Shown here piece by piece: positions 1 to 64,000 of a DNA stretch of 64,000 nucleotides. The DNA is from Xylanimonas ulmi (lineage in GTDB: Bacteria; Actinomycetota; Actinomycetes; Actinomycetales; Cellulomonadaceae), in contig NZ_SGWX01000001.1 in assembly GCF_004216535.1 (NCBI RefSeq), positions 806,001 through 870,000 on the forward strand, given 5' to 3'. The notes under the pieces are model-generated. The model searched no databases. It was not told the origin of the DNA and saw only the letters and a list, made by a program, of their open reading frames with translations. Within the stretch, counting starts at the first letter, position 1, and every line of letters starts with the position of its first letter. The translations under genes and the position numbers were made by a program.

Positions 1-46
1 AGCCTGCGGTGGACGTCGGACGGCTGGCGCGTGGAGGGTGTCGCAT

Positions 47-59
47 GAGACGCAGTCTC
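47..59. promoter_or_regulatory. Short palindrome upstream of the GMC oxidoreductase
   Basis: GAGAC-gca-GTCTC is a perfect 5-bp inverted repeat about 65 bp before the oxidoreductase start. It could be a repressor operator, but it is short and no regulator gene is visible at the window edge. Confidence 0.25.
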
Positions 60-123
60 GGCTACGGTGTGGCGCGGACAAGGCGAGTGCCAGGACGAGG
101 ACGTCGAGGCGAGGGGCGCACAC

Positions 124-1959
124 ATGGCGGAGCAGGTCGACGACGAGCGGCCCGACGGGGCCGGGGACCACGACACGCAGGCGCAGAGCATGGAGCGCCC
201 CCCGGGTGAGGAGAGCTTCGACTACGACGTGGTGGTGGTCGGCTCGGGGTTTGGTGGGTCGGTCGCCGCCCTGCGGCTGACCGAGAAGGGCTACCGGGTC
301 GGCGTGCTGGAGGCGGGACGCCGGTTCGCCGACGACGAGTTCGCCCGCAACTCGTGGCACGTGCGCTCGTTCCTGTGGGCGCCGGCGCTCGGGTGCTTTG
401 GCATCCAGCGCGTTCGGCTGTTGCGCAACGTGCTGGTGCTCGCGGGCGCCGGGGTGGGCGGCGGCTCGCTGGTCTACGCCAACACGCTGTACCGCCCGCT
501 CGACCCGTTCTTCACCGACCCCGCCTGGGCCCACGTGACCGACTGGAGGGACGAGCTCGCCCCCTACTACGACCAGGCCGAGCGCATGCTGGGCGCGACC
601 CGGTTCCCGGGCCACACCCCCGCCGACGGGGTCATGCGGGAGGTCGCCCAGCGCATGGGCGTGGGGGAGACGTTCCGGTACGCGAACGTCGGCGTGTTCT
701 TCGGCCCCGACGGATCGCAGACGCCGGGGCGCACCGCGCCCGACCCGTACTTCGGCGGCGCGGGGCCCGAGCGCACCGGATGCACGCAGTGCGGGGAGTG
801 CATGACCGGCTGCCGGCACGGGGCCAAGAACACACTCGTGAAGAACTACCTCTACCTCGCCGAGCGCGCGGGGGCGCAGGTCCACGCGCTGACCACCGTC
901 ACGGCCGTCGTCCCGCTGCCGGGGGGCGAGGGGTTCGCCGTCGAGACCCGACGCACCGGGCGTCTGGGGCCGCGCCGCCGCATCACTGCGCGGCAGGTCG
1001 TCCTCGCGGCCGGCACGCTCGGCACACAGTCGCTGCTGCACGCGATGCGCGACACCGGGCGTCTGCCGCATCTGTCCGATCGGCTCGGGCACTTGACCCG
1101 CACCAACTCCGAGGCGCTGCTCGGCGCGATGACGCCGCCCAGCGGGCCGCGGACGCGGCAGGGCGACCGCGACCGCACGGCCCCGGACTACTCACAGGGC
1201 GTCGCCATCACGTCGTCGTTCTACCCGGACCCGGCCACGCACGTGGAGCCGGTGCGCTACGGGCGGCGCTCGAACCTCATGGGTCTGCTGCAGACGGTGC
1301 TGGTCGACGGCGTGGGTCCGGGCCAGGGGCCGCGGTGGCGGCGTTGGCTGGCCGAGCTGTGGCGGCAACGCCGGGCGCTGCCCGCCATCCTCGACCTGCG
1401 GCGGTGGTCGCAGCGCACGGTCATCGCGCTCGTCATGCAGGCGCGCGACAACTCGCTGACGACCTTCACCCGGCGCGGCCCGCTCGGGCGGCGGCTGACG
1501 TCCCGGCAGGGGACAGGCGCCCCCAATCCGACGTGGATCCCGCAGGCGCACGACGCCGTGCGCCGGATGGCCGCCGTCATGGGCGGGTATGCCGGCGGCT
1601 CGCTCGGCGACCCGTTCGACATCCCGATGACGGCGCACATCCTCGGTGGGTGCACCATCGGCGCCACCGCCGGCGACGGCGTCATCGACCCGTACCACCG
1701 CGTGCACGGATATCCCGGGCTGCACGTGGTGGACGGCTCGGCGGTGACCGCGAACCTGGGCGTCAACCCGTCGCTGACGATCACCGCGCAGGCCGAGCGG
1801 GCGTTCGCGCTGTGGCCCAACCGGGGACAGGCCGATCCGCGCCCCGCCCCCGGCGCCCCGTACACCCGGCTCGCCCCGGTCGCCCCGGCCTCACCCGTGG
1901 TTCCAGTGACCGCCCCGGCGGCCCTCCGGCTCCCGATCGTCGGGATCCGCCACCCCTGA
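124..1959 (+). CDS. GMC-family FAD oxidoreductase (cholesterol-oxidase-like)
   Basis: Flavin-dependent alcohol/sterol-type oxidoreductase, 611 aa. The N-terminus carries a dinucleotide-binding GSGFGG at residues 40-45. Near the C-terminus are HILGGCTIG and VVDGSAVTANLGVNPSLTI, as expected for the GMC C-terminal domain. A four-cysteine motif (Cys220, 223, 226, 230; CTQCGECMTGC followed by RHGAKNT) matches the ferredoxin-like motif of ChoD-type actinobacterial proteins. The ATG at 124 is preferred over the upstream GTG at 67 because the intervening residues have no family character. No signal peptide is evident, so it is probably cytoplasmic. The true substrate is unknown; sterol oxidation is only a family association. 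It converges on sucB across a strong hairpin. Confidence 0.88.
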   Translation: MAEQVDDERPDGAGDHDTQAQSMERPPGEESFDYDVVVVGSGFGGSVAALRLTEKGYRVGVLEAGRRFADDEFARNSWHVRSFLWAPALGCFGIQRVRLLRNVLVLAGAGVGGGSLVYANTLYRPLDPFFTDPAWAHVTDWRDELAPYYDQAERMLGATRFPGHTPADGVMREVAQRMGVGETFRYANVGVFFGPDGSQTPGRTAPDPYFGGAGPERTGCTQCGECMTGCRHGAKNTLVKNYLYLAERAGAQVHALTTVTAVVPLPGGEGFAVETRRTGRLGPRRRITARQVVLAAGTLGTQSLLHAMRDTGRLPHLSDRLGHLTRTNSEALLGAMTPPSGPRTRQGDRDRTAPDYSQGVAITSSFYPDPATHVEPVRYGRRSNLMGLLQTVLVDGVGPGQGPRWRRWLAELWRQRRALPAILDLRRWSQRTVIALVMQARDNSLTTFTRRGPLGRRLTSRQGTGAPNPTWIPQAHDAVRRMAAVMGGYAGGSLGDPFDIPMTAHILGGCTIGATAGDGVIDPYHRVHGYPGLHVVDGSAVTANLGVNPSLTITAQAERAFALWPNRGQADPRPAPGAPYTRLAPVAPASPVVPVTAPAALRLPIVGIRHP

Positions 1960-1978
1960 CCCGCAGTCCGGGCAGACG

Positions 1979-2018
1979 ACGGCGGGGTCGGAGACCCGTG
2001 AGGGCCCGACCCCGCCGT
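1979..2018. terminator. Bidirectional hairpin terminator between convergent genes
   Basis: A perfect 13-bp stem (1979-1991 with 2006-2018, ACGGCGGGGTCGG and its complement) with a 14-nt loop. It sits in the 74-bp gap between the convergent ends of the GMC oxidoreductase and sucB. There is no T-tract, as is usual for high-GC actinobacteria. Confidence 0.75.
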
Positions 2019-2033
2019 TGAGTCACAAGGGCG

Positions 2034-3803
2034 TCAGATGCCGACCTCGGCCTCGAACGCGCCCTCCTCGATGCGGGCCTTGACCGCAGTGAGGAAGCGG
2101 GCCGCGTCCGCGCCGTCGACCAGGCGGTGGTCGTAGGACAGGAACAGGTAGGCGAACTGGCGGATCGCGATCGTCTCCTCGCCGTCGACCGTGATCACCG
2201 CGGGCTTCTTGGTGATCGTGCCGGTGCCCAGGATCGCGACCTGGCCGCCCGGGACGATCGGGGTGTCGATGAGCGCGCCCCCCGAGCCCGTGTTGGTGAT
2301 GGTGAAGGTCGCGCCCGACAGCTCGTCCGGGCCGACCTTGTTGGCGCGGGTACGGGCGCCGAGGTCGCCGATCTGGCGGGCGAGGCCCGCCAGGTTCAGG
2401 TCGCCCGCGTTCTTGATGACCGGGACCACCAGACCGCGCTCGGTGTCGACGGCGATGCCGACGTTCTCCGACGCGTGGTAGGTGATCTCACCCTTCTCGG
2501 GGTCGATCGAGGCGTTGATCTTCGGGAACGCCTTGAGCGCCTCGACGGCGGCCAGCGCGTAGAACGGCAGGAACGTCAGGTTCGCGCCCTCGCGCGCCTT
2601 GAAGGACTCCTTGGCCCGCGCGCGCAGCTTGGCGACCTTGGTGACGTCGACCTCGACCACGGTGGTCAGCTGCGCCTGCGTGTGCAGGGCCTCGACCATG
2701 CGCTCGGCCACGATCTTGCGCAGGCGCGTCATCTTCTCGGTGGTGCCGCGCAACGGCGACGGCGCCGGGATCGACGGGGCCTTGGCCGCCGGGGCGGCGG
2801 GCGCGGCGGCCGGAGCGGTGGCGGCGACGGGGGCGGGCGCCGCGGCGGCCGCGGCCCTCTCGGCTGCCGCGAGCACATCCTCCTTGCGGATGCGCCCGCC
2901 GACGCCGGTGCCCACGATCGTGGCCACGTCGACGCCCTTGTCCGCGGCGAGCTTGCGCACCAGCGGGGTCAGGTAGGACTTGCCGTCCGCTGCGGGAGCG
3001 GGCGCTGCGGGAGCGGGCGCTGCGGGAGCGGGCGCTGCGGGAGCGGGCGCTGCGGGAGCGGGCGCTGCGGGAGCGGGCGCTGCGGGAGCCGGGGCGGCGG
3101 GCGCGGCTGCGGCAGCGACGGGAGCCGGGGCGGGCGCGGCCGGAGCCGCCGGAACGGGCGCGGGGGCCGCAGGCGCCGGGGCGCCTGAGCCGACGATCGC
3201 CAGAACTGCGCCGACGGCGACCGTGTCGTCCTCGTTGACGAGGATCTGCTGCACGGTGCCCGCCACAGGCGAGGGGATCTCGGTGTCGACCTTGTCGGTG
3301 GAGACCTCGAGCAGCGGCTCGTCGACCTCGACGCTCTCGCCGACAGCCTTGAGCCAGCGCGTGACCGTGCCCTCGGTGACCGACTCGCCCAGCGCGGGGA
3401 GCGTGACCTCGGTGCCCTCGCCGGAAGGGGCGGCGGGCGCAGGAGCGGCGGGCGCGGGGGCGGCGGGGGCCGCAGCCTCGGGCGCTACGGCGACCGGAGC
3501 CACGGGCTCGGCCGGAGCCGCGACGGGCTCGGCGGCCGGGGCGGCGGGGGCGGACCCTGCGCCCGACCCGTCGCCGATGACGGCCAGCGTCGCGCCGACC
3601 TCGACCGTCTCGTCCTCCTCGACCAGGATCTGCTCGAGCACACCCGCGACGGGCGAGGGGATCTCGGTGTCGACCTTGTCGGTGGAGACCTCGAGCAGCG
3701 GCTCGTCGACTGCGACGGTGTCGCCGACCTGCTTGAGCCAGCGGGTGACGGTGCCTTCGGTGACGGACTCGCCCAGTGCGGGCAGCTGCACGTTCTCAGA
3801 CAT
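2034..3803 (-). CDS. sucB: 2-oxoacid dehydrogenase E2, dihydrolipoamide acyl/succinyltransferase
   Basis: E2 core of a 2-oxoacid dehydrogenase complex, 589 aa. Two N-terminal lipoyl domains each carry the [12 protein letters not shown] motif, with lipoylated lysines near residues 43 and 171. After a long Ala/Pro linker comes the E3-binding domain ([15 protein letters not shown]...GRIRKEDVL). The C-terminal acyltransferase domain has the catalytic DHRLVDG. The start at 3803 ([13 protein letters not shown]) has AAGGAG about 8 nt upstream; the longer frame to 3863 adds only non-conserved residues. In actinobacteria this protein (SucB/DlaT) often serves both pyruvate and 2-oxoglutarate dehydrogenases. 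The lpd gene usually found between pepA and sucB is absent here. The DNA-level repeat in the linker is listed separately. Confidence 0.95.
2991..3095 (-). repeat. 15-bp tandem repeat in the SucB Ala/Pro linker
   Basis: Six perfect copies of TGCGGGAGCGGGCGC (2991-3080) and a degenerate seventh (3081-3095). They encode PAPAA repeats in the flexible linker before the E3-binding domain. Nucleotide identity, not just amino-acid bias, points to recent slippage expansion. Confidence 0.9.
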
Positions 3804-3883
3804 GACCTGTGAGGTCTCCTTCGTCGGTTGTCGGGCCGTCGCGCGCCGGGTGCGCGAGGGCACTGCGAGTCATCTTGTCACTT

Positions 3884-3904
3884 CGGCTGGGTGCTCCCCA
3901 GCCG
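3884..3904. terminator. Hairpin between pepA and sucB
   Basis: An 8-bp perfect stem (CGGCTGGG, 3884-3891, with 3897-3904) and 5-nt loop, 75 bp beyond the pepA stop. The pepA-sucB gap is 175 bp, so it probably ends pepA transcripts, with sucB having its own promoter. Confidence 0.5.
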
Positions 3905-3978
3905 TTCAGGGCGCTCGACCCTGTGACGCTCAGTACAGTAAAGCCGCAGGTCCGAGGTCAGACCACGCGACGGGGCAC

Positions 3979-5478
3979 TCACCTCGCACCGTCTTCGAGG
4001 TAGGCGAGCAGCGTGCGCACACCGACCCCGGTGCCGCCCACAGGGGTGTACCCGAACGCCGTCTTCTCGTTGAACGCCGGACCGGCGATGTCGAGGTGGC
4101 CCCACGGCGTCTGGCCGACGAACTCCTTGAGGAACGTCGCGGCGAACAGCATGCCGCCCGCCCGGTCGGACGCCGAGTTGACCATGTCGGCCACGTTCGA
4201 CTTGAGCCCCGCCTTGAGCTCCTCGGGCATGGGCATGGGCCAGAACGACTCGCCCGCGGCGTCCGCCGCGGCCTTGACGGCGTCGCGCACGTCGTCGTCG
4301 CCCATCACGCCCGACACGCGGTTGCCGAGCGCGACGACCTGCGCGCCGGTGAGCGTGGCGATGTCGAGGACGACGTCGTGGCCGTCCTCGACGGCCGAGA
4401 CGAGCCCGTCGGCCATGACGAGCCGGCCCTCCGCGTCGGTGTTGGTGATCTCGACGGTCTTGCCGCCGCGGATCGTCACGACGTCGCCGGGACGCTGGGC
4501 GTTGCCGCCCGGCATGTTCTCGGCGAGGCACAGGTACCCCGTGACGGCGACCGGCAGGCCCAGCCGGGCCGCCGCGACGACGGTGTGCAGCACCGCGGCC
4601 GCCCCCGACATATCCGACGTCATGGCGTGCATGCCGGCCGGCGGCTTGAGCGAGATGCCGCCCGTGTCGAACGTGATGCCCTTGCCCACGAGGGCCACGC
4701 GCGCGGACGCCTTGGCGGGGGAGTAGGCGAGCTTGACCAGGCGCGGCGGGCGCGCCGACCCCTGGCCCACGCCCACGATGCCGCCGTAGCCGCCCGCGGC
4801 GAGCTGCCTCTCGTCGAGCACGGTGACCTTCACGCCCTTGGCGCCGAGGTCCTTGACCGCGGTCTTGGCGGCTTCGGCGAACGCGGCCGGGAACAGGTGG
4901 TTCGGCGGGGTGTTGACCAGGTCGCGCGCCCCGTGGACCGCGGCGGCCACCACGTGGGCGCGCTCGACGGCGGCCTTGGCGCGCGCCGACCGCACGAACG
5001 GGGTCAGCACCTCGATCGAGGCCACCGGCGCCTTCTTCGCCGCCGCGTCGCCCGTGCGGTAGGCGGTATGGGCGTAGGCGCCCAGCAGGGCGCCCTCGAC
5101 GACGGCGGTCAGGTCGTCCTCGGTCGCGGTCGGCAGAGCGATCGCGACCGACGTCGTCCCCGCGACCTCGCGCACGGCGGCGCCCGCGGCGCGGCGCAGG
5201 GTCTCGGCGGCGAACGTCCCGTCGGCCTCACGCTCGCCCAACCCGCTGAGCACCAGCACCGAGGCCTTGACGCCGTCGCCCGCGGGCAGTTTGCGCACCT
5301 CGTCGCGCGCGCCCGTGACGCCGAGCTGCGGCGCCAACGTCTCGATCTGGCGCACCAGGCTCGCCGGGAGCTGGTCGGCGACGATCGCCGGTCCGTCGGA
5401 GGTCTTGCACGTCCCGACGACGAGCGCGTCGACCTTCAGTGCGGTCGGGTTCTTTCCGGAGAGGGTGAGGTCAGCCAC
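3979..5478 (-). CDS. pepA: Leucyl aminopeptidase (M17)
   Basis: Cytosolic di-metal exopeptidase that removes N-terminal residues from peptides, 499 aa. The C-terminal catalytic half contains VGKGITFDTGGISLKP (metal- and substrate-binding Lys/Asp) and the M17 signature NTDAEGRLVMADGL. The frame is open to a GTG at 5499, but I choose the GTG at 5478 (MADLTLSGKN). A TAACAT hexamer (5486-5491) ends 7 nt before it, matching the leaderless promoters elsewhere in the window. The 7 extra codons of the longer version show no ribosome-binding site. It is transcribed divergently from the small membrane-protein gene at 5553. Confidence 0.94.
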   Translation of the reverse strand: MADLTLSGKNPTALKVDALVVGTCKTSDGPAIVADQLPASLVRQIETLAPQLGVTGARDEVRKLPAGDGVKASVLVLSGLGEREADGTFAAETLRRAAGAAVREVAGTTSVAIALPTATEDDLTAVVEGALLGAYAHTAYRTGDAAAKKAPVASIEVLTPFVRSARAKAAVERAHVVAAAVHGARDLVNTPPNHLFPAAFAEAAKTAVKDLGAKGVKVTVLDERQLAAGGYGGIVGVGQGSARPPRLVKLAYSPAKASARVALVGKGITFDTGGISLKPPAGMHAMTSDMSGAAAVLHTVVAAARLGLPVAVTGYLCLAENMPGGNAQRPGDVVTIRGGKTVEITNTDAEGRLVMADGLVSAVEDGHDVVLDIATLTGAQVVALGNRVSGVMGDDDVRDAVKAAADAAGESFWPMPMPEELKAGLKSNVADMVNSASDRAGGMLFAATFLKEFVGQTPWGHLDIAGPAFNEKTAFGYTPVGGTGVGVRTLLAYLEDGAR

Positions 5479-5485
5479 GCTCGCG

Positions 5486-5545
5486 ATGTTATCGCCCACC
5501 GCGCACGCCTGCTGAGACGGGCGCGGCCCGGACGCCCGGTAGTCT
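5486..5545. promoter_or_regulatory. Divergent leaderless promoters (pepA / pyrD operon)
   Basis: TAACAT on the minus strand (5486-5491) lies 7 nt before the pepA GTG. TAGTCT on the plus strand (5540-5545) lies 7 nt before the GTG at 5553. Both fit actinobacterial -10 elements driving leaderless mRNAs. Confidence 0.55.
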
Positions 5546-5552
5546 CGGCCCC

Positions 5553-5912
5553 GTGGTGCTGCCCCTCCTCCTCGTCCTGGTCGCGCTGTGCCTGGCGCTC
5601 GCGGCGTGGGCTCTCGTCTTTGTGGTCCGCGATCGCGCCGTCGTCCTGCGGCAGCTCTTCGGCGCCGCGGCGGTCGAGGCGGTGCTGATCGTCCAGGCGG
5701 TCGTGGCCGGGGTCAAGCAGGCGGCGGGCGGGCACGACGTCGACGGGCCGCTGTTCTGGGGATACGTCGCCACCGCGCTGGTGCTGCTGCCGATCGCGGC
5801 GGCGTGGGCGTTCGCCGAGCGGACCAAGTGGTCGTCGGTGGTGCTCCTCGTGGCGGCGCTGACCGTCGGGTTCCTGACGTTGCGCATGTGGCAGATCTGG
5901 GAGGCGGCGTGA
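5553..5912 (+). CDS. Small conserved membrane protein
   Basis: Unassigned 119-aa integral membrane protein with about four hydrophobic segments: residues 1-25, roughly 33-55, 68-90 and 95-115. Short charged loops separate them (RDRAVVLR, AERTKW). A TAGTCT hexamer 7 nt upstream supports the GTG at 5553 as a leaderless start. Its stop overlaps the start of the next membrane-protein gene (GTGA). It is therefore probably the first gene of the operon leading into pyrD. No catalytic motif is visible and the function is unknown. Confidence 0.72.
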   Translation: MVLPLLLVLVALCLALAAWALVFVVRDRAVVLRQLFGAAAVEAVLIVQAVVAGVKQAAGGHDVDGPLFWGYVATALVLLPIAAAWAFAERTKWSSVVLLVAALTVGFLTLRMWQIWEAA

Positions 5913-6406
5913 GCGGCACGACGACGGTGGGCGAACGCACGTCCGGGACGGGCTTCGGCCGCCTGGTGGTGACCATCTACGGCGTCCTCGCGTTCGCCGC
6001 GCTCGGCCGGTCGTCGTACCAAATCGCGACGTCGGCGCCGCACGTCCCGCTGGCGTACTGGCTCTCGGCGCTCGCCGCGGTCGTCTACGTGGTCGCGGCC
6101 ATCGCCATCGCCCGGGGGCGCGGCCGTTGGCGCGCGCTCGCCTGGGCGACGGTCACCGTCGAGGCGGTCGGTGTGCTGTCTGTCGGCGTCGCGTCATTGT
6201 TCAGCGACGAGCTCCAGCACGACGGCACGGTCTGGCGCCTGTTCGGCATGGACTACGGCTTCTTCCCCCTGATCCTGCCGTTCGTCGGCCTGTGGTGGCT
6301 GTGGCGCACGCGCCCCGCGGCGGCTGCGGCGGGCACGACGATCGCGCCCGAGGCGACCGCCTCCCGCACGACCCCCTCCCGCACAACCCCCGAGAGTGAG
6401 GCCTGA
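5909..6406 (+). CDS. Conserved membrane protein upstream of pyrD
   Basis: Unassigned 165-aa membrane protein. Four hydrophobic stretches (LVVTIYGVLAFAALGR, LAYWLSALAAVVYVVAAIAIA, WATVTVEAVGVLSVGVASLF, FFPLILPFVGLWWLW) are followed by a Thr/Ser-rich cytoplasmic tail. The GTG start overlaps the previous stop, and pyrD starts 4 nt after its stop, so the three are translationally coupled. The IATS/SSYQ segment and the loop with HDGTVWRLFGMDYG look family-specific. The function is unknown. Confidence 0.72.
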   Translation: MSGTTTVGERTSGTGFGRLVVTIYGVLAFAALGRSSYQIATSAPHVPLAYWLSALAAVVYVVAAIAIARGRGRWRALAWATVTVEAVGVLSVGVASLFSDELQHDGTVWRLFGMDYGFFPLILPFVGLWWLWRTRPAAAAAGTTIAPEATASRTTPSRTTPESEA

Positions 6407-6409
6407 GCG

Positions 6410-7477
6410 TTGCGCAAGCCCTACCACCTGTTCTTCGACGTCGTCTTCAAGCGCATGGACCCGGAGGCGGCGCACGGCCTCGCCTTCCGGTGGATCGGCC
6501 TGGCGGGCCGCGTGCCCGTGCTGCGCGACGTCGTCCAAGGTGCGCTCGCGCCCTACCTCGGCCGCGGTCTGGGCGGCCCCGGCAGCGTCGAGACGCTCGG
6601 GCGCACCTACGCGGCCCCGTTCGGCCTGGCGGGCGGCTTCGACAAGGATGCGCGCGCCGTGCGCGGCCTGACGATGCTCGGCTTCGCGTACGTCGAGGTC
6701 GGCACCATCACCCCGCGCCCGCAGCCGGGCAACGAGCCGCCCCGCATGTTCCGCGAGCTCGACCTGCGCGCGCTGCGCAACCGCATGGGCTTCAACAACG
6801 CGGGCGCGCACGCCGCCGCGGCGTCCCTGCGACGCCTGCGCTCGACGTCTGCGGGCCGTCAGCTGCGCATCGGCGTCAACATCGGCAAGAACAAGACGAC
6901 CCCGGCCAAGGACGCGGCCGAGGACTACGCTCTGTGCGCGCGCGTGCTCGCCCCCTACGCCGACTACCTCGTCGTCAACGTCTCCTCGCCCAACACGCCC
7001 GGGCTGCGCGACCTGCAGACCACGGCCGAGCTGCGCCCCATCCTGACCGCGGCGCGCGCTGCGGCCGACGCCGCGACGAGCGCCGCGGGCCTGCCCCGCG
7101 TCCCGCTGCTGGTGAAGATCGCTCCGGACCTCGCCGACGAGGACGTCGACGCCGTCGCCGACCTCGTGCTCGACCTCGGCCTCGACGGGGTCGCGGCGGT
7201 CAACACGACCATCGGGCACAACCTGGGCCCCGGGGGTCTGTCCGGCCCGCCGCTGCTGGCCCGTGGGCTGGAGGTCGTCTCGCGGCTGCGCGCCCGACTG
7301 GGCGAGGGCCCGGCGATCATCGGCTCGGGAGGCATCACGACGCCCGACGATGCGCGCGCCTACCTGCGCGCCGGCGCCAACCTGATCCAGGGCTACACCG
7401 GGTTCATCTACGAGGGCCCGTTCTGGGCCGCGCGGCTCAACCGCACGCTCGTCGCCGACGCGAGGCGAGGACGGTGA
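6410..7477 (+). CDS. pyrD: Quinone-dependent dihydroorotate dehydrogenase (class 2)
   Basis: Fourth step of pyrimidine synthesis, dihydroorotate to orotate with quinone as acceptor; 355 aa, membrane-associated through an N-terminal helical extension. Visible motifs are NRMGFNNAGA, GVNIGKNK, the class 2 catalytic-serine segment VNVSSPNTPGLR, NTTIGHN, and the FMN-phosphate loop GSGGITTPDDARAYLRAGA. The TTG at 6410 gives the family-typical beginning (MRKPYHLFFDVVFKRMDPE), with GAG-rich sequence upstream and the previous stop 4 nt away. It overlaps the small gene downstream. Confidence 0.95.
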   Translation: MRKPYHLFFDVVFKRMDPEAAHGLAFRWIGLAGRVPVLRDVVQGALAPYLGRGLGGPGSVETLGRTYAAPFGLAGGFDKDARAVRGLTMLGFAYVEVGTITPRPQPGNEPPRMFRELDLRALRNRMGFNNAGAHAAAASLRRLRSTSAGRQLRIGVNIGKNKTTPAKDAAEDYALCARVLAPYADYLVVNVSSPNTPGLRDLQTTAELRPILTAARAAADAATSAAGLPRVPLLVKIAPDLADEDVDAVADLVLDLGLDGVAAVNTTIGHNLGPGGLSGPPLLARGLEVVSRLRARLGEGPAIIGSGGITTPDDARAYLRAGANLIQGYTGFIYEGPFWAARLNRTLVADARRGR

Positions 7478-7692
7478 CCGGCGCCATCCGCCCGCGCTGG
7501 GAGTGGGCGCTGGTCGACGAGGCGGGCGCACTGCTCGACCCTGCGCTGAGCCCGGTCTTCACCACGCAGTACGACGCAGAGGAGTGGCTCGGAGAGCGGT
7601 GGCGCTCACTGGCCGCCGGGGGCGCCGTCGAGGCGCGGCTGTTGCACGACGGCGCCCCGGCGACCGCGCCGCTGCCGCTGCGCGCACCCTGA
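7474..7692 (+). CDS. Small hypothetical protein coupled to pyrD
   Basis: A 72-aa protein beginning MTGAIRPRWEWALVDEAG. Its GTG overlaps the pyrD stop by 4 nt, which strongly suggests translational coupling. The sequence is soluble and slightly acidic, with a WEWALVDE...TTQYDAEEWLGERWRSLAA core that looks like a folded domain rather than a shadow frame. No motif is recognised. The last gene of this operon ends 5 bp from the convergent regulator gene. Confidence 0.65.
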   Translation: MTGAIRPRWEWALVDEAGALLDPALSPVFTTQYDAEEWLGERWRSLAAGGAVEARLLHDGAPATAPLPLRAP

Positions 7693-7696
7693 CAGG

Positions 7697-9154
7697 TCAC
7701 CCAGACACGCGCTCCCAGGCGCGCACGAGCCGCGGCAGCGCGCGCTCCAGGTCCGCCGTCGGGCGGGTGAATGTGAGCCGGACGCGGTCGGCGCCGCTGG
7801 CGAGGGCGGAGAAGGTGGGCCCCGCGTTGACCAGGACCCCCTCGGCGGCGGCCGCCGCGGCGAACGCCTGACCCAGCGGCGCGCGCAACGAGGGCCACAC
7901 GCTCAACCCTCCGGCTGGGCGCGGCACGTCCCAGGGCAGCGCGGCGCGCAGCCCGTCGACCAGGACGTCGCGCTGCGCGCGCAGGCTCGCGCGGCGACCC
8001 GAGAGCACCTCGGCGCGCTGTGCCAGCAGCTCGACGACCGCGAGCTGGTCGAGCAGCGGTGAGGCGATGTCGAGCGATCCGCGCTCACGCGCCAGCCGCG
8101 CGACGACGTCGGGGTGTGCGCGCACCCAGCCGATCCGCAGCCCGCCCCAGAACGCCTTGGACGCCGACCCCACGGTGACCACATACGGGCTCGTGCCGTC
8201 GCCCGCGAGTGACGGCGGCACGTCGGCGTCGCTCGCCGGGGCGCCGTCGGGAGCGTCGAGCGCGAGCTCGCTGAGCGTCTCGTCGCCCAACACCGTGACG
8301 CCGTACCGCTCGGCAGCCGCGCGCACGGCCTGGCGCTCCGCGGCTGTGAGCGTCAGGCCCGTCGGGTTGTGGAAATCGGGGATGAGGTAGGCCAGGCGGG
8401 GGCGTGACCGGCGCAGCGTGGAGGCGAACAACTCGACGTCGAGCGCTGCGTCCGCGGGACACGGCACGCCGACAAGACGCGCACCGCCGCGGCGCAGCGC
8501 CTCGATCGCGTGCACGTAGGTCGGGTCCTGCACGACGACGGCCTCGCGCGGGCGCAGGAGGCTTCCCGCGAGCAGGGCGATCGCGTGCTGGGCGCCCGTC
8601 GTGACGAGGATCTGCTCGGGCGAGGTCGCGGCGCCGCGCTCGGTGTAGCGATCAGCGATCGCGGCCCGCAGGGCGGGCACACCGAACGGCTCGTAGCCCC
8701 CGCGCCCGAGGTAGGCGGGCAGCGCCTCAAGCGCGCGGGCGAAGGCGCCGTGCAGTTCGGGCGGCGCGGGGGGCGTCGCCTGCGAGAGGTCGACGCCGTC
8801 GTCCGGCAGCGTCTCGGCGCCGGGTGCGGGGGCGTCACCGCCGGGCTCGCTCGCGGCGGGCGTGGCCGGGCGGGGGAGCACCGCGACCGTGCCCGACCCG
8901 GTGCGCGAGACCGCGAAGCCGGCCTCACGCAGGCGGCGGTAGGCCGCCGTCGTCGTCGCGCGCGAGACGCCCAATGCCGCGGCGAACTCGCGCTCGCTCG
9001 GCAGGCGGGTGTGGGGAGCGAGCGACCCGGCGAGCACCGACTGGCGCAGCGCGTCGGCGAGCGCCGCGTAAGCGGGGCCGCCCGCGCGCCAGGCGCCGAG
9101 CAGCCGCACGGCCGCCGCGGGGGACAGATCGCGCTGCGCGGGTGGGGGCGTCAC
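7697..9154 (-). CDS. yczR: MocR-type PLP-dependent transcriptional regulator (YczR-like)
   Basis: A 485-aa fusion of a GntR winged-helix domain (residues about 15-85; LPSEREFAAALGVSRATTTAAYRRLREAGF) and a fold-type I aminotransferase domain. The PLP-lysine region reads VTVGSASKAFWGGLRIGWVRAHP, preceded by PDFHNPTGLTL. MocR regulators bind PLP and usually control the divergent gene. Here that gene encodes a YczE-type membrane protein, so YczR is the best subfamily guess. The GTG at 9154 leaves 53 bp to the neighbour; the longer frame to 9304 would run over its start. The region between holds an imperfect palindrome. Confidence 0.88.
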   Translation of the reverse strand: MTPPPAQRDLSPAAAVRLLGAWRAGGPAYAALADALRQSVLAGSLAPHTRLPSEREFAAALGVSRATTTAAYRRLREAGFAVSRTGSGTVAVLPRPATPAASEPGGDAPAPGAETLPDDGVDLSQATPPAPPELHGAFARALEALPAYLGRGGYEPFGVPALRAAIADRYTERGAATSPEQILVTTGAQHAIALLAGSLLRPREAVVVQDPTYVHAIEALRRGGARLVGVPCPADAALDVELFASTLRRSRPRLAYLIPDFHNPTGLTLTAAERQAVRAAAERYGVTVLGDETLSELALDAPDGAPASDADVPPSLAGDGTSPYVVTVGSASKAFWGGLRIGWVRAHPDVVARLARERGSLDIASPLLDQLAVVELLAQRAEVLSGRRASLRAQRDVLVDGLRAALPWDVPRPAGGLSVWPSLRAPLGQAFAAAAAAEGVLVNAGPTFSALASGADRVRLTFTRPTADLERALPRLVRAWERVSG

Positions 9155-9172
9155 CGATCCACTCTGGCGCAA

Positions 9173-9195
9173 TTGGCTATGGAAATCCAGTCCAA
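9173..9195. promoter_or_regulatory. Candidate YczR operator
   Basis: TTGG...GGA-aa-TCC...CCAA forms an interrupted palindrome between the divergent MocR gene (start 9154) and the yczE-like gene (start 9208). MocR regulators usually bind such sites in the shared promoter region. Confidence 0.45.
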
Positions 9196-9207
9196 AGGAC
9201 GCGCAGA

Positions 9208-9879
9208 ATGGGCGCCGTGACAAGCACCGATCACCCGGCCGAGCCCACGACGACTCAGCCCCGCCGAGCCCCGCGCACTCAGGGCGCACGTCGCGGCGTC
9301 CCACTCATCCTCGGCCTGCTCGCCTACGCGCTGTCGATGGCCCTCATGCTGCACGCCGGGCAGGGCGGCATGCCCTGGGACGTGCTCCACCAGGGGATCG
9401 TGCGGCGCACGGGGCTGGCGTATGGGCCCGTCGTCGTCGTCGCGAGCGTTCTCGTGCTGCTCGCGTGGATCCCGCTGCGCCAGCGCCCCGGAGTGGGAAC
9501 GGTCGCGAACGTCGTCGTCATCGGCGCTTCGGTGGACCCGTTCCTCGCCCTCCTGGAGCGGGTGGCGCCGCATCCAGCGCTCGTCGCTCAGGTGGCACTG
9601 GCGCTCGCGGGCATCGCGCTCAACGGCGTCGCGACCGCGGCCTACATCGGCTCACGGTTCGGACCCGGCCCACGCGACGGGCTCATGACCGGGCTCGTGG
9701 CCCGCACGCGCCTCTCGGTGCGGGTCGTCAAGACGGCGATTGAGGTCACCGTCGTGCTGCTCGGGTGGGCGCTGGGCGGCACGTTCGGCTGGGCGACGGT
9801 CGCCTATGCGCTGGGTGTCGGCCCCGTCGTCCAGCTCGCGGCCCGCCGCCTGGCCCCGTCGATGACCGCACACCCCTGA
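9208..9879 (+). CDS. yczE: YczE/YyaS-family membrane protein
   Basis: A 223-aa protein with five or six transmembrane segments, beginning after a Thr/Pro/Arg-rich leader of about 30 residues. GQGGMPWDVLHQGI followed by GLAYGPVVVV and the RFGPGPRDGLMTGL loop are typical of YczE/YitT-like proteins. These proteins have no proven function, although YczE affects lipopeptide production in Bacillus. AAAGGAC lies 7 nt before the ATG at 9208. Transcription is divergent from the MocR regulator, which probably controls it. It ends in front of a large nested palindrome. Confidence 0.8.
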   Translation: MGAVTSTDHPAEPTTTQPRRAPRTQGARRGVPLILGLLAYALSMALMLHAGQGGMPWDVLHQGIVRRTGLAYGPVVVVASVLVLLAWIPLRQRPGVGTVANVVVIGASVDPFLALLERVAPHPALVAQVALALAGIALNGVATAAYIGSRFGPGPRDGLMTGLVARTRLSVRVVKTAIEVTVVLLGWALGGTFGWATVAYALGVGPVVQLAARRLAPSMTAHP

Positions 9880-10205
9880 CGCGCACCCTCGACACCCCCA
9901 CCCCGACGCCCACCCGCGCTGCCCCGCCACGCGCCCGCTCCGACGGGCTGCCCCGCCACGCCCGCACCGCCCCGGCGCCCGCGCACGGGGCTCGCAATTC
10001 GGGTGTTCGAGCGATTGGGGGGTTCTTCGAGCGCTCGTGGGCTCGAAGAACCCGCCGTTTGCTCGAACACTCCGCGAATGCTCGAACTCGCGTGGGCGGG
10101 CGGGCGGGTGGGCGGGAGGCGAGGGCGGGCGTTGGGCGCCCTGTTGCCGGGCACCGGGCGGGCGTCGGGCGTCCGGCCGCCGGTCGGGTGCCGGGGCGTG
10201 GTGGG
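9880..10205. other. Gene-free convergent gap carrying nested palindromes
   Basis: This 326-bp gap separates the convergent ends of yczE and the aldo/keto reductase. 9880-9990 is C-rich low-complexity DNA, 9997-10079 is the palindrome listed separately, and 10085-10200 is G-rich. No open frame has protein-like composition. Confidence 0.7.
9997..10079. repeat. Nested palindrome built on TTCGAGC / GCTCGAA
   Basis: Three concentric arms: ATTCG/CGAAT (9997-10001 with 10075-10079), GTGTTCGAGC and complement (10003-10012 with 10061-10070), and GGGTTCTTCGAGC and complement (10020-10032 with 10041-10053, 8-nt loop). It may act as a bidirectional terminator. The repeated TTCGAGC core also suggests a REP-like element. 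Confidence 0.8.
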
Positions 10206-11219
10206 TCAGCTGGGGCGGTGGCGGGGGGCGTTCTCGGCCGTCATGGCCGGGTCGCGCTCGACGACGTCGCCGAGCACGTCGTCGATGCGCGCCAGCAGGT
10301 CGGCCGGGATCGTCACGCCCGACGCCTTGACGTTCTCGGCGACCTGCTCGGGTCGCGAGGCGCCGACGAGCGCGGCCGCCACGTTGTCGTTCTGCAGCAC
10401 CCACGCGACCGCGAGCTGGGCCATGGTCAGGCCGAGCTCGTCGGCGATGGGTCGCAGTCCCTGCACGCGCGTGAGCACGTCGTCGTTCATGAAGCGGCCG
10501 ATCATGTTCGCGCCGCCCTTGGCGTCGGTGGCGCGCGAGCCGGCGGGCAGCGGCTGGCCCGGCACGTACTTGCCGGTCAGCACGCCCTGCGCCACGGGCG
10601 ACCAGACGATCTGCGAGACGCCCAGCTCGCGCGAGGCCGGCACGACCTTGTCCTCGATGACGCGCCACAGCATCGAGTACTGCGGCTGGGAGGAGATGAG
10701 CTGGAGGCCGAGCTCCTTGGCCAGCGCGTGCCCTGCGCGCAGCTGGTCGGCGGTCCACTCCGAGACGCCGATGTACAGCGCCTTGCCCTGGCGCACGACG
10801 TCGGCGAACGCCTGCATCGTCTCCTCGAGCGGCGTCTCGGTGTCGTAGCGGTGGGCCTGGTAGAGGTCGACGTAGTCGGTGCCCAGGCGCCGCAGCGATC
10901 CGTTGATCGACTCCATGATGTGCTTGCGCGACAGCCCTGAGTCGTTGGGGCCGCCGGGGCCGGTGGTCCAGTAGACCTTCGTGAAGATCTCCAACGACTC
11001 GCGGCGCTGGCCCTTGAGCGCGTCGCCGAGCACCTGCTCGGCCTTGGTGTTGGCGTAGACGTCGGCGGTGTCGAACGACGTGATGCCCGCGTCGAGGGCG
11101 GCGCGCACGCACGCGGTGGCGACGTCGTTCTCGACCTGCGAGCCGTGCGTCAGCCAGTTGCCGTAGGTGATCTCCGAGATCTTCAGACCGCTGTTGCCGA
11201 GGTACCGGTAGTTGACCAT
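10206..11219 (-). CDS. Aldo/keto reductase (Kv-beta / YghZ-like)
   Basis: NADPH-dependent carbonyl reductase of the AKR superfamily, 337 aa, soluble TIM barrel. The catalytic tetrad is visible: Asp and Tyr in FDTADVYANTKAE, Lys in IFTKVYW and His in LYQAHRYD. The NADP-binding end carries VGASRPEQVAENVKA. The start (MVNYRYLGNSGLKISEITYGNW) and length suit the potassium-channel-beta-like group, whose members reduce aldehydes such as glyceraldehyde-3-phosphate. AGGGTGA precedes the ATG by about 4 nt. The substrate cannot be assigned. It stands alone, converging on yczE. Confidence 0.9.
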   Translation of the reverse strand: MVNYRYLGNSGLKISEITYGNWLTHGSQVENDVATACVRAALDAGITSFDTADVYANTKAEQVLGDALKGQRRESLEIFTKVYWTTGPGGPNDSGLSRKHIMESINGSLRRLGTDYVDLYQAHRYDTETPLEETMQAFADVVRQGKALYIGVSEWTADQLRAGHALAKELGLQLISSQPQYSMLWRVIEDKVVPASRELGVSQIVWSPVAQGVLTGKYVPGQPLPAGSRATDAKGGANMIGRFMNDDVLTRVQGLRPIADELGLTMAQLAVAWVLQNDNVAAALVGASRPEQVAENVKASGVTIPADLLARIDDVLGDVVERDPAMTAENAPRHRPS

Positions 11220-11304
11220 GGGGTCACCCTAACGCGGCCTCAAAACGATTCGACAGTCACCCTCGCCGTGTCGGGCGCCAGGTGTCACCACTCGCCGGGG
11301 GCGG

Positions 11305-11904
11305 TCACTGGGGCCAGACGCCGTGCTGCTTGAAGTTCGGCCGCGGCATGCGCGAGCGGCGGATCTGGAACGCGCGCATCCCCGCATACCAGGCGGTGCC
11401 GCGCTCGACCTCGCCGAACTTCGCCTTGAGCTTGCCCTTGAGGCGGTACCACATGATGACCGCGTCGGCGATCGCCACGAGCACGACCACATAGAGCGCC
11501 ACGAGAATGACGAACGCCAAGGTCGGGCCGAACCGCGCGATGGCGAAGTTCAGGATGATGAACACGAACGCGACGGGCAGGAAGTACTCGCCGACGTTCC
11601 AGCGCGCGTCGACGTGGTCACGCACATAGCGGCGCTGCGCGCCCTTGTCGCGGGCCGGTAGGTACCGCTCCTCGCCGCGCTGCATGCCCTCGTACGCCCG
11701 CGCGCGGGTCTCGCGCTGCTTCACCTTCGCCTCGCGGGCGGCGCTCTTGCGGTCGCTCGGCACGAGGGGGCGCTTGTTGGCGGCCTCGGCCACCGAACGC
11801 TTGGGCGTGGGGTGGCCCTTGCCGACGGCGCCGGCGCGCTCGATCTCGGCGGCCTGTGCGGCGGCGTCGGTGGCGTCGGGGGATCGCTTGTTGCGGGAGA
11901 ACAC
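11305..11904 (-). CDS. DUF3043 membrane protein
   Basis: A 199-aa actinobacterial protein. A long basic, charged N-terminal cytoplasmic region (RNKRSPDATDAAAQ...KRPLVPSDRKSAAREAKVKQRE) ends in GEERYLPARDKGAQRRYVRDHVDARW. Two transmembrane helices follow (FLPVAFVFIILNFAIARFG and FVILVALYVVVLVAIADAVIMW), then RRSRMPRPNFK. This arrangement is diagnostic for DUF3043, whose function is unknown. The GTG start lies 6 nt after a TAGACT hexamer (11911-11916), suggesting a leaderless transcript. It is divergent from the M20 peptidase gene. Confidence 0.88.
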   Translation of the reverse strand: MFSRNKRSPDATDAAAQAAEIERAGAVGKGHPTPKRSVAEAANKRPLVPSDRKSAAREAKVKQRETRARAYEGMQRGEERYLPARDKGAQRRYVRDHVDARWNVGEYFLPVAFVFIILNFAIARFGPTLAFVILVALYVVVLVAIADAVIMWYRLKGKLKAKFGEVERGTAWYAGMRAFQIRRSRMPRPNFKQHGVWPQ

Positions 11905-11965
11905 GGCAGGAGTCTACGGGGACAGGCGGGCGGCCGGCGCCGCCGGGCCCGGGTAGCGTGGGCGG

Positions 11966-13366
11966 GTGACCGCTTCGACTCCCGACGTCCCCGAGCCCCG
12001 CCCCGCCGACGTCGAGGCGCTGCGCGCCGCCGTCGACGACCTCTTCCCGGCCCTCCAGGAGGACCTCGCCTCGCTCGTGCGCATCCCGAGCGTCGCCATG
12101 GCCGCCTACGACCAAGCGCACGTCGCCGCCTCGGCCGACGCCGTCGCGCGGCTGCTGCGCGACGCAGGCTTGCCCGAGGTGCGGATCCTGCGGGCGCCGC
12201 GGCCCGACGGCACGCTGGGCGCGCCCGCCGTCGTCGCCCGCCGCCCGGCGCCCGACGGCGCGCCGACGGTCATGCTCTACGCGCACCACGACGTGCAGCC
12301 GGTGGGGGAGGGCTGGCAGACCGATCCGTTCGAGCCCGTCCAGGTCGGCGAGCGGCTGTACGGCCGCGGCGCGGCCGACGACAAGGCCGGTGTCGCCGCC
12401 CACCTCGGCGCGCTGCGCGCGCTGACGGCGGCCAACCTGCTGCCCGAGGTGGGCGTCACGGTGTTCGTCGAGGGCGAGGAGGAGGACGGCTCGCCGTCGT
12501 TCCGCGCGTTCCTCGAGGAGCACCGCGACTCGCTCGCGGCCGATGTCATCGTGGTGGCCGACTCGGCCAACTGGAAGGTCGGCGTGCCCGCGCTGACGAC
12601 GTCGCTGCGCGGCCTCGTCGACGGCTTCGTCGAGGTCGAGGTGCTGGGCCACGCGGTGCACTCGGGCATGTTCGGCGGCCCGGTGCTCGACGCGCTCACG
12701 CTGCTGTCGCGCCTGATCGCGACGCTGCACGACGACGCCGGCGACGTCGCGGTCGCCGGGCTCGTCCAGGGGCCCGAGCCCGTCGTGGAGTACGACGAGG
12801 CGGCGTTCCGCGAGGAGTCCTCGGTGCTCGACGGCGTCACGCTCGCGGGCACTGGCCCGCTCGCCGGTCGGATCTGGACCAAGCCCGCGCTGTCGGTCAT
12901 CGGGATCGACGCGACGCCGGTGGCGCAGGCGTCCAACACGCTCACGCCGCGCGCCCGGGCCAAGCTCTCGCTGCGGCTCGCACCGGGGCAGGACCCGCAG
13001 GCGGCGGCCGTCGCGCTGGAGGAGCACCTGACCTCGCACGCTCCGTTCGGGGCGAAGGTCACCTGGACCACCAAGGAGACCGGCAAGCCGTTCCTCGCCG
13101 CGGGCGACACCGCGGCGATGCGGGCCGCGCGGGCCGCGTTCGCGGCGGCGTGGGGCGTCGAGCCGGTCGACACCGGCATCGGCGGCTCGATCCCGTTCAT
13201 CGCCGACCTGCTCGAGGTGTTCCCCGAGGCCGCGATCCTCGTCACGGGCGTCGAGGACCCCGACTCGCGCGCGCACGGCGCCAACGAGTCGGTCCACCTG
13301 GGCGAGCTGCGCAAGGTCATCGTCGCCGAGGCCCTGCTGCTCACCCAGGTCGCTCAGGCCGTGTGA
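11966..13366 (+). CDS. M20 family metallo-dipeptidase
   Basis: Zinc-dependent exopeptidase (CNDP/DapE-like), 466 aa, cytosolic. Metal ligands are visible in order: YAHHDVQP, RGAADDKAG, EGEEEDGS with the catalytic/bridging glutamates, VADS, and the C-terminal AHGANESVHLGE. The middle domain (GLVDGFVEVEVLGHAVHSGMFGG) is the dimerisation lid. TAGCGT (11954-11959) ends 6 nt before the GTG, so a leaderless start is likely. Its 3' end overlaps the convergent thioesterase gene by 13 bp. The substrate is probably a dipeptide or acylated amino acid; annotation beyond dipeptidase is not possible. Confidence 0.92.
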   Translation: MTASTPDVPEPRPADVEALRAAVDDLFPALQEDLASLVRIPSVAMAAYDQAHVAASADAVARLLRDAGLPEVRILRAPRPDGTLGAPAVVARRPAPDGAPTVMLYAHHDVQPVGEGWQTDPFEPVQVGERLYGRGAADDKAGVAAHLGALRALTAANLLPEVGVTVFVEGEEEDGSPSFRAFLEEHRDSLAADVIVVADSANWKVGVPALTTSLRGLVDGFVEVEVLGHAVHSGMFGGPVLDALTLLSRLIATLHDDAGDVAVAGLVQGPEPVVEYDEAAFREESSVLDGVTLAGTGPLAGRIWTKPALSVIGIDATPVAQASNTLTPRARAKLSLRLAPGQDPQAAAVALEEHLTSHAPFGAKVTWTTKETGKPFLAAGDTAAMRAARAAFAAAWGVEPVDTGIGGSIPFIADLLEVFPEAAILVTGVEDPDSRAHGANESVHLGELRKVIVAEALLLTQVAQAV

Positions 13367-13914
13367 GCCTCGTGGCCCACCGCCCCCTCGCGGTGGGCCA
13401 CGTCGACCGAGCGGGCCCACGCGGCCACCTCGGGCGGCAGGGTGGGCGAGGCGGGGGCGTCGTCGCCGAGCAGCGCGATGACGTCGGGCATGGGGATGCG
13501 CGACCCGTCGCGCGAGAGGAAGCGCCCGGCGAGCCACGCCGAGGCGTACACGACGTCGCCGCGCGTGAAGACCTGCTCCATGTAGACCACGCGCTCGTCC
13601 CACCCGAGCACGCGCGTGGTGATGCGGAACCTGTCCCACAGTTGCAGCGACCGCTTGTACTTGACGGTTGACGCCGCGACGACGGGGTACCAGCGCCGCT
13701 CGCCGAGCCGGGCGAACCCGCCGAGGTCGGCGAGGTAGTTCCAGCGCGCGATGTCGGCCATCTGCAGGTACACGCCGTTGTTGACGTGCAGCAGGATGTC
13801 GAGGTCGCCGGGATGCACGCGCATGTCGGTGACCGACGGGTCGAGCAGGCCCCGACCGGGCACGGGCTTGCGCGGGCGGAGCGTTTTCCAGGCGAGCTGC
13901 AGCATCCGGGTCAC
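13354..13914 (-). CDS. Hot-dog fold acyl-CoA thioesterase-like protein
   Basis: A 186-aa single hot-dog domain protein resembling the THEM6/4HBT group. The helix region DILLHVNNGVYLQMADIARW holds the conserved HxNN...Y pattern. The strand section (TVKYKRSLQLWDRFRITTRVLGWDERVVYMEQ) is typical of thioesterases that cleave acyl-CoA or acyl-ACP. TAGTCT on the minus strand (13922-13927) lies 7 nt before the GTG start, consistent with leaderless expression. The 3' end overlaps the M20 peptidase gene. The substrate is unknown. Confidence 0.82.
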   Translation of the reverse strand: MTRMLQLAWKTLRPRKPVPGRGLLDPSVTDMRVHPGDLDILLHVNNGVYLQMADIARWNYLADLGGFARLGERRWYPVVAASTVKYKRSLQLWDRFRITTRVLGWDERVVYMEQVFTRGDVVYASAWLAGRFLSRDGSRIPMPDVIALLGDDAPASPTLPPEVAAWARSVDVAHREGAVGHEAHTA

Positions 13915-13946
13915 GAGCCGCAGACTACTGCCCGTGACGGGCGGTA

Positions 13947-13981
13947 TCAGATATCTACGTCACACCCGTAGATCACACTGA
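13947..13981. promoter_or_regulatory. Inverted repeat upstream of the thioesterase gene
   Basis: ATCTACG (13953-13959) and CGTAGAT (13967-13973), flanked by TCAG and CTGA, lie in the 91-bp gap between the thioesterase start and the DJ-1-like gene end. It could be an operator for the former or a terminator for the latter. Confidence 0.35.
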
Positions 13982-14005
13982 TGGGTCACGCGCGTGCGTC
14001 ACACC

Positions 14006-14608
14006 TCACAGCAGGTCGGCGCCCGGCTCATGCCGCAGGTCATCGCGCACGGCCTGCGCCACCGCCCGCGACTCGAGCCGCGCGACCAGGTGCAGGGCCA
14101 TGTCGAAGCCCGCGACGCCGCCGGCCGAGGTGACGACGTCGCCGTCGTCGACGTACCGGGCCTCGGTGTCGATGACGACCGACGGGTCGATCTCGGCGAG
14201 CTCGTCGTAGTGGTCGCGGTGCGTGGTCACGGGCCGGCCCGCCAGAAGCCCGGCGGCGGCGAGCACGAGCGCCCCGGTGCACACGCTCGCGACGAGGGGC
14301 GTCGTCGTGCGCGCCGAGCGCAGCCACTCGAGGTGGCTCCGGTCTGCGCGCAGCGCGCCTGCGCCGATCCCGCCGGGGTGCACCAGCAGGTGGAGCGGTC
14401 CGACGTCGTCGGCGCCGGCCGCTGGAACGACCCGCAGCCCGTGTGCGAGGCGCACGCCACCGCCGTCGCGCGAGAACGTCGTGACGGTGGGCTGCAGCGC
14501 CGAGCGGGCGACCCACGCCGAGAGCACGACGAACGGACCCGCGACATCCAGCTCCTCGGCCCCGTCGAACACGAGGATGCCGATATGCGGCCCCGCGTTG
14601 GTCGTCAT
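14006..14608 (-). CDS. DJ-1/PfpI (GATase1-like) protein
   Basis: A 200-aa class I glutamine-amidotransferase-like protein of the AraC-N-terminal type. The nucleophile elbow VCTGALVLAAAGLLAG contains the expected cysteine, with HPGG upstream and TTHRDHYDELAEI and VTSAGGVAGFDMALHL downstream. No AraC helix-turn-helix follows, so this is a stand-alone domain, possibly an isonitrile-hydratase or glyoxalase III relative. The function is not assignable. The ATG at 14608 has the hexamer GACGAT 6 nt upstream. It is divergent from the next gene with 29 bp between starts. Confidence 0.82.
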   Translation of the reverse strand: MTTNAGPHIGILVFDGAEELDVAGPFVVLSAWVARSALQPTVTTFSRDGGGVRLAHGLRVVPAAGADDVGPLHLLVHPGGIGAGALRADRSHLEWLRSARTTTPLVASVCTGALVLAAAGLLAGRPVTTHRDHYDELAEIDPSVVIDTEARYVDDGDVVTSAGGVAGFDMALHLVARLESRAVAQAVRDDLRHEPGADLL

Positions 14609-14637
14609 GGCCCCATCGTCGTGCCACGATCAGCACC

Positions 14638-15138
14638 GTGCACGCGCTGATGCTCGCCTCCACGGCCGCTGAGGCCGAGGCCCTCGCCTCGGTGTGGCGT
14701 ACGGCCGCGGCGGGATCCGTCGACCCGGCGGTGCTGCCGCCCGGTCCCGCCGCGCCGACGACACCGGGCGTCTTCGTCCCCCTCGCCGCGCTCGGCCTGA
14801 CGACGGCGCACGCGACCGACCCCGCCGAGGTGCGGCTGCGCGAGCTCACCGGACTCGCCGACGTCGTCGTCGTCCACCTGGCGGCGCTCGACGGCGCGGG
14901 CCTGCACGAGGGCGCGTTGCCGCTGGTCACGCGCGTCGCGGCCGAGCGCGCGACGCCGGTCGTGGTGATGGCCGAGCGCAGCGAGGTGAGCCGGCGCGAG
15001 TGGTCCGCGGGCGGTGTCAGCGGTGTGCACGAGGTGGGCCCGGCGGGCGCCGCGCGCGATGAGGCGGTCCGGCGCGTCGCGCGCACCTGGGCGCCGCGTT
15101 GGTCGCAGACGGTCCCCACGGAACGTCGCGATGCGTAG
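14638..15138 (+). CDS. Hypothetical protein, weakly glycerate-kinase-like
   Basis: A 166-aa soluble Ala-rich protein (MHALMLASTAAEAEALASVWRT). The segment TPVVVMAERSEVSRREWSAGGVSGVHEVG loosely resembles the C-terminal part of glycerate kinases, but the nucleotide-binding and catalytic regions of that family are absent. It therefore reads as a divergent or degenerate domain of unknown function. It lies 40 bp upstream of erpA on the same strand and may be cotranscribed with it. Confidence 0.6.
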   Translation: MHALMLASTAAEAEALASVWRTAAAGSVDPAVLPPGPAAPTTPGVFVPLAALGLTTAHATDPAEVRLRELTGLADVVVVHLAALDGAGLHEGALPLVTRVAAERATPVVVMAERSEVSRREWSAGGVSGVHEVGPAGAARDEAVRRVARTWAPRWSQTVPTERRDA

Positions 15139-15178
15139 TATCGGGAAGAGCGAGACTCACCCTGTTGTTGGAGGAAGC

Positions 15179-15529
15179 ATGACCGACACCCTCGAGACCG
15201 CCACGCACGGCGTGGTCCTGACCGACGTCGCAGCCGCCAAGATCCGTAGCCTCCTGGAGCAGGAGGGCCGCGATGACCTGCGTCTGCGCGTCGCCGTGCA
15301 GCCCGGCGGCTGCTCGGGCCTGATCTACCAGCTCTACTTCGACGAGCGCCTGCTCGACGGCGACGCGACGCGCGACTTCGACGGCGTCGAGGTCGTTGTC
15401 GACAAGATGAGCGTGCCCTACCTCGAGGGCGCGACCGTCGACTTCGCCGACACGATCGAGAAGCAGGGCTTCACGATCGACAACCCGAACGCGGGCAGCT
15501 CGTGCGCCTGCGGAGGCTCGTTCGCCTGA
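15179..15529 (+). CDS. erpA: A-type iron-sulfur cluster carrier
   Basis: HesB/IscA-family carrier that inserts Fe-S clusters into apo-proteins, 116 aa. The three cluster-ligand cysteines are visible in PGGCSGLIY and the C-terminal SSCACGGSF. A strong GGAGGAAGC precedes the ATG at 15179; the frame extends upstream to 15014 without family similarity. The gene sits just before the respiratory cluster, as the Rv2204c homologue does in mycobacteria. A role in maturing the Rieske protein or other respiratory Fe-S proteins is plausible but inferred. Confidence 0.94.
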   Translation: MTDTLETATHGVVLTDVAAAKIRSLLEQEGRDDLRLRVAVQPGGCSGLIYQLYFDERLLDGDATRDFDGVEVVVDKMSVPYLEGATVDFADTIEKQGFTIDNPNAGSSCACGGSFA

Positions 15530-15550
15530 CAGGGCTCTGACGACAGCGCC

Positions 15551-15589
15551 GGCCCGGCCGCCTGGGGACACGCCCCAGGCTGCCGGGCC
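15551..15589 (+). terminator. Terminator hairpin after erpA
   Basis: GGCCCGGC and CCTGGGG pair with CCCCAGG and GCCGGGCC around the 5-nt ACACG loop (15551-15567 with 15573-15589, small internal mismatch). It starts 21 bp after the erpA stop and isolates it from ctaC. Confidence 0.8.
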
Positions 15590-15935
15590 GTCGTCGTCTG
15601 AGGGAGCGGGATGCGGCGTGGAGTTGCTCACACAGGTGCGGACGCCCGCGCGGTGAGCGTCAGCACCCGCGCAAGCGTCGACGCTCGCCCCGCCGTACCG
15701 CCGCCAAGAATCTGACATTCCGTCCGCGAGTGTCGTGACCAGCGCCGATGCTGGCGCGAACACCTCCGGTCGTCACCTCCGAGCCGACCCTGTGCGGTGC
15801 TGTTCGGACGGTCGGCGCGCTAGGCTTCGGCTATCGAGGACGAGAAGGACCCGCCACCGGTCTGTCGCGCAAAGTGTCATCAGCTGACGCTGACCGCTCG
15901 GACTGGGATGCGGGTCGCGATGTGAAAGGCCTCCC
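15590..15935 (+). promoter_or_regulatory. Long leader and promoter region of the ctaC operon
   Basis: These 346 bp have no convincing gene. They precede the cytochrome oxidase operon and hold a TAGGCT hexamer (15821-15826) about 110 nt before the ctaC start, a candidate -10 with a long untranslated leader. AAAGG (15924-15928) is the ribosome-binding site for ctaC. No clear inverted repeat for a known redox regulator was found. Confidence 0.4.
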
Positions 15936-16850
15936 TTGCAGTCGAAGCCACCTACCCGCACCCCGCGGACCATCCTGCGCGTGACGGCGATCGCCGCCGC
16001 GGTCGCGGTGCTGGCCTCCGGATGCGCGAGCGACGCCGTCAAGCGCGGCTACCTTCCGGGATACACCGATGGGGAGGTGACCAATCACACCGAGGGGCTG
16101 CGGCACCTGTGGGTCGGCTCCTGGGTCGCCGCGCTCGCCGTCGGCGTCATCACCTGGGGCCTGATGTTGTGGTGCGTCGCCGCCTACCGCAAGCGCCGTG
16201 ACGACAACCAGTTGCCGGTGCAGACGCGCTACCACGTGCCGCTTGAGCTGATGTACGTGATCGTTCCGCTGGCGATGGTCCTCGTGCTCTTCTACCACAC
16301 CGACCGTGTGATGAGCGACGTCAACCAGGTCGACGGCGACGCCGACGTGCACATCCAGGTCATCGGCAAGCAGTGGAGCTGGGACTTCAACTACCTCGAC
16401 GACGACGTCTACGACACGGGCCAGCACCTGGCCGACCCGGGCAGCCAGACCGCCGAGGACGAGATCGACGGGGCGCCCGGCACCTCGACCGCGCTGCCCA
16501 CTCTGTACCTGCCAGTGGGGGAGAAGGTCGAGTTCACGCTCGACTCGCGCGACGTCATCCACTCGTTCTGGGTCCCGGCCTTCCTCTACAAGAAGGACAT
16601 GATCCCGGGGCGCACCAACGTCTTCGAAGTGACACCTGAGCGCGAGGGCGCCTACGCCGGCAAGTGCGCCGAGCTGTGCGGTGAGTACCACTCGGGGATG
16701 CTCTTCAACGTCAAGGTCGTCTCGCGCTCTGAGTACGACGCTCACATGGACGACCTGCGCGCCCAGGGGAACGTCGGCGAGCTCGGACTCGACCTCAACC
16801 GCCACCAGGAGGCCCCGGCCTCCGCCGAGAGCCAGGAGGCCGAGCACTGA
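15936..16850 (+). CDS. ctaC: Cytochrome c oxidase subunit II
   Basis: CuA-bearing subunit of the aa3 oxidase, 304 aa. An N-terminal lipoprotein signal (VAVLASGC) suggests a lipid-anchored mature protein. Two membrane helices follow ([20 protein letters not shown] and [18 protein letters not shown]). The periplasmic cupredoxin domain carries the CuA ligands in [11 protein letters not shown] and [14 protein letters not shown]. The TTG at 15936 is chosen because AAAGG lies 7 nt upstream and it starts the signal peptide. Its stop overlaps the ctaD ATG by one base. It takes electrons from the diheme cytochrome QcrC within the bcc-aa3 supercomplex. Confidence 0.95.
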
Positions 16851-18571
16851 TGGCGACGCCAGCAATCGCAGGCGGCGAGCTGATCCCCGGGCTGGCGCCC
16901 GCGCGTCAGAACCTCGGCCGCACCGTGGTCAAGTGGATCACCTCAACCGACCACAAGACGATCGGATACATGTACCTGATCACCTCGGTGATCTGGTTCT
17001 GCATCGGCGGTGTCCTCGCGCTGTTCATCCGCGCGGAGCTGTTCGAGCCGGGGCTCCAGATCGTGCAGAGCAAGGAGCAGTACAACCAGCTCTTCACGAT
17101 GCACGGCACCATCATGCTGCTGCTGTTCGCGACACCGCTGTTCGCGGGCTTCGCCAACATCATCATGCCGCTGCAGATCGGCGCCCCCGATGTCGCCTTC
17201 CCGCGGCTCAACATGTTCGCGTTCTGGCTCTTCCTCTTCGGCGGCATCATCGCCGCGGCGGGGTTCTTCACCCCGCAGGGCGCCGCGTCCTTTGGGTGGT
17301 TCGCCTACGCGCCGCTGTCGAACACGACGTTCAGTCCGGGCCTGGGCGGGGACCTGTGGGTCTTCGGCCTCGCGCTCAGCGGTTTTGGCACCATCCTCGG
17401 CGCGGTCAACTTCATCACCACGATCATCACGATGCGCGCGCCCGGCATGACGATGTTCCGCATGCCGATCTTCACCTGGAACACGCTCATCACGAGCATC
17501 CTGGTGCTGATGGCCTTCCCGCCGCTGGCTTCGGCGCTGTTCGCGCTCGGCGCCGACCGCCGCCTCGGCGCACAGGTGTTCAACCCGGACAACGGCGGCG
17601 CCATCCTGTGGCAGCACCTGTTCTGGTTCTTCGGCCACCCCGAGGTGTACATCATCGCGCTGCCGTTCTTCGGCATCGTCTCGGAGATCCTGCCGGTCTT
17701 CTCCCGCAAGCCGATCTTCGGCTACAAGGGCCTGATCTACGCGACGATCTCGATCGCCGCCCTGTCGGTGACCGTCTGGGCCCACCACATGTACGTGACC
17801 GGCGCGATCACGCTGCCGTTCTTCGCGTTCATGACGATGCTCATCGCGGTGCCGACGGGCGTGAAGTTCTTCAACTGGATCGGCACGATGTGGCGCGGGA
17901 AACTCACGTTCGAGACGCCGATGCTCTGGTCCATCGGGTTCCTCGTGACGTTCCTGTTCGGCGGTCTGACGGGCGTCATCCTGTCAAGCCCCGCCCTGGA
18001 CTTCCAGATCTCCGACACCTACTTCGTCGTGGCGCACTTCCACTACGTGGTGTTCGGCACCGTGGTCTTCGCGATGTTCGCCGGCTTCTACTTCTGGTGG
18101 CCGAAGTTCACGGGCCGCATGCTCAACGAGCGCCTCGGCAAACTGCACTTCTGGCTGCTGTTCATCGGCTTCCACACGACCTTCCTCATCCAGCACTGGC
18201 TGGGCGTCATCGGCATGCCGCGCCGCTACGCGGACTACATGCCGGAGGAGGGCTTCACCTGGATGAACCAGGTCTCGACGGTCGGCTCGTTCATCCTCGC
18301 CGCCTCGCTCCTGCCGTTCTTCTGGAACGTGTACACCACGTGGCGCCACGCGCCGCGCGTGACGGTCGACGACCCGTGGGGCTATGGGCGTTCGCTTGAG
18401 TGGGCGACGTCGTGCCCGCCGCCGCGGCACAACTTCACCTCGTTGCCGCGCATCCGCAGCGAGTCCCCCGCGTTCGACCTGCACCACCCCGAGGTCGCCG
18501 CGATGGAGCAACCCGAGCTGTACCCGCAATACGCCAGCGCGACGAGCACGATCGAGGGAGGCGCCAAGTGA
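16850..18571 (+). CDS. ctaD: Cytochrome c oxidase subunit I
   Basis: Catalytic heme-copper oxidase subunit, 573 aa with twelve transmembrane helices. Heme a ligand is in [10 protein letters not shown]. The CuB histidine and cross-linked tyrosine region is [15 protein letters not shown], the histidine pair is in [10 protein letters not shown], and the heme a3/heme a histidines lie in AHFHYVVFG. The N-terminus ([12 protein letters not shown]) is the subunit I signature. It reduces oxygen to water and pumps protons. The ATG overlaps the ctaC stop; the stop overlaps ctaF, so the three form a tightly coupled operon. Confidence 0.97.
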
Positions 18572-18969
18572 AGATCGAGACCAGGCTGTTCCTCTACCTC
18601 GCGCCGTTCTTCGTCGCCATCGGCGTCGTCTACGGGTTCGTCGTGGACTGGCAGGAGCCCGTCGGGTTCCTCGCCCTGCCGCTGCTCGGCGGCCTCATGG
18701 CCATGGTCGGCGCCTATCTCGCGCTGACCGCGCGTCGCATCGACGCGCGGCCCGAGGACGACGAGCACGGCGAGATCGCCGACGGCGCGGGCGACCAGGG
18801 TGTCTTCGCCCCCTGGAGCTGGTGGCCGCTGGTCATCGCCGCCGCGGCGGCCGTCGCCTTCCTGGGGCTCGCCGTCGGCTGGTGGGTGCTCTACCTCGGC
18901 TTCGTGCTCGGCGTCATCGGACTGGTGGGCTGGGTGTTCGAGTTCAGCCGCGGCCAGCACGCGCACTGA
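18568..18969 (+). CDS. ctaF: Cytochrome c oxidase subunit IV (actinobacterial type)
   Basis: Small accessory subunit of the aa3 oxidase, 134 aa, with four hydrophobic helices. It begins [23 protein letters not shown], has an acidic loop ([17 protein letters not shown]), then [21 protein letters not shown]. This is the pattern of actinobacterial CtaF. The GTG start overlaps the ctaD stop by 4 nt. It is the last gene of the ctaCDF operon, followed by two hairpins. Confidence 0.93.
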
Positions 18970-18987
18970 GCGCCTGATCCGAAAACC

Positions 18988-19026
18988 CCGCTGCGCGCGG
19001 CGGCCCACGACAGGCCCGCGCAGCGG
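18988..19026 (+). terminator. First hairpin after ctaF
   Basis: Ten-bp perfect arms, CCGCTGCGCG (18988-18997) and CGCGCAGCGG (19017-19026), start 19 bp after the ctaF stop. Confidence 0.65.
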
Positions 19027-19052
19027 TTCGGCTCCCACGAGAGCCGACGTGA

Positions 19053-19081
19053 GGGGCCCGTTCCGTAGAGGAGCGGGCCCC
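19053..19081 (+). terminator. Second hairpin after ctaF
   Basis: GGGGCCCG (19053-19060) pairs with CGGGCCCC (19074-19081). Together with the preceding hairpin it forms a tandem terminator for the ctaCDF operon. Confidence 0.65.
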
Positions 19082-19251
19082 TTGCCATGCCACGATGACG
19101 GGGACGGTGCGAGGATCGGCGCGGGCCAGGTCCTATCAGCCGGGGGGTCGCGGATCTCGGCTGCGGCCGAAGGTGAGGGCTGCTCGGGGATCACGACGCC
19201 GCCCGGCTCGGTTCGAGGCGGAGGTGGTGGCCGAGGGTGTCGGTAGACGAA

Positions 19252-19287
19252 AGCGCCCCCTCCCGCCGGCGGGCGGGAGGGGGCGCT
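19252..19287 (-). terminator. Terminator of sodA
   Basis: A perfect 16-bp stem (19252-19267 with 19272-19287) and 4-nt loop, 16 bp beyond the sodA stop on the minus strand. It is among the strongest hairpins in the window. Confidence 0.85.
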
Positions 19288-19302
19288 CTCGGGAGTGAGC
19301 CG

Positions 19303-19932
19303 TCAGAGAGACGGGACGATCAGCCCAGCCGTCTGCGCCTTGGCGCGGGCCAGGCGCGCGTCGGCGTCGGCCCAGTTGACGACGTTCCACCAGGCATTGA
19401 CGTAGTCCGCACGGACATTCTGGTAGTCGAGGTAGTACGCGTGCTCCCAGCAGTCGAGCAGCACGATCGGCACCAGGCCGAGCGCGATGTTGCCCTGCTG
19501 GTCGTAGAGCTGCACGATGACGAGCTTCTCGCCGATCGAGTCCCAGGCGAGGATCGCCCAGCCGGAGCCCTGCACGCCCGCGGCGACCGCCGCGAAGTGG
19601 GCCTTGAACTTCTCGAACGAGCCGAAGTGCTCGTCGATCGCCGCGCCGATCTCGCCGGTGGGCTCGCCGCCGCCCTCGGGCGACAGGTTCGTCCAGAACG
19701 CCGAGTGGTTGACGTGGCCGCCGAGGTTGAACGCGAGGTTCTTCTCGTGCAGGTTCACCGCGGCCAGATCGCCGCCGTCGCGGGCCTCGGCCAGCTTCTC
19801 GAGCGCGGTGTTGGCTCCGGCGACGTAGGCGGCGTGGTGCTTCGAGTGGTGCAGCTCCATGATCCGCCCCGAGATGTGGGGCTCCAGCGCAGCGTAGTCA
19901 TAGCTCAGGTCAGGGAGCGTGTAGACAGCCAT
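19303..19932 (-). CDS. sodA: Superoxide dismutase (Fe/Mn)
   Basis: Cytosolic superoxide dismutase, 209 aa, no signal peptide. Metal ligands are recognisable: histidine in [12 protein letters not shown], histidine in [10 protein letters not shown], and Asp/His in [13 protein letters not shown]. The start at 19932 has AGGAGG 6 nt upstream; the alternative ATG at 19938 would abut the Shine-Dalgarno sequence. Fe versus Mn cannot be decided here, though Mn is usual in actinobacteria. It lies between the ctaCDF and qcr operons, convergent with the former and on the same strand as the latter, with hairpins on both sides making it an independent unit. Confidence 0.95.
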
Positions 19933-19991
19933 CAACATCCTCCTGTTGCTGTCTCGGCCGTCGGGGTGGCGGTCGAGGGGAAAGACGACGA

Positions 19992-20029
19992 CCCGTGCCC
20001 GCCCATCATGGCGGATGGGCGCGCACGGG
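19992..20029 (-). terminator. Hairpin between qcrB and sodA
   Basis: CCCGTGC (19992-19998) with GCACGGG (20023-20029), and an inner CGCCCATC with GATGGGCG (20014-20021), form a long stem beyond the qcrB stop. It separates the ctaE-qcr operon from sodA. Confidence 0.75.
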
Positions 20030-20054
20030 CCGTCGCAGTCGATCAGGTCAGCGC

Positions 20055-21779
20055 TCAGCGCTCCTGCTCGGTGCGGGTGGCGCCGGCGGGCAGCGCGGCG
20101 TGGTCACCGCGCGCGGCCTCGACCGCGTCGTGCTCACCGTGCGAGTGAGCGGCGGCCAGCTCGGCGGGCGTGACGGGCTCGACGCGGTCCTCGAAGAAGA
20201 ACCTCGAGAGGCGGTGCCAGCGCTTCTCGGCGGCGTACCCCTGGCGCTTGACGCCACGGGCGTCGCTGGCGGGGGCGAGTTCGAGCGGCCGGCGTGCCTC
20301 GTAGTTGACGCGCAGCCAGCGCTCGTGCTCGTCGAGCGGGGTGTGGACCTCGATGTACTCGCCGCTGGCGAAGCGCACGATCCGACCCGACTCGTGGCCG
20401 TGCAGCACCAACTCGCGGTCCTTGCGCTGCAGGCCGAGGCACAGGCGCTTGGTCACCCAGAACGCGAACCACGGGCCGACGAAGAGCAGAACCCGGAACA
20501 CCCAGGTGATCTCGTTGATCGACAGGTGGAAGTGCGTCGCGATGAGGTCGTTCGAGCCGGCCAACGCCAGGATGATGAACGCCGTCAGGAACGCGACACC
20601 CAGGCCGGTGCGAACCGGGACGTTGCGCGGGCGGTCGAGCACGTGGTGCTCGCGGTGGTCGCCGGTGACCTTGGCCTCCAGGAAGGGGTAGGCCAGCAGG
20701 AACGTGAACAGGATGCCCGGAACCACGACGGCGGGGATGAGCACGTTGAGCGACAGAGTGAAGCCGCCCCACGTGACGATCTCCGCCTGGCCCGGCATGA
20801 GGCGCAGCGATCCCTCGAGGAACAGCATGTACCAGTCGGGCTGGGCTCCGGCCGAGACCGGCGACGGGTCGAACGGGCCGTAGTTCCACACGTTGTTGAT
20901 CGCCATCGTGCCGCCCATGAGGGCCAGGACGCCGAAGACGAAGAAGAAGTTGCCGCCCATCTTCGCCACGTAGACCGGGAACGCGGGGAAGCCGACGACG
21001 TTCTTGTCGGTGCGCCCTCCGCCCGGGTACTGCGTGTGCTTGTGGAGCACCATGAGGAACAGGTGCAGGCCCACGAGGGCGAGGATGAGCGCGGGCACCA
21101 GCAGGATGTGCACCGTGAAGAGCCGGGCGATGATGTGCTCGCCGGGGAACTCGCCGCCGAAGATGAAGTACGACATGTACGAGCCGATGATCGGGATCGA
21201 CTTGACCACGCCGTCGGTGATGCGCAGGCCGTTGCCCGACAGCACGTCGTCGGGCAACGAATAGCCCGAGAAGCCCGCGGCCAGACCGAGGATCATGAGC
21301 GTCGCGCCGACGAGCCAGTTGAGCTCGCGCGGCTTGCGGAACGCGCCCGTGAAGAACACGCGCATCATGTGCGTGACGATCGAGGCCATGAAGATCAGCG
21401 CCGACCAGTGGTGGATCTGGCGCATGAGCAGGCCGCCGCGCACCTCGAACGAGAGGTCGAGGGTCGAGGCGAACGCCGCCGACATGAGTTGGCCGTGCAG
21501 TTGCGGCAGGTCGCCTTGCCAGGTGACGAGCGCCATCGACGGCTGGAAGAAGAGCGTCAGGAACACGCCCGTGATCAGCAGCACGACGAACGAGAACAGC
21601 GCGATCTCGCCGAGCATGAACGACCAGTGGTCGGGGAAGATCTTGCGCGCGAACTCCTTGACCGCGACGCCGATCGACGTGCGCTGGTCGAGGTAGTCGG
21701 CCGCCTTGCCTGCGGGCGTGGTCGGCTCGGCCGCCCGGCGTGGGGTCGCGGCGGTCTGGGACGTGGATGCGGTGCTCAC
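20055..21779 (-). CDS. qcrB: Cytochrome bc complex cytochrome b subunit
   Basis: Quinol-oxidising cytochrome b of the actinobacterial bcc complex, 574 aa. A first block of helices carries the heme-b histidine motifs ([32 protein letters not shown] and [22 protein letters not shown]). [21 protein letters not shown] is the Qo-site region. A hydrophilic C-terminal extension of about 130 residues is typical of actinobacteria. The GTG start overlaps the qcrA stop by 4 nt (GTGA). It transfers electrons from menaquinol to QcrA/QcrC and is the target of drugs such as Q203 in mycobacteria. Confidence 0.96.
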
Positions 21780-22828
21780 TTCAGGCGCTCCCAGAAGCTC
21801 GGGCCGATGGGCTCGGAGAAGTCATCCTCAGCGACAAGGTACCCCTCATCGTCGACGGTGATCGGCAATTGGGGCAGCGGTCGCTTGGCCGGGCCGAACA
21901 CCACCTTCGCGCCGTCCGCGATGTCGAACGTCGACTGGTGGCAGGGGCACAACAGGTGGTGGGTCTGCTGCTCGTACAGCGCGACCGGGCAGCCGACGTG
22001 GGTGCAGATCTTGGAGTAGGCGACGATGCCCTCGTAGGACGCGCCCGGGCGGTGCTCGGACTTGATGTCCTCGGGGTTGAGGCGCACCAGCAGGACCACG
22101 GACTTGGCCTTCTCCGTGATCCACTCCCCGGTGCGGCGCTCCTCCTCGGTGGCGTCGGGCTGGACGTGCGCGACCGAGCCGACCGTGAGGTCCGTGGCCT
22201 TGACGAGGCGGCCATCGGGGTCGTAGGCGAGCCGGCGGCCCTTCTGCCACAGCGTGTGGCGGAACTTGCTGACGTTCCAGTCGTCGCCGACCGAGCTGAT
22301 GAGCGGCACCGCGATGGTGAGCGGGAAGAGCGCGAGTGCGCCGACCATGGCGCCCTTGAGCACACCGCGCCGCGCGATGCCGGAGTCCTCGACGCCCTGC
22401 TGCAGAGCGATGACGGCGACCTCGCGCGCCTCGGGCGACGTCGCGGTGGTGTGCCGCTCGTCGATGTACTCGCGGTTCGACATGAGCGACTTGGCCCAGT
22501 GGATGGCCGCGAACCCGATGCCGAGCAGCGAAACCGCCAGCGTCACGCCGAGCATGAGCGTCGAGAGCCGCACACCCTGCGTGGTGCCGTCGGGCCGGAC
22601 CGCGAAGTAGGCGACGAGCGATCCGATCGTGCCGAGCGCCGACAGCGTGAACAGGATGACGACGGTCCGCTCGGCGCGCTTGGCGGCCCGCGGGTCGGTG
22701 TCCGTCAGGCGCGGCTGGTGCGCGGGGACGCCGGGGTCGGCGAACCGGTCGGCCTGCGCGAGGGCGCCCGCGTCGTGCGCGCGCTCGACCTCGTTCGAGG
22801 GGTTGTGGGGGGTGTTGCTCTCGCTCAC
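21776..22828 (-). CDS. qcrA: Rieske iron-sulfur subunit of the bcc complex
   Basis: A 350-aa membrane-anchored Rieske protein. Two or three N-terminal helices (TVVILFTLSALGTIGSLVAYFAV; STLMLGVTLAVSLLGIGFAAI) and a RRGVLKGAMVGALALFPLT segment (Tat-like twin arginine) precede the soluble domain. The 2Fe-2S ligands lie in CTHVGCPV and CPCHQSTFD. The GTG at 22828 overlaps the qcrC stop; the frame continues upstream to 23140 but that is shadow of qcrC. The three-helix arrangement is typical of actinobacterial QcrA. Confidence 0.95.
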   Translation of the reverse strand: MSESNTPHNPSNEVERAHDAGALAQADRFADPGVPAHQPRLTDTDPRAAKRAERTVVILFTLSALGTIGSLVAYFAVRPDGTTQGVRLSTLMLGVTLAVSLLGIGFAAIHWAKSLMSNREYIDERHTTATSPEAREVAVIALQQGVEDSGIARRGVLKGAMVGALALFPLTIAVPLISSVGDDWNVSKFRHTLWQKGRRLAYDPDGRLVKATDLTVGSVAHVQPDATEEERRTGEWITEKAKSVVLLVRLNPEDIKSEHRPGASYEGIVAYSKICTHVGCPVALYEQQTHHLLCPCHQSTFDIADGAKVVFGPAKRPLPQLPITVDDEGYLVAEDDFSEPIGPSFWERLK

Positions 22829-23604
22829 GAGGACTTCGCTCCGATCCAGATCGCGCCGGCGATCATGATGCCCAGGCCGACGACCCACGCCCACAGACCC
22901 TCGGACACCGGTCCGAGGCTGCCGAGCGCGAAGCCGCCAGCCGATCCGGCGTGCTGCTCGTCGATGAACGCGATGATGTCGCGCTTGCCCTCGGGCGTGA
23001 TGGTCGCGTCGTTGAACACCGGCATCGACTGGGGGCCCGTGAGCATCGCCTGGTAGAGGTTGCGCTCCGAGGTCTGCAGCAGCGACGGCGCGAACTTGCC
23101 CTGCGACAGGGCGCCGCCGGCGCCGACGGCGTTGTGGCACATCGCGCAGTTGGTGCGGAACAGCGCCATGCCGTTGGCGGCGTCGCCCTTCGACGCGTCC
23201 ACCTGGGCGTCCGTCGGGATCGCCGGGCCGGCGCCCAACGAGGCCACGTACGCGGCGAGCGCGGCGGTCTGGTCCTCGTCCATCTGCCGGGGCTTGGCCT
23301 GGGCCTGCGGGCCGCTCATCTGCATCGGCATACGGCCGGTCGAGACCTGGAAGTCGACGGCGGCGGCGCCGACGCCGACCAGCGAGGGCGCGTCGGCCGT
23401 GCCCTCGGCGTTGGGGCCGTGGCAGGTCGCGCAGTTCGCCTGGAACAGCTGCTTGCCGGTCTCGATGTCCGCGGTGCTGGCGGTCGCGGCGTTCGCCGGA
23501 CTCGGGGCGAGGGCGGCGTACACGCCGCCCGTGACCAGCAGCGCCAGCAGCAGGAGCACGACCGGGGCTGCCCGGTGGTGCCTGCGGGCGGCGAGTGCCT
23601 TCAC
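22825..23604 (-). CDS. qcrC: Diheme cytochrome c subunit of the bcc complex
   Basis: A 259-aa fused diheme cytochrome that replaces soluble cytochrome c and passes electrons directly to CtaC. A signal/anchor helix (APVVLLLLALLVTGGVYAAL) is followed by two heme c sites, CATCH and CAMCH, each with downstream methionines (GRMPMQM; GPQSMPVF). The C-terminal membrane anchor is GLWAWVVGLGIMIAGAIWIG. It starts with a GTG at 23604, 88 bp after ctaE, and overlaps qcrA by 4 nt. Confidence 0.95.
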   Translation of the reverse strand: MKALAARRHHRAAPVVLLLLALLVTGGVYAALAPSPANAATASTADIETGKQLFQANCATCHGPNAEGTADAPSLVGVGAAAVDFQVSTGRMPMQMSGPQAQAKPRQMDEDQTAALAAYVASLGAGPAIPTDAQVDASKGDAANGMALFRTNCAMCHNAVGAGGALSQGKFAPSLLQTSERNLYQAMLTGPQSMPVFNDATITPEGKRDIIAFIDEQHAGSAGGFALGSLGPVSEGLWAWVVGLGIMIAGAIWIGAKSS

Positions 23605-23692
23605 GAAAGTGACCTCGTCTCGTGGCTGTGAGGAGTGAGTGGGTGGAGGGCGCGGGAGCCGCTGCGCCCCCGCGACGTGGGCGCCTGCCTCG

Positions 23693-24340
23693 TCACTGGA
23701 GCAGGTAGATGACGGCGAAGAGAGCGATCCAGACGACGTCGACGAAGTGCCAGTAGTAGGACGTCACGATGGCCGTCGTGGCCTCGTGGTGCCCGAAGCG
23801 CTTGGCGGCGAAGGAGCGGCCGAGCAGGAAGAGGAAGGCGATGAGGCCGCCGACGACGTGCAGGCCGTGGAAGCCCGTCGTCAGGTAGAAGACGGAGCCG
23901 TAGGAGCTCGACGAGATGGTCAGGCCCTCGTGGATGAGCGAGCTGTACTCGAAGATCTGACCGCCGATGAAGAAGGCGCCCATGAGATAGGTGAGTGTCA
24001 TCCACTCGTTCATGCCCCACTGGCCGGCCTGCCAGAGCTTGCCCGTGCGGACGGGCTTGAAGCGCTCGGCGGCGAGCACACCCATCTGGCAGGTGACGGA
24101 GGACAGCACCAGCACCGTGGTGTTGAGGAGTGCGAACGGCACATTGAGCCGCTCGGTCTCGGCGGCCCACTCGGCCGGGTCCATCACGGAGCGGACCGTG
24201 AAGTACATCGCGAAGAGGCCCGCGAAGAACATGAGCTCGCTGGCGAGCCAGACGATCGTCCCGACCGAGACCGGGTTCGGCCGGTTGACGCTCACATGCT
24301 GATGGGCGGTGGGGGCAGCAGCCGTATCGATCGTGGACAC
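23693..24340 (-). CDS. ctaE: Cytochrome c oxidase subunit III
   Basis: A 215-aa subunit III with five helices ([22 protein letters not shown] to [21 protein letters not shown]). Conserved segments are [12 protein letters not shown] and [21 protein letters not shown]. The GTG at 24340 is preferred over upstream frame extension to 24616, which would cross the regulatory region. AATAAT on the minus strand lies about 6 nt before it, a likely leaderless -10. It is the first gene of the ctaE-qcrCAB operon, separated from ctaCDF as in other actinobacteria. Confidence 0.95.
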
Positions 24341-24597
24341 GGAGTCATTATTGCCGACTTGGGCACGGTTCTGCCCATGCCTCACGGCACTTCGGGTCCG
24401 GAAGTCCGCGGATTCTCGCGGATTCGCGCCAAAGTGCTCGCGCTTGCTGACGTTCGATGGGAGAGTGCCATGAAGAGACCACGTTTTGATGGTTCTCGAC
24501 GTGACGCTCGTGTGCCACGATGCCATCAAAACGTGGTTCACCCTCGCCCCGAGGCGCGTTCTGTCGCACCCGGGGCCGCGACGGAAGGCACGACGGC
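24341..24597. promoter_or_regulatory. Divergent promoter region of ctaE-qcr and the receiver-like gene
   Basis: 257 bp between divergent starts. It holds the probable ctaE -10, a short direct repeat (CGCGGATTCTCGCGGATTCGCG region near 24410-24430) and a long interrupted palindrome listed separately. No gene is seen. Confidence 0.55.
24478..24537. repeat. 15-bp perfect inverted repeat with 30-nt spacer
   Basis: ACCACGTTTTGATGG (24478-24492) is repeated exactly as its complement at 24523-24537. It stands out from the surroundings by its AT content. Its place between divergent ctaE and a receiver-like gene suggests a paired operator or a structured leader of the downstream gene. Confidence 0.85.
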
Positions 24598-25008
24598 ATG
24601 ACCGAGACCAGCCCAAGGACGAGCGGTCCGCGCATCCTGCTCTACAGCGACGACCGGACCGTGCGCGACCAGGTGCGCCTCGCTGTCGGGCCGCGACTGC
24701 GTGCGCACGCCCCCGAGATCGAGTGGGCCGAGGTCGCGACGCCGTCCGCCGTCGTCGACGCCGCCGACCGTGAGCGATGGGACCTGGTCGTGCTCGACGG
24801 CGAGGCCGACAAGGCGGGCGGCATGGGCCTGGCGCGCCAGCTCAAGAGCGAGGTCTACGAGTGCCCGCCCGTGCTCGTGCTGACCGGTCGGGCCGAGGAC
24901 GCCTGGCTCGCGTCCTGGTCGCTGGCCGACGCCGTCGTGTCACGCCCGCTCGACGCGATCGCCGTGCAGGCCACGATCGCCGGCCTGTTGGCGGGCGCCC
25001 GCGTCTGA
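24598..25008 (+). CDS. Stand-alone receiver-like protein
   Basis: A 136-aa single-domain protein with the response-regulator receiver fold: acidic pair in LLYSDDR (Asp18, Asp19), putative phospho-acceptor Asp67 in [11 protein letters not shown], and Thr in VLVLTGR. The conserved lysine of the last strand is replaced (VVSRPLD), so phospho-signalling may be altered or lost. No output domain or partner kinase is adjacent. The ATG at 24598 is used because the upstream extension is the inverted-repeat region. It lies about 110 bp before trpD, divergent from the ctaE-qcr operon. Confidence 0.72.
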
Positions 25009-25120
25009 GGCGCGGACCGCGCGGCCCGGCGCCCTGGCGACCCGGTAGCGTTCGCTGTGGCCCCAGCGCCCTGCGCGGACGCGGGGGCCGGTCGTGCCCG
25101 CACCGAGAGAAGGACCAGCC

Positions 25121-26203
25121 GTGAGCCAGCCCGTCGTCGACACCGCCCCCGCGACCGACCCGACGCTGGCGTGGCCCGTCGTCATGAACCGGCTCGTCGT
25201 CGGCGGCGACCTCACGGCCGCGCAGGCCGCCTGGGCGATGGACGAGGTCATGTCGGGCGAGGTCTCGCCCGCTCGGCTCGCGGGGTTCCTCATGGGCCTG
25301 CGCGCCAAGGGCGAGACGGTCGCCGAGCTCGGGGGCCTGGCGACGTCGATGCTCGCGCACGCGACGCGCATCGAGGTGCCGGGCCCCACCGTCGACCTGG
25401 TCGGCACCGGTGGGGACCGCGCGCACACCGTCAACATCTCGACCATGGCGGCGATCGTGGTCGCGGGCGCCGGACTGCGCGTGGTCAAGCACGGCAACCG
25501 GGCCGCGACGAGCGCCTCGGGCGCGGCCGACGTGCTCGAGGCCCTGGGCATCCGGCTCGACCACGAGCCGGCGCGCGTCGCCCAGATCGCCGCGCAGGCG
25601 GGCATCACGTTCTGCTTCGCGACGGTGTTCCACCCGTCGATGCGCCACGCCGGCGTGGCGCGCAAGGAGCTCGCCGTGCCGACGGCGTTCAACTTCCTCG
25701 GCCCGCTCACCAACCCCGCGCTGACGAGCGCGACGGCGGTCGGCTGCGCGGACGCCCGCATGGCGCCGCTCATGGCCGGCGTCTTCGCCGAGCGCGGCAC
25801 GTCCGCCCTGGTGTTCCGCGGCGACGACGGGCTCGACGAGTTCGCGGCGACCGGCGGCACCGCGGTGTGGGAGGTGCGCGACGGCGTCGTGACGCCGAGC
25901 CACATCGACGCGGCGGCCGAGCTGGGGCTGACCCGCATCACGGTGGCCGACCTGCGCGGCGCGGACGCAGCGCACAATGCGCGGGTCGCGCAGCGGGTGC
26001 TCGACGGCTCCGACCGCGGCCCTGTCCGCGAGACCGTCCTGCTCAACGCCGCCGCGGCACTCGTCGCCGACGCGACGGCGCCGGGCACCGCGCAGGGCAC
26101 GCTGGTCGAGCGCCTCGCGGCGGGGATGCGCATCGCCGCGACGAGCGTCGACGACGGCGCCGCGCTGGACGCGCTTGAGCGGTGGCGCGCGGCGTCGGCC
26201 TGA
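25121..26203 (+). CDS. trpD: Anthranilate phosphoribosyltransferase
   Basis: Second step of tryptophan synthesis, transferring phosphoribose to anthranilate; 360 aa. Motifs are [16 protein letters not shown] (PRPP-binding GTGGD), [21 protein letters not shown], and [16 protein letters not shown] lies 7 nt upstream of the GTG at 25121, which I prefer to the GTG at 25094. The rest of the trp operon is not nearby, so trpD is a singleton here as in M. tuberculosis (Rv2192c). Its end is followed by REP-like repeats. Confidence 0.95.
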
Positions 26204-26209
26204 CGTCCG

Positions 26210-26320
26210 CTGGTTGAGCCGCCCGCTGGTTGAGCCTGTCGAAACCAGGGCGCCTCGAACGGGGGGGTTTCGACAGGCTCAACCACCGGGGTGGTGGGTG
26301 GTTTCGACGCGCTCAACCAC
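26210..26320. repeat. REP-like palindrome cluster (GGTTGAGCCTGTCGAAACC)
   Basis: A 19-bp arm at 26228-26246 is perfectly complemented at 26266-26284. A partial first arm lies at 26210-26220, and a variant third (GGTTTCGACGCGCTCAACC) starts at 26300. It fills the gap between the convergent trpD and RAM-domain genes. I recall this sequence as a dispersed intergenic repeat in Micrococcineae genomes. A related copy occurs at 34299-34355. Confidence 0.9.
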
Positions 26321-26329
26321 CGGGGTGGG

Positions 26330-26611
26330 TCACTCGTCGAGGCCGAGGGCGAACGCCTGGTCGAGGTCGACGCTTGAGTAGGCGCGGAATGCGATGAGCG
26401 TCTCGGTGCGCAGCACGCCGGGCACCTTGTTGACGCCGTCGGCGATCGCGTCGGCCAGGTCCTCGTGGGCGCGCACGCGCACCATCGCGACGAGGTCAGC
26501 CTTGCCCGTCACCGAGTAGACCTCGCTGACCCCTTTGAGGTTGGCCACGCGGTCGGCGACCTCGGGGATCTTGTTGGGTTCGGTGTCGATGAGCACGATC
26601 GCGGTCAGCAT
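26330..26611 (-). CDS. Stand-alone Lrp/AsnC ligand-binding (RAM) domain protein
   Basis: A 93-aa protein made only of the alpha-beta RAM sensor domain of Lrp/AsnC regulators (MLTAIVLIDTEPNKIPEVADRVANLKG...VSEVYSVTGKADLVAMVRV). There is no DNA-binding helix-turn-helix. Such short proteins usually form oligomers that bind amino acids and may modulate partners. The ATG lies inside the end of the nuclease gene (7-nt overlap), so the two are cotranscribed and coupled. Confidence 0.87.
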   Translation of the reverse strand: MLTAIVLIDTEPNKIPEVADRVANLKGVSEVYSVTGKADLVAMVRVRAHEDLADAIADGVNKVPGVLRTETLIAFRAYSSVDLDQAFALGLDE

Positions 26612-28377
26612 GGGGCCATGGTAGTGATCCGCTGCCTGACCTCGCCCGAGACGTCGGCCAGATCGGCGTGGGACAGCGCCGAGCGCACGGGCAGCGACCA
26701 CGGGGCGCTCGTGTGCACGAGCCGCACACCCGGGGACTCCAGCCAGCTCAGGACGAGCGCCGCCTCCTCGGGATGGCACGCGGGCGCCGGCGGCACCGGC
26801 GCGTCGACCGTCTCGGCCGTGGCGCGCAGCGCGTCGACCACGGGCAGCGGGTCCTGCCCCGGCAGGGTCACGGCGGTCGCCGCGAGCCGCGCGTGGCGCA
26901 CGACGACGAGCTCCCACCCGCCGTCGGCGCCGGGGAGCTGTCCGGGGCCCGCGGGGGCCGGGCGGGCCGCCACCAGTTCGGCGCACGCGGCGAGCGGCGC
27001 CAGCCGCTGGGCGCGCCCCGCGCCCTGGACGTAAGCGCGCAGGCGCTCGGTGACCTGCCCCGCCTCCTCGAAGCGCTCCTGCGCCGCGAGCCGTCCGATG
27101 CGGTCCGCGAGCGCCTGGACGACGGGCGAGGGGTCGCCGGTGAGCACGTCGGCGGCCACGCGCGCGACCGTGGCGTAGGCGGCGTCGGGCGACTCGACGG
27201 CTGTGCACGGCGCCGAGCACCGGCCCATGCCCGCCAGGGCGCACGGGCTGCCGGCGGCACGTGAGACGGCGGCCAGGCGCAGCGAGCACTGGCGCAGCGG
27301 CAGCGCGTCGTGCAGTGCGTCGACGGCGGCCTGCGCGACGCGTCGCGAGCCGAAGGGGCCGATGTGCGCGGCGCCGGGGCGCACATCGCGCACGAGCGAC
27401 AGGCGCGGGTAGGGCTCGTCGGTCAGCCGCACCCAGGTGTGCCGCTCGGGGTGCTTGGAGCGGCGGTTGTAGCGGGGCTCGTGCTCGGTGATCAGCCGCA
27501 GCTCGCGGACGGCCGCCTCGAGCGGCGTCGCGCACACCACCGGGGTGACGTGCTGGGCGATGCGGACCATCTCGGTGATGCGCCGCCGCCGCTCCGCCGC
27601 GGTGAAGTAGCTGCGCACGCGTCTGCGGATGTTGGTCGACGTGCCGACGTACAGCACCTCGTCGCCGGGGCCCTTGAACAGGTAGACCCCGGGCGCCTCG
27701 GGCAGCGAGTCGGCCAGGTGGCGCTTGCGGCGCACGTCGGGCGGCACCGGGTCGGCGGCCGTGGCCAGGTCCTCCAGATGGGTCACGCCCATCGCCCCGA
27801 GGCGGTCGAGCAGGCCGTGCAGCACGTCGACCGTGGCGCGCGCGTCGGCGAGCGCCCGGTGCTCGGGGGTGACCTGCGCGCGGAAGAGGCGCGCGAGCGT
27901 CGAGAGCTTGTGGTTGGGCGCCTCGTCGCGGGTGACCACGCGGCGCGCGAGCGGCACCGTGTCGACCACGGGGAAGCCCGGCCACGCGTAGCCCAGCCCG
28001 GAGGCGGCGGCCTTGAGGAACCCGACGTCGAACGGCGCGTTGTGCGCGACGAGCACGCAGTCGTGGGCCCACTCCAAGAACGACGGCAGCACCAGGTCGA
28101 TCGCGGGCGCCGTGGCGACCAGCGCCGTCGTGATGCCCGTCAGGCGCGCGACGAACGCCGGGACCTCGCGCCCGGGGTTCACGAGCGACTGGAACTCGCC
28201 GAGCACCTGCCCACCGCGGACCTTGACGGCCCCGATCTCCGTGATCTGGCTGTCCGCCGCGCGGGTGCCGGTGGTCTCGAGGTCGACGACGACGAACGTG
28301 ACGTCCCGCAGCGGCGTGCCCAGCTCCTCGAACGTGGGCTGGTGGCCCACGCCCGCCGCCGTGTCCTGGTGCCTCAT
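26605..28377 (-). CDS. DEDD exonuclease / GIY-YIG (UvrC-like) nuclease fusion
   Basis: A 590-aa bifunctional nuclease. Residues about 20-190 form a DnaQ-like DEDDh 3'-5' exonuclease (VVVDLETTGTRAADSQITEIGAVKV, AHNAPFDVGFL, HRALADARATVDVL). After a linker, a GIY-YIG domain follows (PEAPGVYLFKGPGDEVLYVGTSTNIRRRVRSYF...EHEPRYNRR) with a UvrC-like middle region. This is the Rv2191 type; mycobacterial relatives are damage-associated. I choose the ATG at 28377 because TAGCGT (28385-28390, minus strand) lies 7 nt before it; the GTG at 28407 would place that promoter inside the gene. Processing of repair intermediates is inferred. Confidence 0.92.
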   Translation of the reverse strand: MRHQDTAAGVGHQPTFEELGTPLRDVTFVVVDLETTGTRAADSQITEIGAVKVRGGQVLGEFQSLVNPGREVPAFVARLTGITTALVATAPAIDLVLPSFLEWAHDCVLVAHNAPFDVGFLKAAASGLGYAWPGFPVVDTVPLARRVVTRDEAPNHKLSTLARLFRAQVTPEHRALADARATVDVLHGLLDRLGAMGVTHLEDLATAADPVPPDVRRKRHLADSLPEAPGVYLFKGPGDEVLYVGTSTNIRRRVRSYFTAAERRRRITEMVRIAQHVTPVVCATPLEAAVRELRLITEHEPRYNRRSKHPERHTWVRLTDEPYPRLSLVRDVRPGAAHIGPFGSRRVAQAAVDALHDALPLRQCSLRLAAVSRAAGSPCALAGMGRCSAPCTAVESPDAAYATVARVAADVLTGDPSPVVQALADRIGRLAAQERFEEAGQVTERLRAYVQGAGRAQRLAPLAACAELVAARPAPAGPGQLPGADGGWELVVVRHARLAATAVTLPGQDPLPVVDALRATAETVDAPVPPAPACHPEEAALVLSWLESPGVRLVHTSAPWSLPVRSALSHADLADVSGEVRQRITTMAPC

Positions 28378-28452
28378 GGCGCGAACGCTACGAGGCGCCT
28401 CCGACACGTCGGCCCGGCGCTATCGACCCGAGGCGGTCCGCCCGCGGCGCGG

Positions 28453-30276
28453 TCAGGCGGTGTGCAGCGAGGCCCGGTCGGCGGTCGGGGCGTAGATGCG
28501 CTCGACGTCGTCGGCGAAGTCCTTGAGCACCAGCGCGCGCTTGACCTTGAGCGAGGGCGTCAGGTAGCCGTTCTCGACCGTGAAGTCGCCGGGCAGCACC
28601 GTGAACTTGCGGATCGACTCGGCCTTGGAGACCGCGGCGTTGGCGCGCGTGACCGCCAGGTCGAGCGCGCTGAGCACGTCGGGGTCGGTCATCGCCTGGG
28701 CGACGGTGAGCTCGGGCTTGCCGTGCATCGTCAGCCAGCCGGGCAGACCCTCGGGGTCGATGGTGATCAGCGCGCCGATGAACGGCTTGTTGTCGCCGAC
28801 GACGACGCACTGGCTGACCAGGGCGTGCGCGCGGATGCGGTCCTCGAGCACGGCGGGGGCGACGTTCTTGCCGCCCGCGGTCACGATGATCTCCTTCTTG
28901 CGGCCCGTGATCCTCAGGTAGCCGTCCTCGTCGAGTGAGCCCAGGTCGCCCGTGCGGAACCACTCGCCGTCGAACGCCTCGGCGGTCGCCTGCGGGTTGT
29001 TGTGATAGCCGCGGAAGATGTGGTGCCCGCGCAGCAGGATCTCCCCGTCCGGCGCCACGCGGGCCGCGCAGCCGGGCAGTTGCGCGCCGACCGTGCCGAT
29101 CTTGGTCCGCTCGGGCCGGTTGACGCAGGTCGGCGCCGTCGACTCGGTCAGGCCGTAGCCCTCAAGGATCGTCAGGCCGATGCCGCGGTAGAAGTGGCCG
29201 AGGCGCTCACCGAGCGGGCCGCCGCCCGAGACGGCGTAGCGGGCGCGTCCGCCGAGCTTGGCGCGCAGCTTGCCGTACACGAGCGCGTCGGAGACCGTGT
29301 GCTGGGCCCGCAGCCACGGGGAGGGGCCGCGCGGCGTGTCGAGCGAGCGTGAGTAGGCGATCGCGGTGGCCGCCGCCCAGTGGAAGATCCGCAGCTTGCC
29401 GCCCGACGCGGCGGACTGCTCGGCGGCGTTGTAGACCTTCTCGAAGACCCGCGGCACCGCGAGCACGTAGGTCGGGTGGAACGCGCCCAGGTCGTCGACC
29501 AGGTTCTTGATGTCGGGGGAGTGGCCCAGGACGGTGCCGCTGCTGATCGCGAGCACCTCGATGAACCGCGCGAACACGTGCGCGAGCGGCAGGAAGAGCA
29601 GCGTGCGCCCACCGGCGTCGGCGAACACCTCGGGCACCTCGGGCACGGTGTTCGCGGTCAGCGAGGCGAAGTTGCGGTGCGTGAGCTCGGCGCCCTTGGG
29701 GCGACCCGTGGTGCCCGAGGTGTAGATGATCGTCGCCAGGTCGTCGAGGGTGGCGAGGCCACGACGGCGGGCGATCTCGTCGTCGGGCACCTGCGCGCCC
29801 GCCGCGGTCAACGCCTCGACGGCGCCGTCGTCGATGACGAGCACCTCGCGCAGCGCGGGCGCCTGGTCGCGGACCTCGGCGACGGTCGCGGCGTTGGCGG
29901 CGGTCTCGGCGACCACGACGCTCACCGCGGCGTCCGTGAGGATCCACTGCACCTGCTCGGCGCTTGAGGTCTCGTAGATGGGGACCGGAACGGCGCCGGC
30001 CGCCCAGGCGGCGAAGTCGAGCAGCGTCCACTCATAGCGGGTGCGCGACATGATGCCGACGGCGTCGCCGGGCTCGACGCCGTGGGCGACCAGCCCTTTG
30101 GCGACGGCGACCACCTGGGCGTCGAACTCCCGCACCGTGACCGGCGCCCAGCGTCCGCCACGCGGAACCTCGGCCAGTACGGCGTCAGGCGCCTCGCGCA
30201 GGCGCGTGCCGATGATGTCGTTGAGGTTCGAGGTGCGCGGCAGCTCGATCCGCAGCGCGCTCGTGGTCTCATCCAT
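28453..30276 (-). CDS. fadD: Long-chain fatty-acid--CoA ligase (AMP-forming)
   Basis: ANL-superfamily acyl-activating enzyme of the FadD15/FAA1 type, 607 aa. The AMP-binding P-loop is YTSGTTGRPKGAELTHRNF. Later motifs are EGYGLTESTAPTCVN, FRTGDLGSLDEDGYLRITGRKKEII, and a C-terminal GYLTPSLKVKRALVLKDF. It activates fatty acids for beta-oxidation or lipid synthesis, acting at the membrane face. GGAG lies 6 nt before the ATG. It is divergent from the glucokinase gene. In mycobacteria the equivalent locus holds fadD15 near pimB; pimB is not seen here. Confidence 0.93.
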   Translation of the reverse strand: MDETTSALRIELPRTSNLNDIIGTRLREAPDAVLAEVPRGGRWAPVTVREFDAQVVAVAKGLVAHGVEPGDAVGIMSRTRYEWTLLDFAAWAAGAVPVPIYETSSAEQVQWILTDAAVSVVVAETAANAATVAEVRDQAPALREVLVIDDGAVEALTAAGAQVPDDEIARRRGLATLDDLATIIYTSGTTGRPKGAELTHRNFASLTANTVPEVPEVFADAGGRTLLFLPLAHVFARFIEVLAISSGTVLGHSPDIKNLVDDLGAFHPTYVLAVPRVFEKVYNAAEQSAASGGKLRIFHWAAATAIAYSRSLDTPRGPSPWLRAQHTVSDALVYGKLRAKLGGRARYAVSGGGPLGERLGHFYRGIGLTILEGYGLTESTAPTCVNRPERTKIGTVGAQLPGCAARVAPDGEILLRGHHIFRGYHNNPQATAEAFDGEWFRTGDLGSLDEDGYLRITGRKKEIIVTAGGKNVAPAVLEDRIRAHALVSQCVVVGDNKPFIGALITIDPEGLPGWLTMHGKPELTVAQAMTDPDVLSALDLAVTRANAAVSKAESIRKFTVLPGDFTVENGYLTPSLKVKRALVLKDFADDVERIYAPTADRASLHTA

Positions 30277-30538
30277 ACTGACTCCAGTGGCAGTCGACGG
30301 TGGTGTGACGCACGATACTCGGTCTCACGCATGGTTGTGACCACCGTCACTGGGGCGAGATCGGCGCGCGGTCGGATGAGACGTGGCGCGAGGCGAGCGC
30401 CCCGGACCGCGGCGGTCCCGGCCCGTCGATAGGCTGTGGCAAGCGTCGTGCGCGAGGCGGAGCCCCGCCAGCGTCGGCGCGCGCCCCTAGCCTGTCGTGA
30501 CCCGGCAGCACTCAACGACGAACGTGAGGACCTCATCC

Positions 30539-31483
30539 ATGCATGCGATCGGTGTCGACATCGGCGGGACGAAGATCGCGATCGGCGTCGTGGACGAGGA
30601 CGGGCGCATCCTGGCTCAGGTCCGGCGTGAGACCGACCCCGACGACGTCGCGAGCATCGACCGCGCCATCGCCGACGCCTGCGTCGAGCTCGGCGACCAG
30701 TACGAGGTGGGCGCCATCGGGGTCGCCGCCGCGGGCTTTGTCAGCGCGGATCGCACCACCGTGCAGTTCGCCCCCAATATCGCCTGGCGCGAGTACCCGT
30801 TGGCGAGCAAGATCGCCGCGCTGGTCGGACCGCAGGTCCCCGTCGTCGTCGAGAACGACGCCAACGCTGCCGGCTGGGCCGAGTTCCGGTTCGGCGCCGG
30901 GCGCGGCGCGTCCGACATGCTGATGCTGACGATCGGCACGGGGCTGGGCGGCGCCGTCGTCGTCGGCCGTGAGCTGGTGCGCGGACGCTGGGGTGTGGCG
31001 GCTGAGGTCGGCCACATGCGCGTCGTGCCGGGCGGGCACTACTGCGGGTGCGGGCACGAGGGCTGCTGGGAGCAGTACGCCTCGGGCAGTGCGCTCGTCC
31101 GCGACGCCAAGGCGGCCGTGGTCGCCCAGCCGCACCTGGCCGGGCGCCTGCTCGACCTCGCCGGCGGCGAGCGCAAGAGGATCAAGGGACCGCACGTGAC
31201 CAAGGCCGCCCAGGAGGGCGACGCGCTCGCGGTCGCGCTGCTGGCCAAGCTCGGCCGGTGGATCGGCGAGGGCGCGGCGTCCGTCGCCGCGCTGCTCGAC
31301 CCCGAGGTCATCGTCATCGGCGGCGGGGTCGCCGGAGCCGGCGACCTGCTGCTGACGCCCGCGCGTGAGGGCTTCACGGCGCAGCTGTCGGCCCTCGGGC
31401 ACCGGCCCGTGGCGCGCATCGAGCTGGCCGAGCAGGGCAACGAGGCGGGCATGGTCGGCGCGGCGGACCTCGCCAGGCGCTGA
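30539..31483 (+). CDS. glkA: ROK-family glucokinase
   Basis: ATP-dependent glucose kinase, 314 aa. An N-terminal nucleotide-binding DIGGTKIAIGVVDEDG and sugar-binding ENDANAAGWAEFRFGAG are followed by the ROK zinc motif GHYCGCGHEGCWEQYASG and the C-terminal DPEVIVIGGGVAGAGDLL. The ATG at 30539 has GAGGA 8 nt upstream. In actinobacteria this enzyme phosphorylates non-PTS glucose and takes part in carbon-catabolite regulation. Together with the nearby PPi-dependent phosphofructokinase it forms the upper part of glycolysis. Confidence 0.93.
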   Translation: MHAIGVDIGGTKIAIGVVDEDGRILAQVRRETDPDDVASIDRAIADACVELGDQYEVGAIGVAAAGFVSADRTTVQFAPNIAWREYPLASKIAALVGPQVPVVVENDANAAGWAEFRFGAGRGASDMLMLTIGTGLGGAVVVGRELVRGRWGVAAEVGHMRVVPGGHYCGCGHEGCWEQYASGSALVRDAKAAVVAQPHLAGRLLDLAGGERKRIKGPHVTKAAQEGDALAVALLAKLGRWIGEGAASVAALLDPEVIVIGGGVAGAGDLLLTPAREGFTAQLSALGHRPVARIELAEQGNEAGMVGAADLARR

Positions 31484-31487
31484 CCGG

Positions 31488-32069
31488 TCAGACGACGGCG
31501 CCGTCGTCGTCGTCCGAGGGGTCGCGGCGCTGTGGCATGCGCCAGACGAGCACCGCCACCGAGGCGAGGAATGCGAGCGCCGCGGCCGGTCCGACCCACC
31601 CGGGCACATGCGTCGCCGGAACGAACGAGCGCACGATCAGCGCCACGACCGCGAGCAGCGGGATGCCGGCCGCCCCGGCCCACGCGAGCGTCACGAGCGG
31701 GTCGCGCGAGGTGAGCACGGGCCCAGGCTCCGGTGGCTCGAAGTGCGACTCGGCGTCCTCCAACGCCTCGACCTCGGGCGTCGTCGGCCAGTCGCGCGGA
31801 CCGGGTGTGCGCGCGACGACGTGTCCTGTCGTGGCGGGAGGCTCCGCCTCGGGCGCCGCGGGCGAGCGTGGTGCGCTCGTCGTGGGGCCGGGGCCGACGT
31901 CGTCCGGCGCCGCGTCGCGCTCCATCTGGCCGAGTTGGGCGACGATGTCGGCCCACCGGGCCTCGACCTCGGCGTCGCCGATGCTCGGGTCGCCGGACGC
32001 GCTCCGGGCGTCCTCGCCCTGGGTGTCGTCCTCGCGCCCCGTGCCGCCGCCTGTGCTCGTCCCGGCCAT
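31488..32069 (-). CDS. Conserved actinobacterial membrane protein
   Basis: Unassigned 193-aa protein. A long acidic, Pro-rich cytoplasmic N-terminus contains EVEARWADIVAQLGQMERD and the conserved-looking ESHFEPPEPGPVLTSRDPLV. Two transmembrane helices follow (LAWAGAAGIPLLAVVALIVRS; GWVGPAAALAFLASVAVLVWRM), then an acidic tail (RRDPSDDDDGAVV). This resembles small membrane proteins linked to glucokinase loci in Streptomyces. TAAGGT on the minus strand lies 6 nt before the ATG, suggesting leaderless expression. It converges on the glucokinase gene with 4 bp between. Confidence 0.75.
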   Translation of the reverse strand: MAGTSTGGGTGREDDTQGEDARSASGDPSIGDAEVEARWADIVAQLGQMERDAAPDDVGPGPTTSAPRSPAAPEAEPPATTGHVVARTPGPRDWPTTPEVEALEDAESHFEPPEPGPVLTSRDPLVTLAWAGAAGIPLLAVVALIVRSFVPATHVPGWVGPAAALAFLASVAVLVWRMPQRRDPSDDDDGAVV

Positions 32070-32183
32070 GACAACACCTTAGAGTTCATGCAGCACCGCG
32101 CGCTGCTGTTGCGCGCGGCCGATGCCGGGACGGACCGAGCCGGTACCGTGGCGGGACGTCGCCGAAGGTTCGAGGAGGACCGC

Positions 32184-32972
32184 TTGTTCTACTGGCTCAT
32201 GAGGCACGTCGTGGCCGGGCCCCTGCTCAAGCTGTACTTCCGCCCGTGGACCAGGGGTCTGGAGAACGTGCCCAGCGACGGTCCGGCGATCCTCGCGTCC
32301 AACCACCTGGCGGTCATCGACTCGTTCGTGCTGCCGCTGGTGCTCGACCGGCAGGTCCAGTTCCTCGGCAAGTCCGACTACTTCACGGGCGCCGGGCTCA
32401 AGGGGCGGCTCGTGGCGGGCTTCATGCGCGGCGTCGGGACGATCCCCGTCGACCGTGCGGGCGGCAAGGCCAGCGAGGCCGCACTGCGCACCGGCCTGCG
32501 CGTGCTCGACCAGGGCGGCCTGTTCGGCATCTACCCCGAGGGGACGCGCAGCCCGGACGGGCGCCTGTACCGCGGCAAGACGGGCGTCGCGCGCCTCGCG
32601 CTCGAGTCGGGCGCGCCCGTGGTGCCCGTGGCCATGGTCGGCACCGACGTCGCCCAGCCGCTCGGGCGGGTGATCCCCAAGTCGATGCCCATCGGGATCG
32701 TCATCGGCGAGCCGCTCGACTTCTCGCGCTACCAGGGCATGGAGAACGACCGCTTCGTGCTGCGCGCGGTCGCCGACGAGATCGTCTACGCGATTCTGGG
32801 CCTGTCCGAGCAGGAGTACGTCGACGTCTACGCGGCCACGGCCAAGGCGCGTATCGCCACCGAGCGGGCGGCCGAGCGGCGCGCGGCCGAGCAGGCCCAA
32901 GCGGCGCAGCGCGCCCAGGAGCGCGGGCCCGAGCAGGTGGCGGAGGGCGACGGCGCGACCGCGGGGGACTGA
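32184..32972 (+). CDS. plsC: 1-acyl-sn-glycerol-3-phosphate acyltransferase
   Basis: Phospholipid-synthesis acyltransferase of the PlsC family, 262 aa. The HX4D motif is NHLAVIDSF, with GTIPVDRAGG and the acyl-acceptor motif YPEGTRSPDG. The TTG at 32184 is chosen because GAGGAGG lies 5 nt upstream and the product starts with the short amphipathic helix LFYWLMRHVVAGPLLKLYFRPW. The frame extends far upstream without family character. The C-terminal 60 residues are an Ala/Glu/Arg-rich coiled-coil-like tail (ATERAAERRAAEQAQAAQRAQ). It corresponds to the Rv2182c position in mycobacteria. Confidence 0.9.
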   Translation: MFYWLMRHVVAGPLLKLYFRPWTRGLENVPSDGPAILASNHLAVIDSFVLPLVLDRQVQFLGKSDYFTGAGLKGRLVAGFMRGVGTIPVDRAGGKASEAALRTGLRVLDQGGLFGIYPEGTRSPDGRLYRGKTGVARLALESGAPVVPVAMVGTDVAQPLGRVIPKSMPIGIVIGEPLDFSRYQGMENDRFVLRAVADEIVYAILGLSEQEYVDVYAATAKARIATERAAERRAAEQAQAAQRAQERGPEQVAEGDGATAGD

Positions 32973-33065
32973 GCCGATCGCAGTGCGCGCCGACCCGTGA
33001 GCCGGGCGCCGCGCATGCCTCTAGGATCGAGCACAGTCCAACCCCCCACCCGGAAGGTTCCAGAC

Positions 33066-34292
33066 ATGGCTGTTCGTCGCGTGGCCCTGCTCACGGCCGG
33101 CGGCTTCGCCCCGTGCCTCTCGTCCGCCGTCGGCGGGCTCATCGAGCGGTACAACGAGCTCGACCCGTCGATTGAGATCATCGCCTACCAGCACGGCTAC
33201 CACGGTCTGCTGACCGGCAACAAGATCGTCATCGACGCCGAGGGCCGCAAGCAGGCGGGCATCCTGCACCGGTTCGGCGGCTCGCCGATCGGCAACTCGC
33301 GCGTCAAGCTCACCAACGTGGCCGACGCCGTCAAGCGCGGCCTGGTCAAGGAGGGCGAGAACCCGCTGACCGTCGCCGCCGAGCAGCTCAAGGCCGACGG
33401 CGTCGACGTCCTGCACACCATCGGTGGCGACGACACCAACACCACGGCCGCCGACCTGGCCGCCTACCTGCACGAGAACGGCTACGAGCTGACCGTCGTC
33501 GGCCTGCCGAAGACGATCGACAACGACGTGGTGCCGATCCGCCAGTCGCTCGGCGCGTGGACGTCGGCCGAGCAGACCGCCATCTTCGGCGAGAACATCA
33601 TCGGCGAGCACCGCTCGGGCCCGCGCATGCTCATCGTGCACGAGGTCATGGGCCGGCACTGCGGGTGGCTGACCGCCGCCTCGGCCGCCGCATACCGCAA
33701 GCGCCTGGACGCCAAGGAGTTCGCCCCCGCGCTCGGCCTGACGCGCGAGCGCTGGGACATCCACGCGGTGTTCCTGCCCGAGCTGGCGATCGACATCGAC
33801 GCCGAGGCCGCGCGCCTCAAGGCCGTGATGGACGAGCAGGGCAACGTCAACATCTGGCTGTCCGAGGGCGCCGGCATGCACGAGATCGTCGAGCAGCTCG
33901 AGGCCGCCGGCACGCCGCCGGCCCGCGACCCGTTCGGCCACGTGCGCCTCGACGAGATCAACCCGGGCCAGTGGTTCGCCAAGCAGTTCGCGCAGAAGCT
34001 GGGCGCCGAGAAGGTCATGGTCCAGAAGTCGGGCTACTACTCGCGCGCCGCGGCCGCCAACGCCGAGGACCTGCGCCTGATCAAGTCGATGACCGACCTC
34101 GCGGTCGAGTGCGCCCTGCGCGGCGAGCCCGGCGTCATCGGCCACGACGAGGAGGACGGCGACCGCCTCAAGGCGATCGCGTTCCCGCGCATCGCCGGAG
34201 GCAAGGCGTTCGACGTCACCCAGGAGTGGTTCACCGACCTGCTTCGCGAGATCGGTCAGCCGCTGCGCCCGGCCGCGCCCGCCGCGCACTGA
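33066..34292 (+). CDS. pfp: Pyrophosphate-dependent 6-phosphofructokinase
   Basis: Converts fructose-6-phosphate to fructose-1,6-bisphosphate with pyrophosphate as phosphate donor, reversible; 408 aa. The phosphoryl-donor loop reads GGDDTNT, the second Asp marking PPi- rather than ATP-dependence. KTIDNDV (catalytic TxD), MGRHCGW and SEGAGMHEI are also present. GGAAGG lies about 8 nt before the ATG at 33066. PPi-type PFK is common in Micrococcineae. A 70-bp gap with a palindrome separates it from aroG. Confidence 0.93.
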   Translation: MAVRRVALLTAGGFAPCLSSAVGGLIERYNELDPSIEIIAYQHGYHGLLTGNKIVIDAEGRKQAGILHRFGGSPIGNSRVKLTNVADAVKRGLVKEGENPLTVAAEQLKADGVDVLHTIGGDDTNTTAADLAAYLHENGYELTVVGLPKTIDNDVVPIRQSLGAWTSAEQTAIFGENIIGEHRSGPRMLIVHEVMGRHCGWLTAASAAAYRKRLDAKEFAPALGLTRERWDIHAVFLPELAIDIDAEAARLKAVMDEQGNVNIWLSEGAGMHEIVEQLEAAGTPPARDPFGHVRLDEINPGQWFAKQFAQKLGAEKVMVQKSGYYSRAAAANAEDLRLIKSMTDLAVECALRGEPGVIGHDEEDGDRLKAIAFPRIAGGKAFDVTQEWFTDLLREIGQPLRPAAPAAH

Positions 34293-34298
34293 CCCGGA

Positions 34299-34355
34299 CC
34301 GGTGGTTGAGCTTGCCGAGACCACCTGAGAGGGTGTCGACAAGCTCAACCACCGG
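34299..34355. repeat. REP-like palindrome next to the aroG start
   Basis: CCGGTGGTTGAGCTTG (34299-34314) is perfectly complemented at 34340-34355, 25-nt loop. It is related to the repeat at 26210-26320. The right arm ends 7 nt before the aroG ATG and overlaps the only Shine-Dalgarno-like bases (CGGAG). Confidence 0.88.
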
Positions 34356-34362
34356 AGTCGCT

Positions 34363-35769
34363 ATGACCATCGCCGCGCAGCCCACGCACTCGCCCACCCC
34401 GACGAGGGGCGGTCCGGGGACCGACGCGCCGTCGGAGGCGATGGCGCGCGAGCTCGACGCGTTTCGGCGGTTGCCGGCGCTGCAGCAGCCGGTCTGGCCC
34501 GACCGCGCCGCGCTCGAGGCCGTGGCCACACGCCTGGGCGAGGCGGCGCCGCTGGTGCTGCCGGCCGATGCCGACACGCTGCGCTCGCGCCTGGCGGCCG
34601 CCGGGCGCGGCGAGGCCTTCGTGCTCCAAGGCGGCGACTGCGCGGAGATCTTCGCCGAGGCGAGCGCCACAAGGATCCGCAACAAGATCCGCACCATCCT
34701 GCAGATGGCGGTCATCCTCACGCACGGCGCCTCGACGCCCGTGGTCAAGATCGGCCGTCTGGCGGGCCAGTACGCCAAGCCGCGCTCGTCGGACGACGAG
34801 ACGCGTGACGGCGTGACGCTGCCCGCCTACCGCGGCGACATGATCAACGGGTTCGAGTTCACGCCGCAGGCGCGCACGCCCGACCCGCGCCGACTCGAGC
34901 AGGCCTATCGCATCTCGGCCGCCACGGCCAACGTGGTGCGGGCGTTCACGCAGGGCGGGTACGCCGACCTGCGCCAGGTGCACGAGTGGAACCGCGGGTT
35001 CATGCGCAACCCCGCCTACGCGCGCTACGAGCGCACTGCCGCCGAGATCGACCGCGCCATCCGGTTCATGCAGGCCTGCGGCGCCGACTTCGACGCGCTG
35101 CGCACGGTCGAGCTGTACCTGTCGCACGAGGCGCTCGTGCTCGACTACGAGCGGGCGCTGACCCGCGTGGACTCACGCACGGGCCACGCCTACGACACCA
35201 GCGCGCACTTCCTGTGGATCGGGGAGCGCACGCGCCAGCTCGAGGGCGCGCACGTCGACTTCCTTGCGCGCGTCGCCAACCCGATCGGCGTCAAGCTCGG
35301 CCCGACGACGACTCCCGACGACGCGCTCGCGCTCGCCGCGCGCATCAACCCCGACAACCTGCCGGGCCGGCTCACGTTCGTCGCCCGGATGGGCGCGGGC
35401 AAGGTCCGCGACGTGCTGCCCGGCCTGGTCGAGAAGGTCACGGCGGCGGGCGTGTCGGTCACCTGGGTCACCGACCCCATGCACGGCAACACCATCACGT
35501 CGGGCACGGGCTACAAGACGCGGCGTTTCGCCGACGTCCTGGACGAGGTGCAGGGCTTCTTCGAGGTGCACCGGGCGCTGGGCACAGTGCCGGGGGGACT
35601 GCACATGGAGCTGACCGGCGACGACGTCACCGAGGTGCTCGGCGGCGCCGAGGCGATCGACGAGGCGGGCCTGGCGCGACGGTACGAGACCCTGGTCGAC
35701 CCGCGGCTCAACCACCAGCAGTCGCTCGAGACGGCGTTCCTGGTGGCGGAGATGTTGCGCGCGCGCTGA
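34363..35769 (+). CDS. aroG: DAHP synthase, class II
   Basis: First enzyme of the shikimate pathway, condensing phosphoenolpyruvate and erythrose-4-phosphate; 468 aa, plant-type class II as in M. tuberculosis AroG (Rv2178c). Motifs include QGGDCAEIF, KIGRLAGQYAKPRSS, EWNRGFM, GVKLGPTT, TFVARMGAGKVRDVLP and WVTDPMHGNT. The ATG at 34363 starts the family-like N-terminus. The REP-like repeat directly upstream may affect its translation. It is next to, and convergent with, the pknL-type kinase gene. Confidence 0.95.
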   Translation: MTIAAQPTHSPTPTRGGPGTDAPSEAMARELDAFRRLPALQQPVWPDRAALEAVATRLGEAAPLVLPADADTLRSRLAAAGRGEAFVLQGGDCAEIFAEASATRIRNKIRTILQMAVILTHGASTPVVKIGRLAGQYAKPRSSDDETRDGVTLPAYRGDMINGFEFTPQARTPDPRRLEQAYRISAATANVVRAFTQGGYADLRQVHEWNRGFMRNPAYARYERTAAEIDRAIRFMQACGADFDALRTVELYLSHEALVLDYERALTRVDSRTGHAYDTSAHFLWIGERTRQLEGAHVDFLARVANPIGVKLGPTTTPDDALALAARINPDNLPGRLTFVARMGAGKVRDVLPGLVEKVTAAGVSVTWVTDPMHGNTITSGTGYKTRRFADVLDEVQGFFEVHRALGTVPGGLHMELTGDDVTEVLGGAEAIDEAGLARRYETLVDPRLNHQQSLETAFLVAEMLRAR

Positions 35770-35791
35770 CCCGTGGCCGGTCGGCGGTGGC

Positions 35792-37903
35792 TCAGAAGAC
35801 GGTGATCGTGACGGTCGACCCCTTGGGGGCCGTGCCGGTCGTGTCCTGGAACCGGACCCGGTCGAGCAGACCGCCGAGATAGCGGGTGACCCGTACCTCG
35901 AACCCGGCGTCGCCCAACGCCCGCTGCGCCTCGGCCGTGGGCTTGCCGACGACGTCGGGGACCTCGACGATCGGCGGGCCGGAGGACGCTGTCAGCATGA
36001 CCGTGTCGAGGCGGTGGGCGGGCGCGCCACTCTCGGGCGACTGGCGGATGATGCGCCCGGCCGGCACGGTCTCAGAGGCCTCGTCGGGCGTGAACTCGAC
36101 ACGGAACCCGAGGTCCTCGAGCGCGGCTCGCGCGTCGTCCCGGTCGCGTCCGACCTGCTGGGTCACCGTCACCGGGGCGGGGCCGCCCGAGACGGTGAGG
36201 GTGACGACGGTGGTGTGCGGCACCTGCTCGGCGGGCTCGTGCGAGGCCGCGAGGACCTGGCCGGCGGGGACGTCGTCACTCCACTCCTGACGAGCCTCGC
36301 CGACGCCGAGCCCGGCGCTGCGCAGCGCCGCCTCGGCGTCGGACTGCGCGGCGCCCACCAGACCCTCCGGCACGGCCACCATGCGGATCCCGAGCGAGAC
36401 CACGAGGTCGACCGACCCGTCCTTGCGCACGCGCTCGCCCTCGCCGGGCTGGGTCGAGACGACCGAACCCTCCGGGACGGTGTCGTCGTGCTGCGTGGTC
36501 GTCGAGACCGCGAGGCCGTGCGAGGTGAGCACGGCCGTCGCGGCGTCGAGCGTGGCGTCGTCGAGCCCGCTCGGCACGGTCGTCCAGGCGCCCGGCCCGT
36601 CCTGGAACCACCACCAGGCGCCGTACCCGGATCCGCCGAGCACGATCGCGAGCGTGAGCGTCCAGCCCACGACACGCGGCCAGCGGCGCCGGCGCGCCGG
36701 TGCGTCCGGCGCCGTGACGGCCGGGGCTGTCGGGTGGCCCGCGGTGGCGACGCGGGTGGTCGGCTGCTCGACGAGGCGCTCGGTCGCGGCGCCGTCGCCC
36801 TCCTCGCCGGGGAACCAGGCGTCGACGCCCGCAGGCGTCGGGGCGGGCGGGGGGAGCGTGAGCGCTCCGGCGAGCGGGATCGCGTCGAGCGCGTCGGCCC
36901 CGCGCCCGTCGTCGGGCTCGGCGCCGTCCCCGGGCGCGTCTGACTCGTCGGACGCGGCCTCGTCCGGGCGGGTGAAGCCCTCCGGCGGCTCGGCACGTCG
37001 GGCGAGGGCGTCCGGCTGCGTCGCCTCGACCCGCACGCGCGCCGAGCGCAGCAGTTCGAGCGCCGTCGCGGCGTCCACGGGGCGGGCGCCGGGGTCACGG
37101 GCGGTGAAGACGGCCACGAGGTCGTCGACGTCGGCGGGCAGCCAGGGCGCGCGCTGGCTCGGCGGGGCGACGTCGTCGTGCACGTGCTGGAAGGCGACCT
37201 GGATGGGTGTGGCGCCGTCGTGGGGGAGCGTGCCCGTGAGCATCTCGTAGGCGAGGACGCCGACGGCGTAGACGTCGGTGCGCGCGTCGCACGCCCCGGT
37301 CGCGATCACCTCGGGCGCGAGGTAGGCGACCGTGCCGAGGATGGTGCCGGTGGTCGTGCTCGTGACCTCGGTGACGGCGCGCGCGAGCCCGAAGTCGGCC
37401 ACCTTGACGTGGCCCGCGGTGTCGGCGTGGTGGCCGTGCCCGGCCGTGATCAGGACGTTCTCCGGCTTGATGTCACGGTGGACCAGGCCCTTGGCGTGCG
37501 CGGCGGCGAGCGCCGCGAGCACCTGTTCGAGCAGGTCGAACGTGCGCGCCAGGGTCAGTGTGCCCTCCGCGCGCAGCTCGCGCCGCAGGTTGCTGCCCGG
37601 GACGTACTCCATCGTCAGGTAGCTGGTCTCGCCGTCGAGCCCCTGGTCATAGACGGCGACGACGCCCGGGTGCGTCAGGCGCGCGGCGGCGCGCGCCTCA
37701 CGGCGAAAGCGCGAGACGAACGCCGCGCCGTCGACGCCGTCGGCCAGGTGTGGGTGCATGACCTTGAGCGCGACGTCGCGGTCGAGGCGGCGGTCCACCG
37801 CGAGGTAGACGGTGGCCATGCCGCCGCGCGCGATGCGCGCACGGATCTCGTACCGTCCGCCGATCAGGCGGCCGATCAGGGGGTCGGTCGTCACGATGGC
37901 CAC
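35792..37903 (-). CDS. pknL: Serine/threonine protein kinase with PASTA repeats (PknL-type)
   Basis: A 703-aa transmembrane kinase. The kinase domain (about residues 18-280) has a glycine loop IARGGMATVYL, Lys in VALKVMHP, catalytic HRDIKPENVLI, and VADFGLARAVTEV. A Pro/Asp-rich juxtamembrane segment precedes one membrane helix (WTLTLAIVLGGSGYGAWWW, about 410-430). Four extracellular PASTA repeats follow, which sense peptidoglycan or lipid II fragments in this family. TAGAAT (37910-37915, minus strand) lies 6 nt before the GTG. Divergent is the Rv2175c-like gene, whose mycobacterial counterpart is a known PknL substrate. Confidence 0.94.
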   Translation of the reverse strand: MAIVTTDPLIGRLIGGRYEIRARIARGGMATVYLAVDRRLDRDVALKVMHPHLADGVDGAAFVSRFRREARAAARLTHPGVVAVYDQGLDGETSYLTMEYVPGSNLRRELRAEGTLTLARTFDLLEQVLAALAAAHAKGLVHRDIKPENVLITAGHGHHADTAGHVKVADFGLARAVTEVTSTTTGTILGTVAYLAPEVIATGACDARTDVYAVGVLAYEMLTGTLPHDGATPIQVAFQHVHDDVAPPSQRAPWLPADVDDLVAVFTARDPGARPVDAATALELLRSARVRVEATQPDALARRAEPPEGFTRPDEAASDESDAPGDGAEPDDGRGADALDAIPLAGALTLPPPAPTPAGVDAWFPGEEGDGAATERLVEQPTTRVATAGHPTAPAVTAPDAPARRRRWPRVVGWTLTLAIVLGGSGYGAWWWFQDGPGAWTTVPSGLDDATLDAATAVLTSHGLAVSTTTQHDDTVPEGSVVSTQPGEGERVRKDGSVDLVVSLGIRMVAVPEGLVGAAQSDAEAALRSAGLGVGEARQEWSDDVPAGQVLAASHEPAEQVPHTTVVTLTVSGGPAPVTVTQQVGRDRDDARAALEDLGFRVEFTPDEASETVPAGRIIRQSPESGAPAHRLDTVMLTASSGPPIVEVPDVVGKPTAEAQRALGDAGFEVRVTRYLGGLLDRVRFQDTTGTAPKGSTVTITVF

Positions 37904-37988
37904 TTCGCGATTCTACGGAGCGCGGGGCGTCGGAGCCCGGGATCGACGTTCGGCGCGCCCCACGCTCGCGCCGAACCGGGCATGCGGC

Positions 37989-38004
37989 GGCATAGGCTCT
38001 GCGC
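37989..38004 (+). promoter_or_regulatory. Leaderless promoter of the Rv2175c-like gene
   Basis: GGCATAGGCTCTGCGC abuts the GTG start; TAGGCT (37993-37998) is the -10, 6 nt from the start codon. The same 16 bp occur, inverted, in front of the prenyl synthase start at 39495-39510. Confidence 0.65.
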
Positions 38005-38373
38005 GTGAGCACCGACCTCGACGCCCTCATCCCGAGCTGGCTGACCCTTCCCGACCTCGCCGAGCGCCTCGGCGTCCAGTTCCCCCGGGTGCGCGCGCTG
38101 GTGCGCGACCGGGCTGTGGTCGGCGTCAAGCGCGGTGAGCGCGCCGCGTTCCAGGTTCCCGAGGCCTTCCTCGTGCCGGCCGAGGACGGTGGCGAGGAGG
38201 TCATCGCGACGCTGCGCGGCACCGTCGTGGTGCTCGGCGACCAAGGGCTGAGCGACGAGGAGATCCTCGAGTGGCTGTTCACGCCCGAGCCGTCGCTGCG
38301 TGTGGCGCCGGTCGAGGCGCTGCGCGCCGGGCGCCGGGCCGAGGTGCGCAGGGTGGCCCAGACCCTCGTGTGA
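38005..38373 (+). CDS. Rv2175c-like DNA-binding protein
   Basis: A 122-aa protein. An N-terminal winged-helix/MerR-like domain (IPSWLTLPDLAERLGVQFPRVRALVRDRAVVGVKRGERAAFQVP) is followed by a C-terminal helical part (LSDEEILEWLFTPEPSLRVAPVEALRAGRRAEVRRVAQTLV). M. tuberculosis Rv2175c binds DNA and loses binding when PknL phosphorylates its N-terminal threonine. Here Thr3 (MSTDLDALIP) could be the equivalent site, an inference. It is divergent from the pknL-type gene with 101 bp between starts. Confidence 0.88.
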   Translation: MSTDLDALIPSWLTLPDLAERLGVQFPRVRALVRDRAVVGVKRGERAAFQVPEAFLVPAEDGGEEVIATLRGTVVVLGDQGLSDEEILEWLFTPEPSLRVAPVEALRAGRRAEVRRVAQTLV

Positions 38374-38393
38374 GGTGTCGGCCGCCGCCGGGC

Positions 38394-39494
38394 TCAGGCT
38401 GCGCGGTCGACGGCCGCGAGCGCGAGCTCGCGCAGCACACCCCGGCCGGGCTCCGTGAGCCCGGCCGCCGCGTCCAGTCCCGAGGTCGCGGTCTGGGCCA
38501 GGTCGTCGATGAGCCGCTCCACGCTGGCCAGCGCCCCCGAGTCGACGACGGCGTCACGCAGCGCGGCGACGTCGTCGTCGGTCAGCAGCGGGTCGCCGAG
38601 GCGTTGGGCCACGAGCGCGCGCTGGGCGGCGTCGCCGCCCGCCATGGTCCGTGCGACGAGCACCGTGCGCTTGCCCTCACGCAGATCGTCACCGGCCGGC
38701 TTGCCGGTGACGTCGGGGTCGCCGAAGACGCCGAGCACGTCGTCACGCAGTTGGAACGCCTCCCCGAGCGGCAGGCCGACGGCGTCGACCGCGGCGACCT
38801 GGGCGGCGTCGGCGCCCGCGATCAGCGCGCCGATCACGAGCGGCTCGCGCACCGAGTAGCTCGCGGACTTCGCGCGCAGCACCGCACGCGCGCGGCCCTC
38901 GTCGGCGGCGGGGTCGTGGCCCCAGGGCTCGGCCTGGACCAGCACGTCGAGGTACTGGCCGACGATGACCTCGCTCTGCATCGCGTCGAACGCCGCGCGG
39001 ACCGCGGCCGCCCGCTGCGGCGGCAGCGGGGCGAGCGCCTCGGCGATCTCGCGCTGAGCGGCGATGAGGCACAGGTCACCGAGCAGGATGGCCGCGGACT
39101 GCCCGAACCGGCCCGAGTCGCCCGCCCAGCCGGCCGCCGCATGCCGGGCCTCGAACGCACGGTGCGCCGTCGGAAGCCCGCGGCGGGTGTCGGAGGCGTC
39201 CATGACGTCGTCGTGCAGCAGCGCCGCAGCCTGGAACAGCTCGAGCGCCGCGCCCGTGCGCACCGCCGCCTCACGCTCGGGGCCCGAGGGCCCGCCGCCG
39301 TGCGCCCGGAAGGACCAGTAGGCGAACGCCGCCCGCAGGCGCTTGCCGCCGCCCAGCAGCGCCGCGGCCTGCGCCGTGAGCGCGGTCGCCTCCGGGCAGA
39401 TCGTCGCGACCTGCCCGGTGAGCGACTCCAGGTGCCGTGTCACCGCCGCGTCCACGTCGGCGCGAAGGTTCTCGAGGTCGACGAGGTCAGGCAT
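38394..39494 (-). CDS. idsA: Polyprenyl diphosphate synthase (IdsA-like)
   Basis: Trans-isoprenyl diphosphate synthase, 366 aa, elongating allylic diphosphates with isopentenyl diphosphate. The first Asp-rich motif is LLHDDVMDASDTRRG and the second is QLRDDVLGVFGDPDVTGKPAGDD. GGGKRLRAAF is the substrate-binding Lys/Arg region. Product length (geranylgeranyl or longer) cannot be read directly. The position near pknL and Rv2175c matches idsA2 (Rv2173). TAGGCT (39501-39506, minus strand) lies 6 nt from the ATG. It may supply quinone, carotenoid or undecaprenyl precursors. Confidence 0.92.
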   Translation of the reverse strand: MPDLVDLENLRADVDAAVTRHLESLTGQVATICPEATALTAQAAALLGGGKRLRAAFAYWSFRAHGGGPSGPEREAAVRTGAALELFQAAALLHDDVMDASDTRRGLPTAHRAFEARHAAAGWAGDSGRFGQSAAILLGDLCLIAAQREIAEALAPLPPQRAAAVRAAFDAMQSEVIVGQYLDVLVQAEPWGHDPAADEGRARAVLRAKSASYSVREPLVIGALIAGADAAQVAAVDAVGLPLGEAFQLRDDVLGVFGDPDVTGKPAGDDLREGKRTVLVARTMAGGDAAQRALVAQRLGDPLLTDDDVAALRDAVVDSGALASVERLIDDLAQTATSGLDAAAGLTEPGRGVLRELALAAVDRAA

Positions 39495-39510
39495 GCGCAG
39501 AGCCTATGCC
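39495..39510 (-). promoter_or_regulatory. Leaderless promoter of idsA
   Basis: The minus strand reads GGCATAGGCTCTGCGC directly before the ATG, identical over 16 nt to the promoter of the convergent Rv2175c-like gene. Confidence 0.65.
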
Positions 39511-39540
39511 AGCGCGTCGGGCCGGGGCCCAGGGCGTGAC

Positions 39541-40080
39541 TCAGTCGGGCGGTGTCGCCACCGTGCCGCTGACGGACACGAGCCGGCTGTCGCCGTCGTC
39601 GAGCACCCCGATCAGCAGCGTCTCGATGAGGGGGCCCTCCGGCCGCTCGCTGCGGCGGGTCCACGCCGTCTGAGCGGTGAGGCCCGAGAGCGCCTGGGGC
39701 TGCGTCGGGGCGAATCCCGCGGCGGCGAGCGGGCCGCCGAGTTGCGCGAGGACGTCGTCACTCGACGCGGGCGTGGAGAGGTTGAGGGAGATGCGCGTCA
39801 GCCCTCCGTCGAGCGGCTGCGCCGAGCTGGCGATGACGGTCGCACCCTCGGGCGCCTCGACGAGCGAGCGCGGGAAGCCGTCGGCGTAGTCCCCGACGGT
39901 GGAGGACGCGTCGAAGGTGGGCAGCGCGGTGACAGCGGCGGGTGCGGTGGGCTGCTGCGAGGGCAGACCCCCGTATGGGGCGGTGTCGAGGCGGCCGGAG
40001 GGCGCCGCGGTGCAGCCGCACACGAGGCCGGCCGTGACCAGCGCCGTGACGCCGGCGGTCACGGGCGAGCGGAGGTTCAC
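39541..40080 (-). CDS. Putative lipoprotein of unknown function
   Basis: A 179-aa protein with an N-terminal lipoprotein signal (MNLRSPVTAGVTALVTAG, then LVCGC with the lipidated Cys). The mature part is Pro/Thr/Ala-rich, then a domain with ASSTVGDYADGFPRSLVEAPEGATV and a C-terminal stretch IETLLIGVLDDGDSRLVSVSGTV, predicted extracytoplasmic. No family is recognised. The GTG at 40080 has TACGGT (40087-40092, minus strand) 6 nt upstream. The much longer frame running to 42057 is shadow of DUF4192 and UspA genes. Confidence 0.78.
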   Translation of the reverse strand: MNLRSPVTAGVTALVTAGLVCGCTAAPSGRLDTAPYGGLPSQQPTAPAAVTALPTFDASSTVGDYADGFPRSLVEAPEGATVIASSAQPLDGGLTRISLNLSTPASSDDVLAQLGGPLAAAGFAPTQPQALSGLTAQTAWTRRSERPEGPLIETLLIGVLDDGDSRLVSVSGTVATPPD

Positions 40081-40287
40081 GCGCCTACCGTAGTGCGCGC
40101 GGGCCGGCCACCCTCCGCCCACCCTGGGCCCGCGCCGCACGGCGCCGTCGTCGGCCAGCCTCGCCGCCGGTCGCGCGACCGCCGCGCAACCGCGCGAGCT
40201 GGTCCCCAGGCCCGCGCCGACGACCGGGGCCCACAGGCGCCGACGGGCGTGCGCGCGCCGCCGCGCCCGAAGGGCTGGGATCGGCCC

Positions 40288-41457
40288 ATGACACCGACGA
40301 CGACGCCGAAAGCCCCCACCGTGCGGGTGCGCGACACGCGCGACCTGCTGTCCATCGTGCCGTTCGCGCTCGGCTACCGGCCCGCCGAGTGCCTGGTGGT
40401 CGTGTGCGTGCGCCGAGCCGGCGGCCTCGGCCTGGTGGCGCGCGCCGACCTGGCCGACCTGCGCCGGCCCGGGGAGCGCAGCCACGTGGCCGAGCTGGTC
40501 GCGACCCGCGCCGGACAGGACGCGACCGCGGCCGCCTACGTCATCGTCTACACCGCCGCGGACACGAGTCCTGGCACTCCGGCGCGCACCGCCGCGGACG
40601 CGTTCGCGGCCGCGCTCGACGCCGTCGTGCCCGAGCGGGAGTCGTGGGTGGTCGGCCGGCGGCGGTATTGGTCCCTCGACTGCGCCGACCCTGAGTGCTG
40701 TCCGCCTGACGGGTTCCCGCTCGACGCCCTCGAGTCGACCGAGCCCGGGGCACAGCTCGTGCTCGCGGGCCGCGCTCCCGCGCGCTCGCGCGACGAGCTG
40801 TACCGCGTCTCGCGCGCCGACGAGGCGCGCCGTGGTCTGGCGGGCCGCGCGGCGTCCCGGTGGGCTCGTGCGCGCGAGCGCGACGCGGCGCCCGAGGCGC
40901 TGACCTCGTGGCGCGCGCAGTCGTTCGACGCGTGGCGGCTGGCCGCGGAGCGTGCCGCGGGCGGTGGCGAGATTCCCGCCGCGCTGCTCGGGCGCCTCGC
41001 GGTGGCGCTCGAAGACAGGACCGTGCGCGACGCCGTCCTGCTCTGGCTCGTGCCCGGCCGCGCGGACCTCGCCGCCGCCGTGGCCGCCGGAGGCGAGGGC
41101 GACTGCGCGACCGACGCCGCGACGGGCGAGGCGATCGCGGCCGTCGTCGACCCGGCGTGCGCGTGCCTGCCCGACGAGGAGTGGGTGGCGGCGGCGACGG
41201 CGGCGCTCGAAGCGGTCGTCGCGCACGCCGCCCGACGCCGGACGGTCGCGCCGCTGACGCTCCTGGCCTTCATCGCCTGGTGGACCGGCGAGGGCTCGCG
41301 TGCCAACTACCGTCTCGCCGAGGCGCTCGCCGTCGACCCCGGGTACCGGCTGGCGCGGCTGCTCGACGCCGCGCTGGAGGCGGCGTTGGCGCCCGGATGG
41401 GTGAACGCGCGCTGCGACGCGACGTCTGCGCGAGGCGGGGGCCCCGACCTCCGGTAG
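40288..41457 (+). CDS. DUF4192 domain protein
   Basis: A 389-aa actinobacterial protein. The N-terminal signature VRDTRDLLSIVPFALGYRPAECLVVVCVRRAGGLGLVARAD identifies DUF4192. The C-terminal helical part contains LTLLAFIAWWTGEGSRANYRLAEALAVDPGYRLARLL, also typical. No function is known. The ATG at 40288 gives the family-like start; the frame extends upstream to 39343 without support. Its stop codon TAG is part of the putative -10 of the following uspA-like gene. Confidence 0.9.
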   Translation: MTPTTTPKAPTVRVRDTRDLLSIVPFALGYRPAECLVVVCVRRAGGLGLVARADLADLRRPGERSHVAELVATRAGQDATAAAYVIVYTAADTSPGTPARTAADAFAAALDAVVPERESWVVGRRRYWSLDCADPECCPPDGFPLDALESTEPGAQLVLAGRAPARSRDELYRVSRADEARRGLAGRAASRWARARERDAAPEALTSWRAQSFDAWRLAAERAAGGGEIPAALLGRLAVALEDRTVRDAVLLWLVPGRADLAAAVAAGGEGDCATDAATGEAIAAVVDPACACLPDEEWVAAATAALEAVVAHAARRRTVAPLTLLAFIAWWTGEGSRANYRLAEALAVDPGYRLARLLDAALEAALAPGWVNARCDATSARGGGPDLR

Positions 41458-41460
41458 CGT
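41455..41460 (+). promoter_or_regulatory. -10 element of the UspA gene overlapping the DUF4192 stop
   Basis: TAGCGT starts with the TAG stop codon of DUF4192 and ends 7 nt before the ATG at 41468, the same layout as other leaderless starts in the window. Confidence 0.55.
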
Positions 41461-41467
41461 GCGGCAC

Positions 41468-41833
41468 ATGACGGTCGTGGTGAGCCACCTGAACAACCCC
41501 GAGGGCCGCCAAGCCCTGTCGACGGCGGTGGCGGAGGCGCGCTCGCGTGCCACGCGCCTTCTCGTCGTCGCGCCGTCGACGGCCGCGGCCGAGGGACCCG
41601 ACAGCCTCGCGGAGCTGGGGGCCCGGCTCGACCAGTTCGGCGTCGAGCACGATGTGGTGACCTCGGAGGGCGATCTGGCGGAGGCGCTGGTCACCGCGGC
41701 GGCGCGGGCCCGCGCCGAGTTGATCGTCATCGGCCTGCGTCGGCGCAGCCCGGTCGGCAAGCTCATCCTGGGCTCGGGCGCGCAGCGCATCCTGCTCGAC
41801 GCCCCGTGCCCCGTGCTCGCCGTCAAGTCCTGA
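41468..41833 (+). CDS. Universal stress protein (UspA family)
   Basis: A single-domain 121-aa UspA protein (MTVVVSHLNNPEGRQALSTAVAEARSRATRLLVVAPS). The ATP-binding-type C-terminal motif is partly kept: IVIGLRRRSPVGKLILGSGAQRILLDAPCPVLAVK, matching the G-2x-G-9x-G-S/T pattern loosely. Members respond to stress or growth arrest. The ATG at 41468 is chosen over the GTG at 41459 because TAGCGT lies 7 nt before it. Confidence 0.88.
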   Translation: MTVVVSHLNNPEGRQALSTAVAEARSRATRLLVVAPSTAAAEGPDSLAELGARLDQFGVEHDVVTSEGDLAEALVTAAARARAELIVIGLRRRSPVGKLILGSGAQRILLDAPCPVLAVKS

Positions 41834-42102
41834 GCCGGATCGCCTCTCGGCGCCCGTGCGGGAGGGCCCCGGGAATCATTTCGCGCGCCGCGCCGTTGTG
41901 CCTCAAATCCCCACCGCAGCGCCCTCACCGGGTGACTTCGCGGCGCGTTGTGCACTGCGTGCGTGGTCGAGCGTAGGTGTGGCGGGGTGTCGAAGGTACA
42001 ATATCCGTGTCCGCCGGAGCATCGACGGTCCGAGCACGGCCCTCGGGCCACACGCACTCACCCAGGCGGAACACCGCCCCTCGAATGCCGAAAGGTCGGT
42101 TT
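41834..42102 (+). promoter_or_regulatory. Promoter and leader of the principal sigma factor gene
   Basis: 269 bp without a gene. TACAAT at 41997-42002 is the best -10 hexamer and would give a leader of roughly 95 nt. No good -35 (TTGACA) lies 17 bp upstream. GAAAGG (42090-42095) is the ribosome-binding site for the GTG at 42103. Confidence 0.45.
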
Positions 42103-43731
<1,629 letters not shown>

Positions 43732-43747
43732 CCCGCGGCTCACGCCG

Positions 43748-43783
43748 ACGAAGGCCTGTGCCCCCAGGGGCGCAGGCCTTCGT
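43748..43783. terminator. Terminator after sigA
   Basis: ACGAAGGCCTG (43748-43758) with CAGGCCTTCGT (43773-43783), and an inner CCCC/GGGG, form a long hairpin between the convergent sigA and oxidoreductase genes. It is probably bidirectional. Confidence 0.85.
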
Positions 43784-43788
43784 GCGTG

Positions 43789-45036
43789 TCACGCGCGGCC
43801 GGGCACGGGCTCCCACGGCGCGTCGAGGACGCCGTCGGGGTCGAACTTCTGGCGCAGCTCGGTGAGCCGAGCCAACGCCGGAGCGCTCCAGGCGGCGCGC
43901 AGCGCCTGAGCGGAGCGCGCGTCGCGCGGGTCGCCCAGGTCACGGGCGGCCCCACCCGTCGTCCACGGGGACAGGGCGTCGATCAGCGCGTCGGCTCCCG
44001 CCTGCTCGACGGCGCTCGCGCGCAGGCTGAAGGCCGCGTCCCGCCCGGGGACGCACCCGGGGATGGGTGCCTGCCGGCCGAGCGCGCCGCCCTGGAGCCG
44101 CAGGCGCGCCGTCGTGCCCTGCGCCGCGGCGTCCATCGCGGCGACGACGCCGTCGAGGACGGCGTCGGGCATCGAGGCCAGGAGTGCGCCGCGCGCGGGA
44201 CCGCGCTCAGGCGCAAGCTCGCGCAGGAGTCGGTGCGCGCGGTCGGCCGGGAGGTCCGCCAGCGTGCTGCGCCCGGGCGCGGGAACGGTCTCGCGCAGCT
44301 CGGCGATCAGCGCCCGCCCCTCGGCGGGGTCTCCGGCGTGGGCGAACCGCACGGCGAGCGCCAACCCCTCGCCGCCCACGGCCGTGAGCGCCACACCCGT
44401 CGACATCGACTCGGGCAGTCCGTCGAGCCACGCGCCCCAGCGGCTCAGGACGGTCGCGACGCGCGACGCCGGCCCCGGGCCGTACCACCAGGCGCCCGCG
44501 TACAGCGTCGTGAGTGGGACGAGGCCGAGGGACATACCGATCGGCACGCCGAGGCCTTCGACGCCCCCACGCAGCGCGCAGAACAGCTCCTGGTCCGTCT
44601 CCGGGCTCACGGTGCGGCAGTCGCCGTCGGGCGTGACGAGGTCGACCGAGAGCACGTGGTCGCACGCGAGTCCGAACGTCCGCGCGAGCGGGCCGACCGC
44701 CCCGGCCAGGGTGTCGGCGACCGTGGGGCGCGCCAGGTCCTCGCCCGCGAGCACCGCGAGCCGGTGGGGGGCGATGGAGGCGATGAGCCGCTCCCACGTG
44801 ACGCCCGCGCCGACCTCGACGGACTGGCGGCTGGGGGTCAGCGTGGTCGTGTCGAACGCGGTCAGGTCCAGCACGTCGGCGCCGGGCCGCGCCGCCGCCG
44901 TCGTCACGCGCCGTCCGGCGGCGGCCGCGGCGCGCAGCGCACGCGTGACGTCGTCGGGCGTCGCGACCCGCAGTCGCGTCGAGCCGCCGGTGGCGGCGCG
45001 GGGGCTCGGGCCCTCGGTGGGCTCGAGTGAGGACAT
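43789..45036 (-). CDS. FAD-binding (PCMH/VAO-type) oxidoreductase-like protein
   Basis: A 415-aa protein with the layout of an FAD-linked oxidase. The FAD-domain segment (SVEVGAGVTWERLIASIAP...HVLSVDLVTPDGDCRTVSPETDQELFCALRGG) and the BBE-like C-terminus (LRQKFDPDGVLDAPW) are recognisable. The usual N-terminal pyrophosphate loop with a glycine-rich run and flavinylated His is replaced by TTAAARPGADVLDLTAF. FAD binding may therefore be altered or lost. No substrate can be named. GGAGGTGAG lies about 3 nt before the ATG. It sits between sigA and parE and is transcribed against both. Confidence 0.75.
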   Translation of the reverse strand: MSSLEPTEGPSPRAATGGSTRLRVATPDDVTRALRAAAAAGRRVTTAAARPGADVLDLTAFDTTTLTPSRQSVEVGAGVTWERLIASIAPHRLAVLAGEDLARPTVADTLAGAVGPLARTFGLACDHVLSVDLVTPDGDCRTVSPETDQELFCALRGGVEGLGVPIGMSLGLVPLTTLYAGAWWYGPGPASRVATVLSRWGAWLDGLPESMSTGVALTAVGGEGLALAVRFAHAGDPAEGRALIAELRETVPAPGRSTLADLPADRAHRLLRELAPERGPARGALLASMPDAVLDGVVAAMDAAAQGTTARLRLQGGALGRQAPIPGCVPGRDAAFSLRASAVEQAGADALIDALSPWTTGGAARDLGDPRDARSAQALRAAWSAPALARLTELRQKFDPDGVLDAPWEPVPGRA

Positions 45037-45048
45037 CTGCTCACCTCC

Positions 45049-45070
45049 GAGTACTGATCGTGTCGTACTC
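45049..45070. promoter_or_regulatory. GAGTAC-N10-GTACTC inverted repeat
   Basis: A perfect 6-bp inverted repeat (45049-45054 and 45065-45070) just upstream of the oxidoreductase gene, overlapping its probable promoter; a candidate operator. Confidence 0.35.
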
Positions 45071-45115
45071 AGGAGACAGAGAGTCGAGCGCGGCCGATTC
45101 GTGACACCGATACGG

Positions 45116-45154
45116 CACTGGAGGCCCGCACCCCGAGGGTGCGGGCCTCCAGTG
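45116..45154 (-). terminator. Terminator after the small zinc-ribbon gene
   Basis: A perfect 17-bp stem (CACTGGAGGCCCGCACC, 45116-45132, with 45138-45154) and 5-nt loop, 16 bp beyond the minus-strand stop at 45170. Confidence 0.88.
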
Positions 45155-45169
45155 TGAGGCGGGGACGTG

Positions 45170-45376
45170 TCAGTGGGCGCCGTGCTCGGCCAGCAGCCGA
45201 TCGGTCTCGTCCTGGATGTAGGTCGCGATGTCCGCGTAGGCCGGCGCGTGCTCGCGTGAGTGGTGCCCGCAGAACAGCAGCTCGCCCACGGGCAGGACCA
45301 CGCGGACGTACGCCTGAGCTCCGCAGCGGTCGCAGCGGTCGGCGGCGGTGAGCGGTTCGGTCGTCAAAGTGGTCAC
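45170..45376 (-). CDS. Small DUF7455-like zinc-ribbon protein
   Basis: A 68-aa protein (MTTLTTEPLTAADRCDRCGAQAYVRV...LLFCGHHSREH). The CDRCG and CGHH pairs form a likely zinc-ribbon (two Cys plus Cys/His). This is a conserved small actinobacterial protein often found near sigA and gyrB/parE genes. The GTG at 45376 is preferred; a TTG at 45388 would add four residues. TTGGAT lies 6 nt upstream. The function is unknown. Confidence 0.8.
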   Translation of the reverse strand: MTTLTTEPLTAADRCDRCGAQAYVRVVLPVGELLFCGHHSREHAPAYADIATYIQDETDRLLAEHGAH

Positions 45377-45528
45377 AGGGGAATCCAACCATCTGCGCGC
45401 TGAGGCATTCCACGCGAGGGGGCCAGGTTCGCCAGGGGCGTAGCACGATGAGCACGCGCGCGCGTCGCGGTGGCGCGAGACGGGGTGGCGGACCGGCCGT
45501 GTCGGAGGCGTCGTCTACCCTGCAAGGC

Positions 45529-47661
<2,133 letters not shown>

Positions 47662-47700
47662 CGGCGCGCGCCCGCGGCGCGGTGGCCCGTCAGGGGCTCG

Positions 47701-48951
47701 TCAGGAGAGCGAGGGGACGACCACCAGCGCACCCCAGGAGACGAGCGGGCCGATGAGCACGAGCGCGCCGCCCCAGCCGAGGAACTGCCGGTAGGTGCGC
47801 TCGCGGCGGTCTTCGGCGGTGTAGGCGACCATGAGCGCGCCGTTGGTCGAGAACGGCGAGCAGTCCACGACGCTGGCCGAGACCGCGAGCGCGGCGACCA
47901 GGCCGATCGCCCACACCTCGCCCGTGAGCAGGAACGGCACGGCCAGCGGCACCAGGGCGCCGAGGATGCCCGTGGTCGAGGCGAGCGCCGAGACGACGGC
48001 GGCGATGAGGCAGATGACGAGCGCGGCCAGCAGCGGCGCGCCGATGCTCGCGACCGAGCCGCCGAGCCAGTCGACGACGCCCTGGCTCTGGAGCAGGTTG
48101 ACGTAGGTGACCACGCCGCACACCAGCAGGGCGGTGGGCCAGCACACGTTGTTGACGGCGCCCTTGGCCGTGTCGCTGAAGACCGCCGAGAGCACGACGA
48201 CGATGAGCAGGCCGACGAAGCCGACGTCGTGCTGGAAGACGAACGCCTCGACGCCGAGGGCCACGATGCCGACGAGCGACCACACGAGCTTGGCGTCGAC
48301 CTGCGGGCGGTCCAGCGCCGCCTTGTGCGCGACCCGGTGGTCGGCGCGCCACAGGGCCAGGCCGCCGAAGGCGAAGTAGGCGACCGCGACCGTGAGCAGG
48401 ATGAACCCGAACGACGCGCCGAACAGGACCAGGGGGCTGGACGGCAGTGCGTTCGCGCGCACGATGTCGTTGATGATGACGCCGTAGACGCCCATGGGGG
48501 AGAACGAGCCGGCCGAGGCGCCTTGGATGACCGCCATGCCCATGAGCACCGGGTGGATGCGATGCCGCTTGGCCAGGCCCATGGCGATCGGGCCGACGAT
48601 CGCGGCCGCGGCCGGAGTCAGCGCGCCCACCGACGTGATGAGCGCGGTCACGAGGAACATGACCCAGGGGATGAGGCTGATGCGCCCCCGCACCGCGCGG
48701 ACCGCCGCGTAGACGATCGCGCTGATCGCCCCGGCCCGCTCGGCGAAGGCGAACAGGTAGGTGACCCCGACGAGCGTCAGGAACAGGCCCGCCGGGAAGC
48801 CCGCGACGACCGTGTCGACGTCGACGCCGAAGACGAGCGTCCCCACCAGCCATGACGCCGCGAGCGCGGCGGCTCCGAGGTGGACGGTCCGCACGGTCGC
48901 CAGGACGAAGAGGGCGGCGAGGACGAGGACTGAGACGACCTCGGCGGTCAT
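47701..48951 (-). CDS. SLC13/MatC-like dicarboxylate permease
   Basis: A 416-aa integral membrane protein with about 11 helices. The start (MTAEVVSVLVLAALFVLATVRTVHLGAAALAASWLVG) and the two symmetry-related segments GALTPAAAAIVGPIAMGL and SALASTTGILGALVPLAV, plus VVDCSPFSTNGALMVA, resemble MatC/ArsB-type carriers. Such carriers take up malonate or similar dicarboxylates. The substrate is not determined. GGAG lies 7 nt before the ATG. No metabolic enzymes flank it. Confidence 0.85.
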   Translation of the reverse strand: MTAEVVSVLVLAALFVLATVRTVHLGAAALAASWLVGTLVFGVDVDTVVAGFPAGLFLTLVGVTYLFAFAERAGAISAIVYAAVRAVRGRISLIPWVMFLVTALITSVGALTPAAAAIVGPIAMGLAKRHRIHPVLMGMAVIQGASAGSFSPMGVYGVIINDIVRANALPSSPLVLFGASFGFILLTVAVAYFAFGGLALWRADHRVAHKAALDRPQVDAKLVWSLVGIVALGVEAFVFQHDVGFVGLLIVVVLSAVFSDTAKGAVNNVCWPTALLVCGVVTYVNLLQSQGVVDWLGGSVASIGAPLLAALVICLIAAVVSALASTTGILGALVPLAVPFLLTGEVWAIGLVAALAVSASVVDCSPFSTNGALMVAYTAEDRRERTYRQFLGWGGALVLIGPLVSWGALVVVPSLS

Positions 48952-49086
48952 GGGCGACTCCGGTGACGAGCGGACACGCTGACTCGTCCCGAGTATTCGG
49001 CAACCGTCGAGCGCGCGACCCGGTGGCGGCGCTGGGCGCCTGACGGCGCTGCGCTGGCTCGCTCACCCGCTCGGCGCGAGCCGGCG

Positions 49087-49314
49087 TCACTGCGCGCGCG
49101 GGCGCCCTCGGGGCCGGGGCGGGCGCAGCCCGGCCGGCGTGCGGCCGGCGCGCTCGAGCGCCTCGCGCAGCAGTTTGTCGACCTGGGCGTTGAGGCTGCG
49201 CAGGTCGTCGGCGGCCCAGCGCGCGAGCGCGTCGTGGACCGCGGGGTCGAGCCGCAGCAGCACGGCCTTGCGCTCGCGCGCGGTCGGCCGCTGCGGCTCG
49301 TCCTGCGGGCTCAC
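49087..49314 (-). CDS. Ribbon-helix-helix (Arc-type) DNA-binding protein
   Basis: A 75-aa protein. KAVLLRLDPAVHDALARWAADDLRSLNAQVDKLLREALERAGR is a typical Arc/MetJ ribbon-helix-helix: a beta strand with alternating residues (VLLRL) and two helices. The C-terminal tail is Arg/Pro-rich. The GTG start overlaps the stop of the SPFH gene by 4 nt, so the pair is coupled. It probably autoregulates the operon, with a perfect palindrome in the promoter. This SPFH/Arc pair is, as I recall, widespread in actinobacteria. Confidence 0.87.
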   Translation of the reverse strand: MSPQDEPQRPTARERKAVLLRLDPAVHDALARWAADDLRSLNAQVDKLLREALERAGRTPAGLRPPRPRGRPRAQ

Positions 49315-50243
49315 TGGTACAGGGTGCCCGCGTTGACGACGGGCGTGACCCGGCTGTCGCCGCACAGGACGACCAGCAGGTTGGAGACCATCGCAGCCTT
49401 GCGCTCGTCGTCGAGGTCGACCACCGCGTCGCGCTCGAGGCGGGCCAGCGCCTCCTCGACCATCGAGACGGCGCCCTCGACGATGCGGTGGCGTGCGGCG
49501 ATGATGGCGCCCGCCTGCTGGCGCTGGAGCATGGCCTGGGCGATCTCGGGGGCGTAGGCGAGGTTGGAGATGCGCGCCTCGACGATCTCGACGCCGGCCA
49601 GCGCGACGCGGGCGGCGACCTCGGCGGCGATCTCGCCCGAGACGACGTCGGTGGCGCCGCGCAGCGAGCTCTCGCCCGCCTCGGGCTGGTCGTAGGGGTG
49701 CGCCATGGTCACGTGCCGCAGCGCGGACTCGGACTGCACGCGCACGAAGTCCGCGTAGTCCTCGACGCCGAAGACGGCCTTGGCGGTGTCGGCGACTTGC
49801 CACACGACGATCGCGGCGATGTTGACCGGGTTGCCGTCGGCGTCGTTGACCTTGAGCTCGCTCGTCTCGAAGTTGCGCACGCGCACCGACACGCGCCGAC
49901 GGGAGGACAGCGGCACGGTCAGCTGCAGGCCCGTGCGCCGGATCGTGCCGATGTACCGGCCGAAGAACTGCACGACGCGGGTGCTTCCGGGGCTGATGAC
50001 GGTCAGCCCGGTCATCAGGACGAGGGCGAGGAGCATGACGACGGCGCCGAGGACGCCGAGCGCGACCTGCCCAGTGGCGTCGGCGCTCACCCACAGCACG
50101 ATGGCCGCGACTATCCCGGCGAGCGCCGCGACGAGCGCGATCGCGGCGGGGCCGGCCCCCAGGGCCCAGGCGGGCCGCTCCTCGATGTCGACCCGAACCC
50201 CCTGGTGGCCGACGGGTTGGGTGGCGACGGCGATCTCGGTCAT
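49311..50243 (-). CDS. SPFH (band 7/stomatin-like) domain protein
   Basis: A 310-aa membrane-anchored protein. Two N-terminal helices (AAIALVAALAGIVAAIVLWV; LGVLGAVVMLLALVLMTGLTV) are followed by an SPFH domain (FFGRYIGTIRRTGLQLTVPLSSRRRVSVRVRNFETSELKVNDADG). A helical region rich in Ala/Glu/Arg (EIAQAMLQRQQAGAIIAARHRIVEGAVSMVEEALARLE) supports oligomerisation. SPFH proteins scaffold membrane microdomains and proteases. GGAGG lies about 7 nt before the ATG. The first gene of an operon with the ribbon-helix-helix regulator. Confidence 0.9.
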   Translation of the reverse strand: MTEIAVATQPVGHQGVRVDIEERPAWALGAGPAAIALVAALAGIVAAIVLWVSADATGQVALGVLGAVVMLLALVLMTGLTVISPGSTRVVQFFGRYIGTIRRTGLQLTVPLSSRRRVSVRVRNFETSELKVNDADGNPVNIAAIVVWQVADTAKAVFGVEDYADFVRVQSESALRHVTMAHPYDQPEAGESSLRGATDVVSGEIAAEVAARVALAGVEIVEARISNLAYAPEIAQAMLQRQQAGAIIAARHRIVEGAVSMVEEALARLERDAVVDLDDERKAAMVSNLLVVLCGDSRVTPVVNAGTLYQ

Positions 50244-50279
50244 GCGCTTCCTCCTGGCGTCAATGCGATCCGTGCTATC

Positions 50280-50295
50280 AAACTGATATCAGTTT
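50280..50295. promoter_or_regulatory. Perfect 16-bp palindrome, probable operator
   Basis: AAACTGATATCAGTTT is a perfect palindrome 37 bp upstream of the SPFH gene start. It is AT-rich against a GC-rich background. It is the obvious candidate site for the co-encoded ribbon-helix-helix protein. Confidence 0.7.
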
Positions 50296-50407
50296 ACTCC
50301 GGGGGCCGAGTCCGCCCGACCACGGCCAGGCCGAGGCTGAGCGGCGCCCGGCGCGAAGTGCTCGCTCGCCTTTGTCCCGCGTCGGCGCGTGCCGCGAGAA
50401 TCTGCCG

Positions 50408-51853
50408 GTGGACGACGAACAGACACACACGCAGGCCGCGCGCGTGACGCGCGCGGCCTGGGCCGTGTTCGCCGCCTATGCGGCGGCCGGCTTCGCCATC
50501 GGCACCGTCGCGTCGCGGCTGCCGACGGTGCGGGCGGGGCTCGGCCTCGACTCGGCCCAGATGGGCCTCGTGCTGCTCATGTGGGCGCTGGGCTCCGTGC
50601 TGTCGCTGCCCGCGTCGGGCATCGTGATCACCCGTCTCGGACCGGCTCGGACGGCGGCCGGCTCCGGCGTCGTGGCCGGGATCGGACACGTGTGCCTCGC
50701 CGTCGGGGTGAGCGTGGGCAGTGTGCCGCTCGCGGTCGCGGGGCTGTTCACCGCCGGGATCGGCGAGGGCGCCTGGGCCGCGGCCACGACATTCCAGGGC
50801 GCACTCGTGGAGCGGCGCCTGGGCTACGCGGCCATGCCGCGATTCCAGGCCGGGGAGTCGCTGGGCACCGTGGCCGGCTCGGGTCTGGGCGCTCTGCTCG
50901 CCGCGACCGGACTGCCGCTGCTCGGGCACATGGGCCTCGCGGCGACGCTCGCCGTCGTGACGGCGCTGGTCAGCGCGCGTTCGTTCCTCACAGCGTCCGC
51001 GGCGGGCCAGGGTGTGCCAGCGGACGGCGACGCCGCGGCCGCGCGGCGGGGGACCGCGCTGCGGGCGACGCTCGCGGCGTGGCGCGAGCCGCGCACCCTG
51101 CTGCTCGGCCTGGTCATCCTCGGCGCCGCCCTCGCCGAGGGCGCGGCCAGCGACTGGACGAGCCTCGGGCTCGTGTCCGGCTTCGGGGCGTCGGAGTCCA
51201 CGGGTGCGGCCGGAGTCGCGGTGTTCTTCTCCGCGATGCTCACGATGCGCCTGTTCGGCTCGCACCTGATCGGGCGCCTCGGGCGCGTCGCGTCACTGCG
51301 GCTGTGCGCGGGAGCGGTGCTGGTCGGGATCGCGCTGTTCGCACTCTCGCCGTGGCTTCCGCTCGCGCTCGCGGGGTCGTTCGTCTGGGGGCTCGGCGCG
51401 GCGCTGGGCTTCCCGCTCGGCGTGTCGGCCGCGTCTGACGATCCCCTCAAGGCCGCCATGCGCGTCTCGGTGGTCACGACGATCGGGTACCTCGCCTACC
51501 TGGTCGGTCCGGTTGTCATCGGCCTGGTCGCGCAAAGCCTCGGCTACCGCGGCGCGCTCGTCGTGGCCGCGGTCCCGGTCCTGCTCGGCGTGCTCGCCGC
51601 GGGCGCGGCACGCCCCCTCGACGAGCGCGGGGCACGAGCGCGCGGCGGCCCGACGGCGGGCCCGACCGCGGGCCCAGTGCGCGCCGGCCGGGGCGCCGCC
51701 GCGATGCCGCAGCCGGTGGTCCGGCCCGCGCGGACGACGCCGCGCGCGAGAGCGGGCGTCACGGCGCTGTCGCGGGTCACCCTCCGGCGGACGCGGGCGT
51801 CGGGCTCGCCACCACGCCCCGAGCGCCGCCCCGACTCCGTGGCTCGGCAGTAG
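50408..51853 (+). CDS. MFS transporter
   Basis: A 481-aa major facilitator protein with twelve predicted helices over roughly residues 15-400. It begins TRAAWAVFAAYAAAGFAIGTVASRLPTVRAGLGL, with loop motifs SGIVITRLGPARTAAG and GSHLIGRLGRVASLR. The N-terminus resembles the YbjJ/FucP-like group. The last ~70 residues are Arg/Pro/Gly/Thr-rich without transporter character and may be a frame-extended tail. GAGAAT (50396-50401) lies 6 nt before the GTG at 50408. The substrate is unknown. Confidence 0.83.
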   Translation: MDDEQTHTQAARVTRAAWAVFAAYAAAGFAIGTVASRLPTVRAGLGLDSAQMGLVLLMWALGSVLSLPASGIVITRLGPARTAAGSGVVAGIGHVCLAVGVSVGSVPLAVAGLFTAGIGEGAWAAATTFQGALVERRLGYAAMPRFQAGESLGTVAGSGLGALLAATGLPLLGHMGLAATLAVVTALVSARSFLTASAAGQGVPADGDAAAARRGTALRATLAAWREPRTLLLGLVILGAALAEGAASDWTSLGLVSGFGASESTGAAGVAVFFSAMLTMRLFGSHLIGRLGRVASLRLCAGAVLVGIALFALSPWLPLALAGSFVWGLGAALGFPLGVSAASDDPLKAAMRVSVVTTIGYLAYLVGPVVIGLVAQSLGYRGALVVAAVPVLLGVLAAGAARPLDERGARARGGPTAGPTAGPVRAGRGAAAMPQPVVRPARTTPRARAGVTALSRVTLRRTRASGSPPRPERRPDSVARQ

Positions 51854-52380
51854 GTCGATAGACGCCTGGAGTTGGCCCGAGCCGCGGACAGCCTCTGGCG
51901 GGGGTGCGACGTCGTCGGGCAGTGTGGTGCGTGTCGTCGCGCACGCGACGGCGGCCCGTGGGGCGTCTGGGAGGCATGAGCCGACGAGCGCCCACCCCGG
52001 TCTGACAGGGGTGCGGGAAGACCTACGCCCCCTCGGTTGCCGGCTGAGTGCCGAGCCTGGGGGGACCGCCGGCTCGGCCGGTCGGCGGCGGTGGGCGACC
52101 CGGGCGAGGCGCCCCGACCACAGTCGGGGGCGGCGAGCCCCGAGCGGCGAGCTCGGAGGAACGGGTGGGTCTGGCGACCGCCTCTCGCGACGGCGAGGGG
52201 AACCGGACGCGTCGCGACGGCGGCGCGGCGAGACCGTGCGCGGGGCCCCGGACGTGCGATGAGCGCGGACCGGGGCCTTCGTGCGTCCGCGGGGCGCGGT
52301 CGCACCTGCGGACCCTGCGGCTGCGAGGCGCCCCGCAGTGTGCTCGGGTGGAGGAGCACACCCCGCCACCGGAGGAGAGC
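51854..52380. other. 527-bp gene-free region upstream of the His-rich gene
   Basis: No frame has convincing coding character on either strand. Two inverted repeats are present: GGCCCCGG/CCGGGGCC (52244-52251 and 52270-52277) and GTGTGCTC/GAGCACAC (52338-52345 and 52354-52361), the latter 19 bp before the ATG. The composition is G-rich and more irregular than neighbouring intergenic DNA, compatible with gene decay. Confidence 0.6.
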
Positions 52381-52560
52381 ATGACGACACCTGACCAGCA
52401 CCCAGACCACAGCGTCGCCGAGCACAGCAAGGCGGCCCACGAGCACGGCGCCGGCTGCGGCCACCAGAGCGTCGAGCACGACGGACACGTCGACTACGTG
52501 CACGACGGCCACCGGCACTCGCCCCACGGCGACCACTACGACGAGCACGGCGCGGGCTGA
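52381..52560 (+). CDS. Small histidine-rich protein
   Basis: A 59-aa protein, about one fifth histidine: HEHGAGCGHQSVEHDGHVDYVHDGHRHSPHGDHYDEHGAG. The CGHxxVxHDGHxDYxHDGHxH core is a pattern I recognise from small conserved bacterial proteins, sometimes labelled as zinc-transport-related without evidence. Metal binding is plausible. GGAGGAGAGC directly precedes the ATG at 52381, a strong ribosome-binding site. A hairpin lies in its leader and a 15-bp-stem terminator directly follows, so it is a monocistronic unit. Confidence 0.82.
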   Translation: MTTPDQHPDHSVAEHSKAAHEHGAGCGHQSVEHDGHVDYVHDGHRHSPHGDHYDEHGAG

Positions 52561-52569
52561 CGCCGCTCG

Positions 52570-52601
52570 GAGCCGGCCCGCGCGCACGCGCGGGCCGGCT
52601 C
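52570..52601 (+). terminator. Terminator after the His-rich gene
   Basis: A perfect 15-bp stem (52570-52584 with 52587-52601) starting 10 bp after the stop codon. Confidence 0.88.
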
Positions 52602-52810
52602 CTCGGCTCGACCCCGGTCCCCACAGGTCGACCAGCCCGTAGGGCAGGGCTGCCGTCGCCAGGCGCCACGTGTGCCCCGCGCCCGGCTCGACGCGCAGGC
52701 TCACGGGGATCGAGCGCGACGCAAGCGCCGCCCGCAGCGCGGGCGCGTCGCGCGCGTCATGGTCGCTTGCCCCCGCTGCGAGGAATACGCGTGGCGGGTG
52801 CGTGACAGCA
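52602..52810 (-). pseudogene. Fragment of an alpha/beta-hydrolase (esterase) C-terminus
   Basis: The minus-strand reading PRVFLAAGASDHDARDAPALRAALASRS...EPGAGHTWRLATAALPYGLVDLW resembles the C-terminal ~60 residues of secreted esterases: strand, GAxD acid turn, then the catalytic-His segment PGAGHTWR. There is no N-terminal half, nucleophile elbow or start codon, and the frame runs through the downstream terminator without a stop. It therefore reads as a relic. It faces the truncated DUF2156 gene head to head. In C. glutamicum an esterase of this kind neighbours alanyl-phosphatidylglycerol synthase (from memory). Confidence 0.55.
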
Positions 52811-52823
52811 GGCCGTCGGCCGT

Positions 52824-53462
52824 GTGCGCCGATCCGGGTACACGACGACGGTGTGCGACCCTGCGACCGTCGACGGCCCGCTGCGCGCACAGCTCGACGA
52901 GTTGCAGGCCACCAGCCGCCGCGGCGGACGCGAGCGCGGCTTCTCGATGACGCTGTCGCGGCTGTTCGACCCCCGCGACACGGGGTTCCTGCTCACCGTG
53001 GCGACGAACCCGCAGGGGCGGGCGGACGCGTTCGTGCAGTGGGCGCCGGCCCCCGGCATCGACGGCTGGTCGCTCGACGTCATGCGCCGGCGCCTCGACG
53101 ACGACGTGCCCAACGGCGTCATCGACGCCTGTGTGGTCGCGACCATCGAGGAGGTCCTCACGCGCGGGCGGTCGGGTCTGTCGCTCAACTTCGCGCCCAT
53201 GCGGTCGGTCCTCGAAGGGGAGCGCGACGCCGGAGGGCGGCTCGCCGAGCTCACCCGGCCGCTGTTGACGCAGTTGCGCGAGCGCACGCAGATGTCGTCT
53301 CTGGCCGCGTTCAACCGGAAGATCCGGCCGCGCTGGAAGCCGCGGTACGTCGTGCTCGACTCGGTCGAGTGGGTCGCCGCGCAGTCCCTCGTCATGGCCG
53401 ACGTCGAGGGGGTGACCGAGCTGCCCGTCATCGGCAGGTTCCTGGGGCGCGGCGAGGGGTGA
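52824..53462 (+). CDS. N-terminally truncated DUF2156 (aminoacyl-phosphatidylglycerol synthase-type) protein
   Basis: A 212-aa frame matching the C-terminal GNAT-like half of lysyl/alanyl-phosphatidylglycerol synthases: GRERGFSMTLSRLFDPRDTGFLLTVA, FVQWAPAPGIDGWSLDVMRRR, PNGVIDACVVATIEEV, LSLNFAPMRSVLE, FNRKIRPRWKPRYVV. The membrane flippase region and the first GNAT half are missing. No ribosome-binding site is seen before the GTG at 52824. It is probably a pseudogene remnant, though translation cannot be excluded. Its 3' end overlaps the convergent DUF916 gene by 35 bp. Confidence 0.72.
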   Translation: MRRSGYTTTVCDPATVDGPLRAQLDELQATSRRGGRERGFSMTLSRLFDPRDTGFLLTVATNPQGRADAFVQWAPAPGIDGWSLDVMRRRLDDDVPNGVIDACVVATIEEVLTRGRSGLSLNFAPMRSVLEGERDAGGRLAELTRPLLTQLRERTQMSSLAAFNRKIRPRWKPRYVVLDSVEWVAAQSLVMADVEGVTELPVIGRFLGRGEG

Positions 53463-54510
53463 GGAGGCGGGCGCGGCCCGGGCGCGGCGTCGCGGGCCCG
53501 GTCAGCGCGACCGTGCGCGCTCGGCGTCGTCGCCGCAGGTTGCGCCAGCCGACCGCGACGGCGAGCGCGAGCAGCGCGAGCGCGGTCAGGAGAGTCCACG
53601 GCGGCGCCCACACCAGGACGGTGGGGCTGGTCATGGTCACCGTCTCGCTCAGGTCCTGGCCGCGCGAGGTGGCGCGGGTGGCCTCGACCGTCAGCCAGTA
53701 GGGCCCCAGCGGTGGCACCCCCGTCAGGACGCCGCTGGTCGTGGTGGCGCCGCCGGGCAGGATCTCGTCGGTGTCGTCCAGTGCGACCGACCCGGTCCAC
53801 AGTCCGAACAGCGAGCGGACCCGGACTACCGCAGTCGGGTCGAGGCGGATGTTCCCGGAGTTGACCAGGGTGGTCTCGACCTCCAGCCGACCCGGCGTCA
53901 GCGGCCCGAGGCGACCGGCGTAGGCGCCGCGCAGCGGGCTCGCCTCCAGCGCCGGCGCGACGGGACCCCCGACGCGGACGTAGACCCGGGTCCCGGTGGC
54001 GATCTGGACCGCGGGGCCCTGCGACTGCGCGACCTCGCTGACGGCCAGGACACCGCCCGCGTGGTCTCCAGGCTCGGCGTCGCGGGGCACGTCCAGCACG
54101 AACGGCACGACGACCGACGCGCGCGGTGGCACCGTCACGCGGCCCTCGGCGAGGCGCAGCCAGACGCCGACCCGCGTCGGGGTGTCCTGCGGCGTCCGCA
54201 CGGTGAACGCGCCGTCGGGGCCGTGGTCGGCGTCCTGGACGTAGACGTCGACGGTGAGCGGCTGCTCGCCGAGGTTGCGCACCGCGACGTGGTCCTCGAC
54301 ACGGGCGCCCGGCTCGACGGCGTAGTCGAGGCGCCCGCGCCCGTCGGGGCCGTCGGCGCTCGCGGGGACCACCGCCCAGGCGCGTGGGGAGTCAGCGGCG
54401 GGGTCGCCGTCGCCCGGCAGCGCGGACACGGGCGTCGCACCGGCGGCGAGCAGGGCGAGCAGGAGCGCCCCGGCGACGGCACGCGTCAGGGCTCGGTACA
54501 GCACGGGCAT
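53428..54510 (-). CDS. DUF916 / WxL-interacting-protein-like surface protein
   Basis: A 360-aa secreted, membrane-anchored protein. A signal peptide (AVAGALLLALLAAGATPVSA) is followed by two immunoglobulin-like beta domains as in WxLIP: FVVPASADGPDGRGRLDYAVEPGARVEDHVAVRNLGEQPLTVDVYV, then VSVVVPFVLDVPRDAEPGDHAGGVLAVSEV. A C-terminal helix (WTLLTALALLALAVAVGW) ends in a basic tail. In Firmicutes such proteins bind peptidoglycan and a WxL protein. Here the next upstream gene encodes a WxL-like protein. GAGGA lies 6 nt before the ATG at 54510. It is the last gene of the zinc-type operon. Confidence 0.82.
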   Translation of the reverse strand: MPVLYRALTRAVAGALLLALLAAGATPVSALPGDGDPAADSPRAWAVVPASADGPDGRGRLDYAVEPGARVEDHVAVRNLGEQPLTVDVYVQDADHGPDGAFTVRTPQDTPTRVGVWLRLAEGRVTVPPRASVVVPFVLDVPRDAEPGDHAGGVLAVSEVAQSQGPAVQIATGTRVYVRVGGPVAPALEASPLRGAYAGRLGPLTPGRLEVETTLVNSGNIRLDPTAVVRVRSLFGLWTGSVALDDTDEILPGGATTTSGVLTGVPPLGPYWLTVEATRATSRGQDLSETVTMTSPTVLVWAPPWTLLTALALLALAVAVGWRNLRRRRRARTVALTGPATPRPGRARLLTPRRAPGTCR

Positions 54511-54574
54511 GGGGTTCCTCGGTTGTCGCGGCGGTGGGGCGGTCACCAGGACGGTCACCACGGCGTGCGTGAGC

Positions 54575-54602
54575 GGGCGCCGGCCGGTCCTGGCCGGCGC
54601 CC
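54575..54602 (-). terminator. Hairpin between the WxL-like gene and DUF916
   Basis: GGGCGCCGGCC (54575-54585) with its complement (54592-54602), 8 bp after the WxL-like stop and 64 bp before the DUF916 start. It may attenuate or end transcription within the operon. Confidence 0.6.
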
Positions 54603-54609
54603 GCGGTCG

Positions 54610-56106
54610 CTAGATGACGGTCAAGAGCATCAGGCCGGTGTACGCCCCGGGGGCGATGGTCAGCGGCGCCTCGATCCGCAGGTCGGCGCCGAGCACCGAC
54701 GTGCCGAGCGACGCGCCCTGGGGCGCGGACGCCAGGGCCGACCAGCCCCGGATGCCCAGGTTTCCTCCCGTGAACCCGGGCGCGACGGGTGCCCCGGGCG
54801 TGACGGTGGCGCCCGAGGACGAGACGACCTTGGGCGTCCACCCGAGGTAGCGGCCGTCCAGGTAGCCGCCACCCGAGGTCACCAGCGCGCGCACCCGTCC
54901 CGTCGCGGCCCAGCCGGGCTTGTCGGGCCGGGTGTCGGCGACGGTGATGCCCGTGACCGAGCCGTCCGACACGTAGCGGTCGGCCGTGGGGCTCAGGGCG
55001 AGGTCGCTGAGCTTCGCCTTGCGCCCGTCGGGCGCCACCGAGACGACCAGGGCGCCCTCGTTCGACGGCAGGGTGACCTCCAGCTCGGGGCCCGTAACGG
55101 GCGTCGCGCCGTGGTCGTCGACGAGGATCGCGACCGGCGCGCTCTCGGCCACGACCGCGTCGCCGTCGCCGAGCACGGCGACCTTGACCTCCTGCGGCCC
55201 GGTGATCACGAAGCCGTACGTGCCCGACGACGCGCCCTCGACGACGGTCCACGGGGCGTCAGCCGTCGGGCGGGTCGACCAGCGCAGCCGGTCGGAGGCC
55301 GGGGTAGGGGACTGCTCGGCGCGCAGGATCGCGACCTCGCCCGTGTGGTAGTGCTGCGGCACGCCGTCGATGACGACCGTCGTCGTGGCGCCGGGACCCG
55401 GCTCCTGGCCGCCGCCCTCGCCGCCGCCCTCGCCTCCGCTTCCTTGGTCGCCGACGACGAAGGTGTAGGTGGCGGTGTTGGACGTCGCCGACGTCGCGCC
55501 GTCCTGGCTGGTCACGGTCGCCTGCGCCGTCAGGTGATAGACGCCCGGCGCCGTGAACGCCCAGTTGGCGTGCACATGCGCGAGGAAGTCCTGGTGGATC
55601 GTGCCGGGCAGCGTCCAGGAGTCGGTGACCGTCTGCGTGAGCGCGCCGAACGCGCCGTTCGACCACAGGTAGACGTCGCCGGGGCCGTCGACGGCGCTGA
55701 CCTTGAGGTCGACGTCGGCGTCGGGGCCGAAGCGCGAGGCGAGCCCCATGCTGTCCCAGCCCGGCCAGACGAGGTCCCGGTCCTGGGCGATCGGCAGGTG
55801 GTAGAAGCTCGTCGGCAGGCCGGGCGGCGCCGAGCCCGCCGGGACGTCCGTGACGCGCGCGCGCTCCTTGACCACGATCTGCACGTCCTGCGGCGCGTGC
55901 TCGACGTGGTGGCCCGTGACGTCCTCCTTGAGGTTCAGACGGACGCTGTCGTCGTCGTTGAGCGCGAGGTTGAACAGGTCGACGTGGCCCGTGTCCAGGC
56001 GCAGCGGGTCGGGGCCGTCGGCCGCGTGGGCGCCCGTCGGCAGGGCGGCGAGCGCGACGGCCGCGACCAGGGCCGTCGTCTTGGTTCGTCGATGGATGGT
56101 GCTCAT
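54610..56106 (-). CDS. Choice-of-anchor M surface protein with WxL-like C-terminus
   Basis: A 498-aa secreted protein. After a signal peptide (TALVAAVALAALPTGAHA) come LDTGHVDLFNL and the module HVHANWAFTAPGVYHLTAQATV, the TIGR03769-type surface domain. A Gly/Glu linker (GGEGGGEGGGQEPGPG) leads to an Ig-like segment. The final ~140 residues are a WxL-like domain: LGIRGWSALAS, GASLGTSVLGADLRIEAPLTIAPGAYTGLMLLTVI. The last strand and the position next to DUF916 support that call. There is no LPxTG. AGAGGAGAC precedes the ATG. Confidence 0.8.
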   Translation of the reverse strand: MSTIHRRTKTTALVAAVALAALPTGAHAADGPDPLRLDTGHVDLFNLALNDDDSVRLNLKEDVTGHHVEHAPQDVQIVVKERARVTDVPAGSAPPGLPTSFYHLPIAQDRDLVWPGWDSMGLASRFGPDADVDLKVSAVDGPGDVYLWSNGAFGALTQTVTDSWTLPGTIHQDFLAHVHANWAFTAPGVYHLTAQATVTSQDGATSATSNTATYTFVVGDQGSGGEGGGEGGGQEPGPGATTTVVIDGVPQHYHTGEVAILRAEQSPTPASDRLRWSTRPTADAPWTVVEGASSGTYGFVITGPQEVKVAVLGDGDAVVAESAPVAILVDDHGATPVTGPELEVTLPSNEGALVVSVAPDGRKAKLSDLALSPTADRYVSDGSVTGITVADTRPDKPGWAATGRVRALVTSGGGYLDGRYLGWTPKVVSSSGATVTPGAPVAPGFTGGNLGIRGWSALASAPQGASLGTSVLGADLRIEAPLTIAPGAYTGLMLLTVI

Positions 56107-56137
56107 GCGTGTCTCCTCTGGGTGGTGGGTGGTGGGG

Positions 56138-58201
56138 TCAGGCCGTTGCGGGGCGGCGGGGCGCCAGCGAGGCGGCGGCGACGAACGCCAGGCCGACGAC
56201 GAACAGCGTGACCGTCAGGCCGGTCAGATCGGCGAGGGTCTCGGAGTCGACGCCGGTGCGCGGCAGCGTGCCGGCGCCGCTCGCGCCGCCCGGACCGCCC
56301 CCGGTGGGGCCGGCGGCGGCCGGCAACTGGCACTCGCGCCCGTCGGCGGTGCGCCCGACGGTCTGCTGCGTGGTCGTGGCGCGTGCCGCCGCTGACGCGT
56401 CGCCCGGTCCGACGAAGAAGTTCAGGGTGCTCGTGCCGGTGCGCCTCTCGCCGCCGACGGTCGCGGCGAACGTCAGCGTGGCGTGATAGGCGCCGGGCTC
56501 GGTGAACGCCCAGATCGCGTGCACGTGGACGCCTGATGTGCCCACCGGGATGGCGGTGCTGCGCTCGAAGCCCTCCACGGTGCCGAAGTACCGCTCACCC
56601 AGATTTCCGAACGATCCCATCGAGTACACGGCGAGTCGCCCCGGGCCCTCCAGGTTGTCGAGGGTGAGCGTCACCTCGCCGTCGACCTTGCCCGCGATCG
56701 TCGGGTGCTGGGTGTTCCAACCGAGCCAGGGCACCCCGGGCAACTGGGTCAGCGGAACCTGCCAGACCTGTCCGGCGCCGAGGAACGCGAACTCGCCGCC
56801 CGGCGCCTGTACGGCGGCGTCGTCCGTCAGGTGGAGCACCAGCGTGGCGGGGTCGACCCATGGCGCGGGCTGCGTGCGGTCGTCCTTGACGAGCGCGCGC
56901 AGCCCGGCGCCGTCGACGACCGGCCCGAAGTCGAAGTGGCCGGAGGTCACGACGTCGGCCTCACCCGGCCCGAGCGTGCTCTCGACCTGCTGCGGCAGGC
57001 ACTGGTCAGGCGCCTCGTCCGCCGAGGCGACGGTCAGCGGCGACCAGCCGACCAGCGCGGCGTCGGCCTCGCGCACGACGACGCGGTGCTGGCCGAGGTC
57101 GACGTCCTGCGGCAGCGCGAGAGTCACCGTCGCGTCGGCGTCGACCTGCCGCCAGCCGAGGTCGGTCGGCGTCGACAGGACCCAGGTCGAGACCCAGCGT
57201 CCGCGCAGCGACTCGGGCACCGCCACCGTCACGAACGCGCCTGGCGCCGCGGTGTCGATGGCCAGCGTGACGTCACCGCGCGCGGTGTCGGTCAGCAGCG
57301 TGGTGTCGGGGGCGGGCAGGGCGCCGGCCGGGGGGCCAGCCTCGTCCGTGACGCCGCCCGCGGACGTCGCCTCCCCGAGACTCGGGGCGTCCGGCGTCTC
57401 CGGCGTCGTGGCGCCAGTGTCGGGCGTGGCGTGGGCCGAGGTCGGGGCGGGGGACGAGGTCGGGAAGGGGCCGGTCGCGGAGTCGGACGGCGGGGCGGGC
57501 TCGGCCTGCGGCGGGGCGGGGGACGAGGTCGGGAAGGGGCCTGTCGCGGAGTCGGACGGCGGCGCGGGCTCGGCCTGCGCCGCGCCGGGGGTCAGGCTCG
57601 GCTCGGGCGCGGGCGGCGCATCGGCCGCGGGCGCGTCGACCTGGAACCGGTAGGCGACCGGGGCGGCGGACAGCGCGGTCCCGTCGGCGAGCGTGGCGCT
57701 CGCGGTGAGGGTGACGGCGTAGGCGCCGGGCGCGCTGAAGTCCCACCGCGCGGGCAGAGTCGTGCCGACCGGGACGGTGGCCGACCTGGGGCCGCCCGAG
57801 GCCAGCAGCGTGCGCCCGGCGCCGTCGTCGGGCGTCGAGACCGTGACGTCCCCCGGTCCGGTCACATCGGTCAGCGCGAGGGTGACCAGGTCGTCGGCCA
57901 GGACGTCGTAGGGCAGGAGGTCGGTGTCGACCCCGAGGTCGAGCACGGCCGGGTCGAAGACGCGGACGATCGCGGCGGACGGGTCGAGCGCGGCGCCCGC
58001 CGCGTCGCGCGCGCCGAGCGCAAGGCCCCCGACACGGTAGGTGACCGTGAGGGCTCCGAGGTCGGCGGCCTCGACCAGGGCGGGAGGGGCTGGCGCGGCG
58101 GCCTGGAGCGGACCGGCCAGGGCCAGGCCGCCCGAGGCGAGCAGGCAGGTCGCGCCGATCGTGGCGAGCGCGCGGCGTCGCCGGTCGGTGATGACGGTCA
58201 T
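56138..58201 (-). CDS. Transporter-associated surface protein with LPRTG anchor (TIGR03773-type)
   Basis: A 687-aa secreted wall protein. An N-terminal signal (RRALATIGATCLLASGGLALAG) leads to beta domains and a Pro/Ser-rich linker with a 23-residue duplication. The C-terminal half carries SGHFDFGPVVDGAGLRALVKDD, WLGWNTQHPTI and HVHAIWAFTEPGAYHATLTF, the anchored-repeat module. Residues 646-650 are LPRTG, followed by a hydrophobic helix and RRPATA tail, a classical sortase signal. The ATG overlaps the permease stop. No sortase gene is in the window. It is thought to work with the adjacent ABC transporter. Confidence 0.87.
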   Translation of the reverse strand: MTVITDRRRRALATIGATCLLASGGLALAGPLQAAAPAPPALVEAADLGALTVTYRVGGLALGARDAAGAALDPSAAIVRVFDPAVLDLGVDTDLLPYDVLADDLVTLALTDVTGPGDVTVSTPDDGAGRTLLASGGPRSATVPVGTTLPARWDFSAPGAYAVTLTASATLADGTALSAAPVAYRFQVDAPAADAPPAPEPSLTPGAAQAEPAPPSDSATGPFPTSSPAPPQAEPAPPSDSATGPFPTSSPAPTSAHATPDTGATTPETPDAPSLGEATSAGGVTDEAGPPAGALPAPDTTLLTDTARGDVTLAIDTAAPGAFVTVAVPESLRGRWVSTWVLSTPTDLGWRQVDADATVTLALPQDVDLGQHRVVVREADAALVGWSPLTVASADEAPDQCLPQQVESTLGPGEADVVTSGHFDFGPVVDGAGLRALVKDDRTQPAPWVDPATLVLHLTDDAAVQAPGGEFAFLGAGQVWQVPLTQLPGVPWLGWNTQHPTIAGKVDGEVTLTLDNLEGPGRLAVYSMGSFGNLGERYFGTVEGFERSTAIPVGTSGVHVHAIWAFTEPGAYHATLTFAATVGGERRTGTSTLNFFVGPGDASAAARATTTQQTVGRTADGRECQLPAAAGPTGGGPGGASGAGTLPRTGVDSETLADLTGLTVTLFVVGLAFVAAASLAPRRPATA
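57444..57581 (-). repeat. 69-bp tandem duplication in the surface-protein linker
   Basis: Two near-identical 69-bp units (57444-57512 and 57513-57581) encode consecutive copies of PAPPSDSATGPFPTSSPAP plus neighbours. The match at nucleotide level indicates a recent duplication that lengthens the wall-spanning stalk by 23 residues. Confidence 0.88.
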
Positions 58202-59166
58202 GAGACAGCTCCGGTGGTGACGGGGTCGGACAGGGTCGGGGGCTCATCGCTCGGCGCGGCGCCGGGGCGGGCGGAGGCAGCGGCGCTCGCGGGCGTGCCG
58301 GTGGGTTCGGGTCGCGGACGGCGTCGGACGCGGGCGATCAGGCCCTGGCGCGGGGCGAGGAACCAGGACAGGAGGAACGCGGCCGTCAGGACGAGCACGA
58401 TCGTGCCGCCGGTCGGCAGGTCGTAGGACCAGGAGAGATACAGGCCCACCAGGGCGCCGCAGGCTCCGATGACGGGCGCGAGCAGCGTCATGACGCCCAG
58501 GCGGTCGGTCAGCAGGCGGGCCGTGGCGGCCGGGGTGATCAGCAGGGCCAGCACCAGGATGTTGCCGATCGTCTGGACCGCGATGACCACGGCCAGGGTC
58601 ACCAGCACGTACAGGACCAGGTCGAGCCAGAACACCGGCACGCCCATGGCGCGCGCCGACTCGCGGTCGAGCGAGATCGTGACCAGCTCCTTGCGCAGGC
58701 ACGCGAGGACGGCGAGCACCGCGGCGCTCGTGACGCCCACGACGATCAGGTCCGAGGTGGGCACGCCCGTGATCGAGCCGAACAGGAACTGCTGGAGCGA
58801 CCCCGCGTACCCGGGCGCCCGGGAGATGACCACGATGCCGAGGGCGAAGGAGCCCACCAGGAAGACGCCGATGACCGAGTCCTCCTTGAGGCGCCGGTTC
58901 TGGGAGAAGACGGCGATGAGGACGGCGGTCAGCACACCGGCCGCGGCGCCGCCTAGGACGAGGTTGCCCGACAGCACGAAGGCGACGGCCAGCCCCGGGA
59001 AGACGGCGTGGGCGACCGTGTCGCCGATGAAGGCCATGCCGCGCAGCACGACGTAGCACCCGACGACGCCGCACACGATCGAGGACATGACTGCCACGGC
59101 GAGCGCCTTGGGCAAGAACGCGAGGTCGGGGTTGAGCAGGTCGGTGAGGAAGTCGAGCGGCGACAT
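58198..59166 (-). CDS. Metal ABC transporter permease (anchored-repeat type)
   Basis: A 322-aa ABC-3 family permease with about eight helices, typical of zinc/manganese importers. Signatures include VVLRGMAFIGDTVAHAVFPGLAVAFVLSGN and VQTIGNILVLALLITPAATARLL. The short Pro/Ala-rich C-terminal tail is cytoplasmic. The ATG at 59166 overlaps the ATPase stop (TGATG), and its stop overlaps the next gene. It forms the membrane channel of the importer. Confidence 0.93.
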   Translation of the reverse strand: MSPLDFLTDLLNPDLAFLPKALAVAVMSSIVCGVVGCYVVLRGMAFIGDTVAHAVFPGLAVAFVLSGNLVLGGAAAGVLTAVLIAVFSQNRRLKEDSVIGVFLVGSFALGIVVISRAPGYAGSLQQFLFGSITGVPTSDLIVVGVTSAAVLAVLACLRKELVTISLDRESARAMGVPVFWLDLVLYVLVTLAVVIAVQTIGNILVLALLITPAATARLLTDRLGVMTLLAPVIGACGALVGLYLSWSYDLPTGGTIVLVLTAAFLLSWFLAPRQGLIARVRRRPRPEPTGTPASAAASARPGAAPSDEPPTLSDPVTTGAVS

Positions 59167-59918
59167 CAGGCCGCCCCGAGGACACGGGCCAGGGCGCTGC
59201 CTGGGGCGACGCCGAACGTCGTGGCCCAGGCCTCCGGGTCGGCGGCGAGGTCCGCCGGCGCGCCGGTCGCCACGACGGTGCGGTTGAGCAGGGCGAGGCG
59301 GTCGCACGAGTCGAGCGCCCCGAGCAGGTCATGGGTGGTCATGAGCACCGCGCGGCCCTCGCGGGCCAGCGCCGTGAACAGCGCCGCGAGCACCTCCTGG
59401 GTGGGCAGGTCGAGGCCGGTGAACGGCTCGTCGAGCAGCAGCAGGCGGGGGCGCGGCGCCAGGGCGCGGGCGACCAGGACGCGCTGGCGCTGGCCGCCGG
59501 AGAGCTGGCCGACCGGACGCCTCGCCAGCGCCGTGAGCTGGACCCGGTCGAGCGCGTCGGCGACGGCCTGCCACTCGGCGTCCCCGGGCCGGCGGCGCAG
59601 GCCCAGTCGTCCGGTCAGCCCGGTCATCACCGCGTCGGCCACGCAGATCGGGAAGTCCCAGGCGAACTCGTGCCGCTGCGGCACGTAGCCGATCGGCGCC
59701 CGCCCCGGCCGGGCCGGGCGGCCCTCGACCAGGACGCGGCCGGCGACGACGGGCTGGACGCCCAGGACGCAGCGCAGCAGCGTCGTCTTACCCGCCCCGT
59801 TGGGTCCGAGCAGGCCGACCAGCTCGCCCCGATCGACGGCGAGGTGAGCCTCGCGCAGCACGGTGCGACCGCCGAGGTCGACGGTGACGCCCTCGACGCG
59901 CAGCGCCGCGCCCGTCAT
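59166..59918 (-). CDS. Metal ABC transporter ATP-binding protein (anchored-repeat type)
   Basis: A 250-aa ABC ATPase. Walker A is GPNGAGKTT, the Q-loop is PQRHEFAWDFPI, the signature is LSGGQRQRV, Walker B is LLLLDEP, and the H-loop is THD. It is closest in style to ZnuC/MntB. It starts MTGAALRVEGVTVDLGG at an ATG overlapping the stop of the upstream surface-protein gene, and its stop overlaps the permease start. It energises import of the metal. Confidence 0.94.
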   Translation of the reverse strand: MTGAALRVEGVTVDLGGRTVLREAHLAVDRGELVGLLGPNGAGKTTLLRCVLGVQPVVAGRVLVEGRPARPGRAPIGYVPQRHEFAWDFPICVADAVMTGLTGRLGLRRRPGDAEWQAVADALDRVQLTALARRPVGQLSGGQRQRVLVARALAPRPRLLLLDEPFTGLDLPTQEVLAALFTALAREGRAVLMTTHDLLGALDSCDRLALLNRTVVATGAPADLAADPEAWATTFGVAPGSALARVLGAA

Positions 59919-61015
59919 CGCTCGGCTCCGTCGGGGGTCGCCCCGGCCGGGTCGGGGGTCCGAGGGGCGGGCCCACGGCCGACGCCTAGGCCCAGGGCCC
60001 GGCGCTTGGCGCGACGGCTGCGCGCCGCCGCGACGCCCGCCGCGGCGGCGACCATGGCGAGCAGCGCGGCGGCGGCGATCAGCAGGACGGGACCGAGCCG
60101 GTCGCCGTCCCAGCCGTCGGCGGCCTCGTCCGCGGCCACGTCCGCGGCGCCCGCGGTGGCCGAGGCGCCGGGCTCGCCGCCCTGCCACCGCGCGGTCAGG
60201 GCGTCGTCGGTCGGCGTCTGAGAGCCGACGGCGAACCGGATCACCTGCGTGTCGGCCACGTGCGTGCCGTCGACGAGGTCGGCCTCGACGCGTAGGCGCA
60301 CCAGGTAGACGCCCGGCTGTGTGAAGACCCAGTTGGCGTGCGTGTGGGTGTTGACGTCGACCCAGGCGGGCTGCTCCTCACCCGAGCGGGAGTCCCACAG
60401 GACCTGGGGCTGGGCGAAGCCGCTCGCCTGGAGGAAGACCGAGACCGAGCCCGGGCCCTGCGCGCCGACCATCGACAGGGTGACACCGCGGTCGATGCGG
60501 CGCATGACCTCGGGGTCCTGGGTGTTCCATCCCAGCCACACCGCCTGCGGGTTCTGGGTCTGCGGCACCACCCAGACGAGCTGGCCCGGCTGCGCGCCGA
60601 GGAAGGCGTACGCCGGGTCGTCGGGCGCCTCGACGGCGGCGGTGTCGAGCACCCGCAGCACCGTCTCAGCGGGGTCGCGCCACACGCTCGTGGCGGCCGC
60701 GTCGGACTTGGCGGCGTCGTCGTGCACGAGCAGGCGCCACCGTCCGCCGTCGAACCGGGGGCCGAGGTCGACGTGACCGGTCTCCAGGACGCGCGCGCCG
60801 CGCGCGACCGGCTGGCCGGCGTCGATCGTCTGGTCGAGGTCTGTGTCGGGGGCCGGTGTGTCGGCGATCGCTGGGGTTGGCGCGACAAGGCTCACCGTCA
60901 GGTTGAGCGTGAGGCTAACCATCAGCATCACGATCAGGCTCAGGGTGAGGCTTGGCGGGCGCCGGGCCGTGTCGGGCGGGGAGAGTCGGGGCATCGAGGC
61001 TTCCTGACGGGTCAT
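59915..61015 (-). CDS. Choice-of-anchor M surface protein, membrane-anchored (TIGR03769-type)
   Basis: A 366-aa secreted protein. A signal/anchor sequence (SLIVMLMVSLTLNLTVSLVA) leads to the anchored-repeat domain: LETGHVDLGPRFDGGRWRLLVHDD, VWLGWNTQDPEV, and HTHANWVFTQPGVYLVRLRV. A C-terminal helix (VLLIAAAALLAMVAAAAGVAAA) followed by many Arg/Lys retains it in the membrane without a sortase motif. It overlaps both neighbours by 4 nt. The histidine-rich loop suggests zinc binding, an inference. Confidence 0.85.
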   Translation of the reverse strand: MTRQEASMPRLSPPDTARRPPSLTLSLIVMLMVSLTLNLTVSLVAPTPAIADTPAPDTDLDQTIDAGQPVARGARVLETGHVDLGPRFDGGRWRLLVHDDAAKSDAAATSVWRDPAETVLRVLDTAAVEAPDDPAYAFLGAQPGQLVWVVPQTQNPQAVWLGWNTQDPEVMRRIDRGVTLSMVGAQGPGSVSVFLQASGFAQPQVLWDSRSGEEQPAWVDVNTHTHANWVFTQPGVYLVRLRVEADLVDGTHVADTQVIRFAVGSQTPTDDALTARWQGGEPGASATAGAADVAADEAADGWDGDRLGPVLLIAAAALLAMVAAAAGVAAARSRRAKRRALGLGVGRGPAPRTPDPAGATPDGAER

Positions 61016-62700
61016 GGGGACAGGCACTCGCGCAGCGAGTCGGCGTTGAGGCGCATCATCTGGACATAGCCCGTCACCTCGTCGTCGAAGGCGTCGCCGT
61101 AGATCGCGCACACCCGCACGCCCAGGTCGCGGGCGACCTCGGTGAGCGTCGAGGAGCGGGCCGCGAGGTTCGGCTCGAGGAACACGGCCGACACCCGCAG
61201 GGTGCGCAGCGTGTCGGCGAGCTTGCGGCGGTCGGCGAGAGAGGGCTCGGCCGCGGGGTGCGGGGTGACGAACCCGGCGACCCGCACGTCGTAGGCGTCG
61301 GCGAGATAGCCGAAGGCGTCGTGCGTGGTGACCAGGTTGCGGTGGGAGGCGGGGATCTGGGCGAGCGTGCGGCGCACGTAGGCGTCGGTCCGATCGAGCT
61401 CGGCGAGGTACGCGGCGGCGTTGTCCCGGTAGGCGCCGGCGCCGGCGGGGTCGGCGGCGATCAGGGTGTCGCGGATGAGCTGCGCGTAGGCCATCGCATT
61501 GCGCACGTTCTGCCACAGATGGGGGTCGATCTCGCCGTGGACGTGCTTGCCGAGCACCGCCTGGGCGAGCTGGTACACGCGCTCGCCGGGCCTGCCGAGG
61601 AACCGCAGCGCGGGGCCGGCCGGGATCTCGTCGAGCGCCTTGGCCGGGACGTCGATGACCACCTGCTCGGGGGAGTAGCGCCGCTGGCTGCGCTCCCCGC
61701 CTCCCTCCGGGTCATAGCGGACCGCGAGGCCTGGGGCGGCGCCGTCGTCGCCGAGGTCCGCGGTCAGGTCCGCGTGTCCGCGGTCGAGCACGGCGACACC
61801 GGGGGCGGGGTCGGGGTCGACGCCCACGGCGAAGGCAAAGGTCCCGGAGCCCAGGTCGATGGGCCGCGAGGTGTCGTCGACCTGCAGGTGGGCGCGCAGC
61901 GTCAGCGTGTAGCGGCCTGGCTCGGTGAAGGCCCACGACAGGTGCGTGTGCGCGTCGGCGGGCAGGGACAGGGTGTCGTCCCGGTATCCGTTCGCGGCGT
62001 CGAAGCCGTTCGAGGAGTCGATGTACACGTCGGTCTCGCCGAAGCTGCCGGTCAGATAGGCGAAGACGTCGCCCGGGCCGGTCGCCGCGGTGGCCGACAC
62101 CAGCACCTGCGAGGCGCGCGTGGCCCCGAGGTGGGCGCCGTCGCCGTGCGCGCGCAGGCCCAGCCACACCGTGTCGAGGGTGACGTCCTCGACCAGCGGG
62201 ATGAGCTCGGCCGCGTACTTGACGGACTCCTCGGCGAGCGAGACCGAGACGGCGTCGTCGCGCAGGTTGGCGTCGAGGGTCTTGATGACGCTGTGCTCCT
62301 CCAACAGCGCGTAGTTGCTGAACGCCACGTCGGCGTACACGACGTTGCGGGCGTCGCGCAGCGAGGGCTCGTAGGTGTGTGGGTCGCCGCCGTCAGGCAC
62401 CAGGGACACGACGTGGACGCGGTCGCCGCCGACGTGGCGCACGAGGTCGGCCAGCAGGCCGGTGGTCGTCACGACCTGGAGGCGGGCGTCGTCGGGTGAG
62501 AGCGCCGGTCGGCCCGCACAGCCGGCGAGTGCGACGACGAGCGCGAGCGCCGCGGACAGGCGGGGCGTCCGCGCGCCCCGAGGCGGGCGCGGCGCGGCAA
62601 CGGCGGCGCGGGCGGCGCGGGCCGGTGGGCTGGGGGCGTCGGGGGACGCGACATCGGGCACGGGGGAGCTTTCGTCTTTGCGGGGGCGTGCGCGGGGCAC
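61012..62700 (-). CDS. Metal-binding lipoprotein of ABC transporter, split by an inserted surface domain (TIGR03772-type)
   Basis: A 562-aa lipoprotein (lipobox LAGC, Cys61). The cluster A-I binding-protein fold is interrupted. The N-lobe (GLLADLVRHVGGDRVHVVSLVPDGGDPHTYEPS, His108) comes first. An insert of about residues 175-365 holds HTHLSWAFTEPGRYTLTLRA and GHADLTADL. The fold then resumes with HVHGEIDPHLWQN (His386/388/394), VTTHDAFGY (His460), FLEPN (Glu509) and YGDAFDD (Asp539). His/His/His-or-Glu/Asp ligands indicate Zn or Mn. It starts with a GTG at 62700, 26 bp from a Zur-like box, and is the first gene of the operon. Confidence 0.9.
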   Translation of the reverse strand: MPRARPRKDESSPVPDVASPDAPSPPARAARAAVAAPRPPRGARTPRLSAALALVVALAGCAGRPALSPDDARLQVVTTTGLLADLVRHVGGDRVHVVSLVPDGGDPHTYEPSLRDARNVVYADVAFSNYALLEEHSVIKTLDANLRDDAVSVSLAEESVKYAAELIPLVEDVTLDTVWLGLRAHGDGAHLGATRASQVLVSATAATGPGDVFAYLTGSFGETDVYIDSSNGFDAANGYRDDTLSLPADAHTHLSWAFTEPGRYTLTLRAHLQVDDTSRPIDLGSGTFAFAVGVDPDPAPGVAVLDRGHADLTADLGDDGAAPGLAVRYDPEGGGERSQRRYSPEQVVIDVPAKALDEIPAGPALRFLGRPGERVYQLAQAVLGKHVHGEIDPHLWQNVRNAMAYAQLIRDTLIAADPAGAGAYRDNAAAYLAELDRTDAYVRRTLAQIPASHRNLVTTHDAFGYLADAYDVRVAGFVTPHPAAEPSLADRRKLADTLRTLRVSAVFLEPNLAARSSTLTEVARDLGVRVCAIYGDAFDDEVTGYVQMMRLNADSLRECLSP

Positions 62701-62725
62701 GCGCTGGCAGGGTCCAGAGGACGAG

Positions 62726-62744
62726 AATGAGAATGGTTATCATT
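62726..62744. promoter_or_regulatory. Zur/Fur-like operator
   Basis: AATGAGAATGGTTATCATT is an imperfect palindrome (7 of 9 positions paired) 26 bp upstream of the binding-protein start. Its core TGAGAATGGTTATCA matches the actinobacterial Zur consensus TGAAAATGATTTTCA at 12 of 15 positions. It probably represses the operon when zinc is sufficient. Confidence 0.75.
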
Positions 62745-62947
62745 CCGACGGGAGCGATCCTGACGGACCTGGACGTGCGATGTCAAGGGGCTGGAGATCG
62801 AATGGTCGGCGTGACGCGGCGGCGCCGGGCGCTCGGAGCCGGACGGCCACGGACCGTCGCTCGGCCGAGGAGCGCGCGCGGACACGTCGGGTCTCACCTG
62901 CGAGGACGTCGGACGTAACCGCTGACGGCCGTGGTATCGATAGGGGC
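62745..62947. other. Divergent intergenic region before the NERD gene
   Basis: 203 bp between the Zur-like box and the helicase start. No gene is recognised; a GATAGG-containing stretch just before the GTG at 62948 may be part of the promoter. Confidence 0.5.
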
Positions 62948-64000
62948 GTGCCGCACCTGTACCCGTCCGAGCCGTGGTGGCGTGACGCCGACGCCGCGAC
63001 CAGCGCCGAGCGAGCGGTGTGGGAGGCGTTGGCCGCCCAGTTGCCCGACGACGCCGCGCTGTTCCATGGGCTGCGCCTGCAGGACGGCCCCCACGAGCAC
63101 GAGATCGACCTGCTCGTCGCCTGGCCCGGCTTCGGGCTCGCGGTGATCGAGGTCAAGGGTGGGCACGTCACGCACGACGGCGACGGCTGGTTCCAGTCGG
63201 GCCGCGACGGGGTCCGCCGCCGGATCGACCCGGTGGCGCAGGCGCAGGACGCGCGCCACGCGCTGTCGACGCTGCTGCGCGGGCGTGGCTTGGCCGCCGG
63301 CTACGCCCGCGCCGCGCATCTGGTCGCGCTGCCTTTCCAGGCCGTCTCGCCGCACTGGGACGCGCTTGACCTGCCGCGTGCGATGGTCGTCGACCGGGGT
63401 GACCTGGAGCGGAGCTTCGGCGCGGCCGACCGGGTGCGCGCGGCGATCACGCGGTTCGGCGCGGGGTCGGCGCCCCTGGACGAGCCAGGGCGCGAGGCGC
63501 TGGCCGCGGTGGCCAGCGCCCTGCTGCGACCCGAGGCCGACGCCATCACGGCCGCCGCCGAACACGAGGTCCGCCTGGAGCAGCTCACTCAGGACCAGGC
63601 CTCGATCCTCGACCTGCTGCGCCACCAACGTCGGGTCCGGATCGTCGGCGCGGCGGGGTCGGGCAAGACGTGGCTGGCGCTGGAGCAGGCCCGACGGCGC
63701 GCGAAGGCGGGGGAGCGGGTCGCCCTGCTGTGCTACTCGCGCGGCCTCGGCTACTCGTTCCAGCGCGTCGTGGCCGGCTGGCCGGTCCGGGAGCGGCCCG
63801 CCTACGTCGGGCTGTTCCACGACCTCGCGCTGGGCTGGGGCGCGCCCGAGCCGCCGTCGGACGACGCGCCCGCCGCGATCCGGCAGGCCTACTACGAGAC
63901 GGATCTGCCCGAGGCGCTCGGCGCCCTCGCGTGCCGCCGGGCGCCGTCGGACCTGTTCGACTCGGTCGTGGTGGACGAGGCGCAGGACTTCGGGCAGGTG
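62948..64000 (+). CDS. NERD-domain nuclease/helicase (partial, runs off the window)
   Basis: 351 codons are visible, open to the window edge. Residues about 15-130 form a NERD (nuclease-related) domain: SAERAVWEALAAQLPDDAALFHGLRL, EHEIDLLVAWPGFGLAVIEVKGG with the catalytic D...EVK. A UvrD-type P-loop follows (RIVGAAGSGKTWLALEQARRR) and the Walker B VVVDEAQDF near the edge. The full protein should be a superfamily 1 helicase fusion, common in actinobacteria and in some defence contexts. It starts with GTG (MPHLYPSEPWWRDAD). Not part of the zinc operon, as it is divergent from it. Confidence 0.87.
   Translation, partial: MPHLYPSEPWWRDADAATSAERAVWEALAAQLPDDAALFHGLRLQDGPHEHEIDLLVAWPGFGLAVIEVKGGHVTHDGDGWFQSGRDGVRRRIDPVAQAQDARHALSTLLRGRGLAAGYARAAHLVALPFQAVSPHWDALDLPRAMVVDRGDLERSFGAADRVRAAITRFGAGSAPLDEPGREALAAVASALLRPEADAITAAAEHEVRLEQLTQDQASILDLLRHQRRVRIVGAAGSGKTWLALEQARRRAKAGERVALLCYSRGLGYSFQRVVAGWPVRERPAYVGLFHDLALGWGAPEPPSDDAPAAIRQAYYETDLPEALGALACRRAPSDLFDSVVVDEAQDFGQV

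Follow-up and report, generated by a model that had tools for sequence, protein, structure and literature searches.

The sequence analysed is a 64,000-nt window of the Xylanimonas ulmi genome (GCF_004216535.1, NZ_SGWX01000001.1, positions 806,001-870,000 of the forward strand). Seven open reading frames of this window, all on the minus strand, span positions 53428-62700 (Table 1). The first five genes overlap successively by 1, 4, 1 and 4 nt and are followed by gaps of 31 and 48 nt, in agreement with the preliminary description of seven minus-strand genes with the first five overlapping. That description had extended the binding-protein region to position 62744, whereas this open reading frame starts at 62700 at the earliest.

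Table 1. Features of the operon, in window coordinates.
Feature	Position	Strand	Evidence
Zur box (TGATAACCATTCTCA on minus strand)	62728..62742		28 bp upstream of earliest binding-protein ORF start
ZnuA/AztC-type lipoprotein substrate-binding protein, circularly permuted module inserted (aa about 176-380)	61012..62700	-	TIGR03772 732 bits
Exported ZnuE-like protein with a single module and a TM helix at its C-terminus	59915..61012	-	NF038134 202 bits, cut-off 55
ABC transporter ATPase	59166..59918	-	TIGR03771 337 bits, cut-off 269
ABC-3 family permease	58198..59166	-	TIGR03770 458 bits, cut-off 297; PF00950
Sortase-type wall protein	56138..58201	-	TIGR03773 224 bits, cut-off 190; LPRTG
Protein with module, Ig-like region and C-terminal WxL-like domain	54610..56106	-	NF038134 141 bits
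DUF916/WxLIP-like partner, C-terminal TM helix	53428..54561	-	WxLIP_PGBD E 1.6e-4, below gathering score

The palindrome ahead of the operon is a perfect actinobacterial Zur box. It is the sole match to TGANAANNNTTNTCA in the window when one mismatch is allowed (0.06 expected from shuffles). The 3.97-Mb genome has six exact matches, this one included, whereas the reversed pattern gave none. The other five boxes lie at a znuACB/Fur-family operon, at L28/L31B and at an L33/GTPase pair, all of them zinc-deficiency genes. A sigma-70 promoter scan at the Zur box found none. Across 142 related loci, 169 Zur-type sites were detected compared to 13 in the reversed control, and 122 of the 169 lie upstream of the gene for the binding protein at a distance of no more than 7 kb; 37 of these loci have no such site at up to one mismatch, which counts against the explanation favoured below. 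The computations support the membership of the operon in the Zur regulon, with an upstream box in common with other zinc-deficiency genes. The zinc control that had been thought probable from a Zur/Fur-like palindrome is thus supported by the box and its five sister sites, and agrees with the zinc- and Zur-dependent expression, under Zur repression, of the Corynebacterium diphtheriae orthologues (PMC6711530). Two Zur-regulated promoters serve the C. diphtheriae genes, whereas one box, upstream of the first gene, was found in the window.

The importer and its relatives

The permease, the ATPase and the binding protein pass the curated cut-offs of TIGR03770, TIGR03771 and TIGR03772 (350 bits for the last), and within the same operon the wall protein exceeds that of TIGR03773 and carries LPRTG. 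These scores bear out the family and the importer type given earlier, and the profile search proposed at that time (TIGR03769, TIGR03772 and TIGR03773) returned every model above cut-off. PF01297 matched the binding protein in two stretches, and its lipobox cysteine, C61, is invariant in 46 aligned sequences (alignment A4, 45 of 80 named loci and the window's own). AztC is its top fold match. In 396 genomes of the phylum, TIGR03772 gave 254 matches at E 0.001, mostly to the part in common with ordinary binding proteins, with 3 over the cut-off. Computation supports reading the operon as coding for an ABC-3 metal importer whose binding protein is of the zinc type.

A role for the operon with manganese or iron instead of zinc, its box being a Fur/Mur-type site, can be given almost no weight. 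Manganese and iron binders do exist among cluster A-I binding proteins, and the MntC and EfaA models also match this binding protein. However, the same box occurs in the X. ulmi genome only at zinc-deficiency genes, the third ZnuA-type ligand is His as in AztC whereas MntA has Glu, and the C. diphtheriae orthologues answer to zinc and Zur (PMC6711530).

The closest comparison is with C. diphtheriae ZnuAECB, ZnuF and ZnuG, a zinc/Zur-controlled set with zinc-binding surface proteins published in 2019 and 2025 (PMC6711530, PMC12445094). Since these homologues are in print, the earlier statement that the TIGR03769-TIGR03773 family is known from sequence alone no longer holds, and the core idea of the preliminary description is largely published. 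Among the products of znuAECB and znuF-znuG (dip0438-0443), the binding protein, the ATPase and the permease go by the same family names as here (PMC6711530 Table 1). A module protein likewise lies between binding protein and ATPase, with further module wall proteins (PMC6711530, PMC12445094), and the HxD/HxH motif is shared, its order reversed in ZnuA (PMC12445094). Because this close relative has recently been studied in Corynebacterium, the operon is a variant of a known system and not a new one. AztABCD of Paracoccus denitrificans is also a zinc-type cluster A-I importer, but the window proteins fall below the AztA, AztB and AztC cut-offs (176/220, 211/280 and 200/350 bits), and profile searches saw no AztD match among the seven proteins.

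The HxD...HxH module and its probable anchors

A six-frame translation of the whole window contains four and only four instances of the strict motif H[TV]H[AL]xW[AV]FTxPGxY; these are the four sequences listed previously, in four proteins, and GWNTQ[HD]P was again found in two of the carriers. A chance origin of the common motif was rejected, as it belongs to the curated domain NF038134, which scores above cut-off in all four proteins, as does TIGR03769 (choice-of-anchor M). The four residues of HxD and HxH are conserved and occur together: H80, D82, H223 and H225 of the ZnuE-like protein are kept in 63/63 loci, the corresponding residues are invariant in 63/63 binding proteins and 27/27 WxL-type proteins, and both motifs are present in 456 of 473 two-half modules. 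Another 46 C-halves retain HxH with HxD undetected, a point against the favoured explanation. HxD and HxH are reported close together in AlphaFold models of ZnuE and ZnuG, and ZnuE, ZnuF and ZnuG respond to zinc in nanoDSF (PMC12445094). Each intact module would bind zinc through HxD and HxH, although the C. diphtheriae His-to-Ala proteins are still zinc-responsive (PMC12445094), which counts against this reading.

The modules could instead be mainly adhesive or structural, with a stabilising metal, and be made in zinc starvation for attachment to surfaces or hosts. Long wall proteins carry them as Ig-like beta domains, and Foldseek finds adhesin-type and other Ig-like structures, with low TM-scores. 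Such a role nevertheless seems very unlikely, given that low-zinc growth of C. diphtheriae requires the ZnuE histidines (PMC12445094) and that the binding protein itself contains a module. In a module tree, neither the ZnuE-like modules nor the other surface modules form single clades (largest pure splits 15/70 and 23/110), and therefore no history is claimed for them.

The ZnuE-like protein ends with a hydrophobic stretch (aa 309-327) and a basic tail. The wall protein consists of a half-module without HxH, one intact module (C-half, then N-half/C-half by profile; HxD aa 421, HxH aa 559), LPRTG at aa 646, a TM helix and a short tail, and the genome has 11 sortase matches. Its earlier portrayal as a sortase-anchored module protein is plausible, with the correction that it also holds the second, half-length module.

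The protein encoded next has no TM helix, and its AF2 model is all-beta (pLDDT 80). Pfam WxL (PF13731) gave no match to it up to E = 1, but matches 12 of 27 relatives at this threshold (best 1e-4); by eye, the alignment shows conserved PGW and LGW, without the Leu two residues on. For this protein, Foldseek returned only the generic matches mentioned above, and a PDB sequence search gave antibodies (best E 0.002). The adjoining gene encodes a partner with a TM-type hydrophobic stretch (aa 315-333), which scores 22.2 bits with WxLIP_PGBD, where the gathering score is 27.3; the model matches 21/21 aligned relatives (best 6.6e-13), and a PDB sequence search with the partner gave none. The alignments hold 27 of 31 WxL-type (A2) and 21 of 33 WxLIP (A3) sequences. 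A WxL-type protein was found in 28 of the 142 loci, all 28 with a DUF916/WxLIP-like gene. This count kept matches with E < 1e-20 reaching the C-terminal end, leaving out L150, where the match stops before that end, and eight loci (L080, L083, L091, L142, L156, L176, L177, L208) matching in the middle Ig-like part only. The earlier WxL and DUF916 labels, weak for the window's own proteins, stand through their relatives, and one module appears, from this distant match, to ride on a divergent WxL-like domain. Known WxL/WxLIP complexes likewise pair a DUF916 protein that ends in a TM helix with a large exported neighbour bearing a WxL-type domain at its C-terminus, but WxL proteins are described as almost entirely confined to Lactobacillales and Bacillales (PMC10599100), whereas the window pair is actinobacterial, divergent and has a zinc-type module as cargo. 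C. diphtheriae has the sortase-independent ZnuF where the window has this pair.

The four anchoring modes suggested before (lipobox cysteine, C-terminal TM helix, LPRTG, WxL-like with WxLIP-like) are plausible, the last as a distant match. Computation supports a common HxD...HxH module in three exported proteins, of which one would be tethered by a membrane helix, one attached by sortase and one retained in a WxL-like/WxLIP-like wall complex.

The permuted module of the binding protein

In the binding protein, NF038134 was matched in swapped order, positions 77-184 before 1-73, with HxH (aa 251-253) preceding HxD (aa 309-311). One common module had been assigned to four proteins; all four carry it, but this copy has its halves exchanged. 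Of the 118 binding proteins that could be tested, 114 scored better against the profile once their halves were re-ordered, the remaining 25 of 143 having an undetected or unplaced N-half; the median best single-domain score rose from 49.7 to 90.4 bits. The same re-ordering was better in 0/249 ordinary single-module proteins, a control biased towards the native arrangement, since modules of this kind went into building the profile. The AF2 strand lists, compared with the halves exchanged, also correspond (7 and 7 strands in the N-part, 10 and 9 in the C-part), with low-confidence links around the inserted module (155-175, 381-391). Tandem modules that lost their outer halves are disfavoured as the source of this order by the score gain and by the short spacing of the swapped halves (median 6 residues, range -1 to 74). 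These computations support the conclusion that this module and the surface module are related by circular permutation.

They also support the location of the permuted module at the position of the zinc-accepting D-loop of AztC. This loop is described as needed to take zinc from AztD, its histidines being essential for protein-to-protein transfer, and AztD to AztC is thereby a precedent for donor and acceptor (PMC7463823). Unlike AztC, the window protein holds at this position a whole domain related to the putative donors. The permutation, the co-retention of HxD and HxH, and a module on a WxL-like domain with a DUF916/WxLIP-like gene are added here to what is in print.

A proposed route from wall capture to import

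The operon is probably a Zur-repressed zinc-scavenging system of the anchored-repeat (ZnuAECB/ZnuFG) type, leading from wall capture through a membrane module and the permuted module to import. Modules in the wall would trap zinc and concentrate it locally, the membrane-tethered ZnuE-like module would hand it onward, and the permuted module would receive it and feed the neighbouring H108/H394/H460/D536 site, from which the permease would import it. In C. diphtheriae, the need for ZnuE and its histidines in low zinc speaks for this explanation, and the modest effect of znuA deletion against it (PMC12445094).

The wall modules might instead be a zinc store or sponge, hoarding the metal or denying it to neighbours, with uptake by importer and ZnuE-like protein only and no protein-to-protein relay. 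In C. diphtheriae lacking ZnuAECB, low-zinc growth is reduced by ZnuF and by ZnuG, the latter through its histidines (PMC12445094), and wall proteins at related loci often have several modules. This seems less likely, as it leaves unexplained why a homologous module is permuted into the importer's binding protein at the acceptor-loop position, and the binding-protein and ZnuE-like genes co-occur in 63/63 loci. Deletion of znuF or znuG leaves growth unaffected when the importer is present (PMC12445094), a point against the favoured explanation; together, the znuF and znuG phenotypes fit a capture device or sink as well as a relay.

More tentatively, a donor module of the wall type may have been circularly permuted and, a single time, inserted into the binding protein at the zinc-accepting loop. 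Zinc would then be relayed between homologous modules, beginning at those anchored in the wall by sortase or through the WxL-type domain, continuing over the membrane-tethered module and ending at the importer's acceptor. For comparison, streptococcal AdcA has an extra domain that is C-terminal and ZinT-like. The streptococcal Pht proteins, with AdcAII, are a further Gram-positive case of zinc-binding surface proteins discussed as suppliers of a binding protein, but the Pht motif HxxHxH is unrelated to that of the window (PMC12445094). AdcA is described as a two-domain zinc lipoprotein (PMC7858048).

The question touched here is how metal caught in the wall reaches a membrane importer in Gram-positive bacteria. 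These bacteria have no closed periplasm. In this family one module type recurs in wall proteins, in a membrane-bound protein and, in permuted form, within the importer's binding protein, so that purified components would suffice to address the question. The permutation points to the site of interest, as the module sits at the position of the AztC loop, whose histidines are essential for zinc transfer. Finally, the WxL-like/WxLIP-like pair is a candidate for sortase-independent retention of a module protein in the actinobacterial wall, a question that ZnuF of C. diphtheriae also raises.

Layout and probable zinc control of the operon

That the operon encodes an importer of the anchored-repeat type is supported by the profile matches of its genes (see table). 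The window spans G000:C1:806001-870000 on a single contig of 3.97 Mb (GC ~74%); the seven genes overlap by 1 to 4 nt among the first five and leave gaps of 31 and 48 nt before the last two. Genome-wide there are six matches to the choice-of-anchor M profile NF038134; all fall inside the operon, and one is below cut-off. The preliminary description had assigned a strict histidine motif to four of the proteins, and translating the window in all six frames gave exactly four occurrences. A module common to three exported sites and, in permuted form, to the binding protein is supported. On the opposite strand, ~0.9 kb past the 3' end, a His-rich frame resembles by eye a small metal-binding protein.

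Features of the operon and of other X. ulmi loci (window positions, or contig positions where prefixed G000:C1; genes in transcription order)
Feature	Position	Strand	Match or remark
Operon, seven genes	53428-62700	minus	
Gene 1, lipoprotein binding protein	61012-62700	minus	TIGR03772, 732 bits
Gene 2, exported one-module (ZnuE-like) protein, C-terminal TM helix	59915-61012	minus	
Gene 3, ATPase		minus	TIGR03771, 337 bits
Gene 4, permease		minus	TIGR03770, 458 bits
Gene 5, wall protein with LPRTG		minus	TIGR03773, 224 bits
Gene 6, module protein with WxL-like end	54610-56106	minus	
Gene 7, DUF916/WxLIP-like protein	53428-54561	minus	
His-rich small open frame	~52381-52560	plus	59 codons, within listed ORF 52048-52560
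Convergent open frame	52824-53462	plus	overlaps 3' end of gene 7
L215, second, canonical zinc importer operon	G000:C1:613800-624800		His-rich-loop ZnuA, Fur-family gene last, two boxes
WxL-like/WxLIP-like pair	G000:C1:1409271-1410713	minus	no choice-of-anchor M match
WxL-like/WxLIP-like pair	G000:C1:1554037-1555672	plus	no choice-of-anchor M match

The Zur box pattern TGANAANNNTTNTCA matched the window once at ≤1 mismatch (0.06 expected) and the genome exactly at six sites, the reversed pattern at none. Two of the other five boxes lie upstream of the canonical znuA-ATPase-permease operon, which has a Fur-family gene at its end, another upstream of L28 with type B L31 behind, and the remaining two in the interval that separates an L33 gene from a divergent GTPase akin to ZigA and MRF. 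Above-cut-off profile matches were obtained for L28, L31B and L33; the second ZnuA, its importer genes, the GTPase and the Fur-family protein matched named models below cut-off only, so that these names, including 'Zur' for the Fur-family protein, rest on family and place. This gene set is in line with what PMC2823685 and PMC5472717, in their available text, describe for Zur regulons of actinobacteria. Across 142 related loci (L067-L208, 2.7 Mb), which are not independent (at least seven contigs occur in duplicate, having come from two collections, and congeners are numerous), 169 sites were counted at ≤1 mismatch versus 13 for the reversed pattern. At least one site was present in 105 of these loci and none in 37, and 122 of the sites preceded the binding-protein ORF by ≤7 kb (a density of 14.9 per 100 kb versus 2.0 to 3.0 elsewhere). 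Zinc-starvation control of the operon, as predicted from sequence, is supported, and the genome-wide regulon evidence is an addition of the present work to the published picture.

According to the accessible part of PMC6711530, dip0438, 0440 and 0441 of C. diphtheriae carry anchored-repeat names, and their cluster, with two promoters studied as lacZ fusions, is repressed by zinc and Zur, the predicted sites being bound by Zur in EMSA. Gardnerella genes of the same names rise 62- to 121-fold in medium simulating genital secretions, the operon being among the most induced (PMC11979175, Table 1); the accessible text of that paper does not mention zinc, and zinc limitation may be the cause.

A permuted module in the binding protein

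NF038134 aligned to the binding protein with profile positions 77-184 first, followed by 1-73. Searched with half-profiles built from ZnuE-like modules, 117 of the 142 binding proteins had the C-half ahead of the N-half, 25 gave a match to the C-half only, and none had the N-half first. HxH lay ahead of GHxD in 142/142, with DPHxW after both in 131. Re-ordering the halves raised the median best single-domain score from 49.7 to 90.4 bits (46.7 to 83.3 for the window protein), with improvement in 114 of 118 testable cases and in 0/249 of the control, and AF2 strand lists match in swapped order. A tree built on a sample of 250 out of 557 distinct modules grouped every one of its 70 binding-protein modules in one pure split (support 1.0, FastTree values, a single method), so a single insertion fits.

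Matches to solved binding proteins end near residues 134-151 and restart at 384-391, at HVHGEIDPHLW. The ZnuA-type ligands are presumably H108, H394, H460 and D536, by alignment and by the pattern of the family; His in third place is shared with AztC, with Glu aligned there in manganese-binding MntA. The top fold match is AztC, whose D-loop (117-133) immediately precedes H138 and is, with its three histidines, essential for zinc transfer from AztD (PMC7463823, available text). The gap in the matches and the place of this loop therefore put the inserted module at the zinc-accepting position, a reading that is supported. The binding-protein model has a mean confidence of 77.6, with values <50 in the stretches linking the module to the two lobes. 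In the second ZnuA of the genome, a stretch of histidines and acidic residues stands right before DPHFW. The reversed motif in C. diphtheriae ZnuA had been remarked in PMC12445094; the permutation at the acceptor loop is an addition of the present work. Open-licence PMC text returned no paper for TIGR03769, one relevant paper for the names ZnuE/F/G, nothing related for circular permutation with zinc binding protein, and nothing concerning a zinc operon among the papers listed for WxL, DUF916 and actinobacteria.

Conserved residues and putative wall display of the module

Residues H80, D82, H223 and H225 (best full-length module per locus) and H251, H253, H309 and D311 of the binding protein were kept in 63/63 loci. 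Of these, 61 represent the genomes with a TIGR03770 permease among 396 of the order (that of the window counts as one), and two come from a phylum draw. The aligned WxL-type proteins likewise kept their own four in 27/27. Outside the binding proteins of 143 loci (142 and the window), 473 two-half modules comprised 456 with HxD and HxH, 13 with HxD only and four with neither. Among 189 C-halves lacking a matched N-half, GHxD lay ≤120 residues upstream in 78 (70 with HxH); the other 111 included 46 with HxH and 65 devoid of it. From these counts, HxD and HxH tend to persist or vanish jointly, as for one site, the exception being HxH alone in the 46 halves. This joint conservation is an addition of the present work, and the four residues would bind zinc. 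In the window LPRTG protein, a half-module devoid of HxH precedes the intact module. In loci L070, L072, L085, L125 and L129, surface ORFs (stop-to-stop frames of ~1700 to 2550 residues, a few truncated where the locus ends) contain modules and half-modules in series, and HxH is missing from some of the halves.

Gene 6-type proteins with a whole WxL-like end occurred in 28/142 loci, all 28 with a DUF916-like gene, adjacent in 26 and 6 to 8 kb apart in L175 and L207. DUF916-like genes were present in four further loci (32/142): L165, L169 and L174 begin at a contig end, while the WxL-type gene of L150 deviates at its end. Pfam WxL matched 12/27 members (best 1e-4) and not the window protein; WxLIP_PGBD matched 21/21 (best 6.6e-13; window protein 1.6e-4). 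DUF916-like matches (E up to 1e-10) were found in 58/396 phylum genomes. As two module-free pairs lie elsewhere in the genome, the pair seems to be a general anchor or wall-display device of this actinobacterium, with one copy serving the operon. The coupling of the two proteins is an addition of the present work.

Possible zinc storage or hand-over

In C. diphtheriae, growth in low zinc requires ZnuE and its histidines, nanoDSF shows a zinc response of ZnuE, F and G, and ZnuF reaches the wall independently of any of six sortases; capture, delivery and storage are discussed, with Pht proteins as comparison (PMC12445094, accessible text). The main rival to a wall-to-importer relay is a sponge, in which wall modules store zinc. 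Counting against the relay, deletion of C. diphtheriae znuF or znuG is harmless in an importer-positive strain, that of znuA has a modest effect, and His-to-Ala proteins retain a residual zinc response. What the preliminary description observed was right; its interpretation, which included the relay, was right in outline, though most of it is anticipated in print. In such a relay, wall modules would capture zinc, the ZnuE-like protein would hand it over, and the permuted module of the binding protein would accept it.
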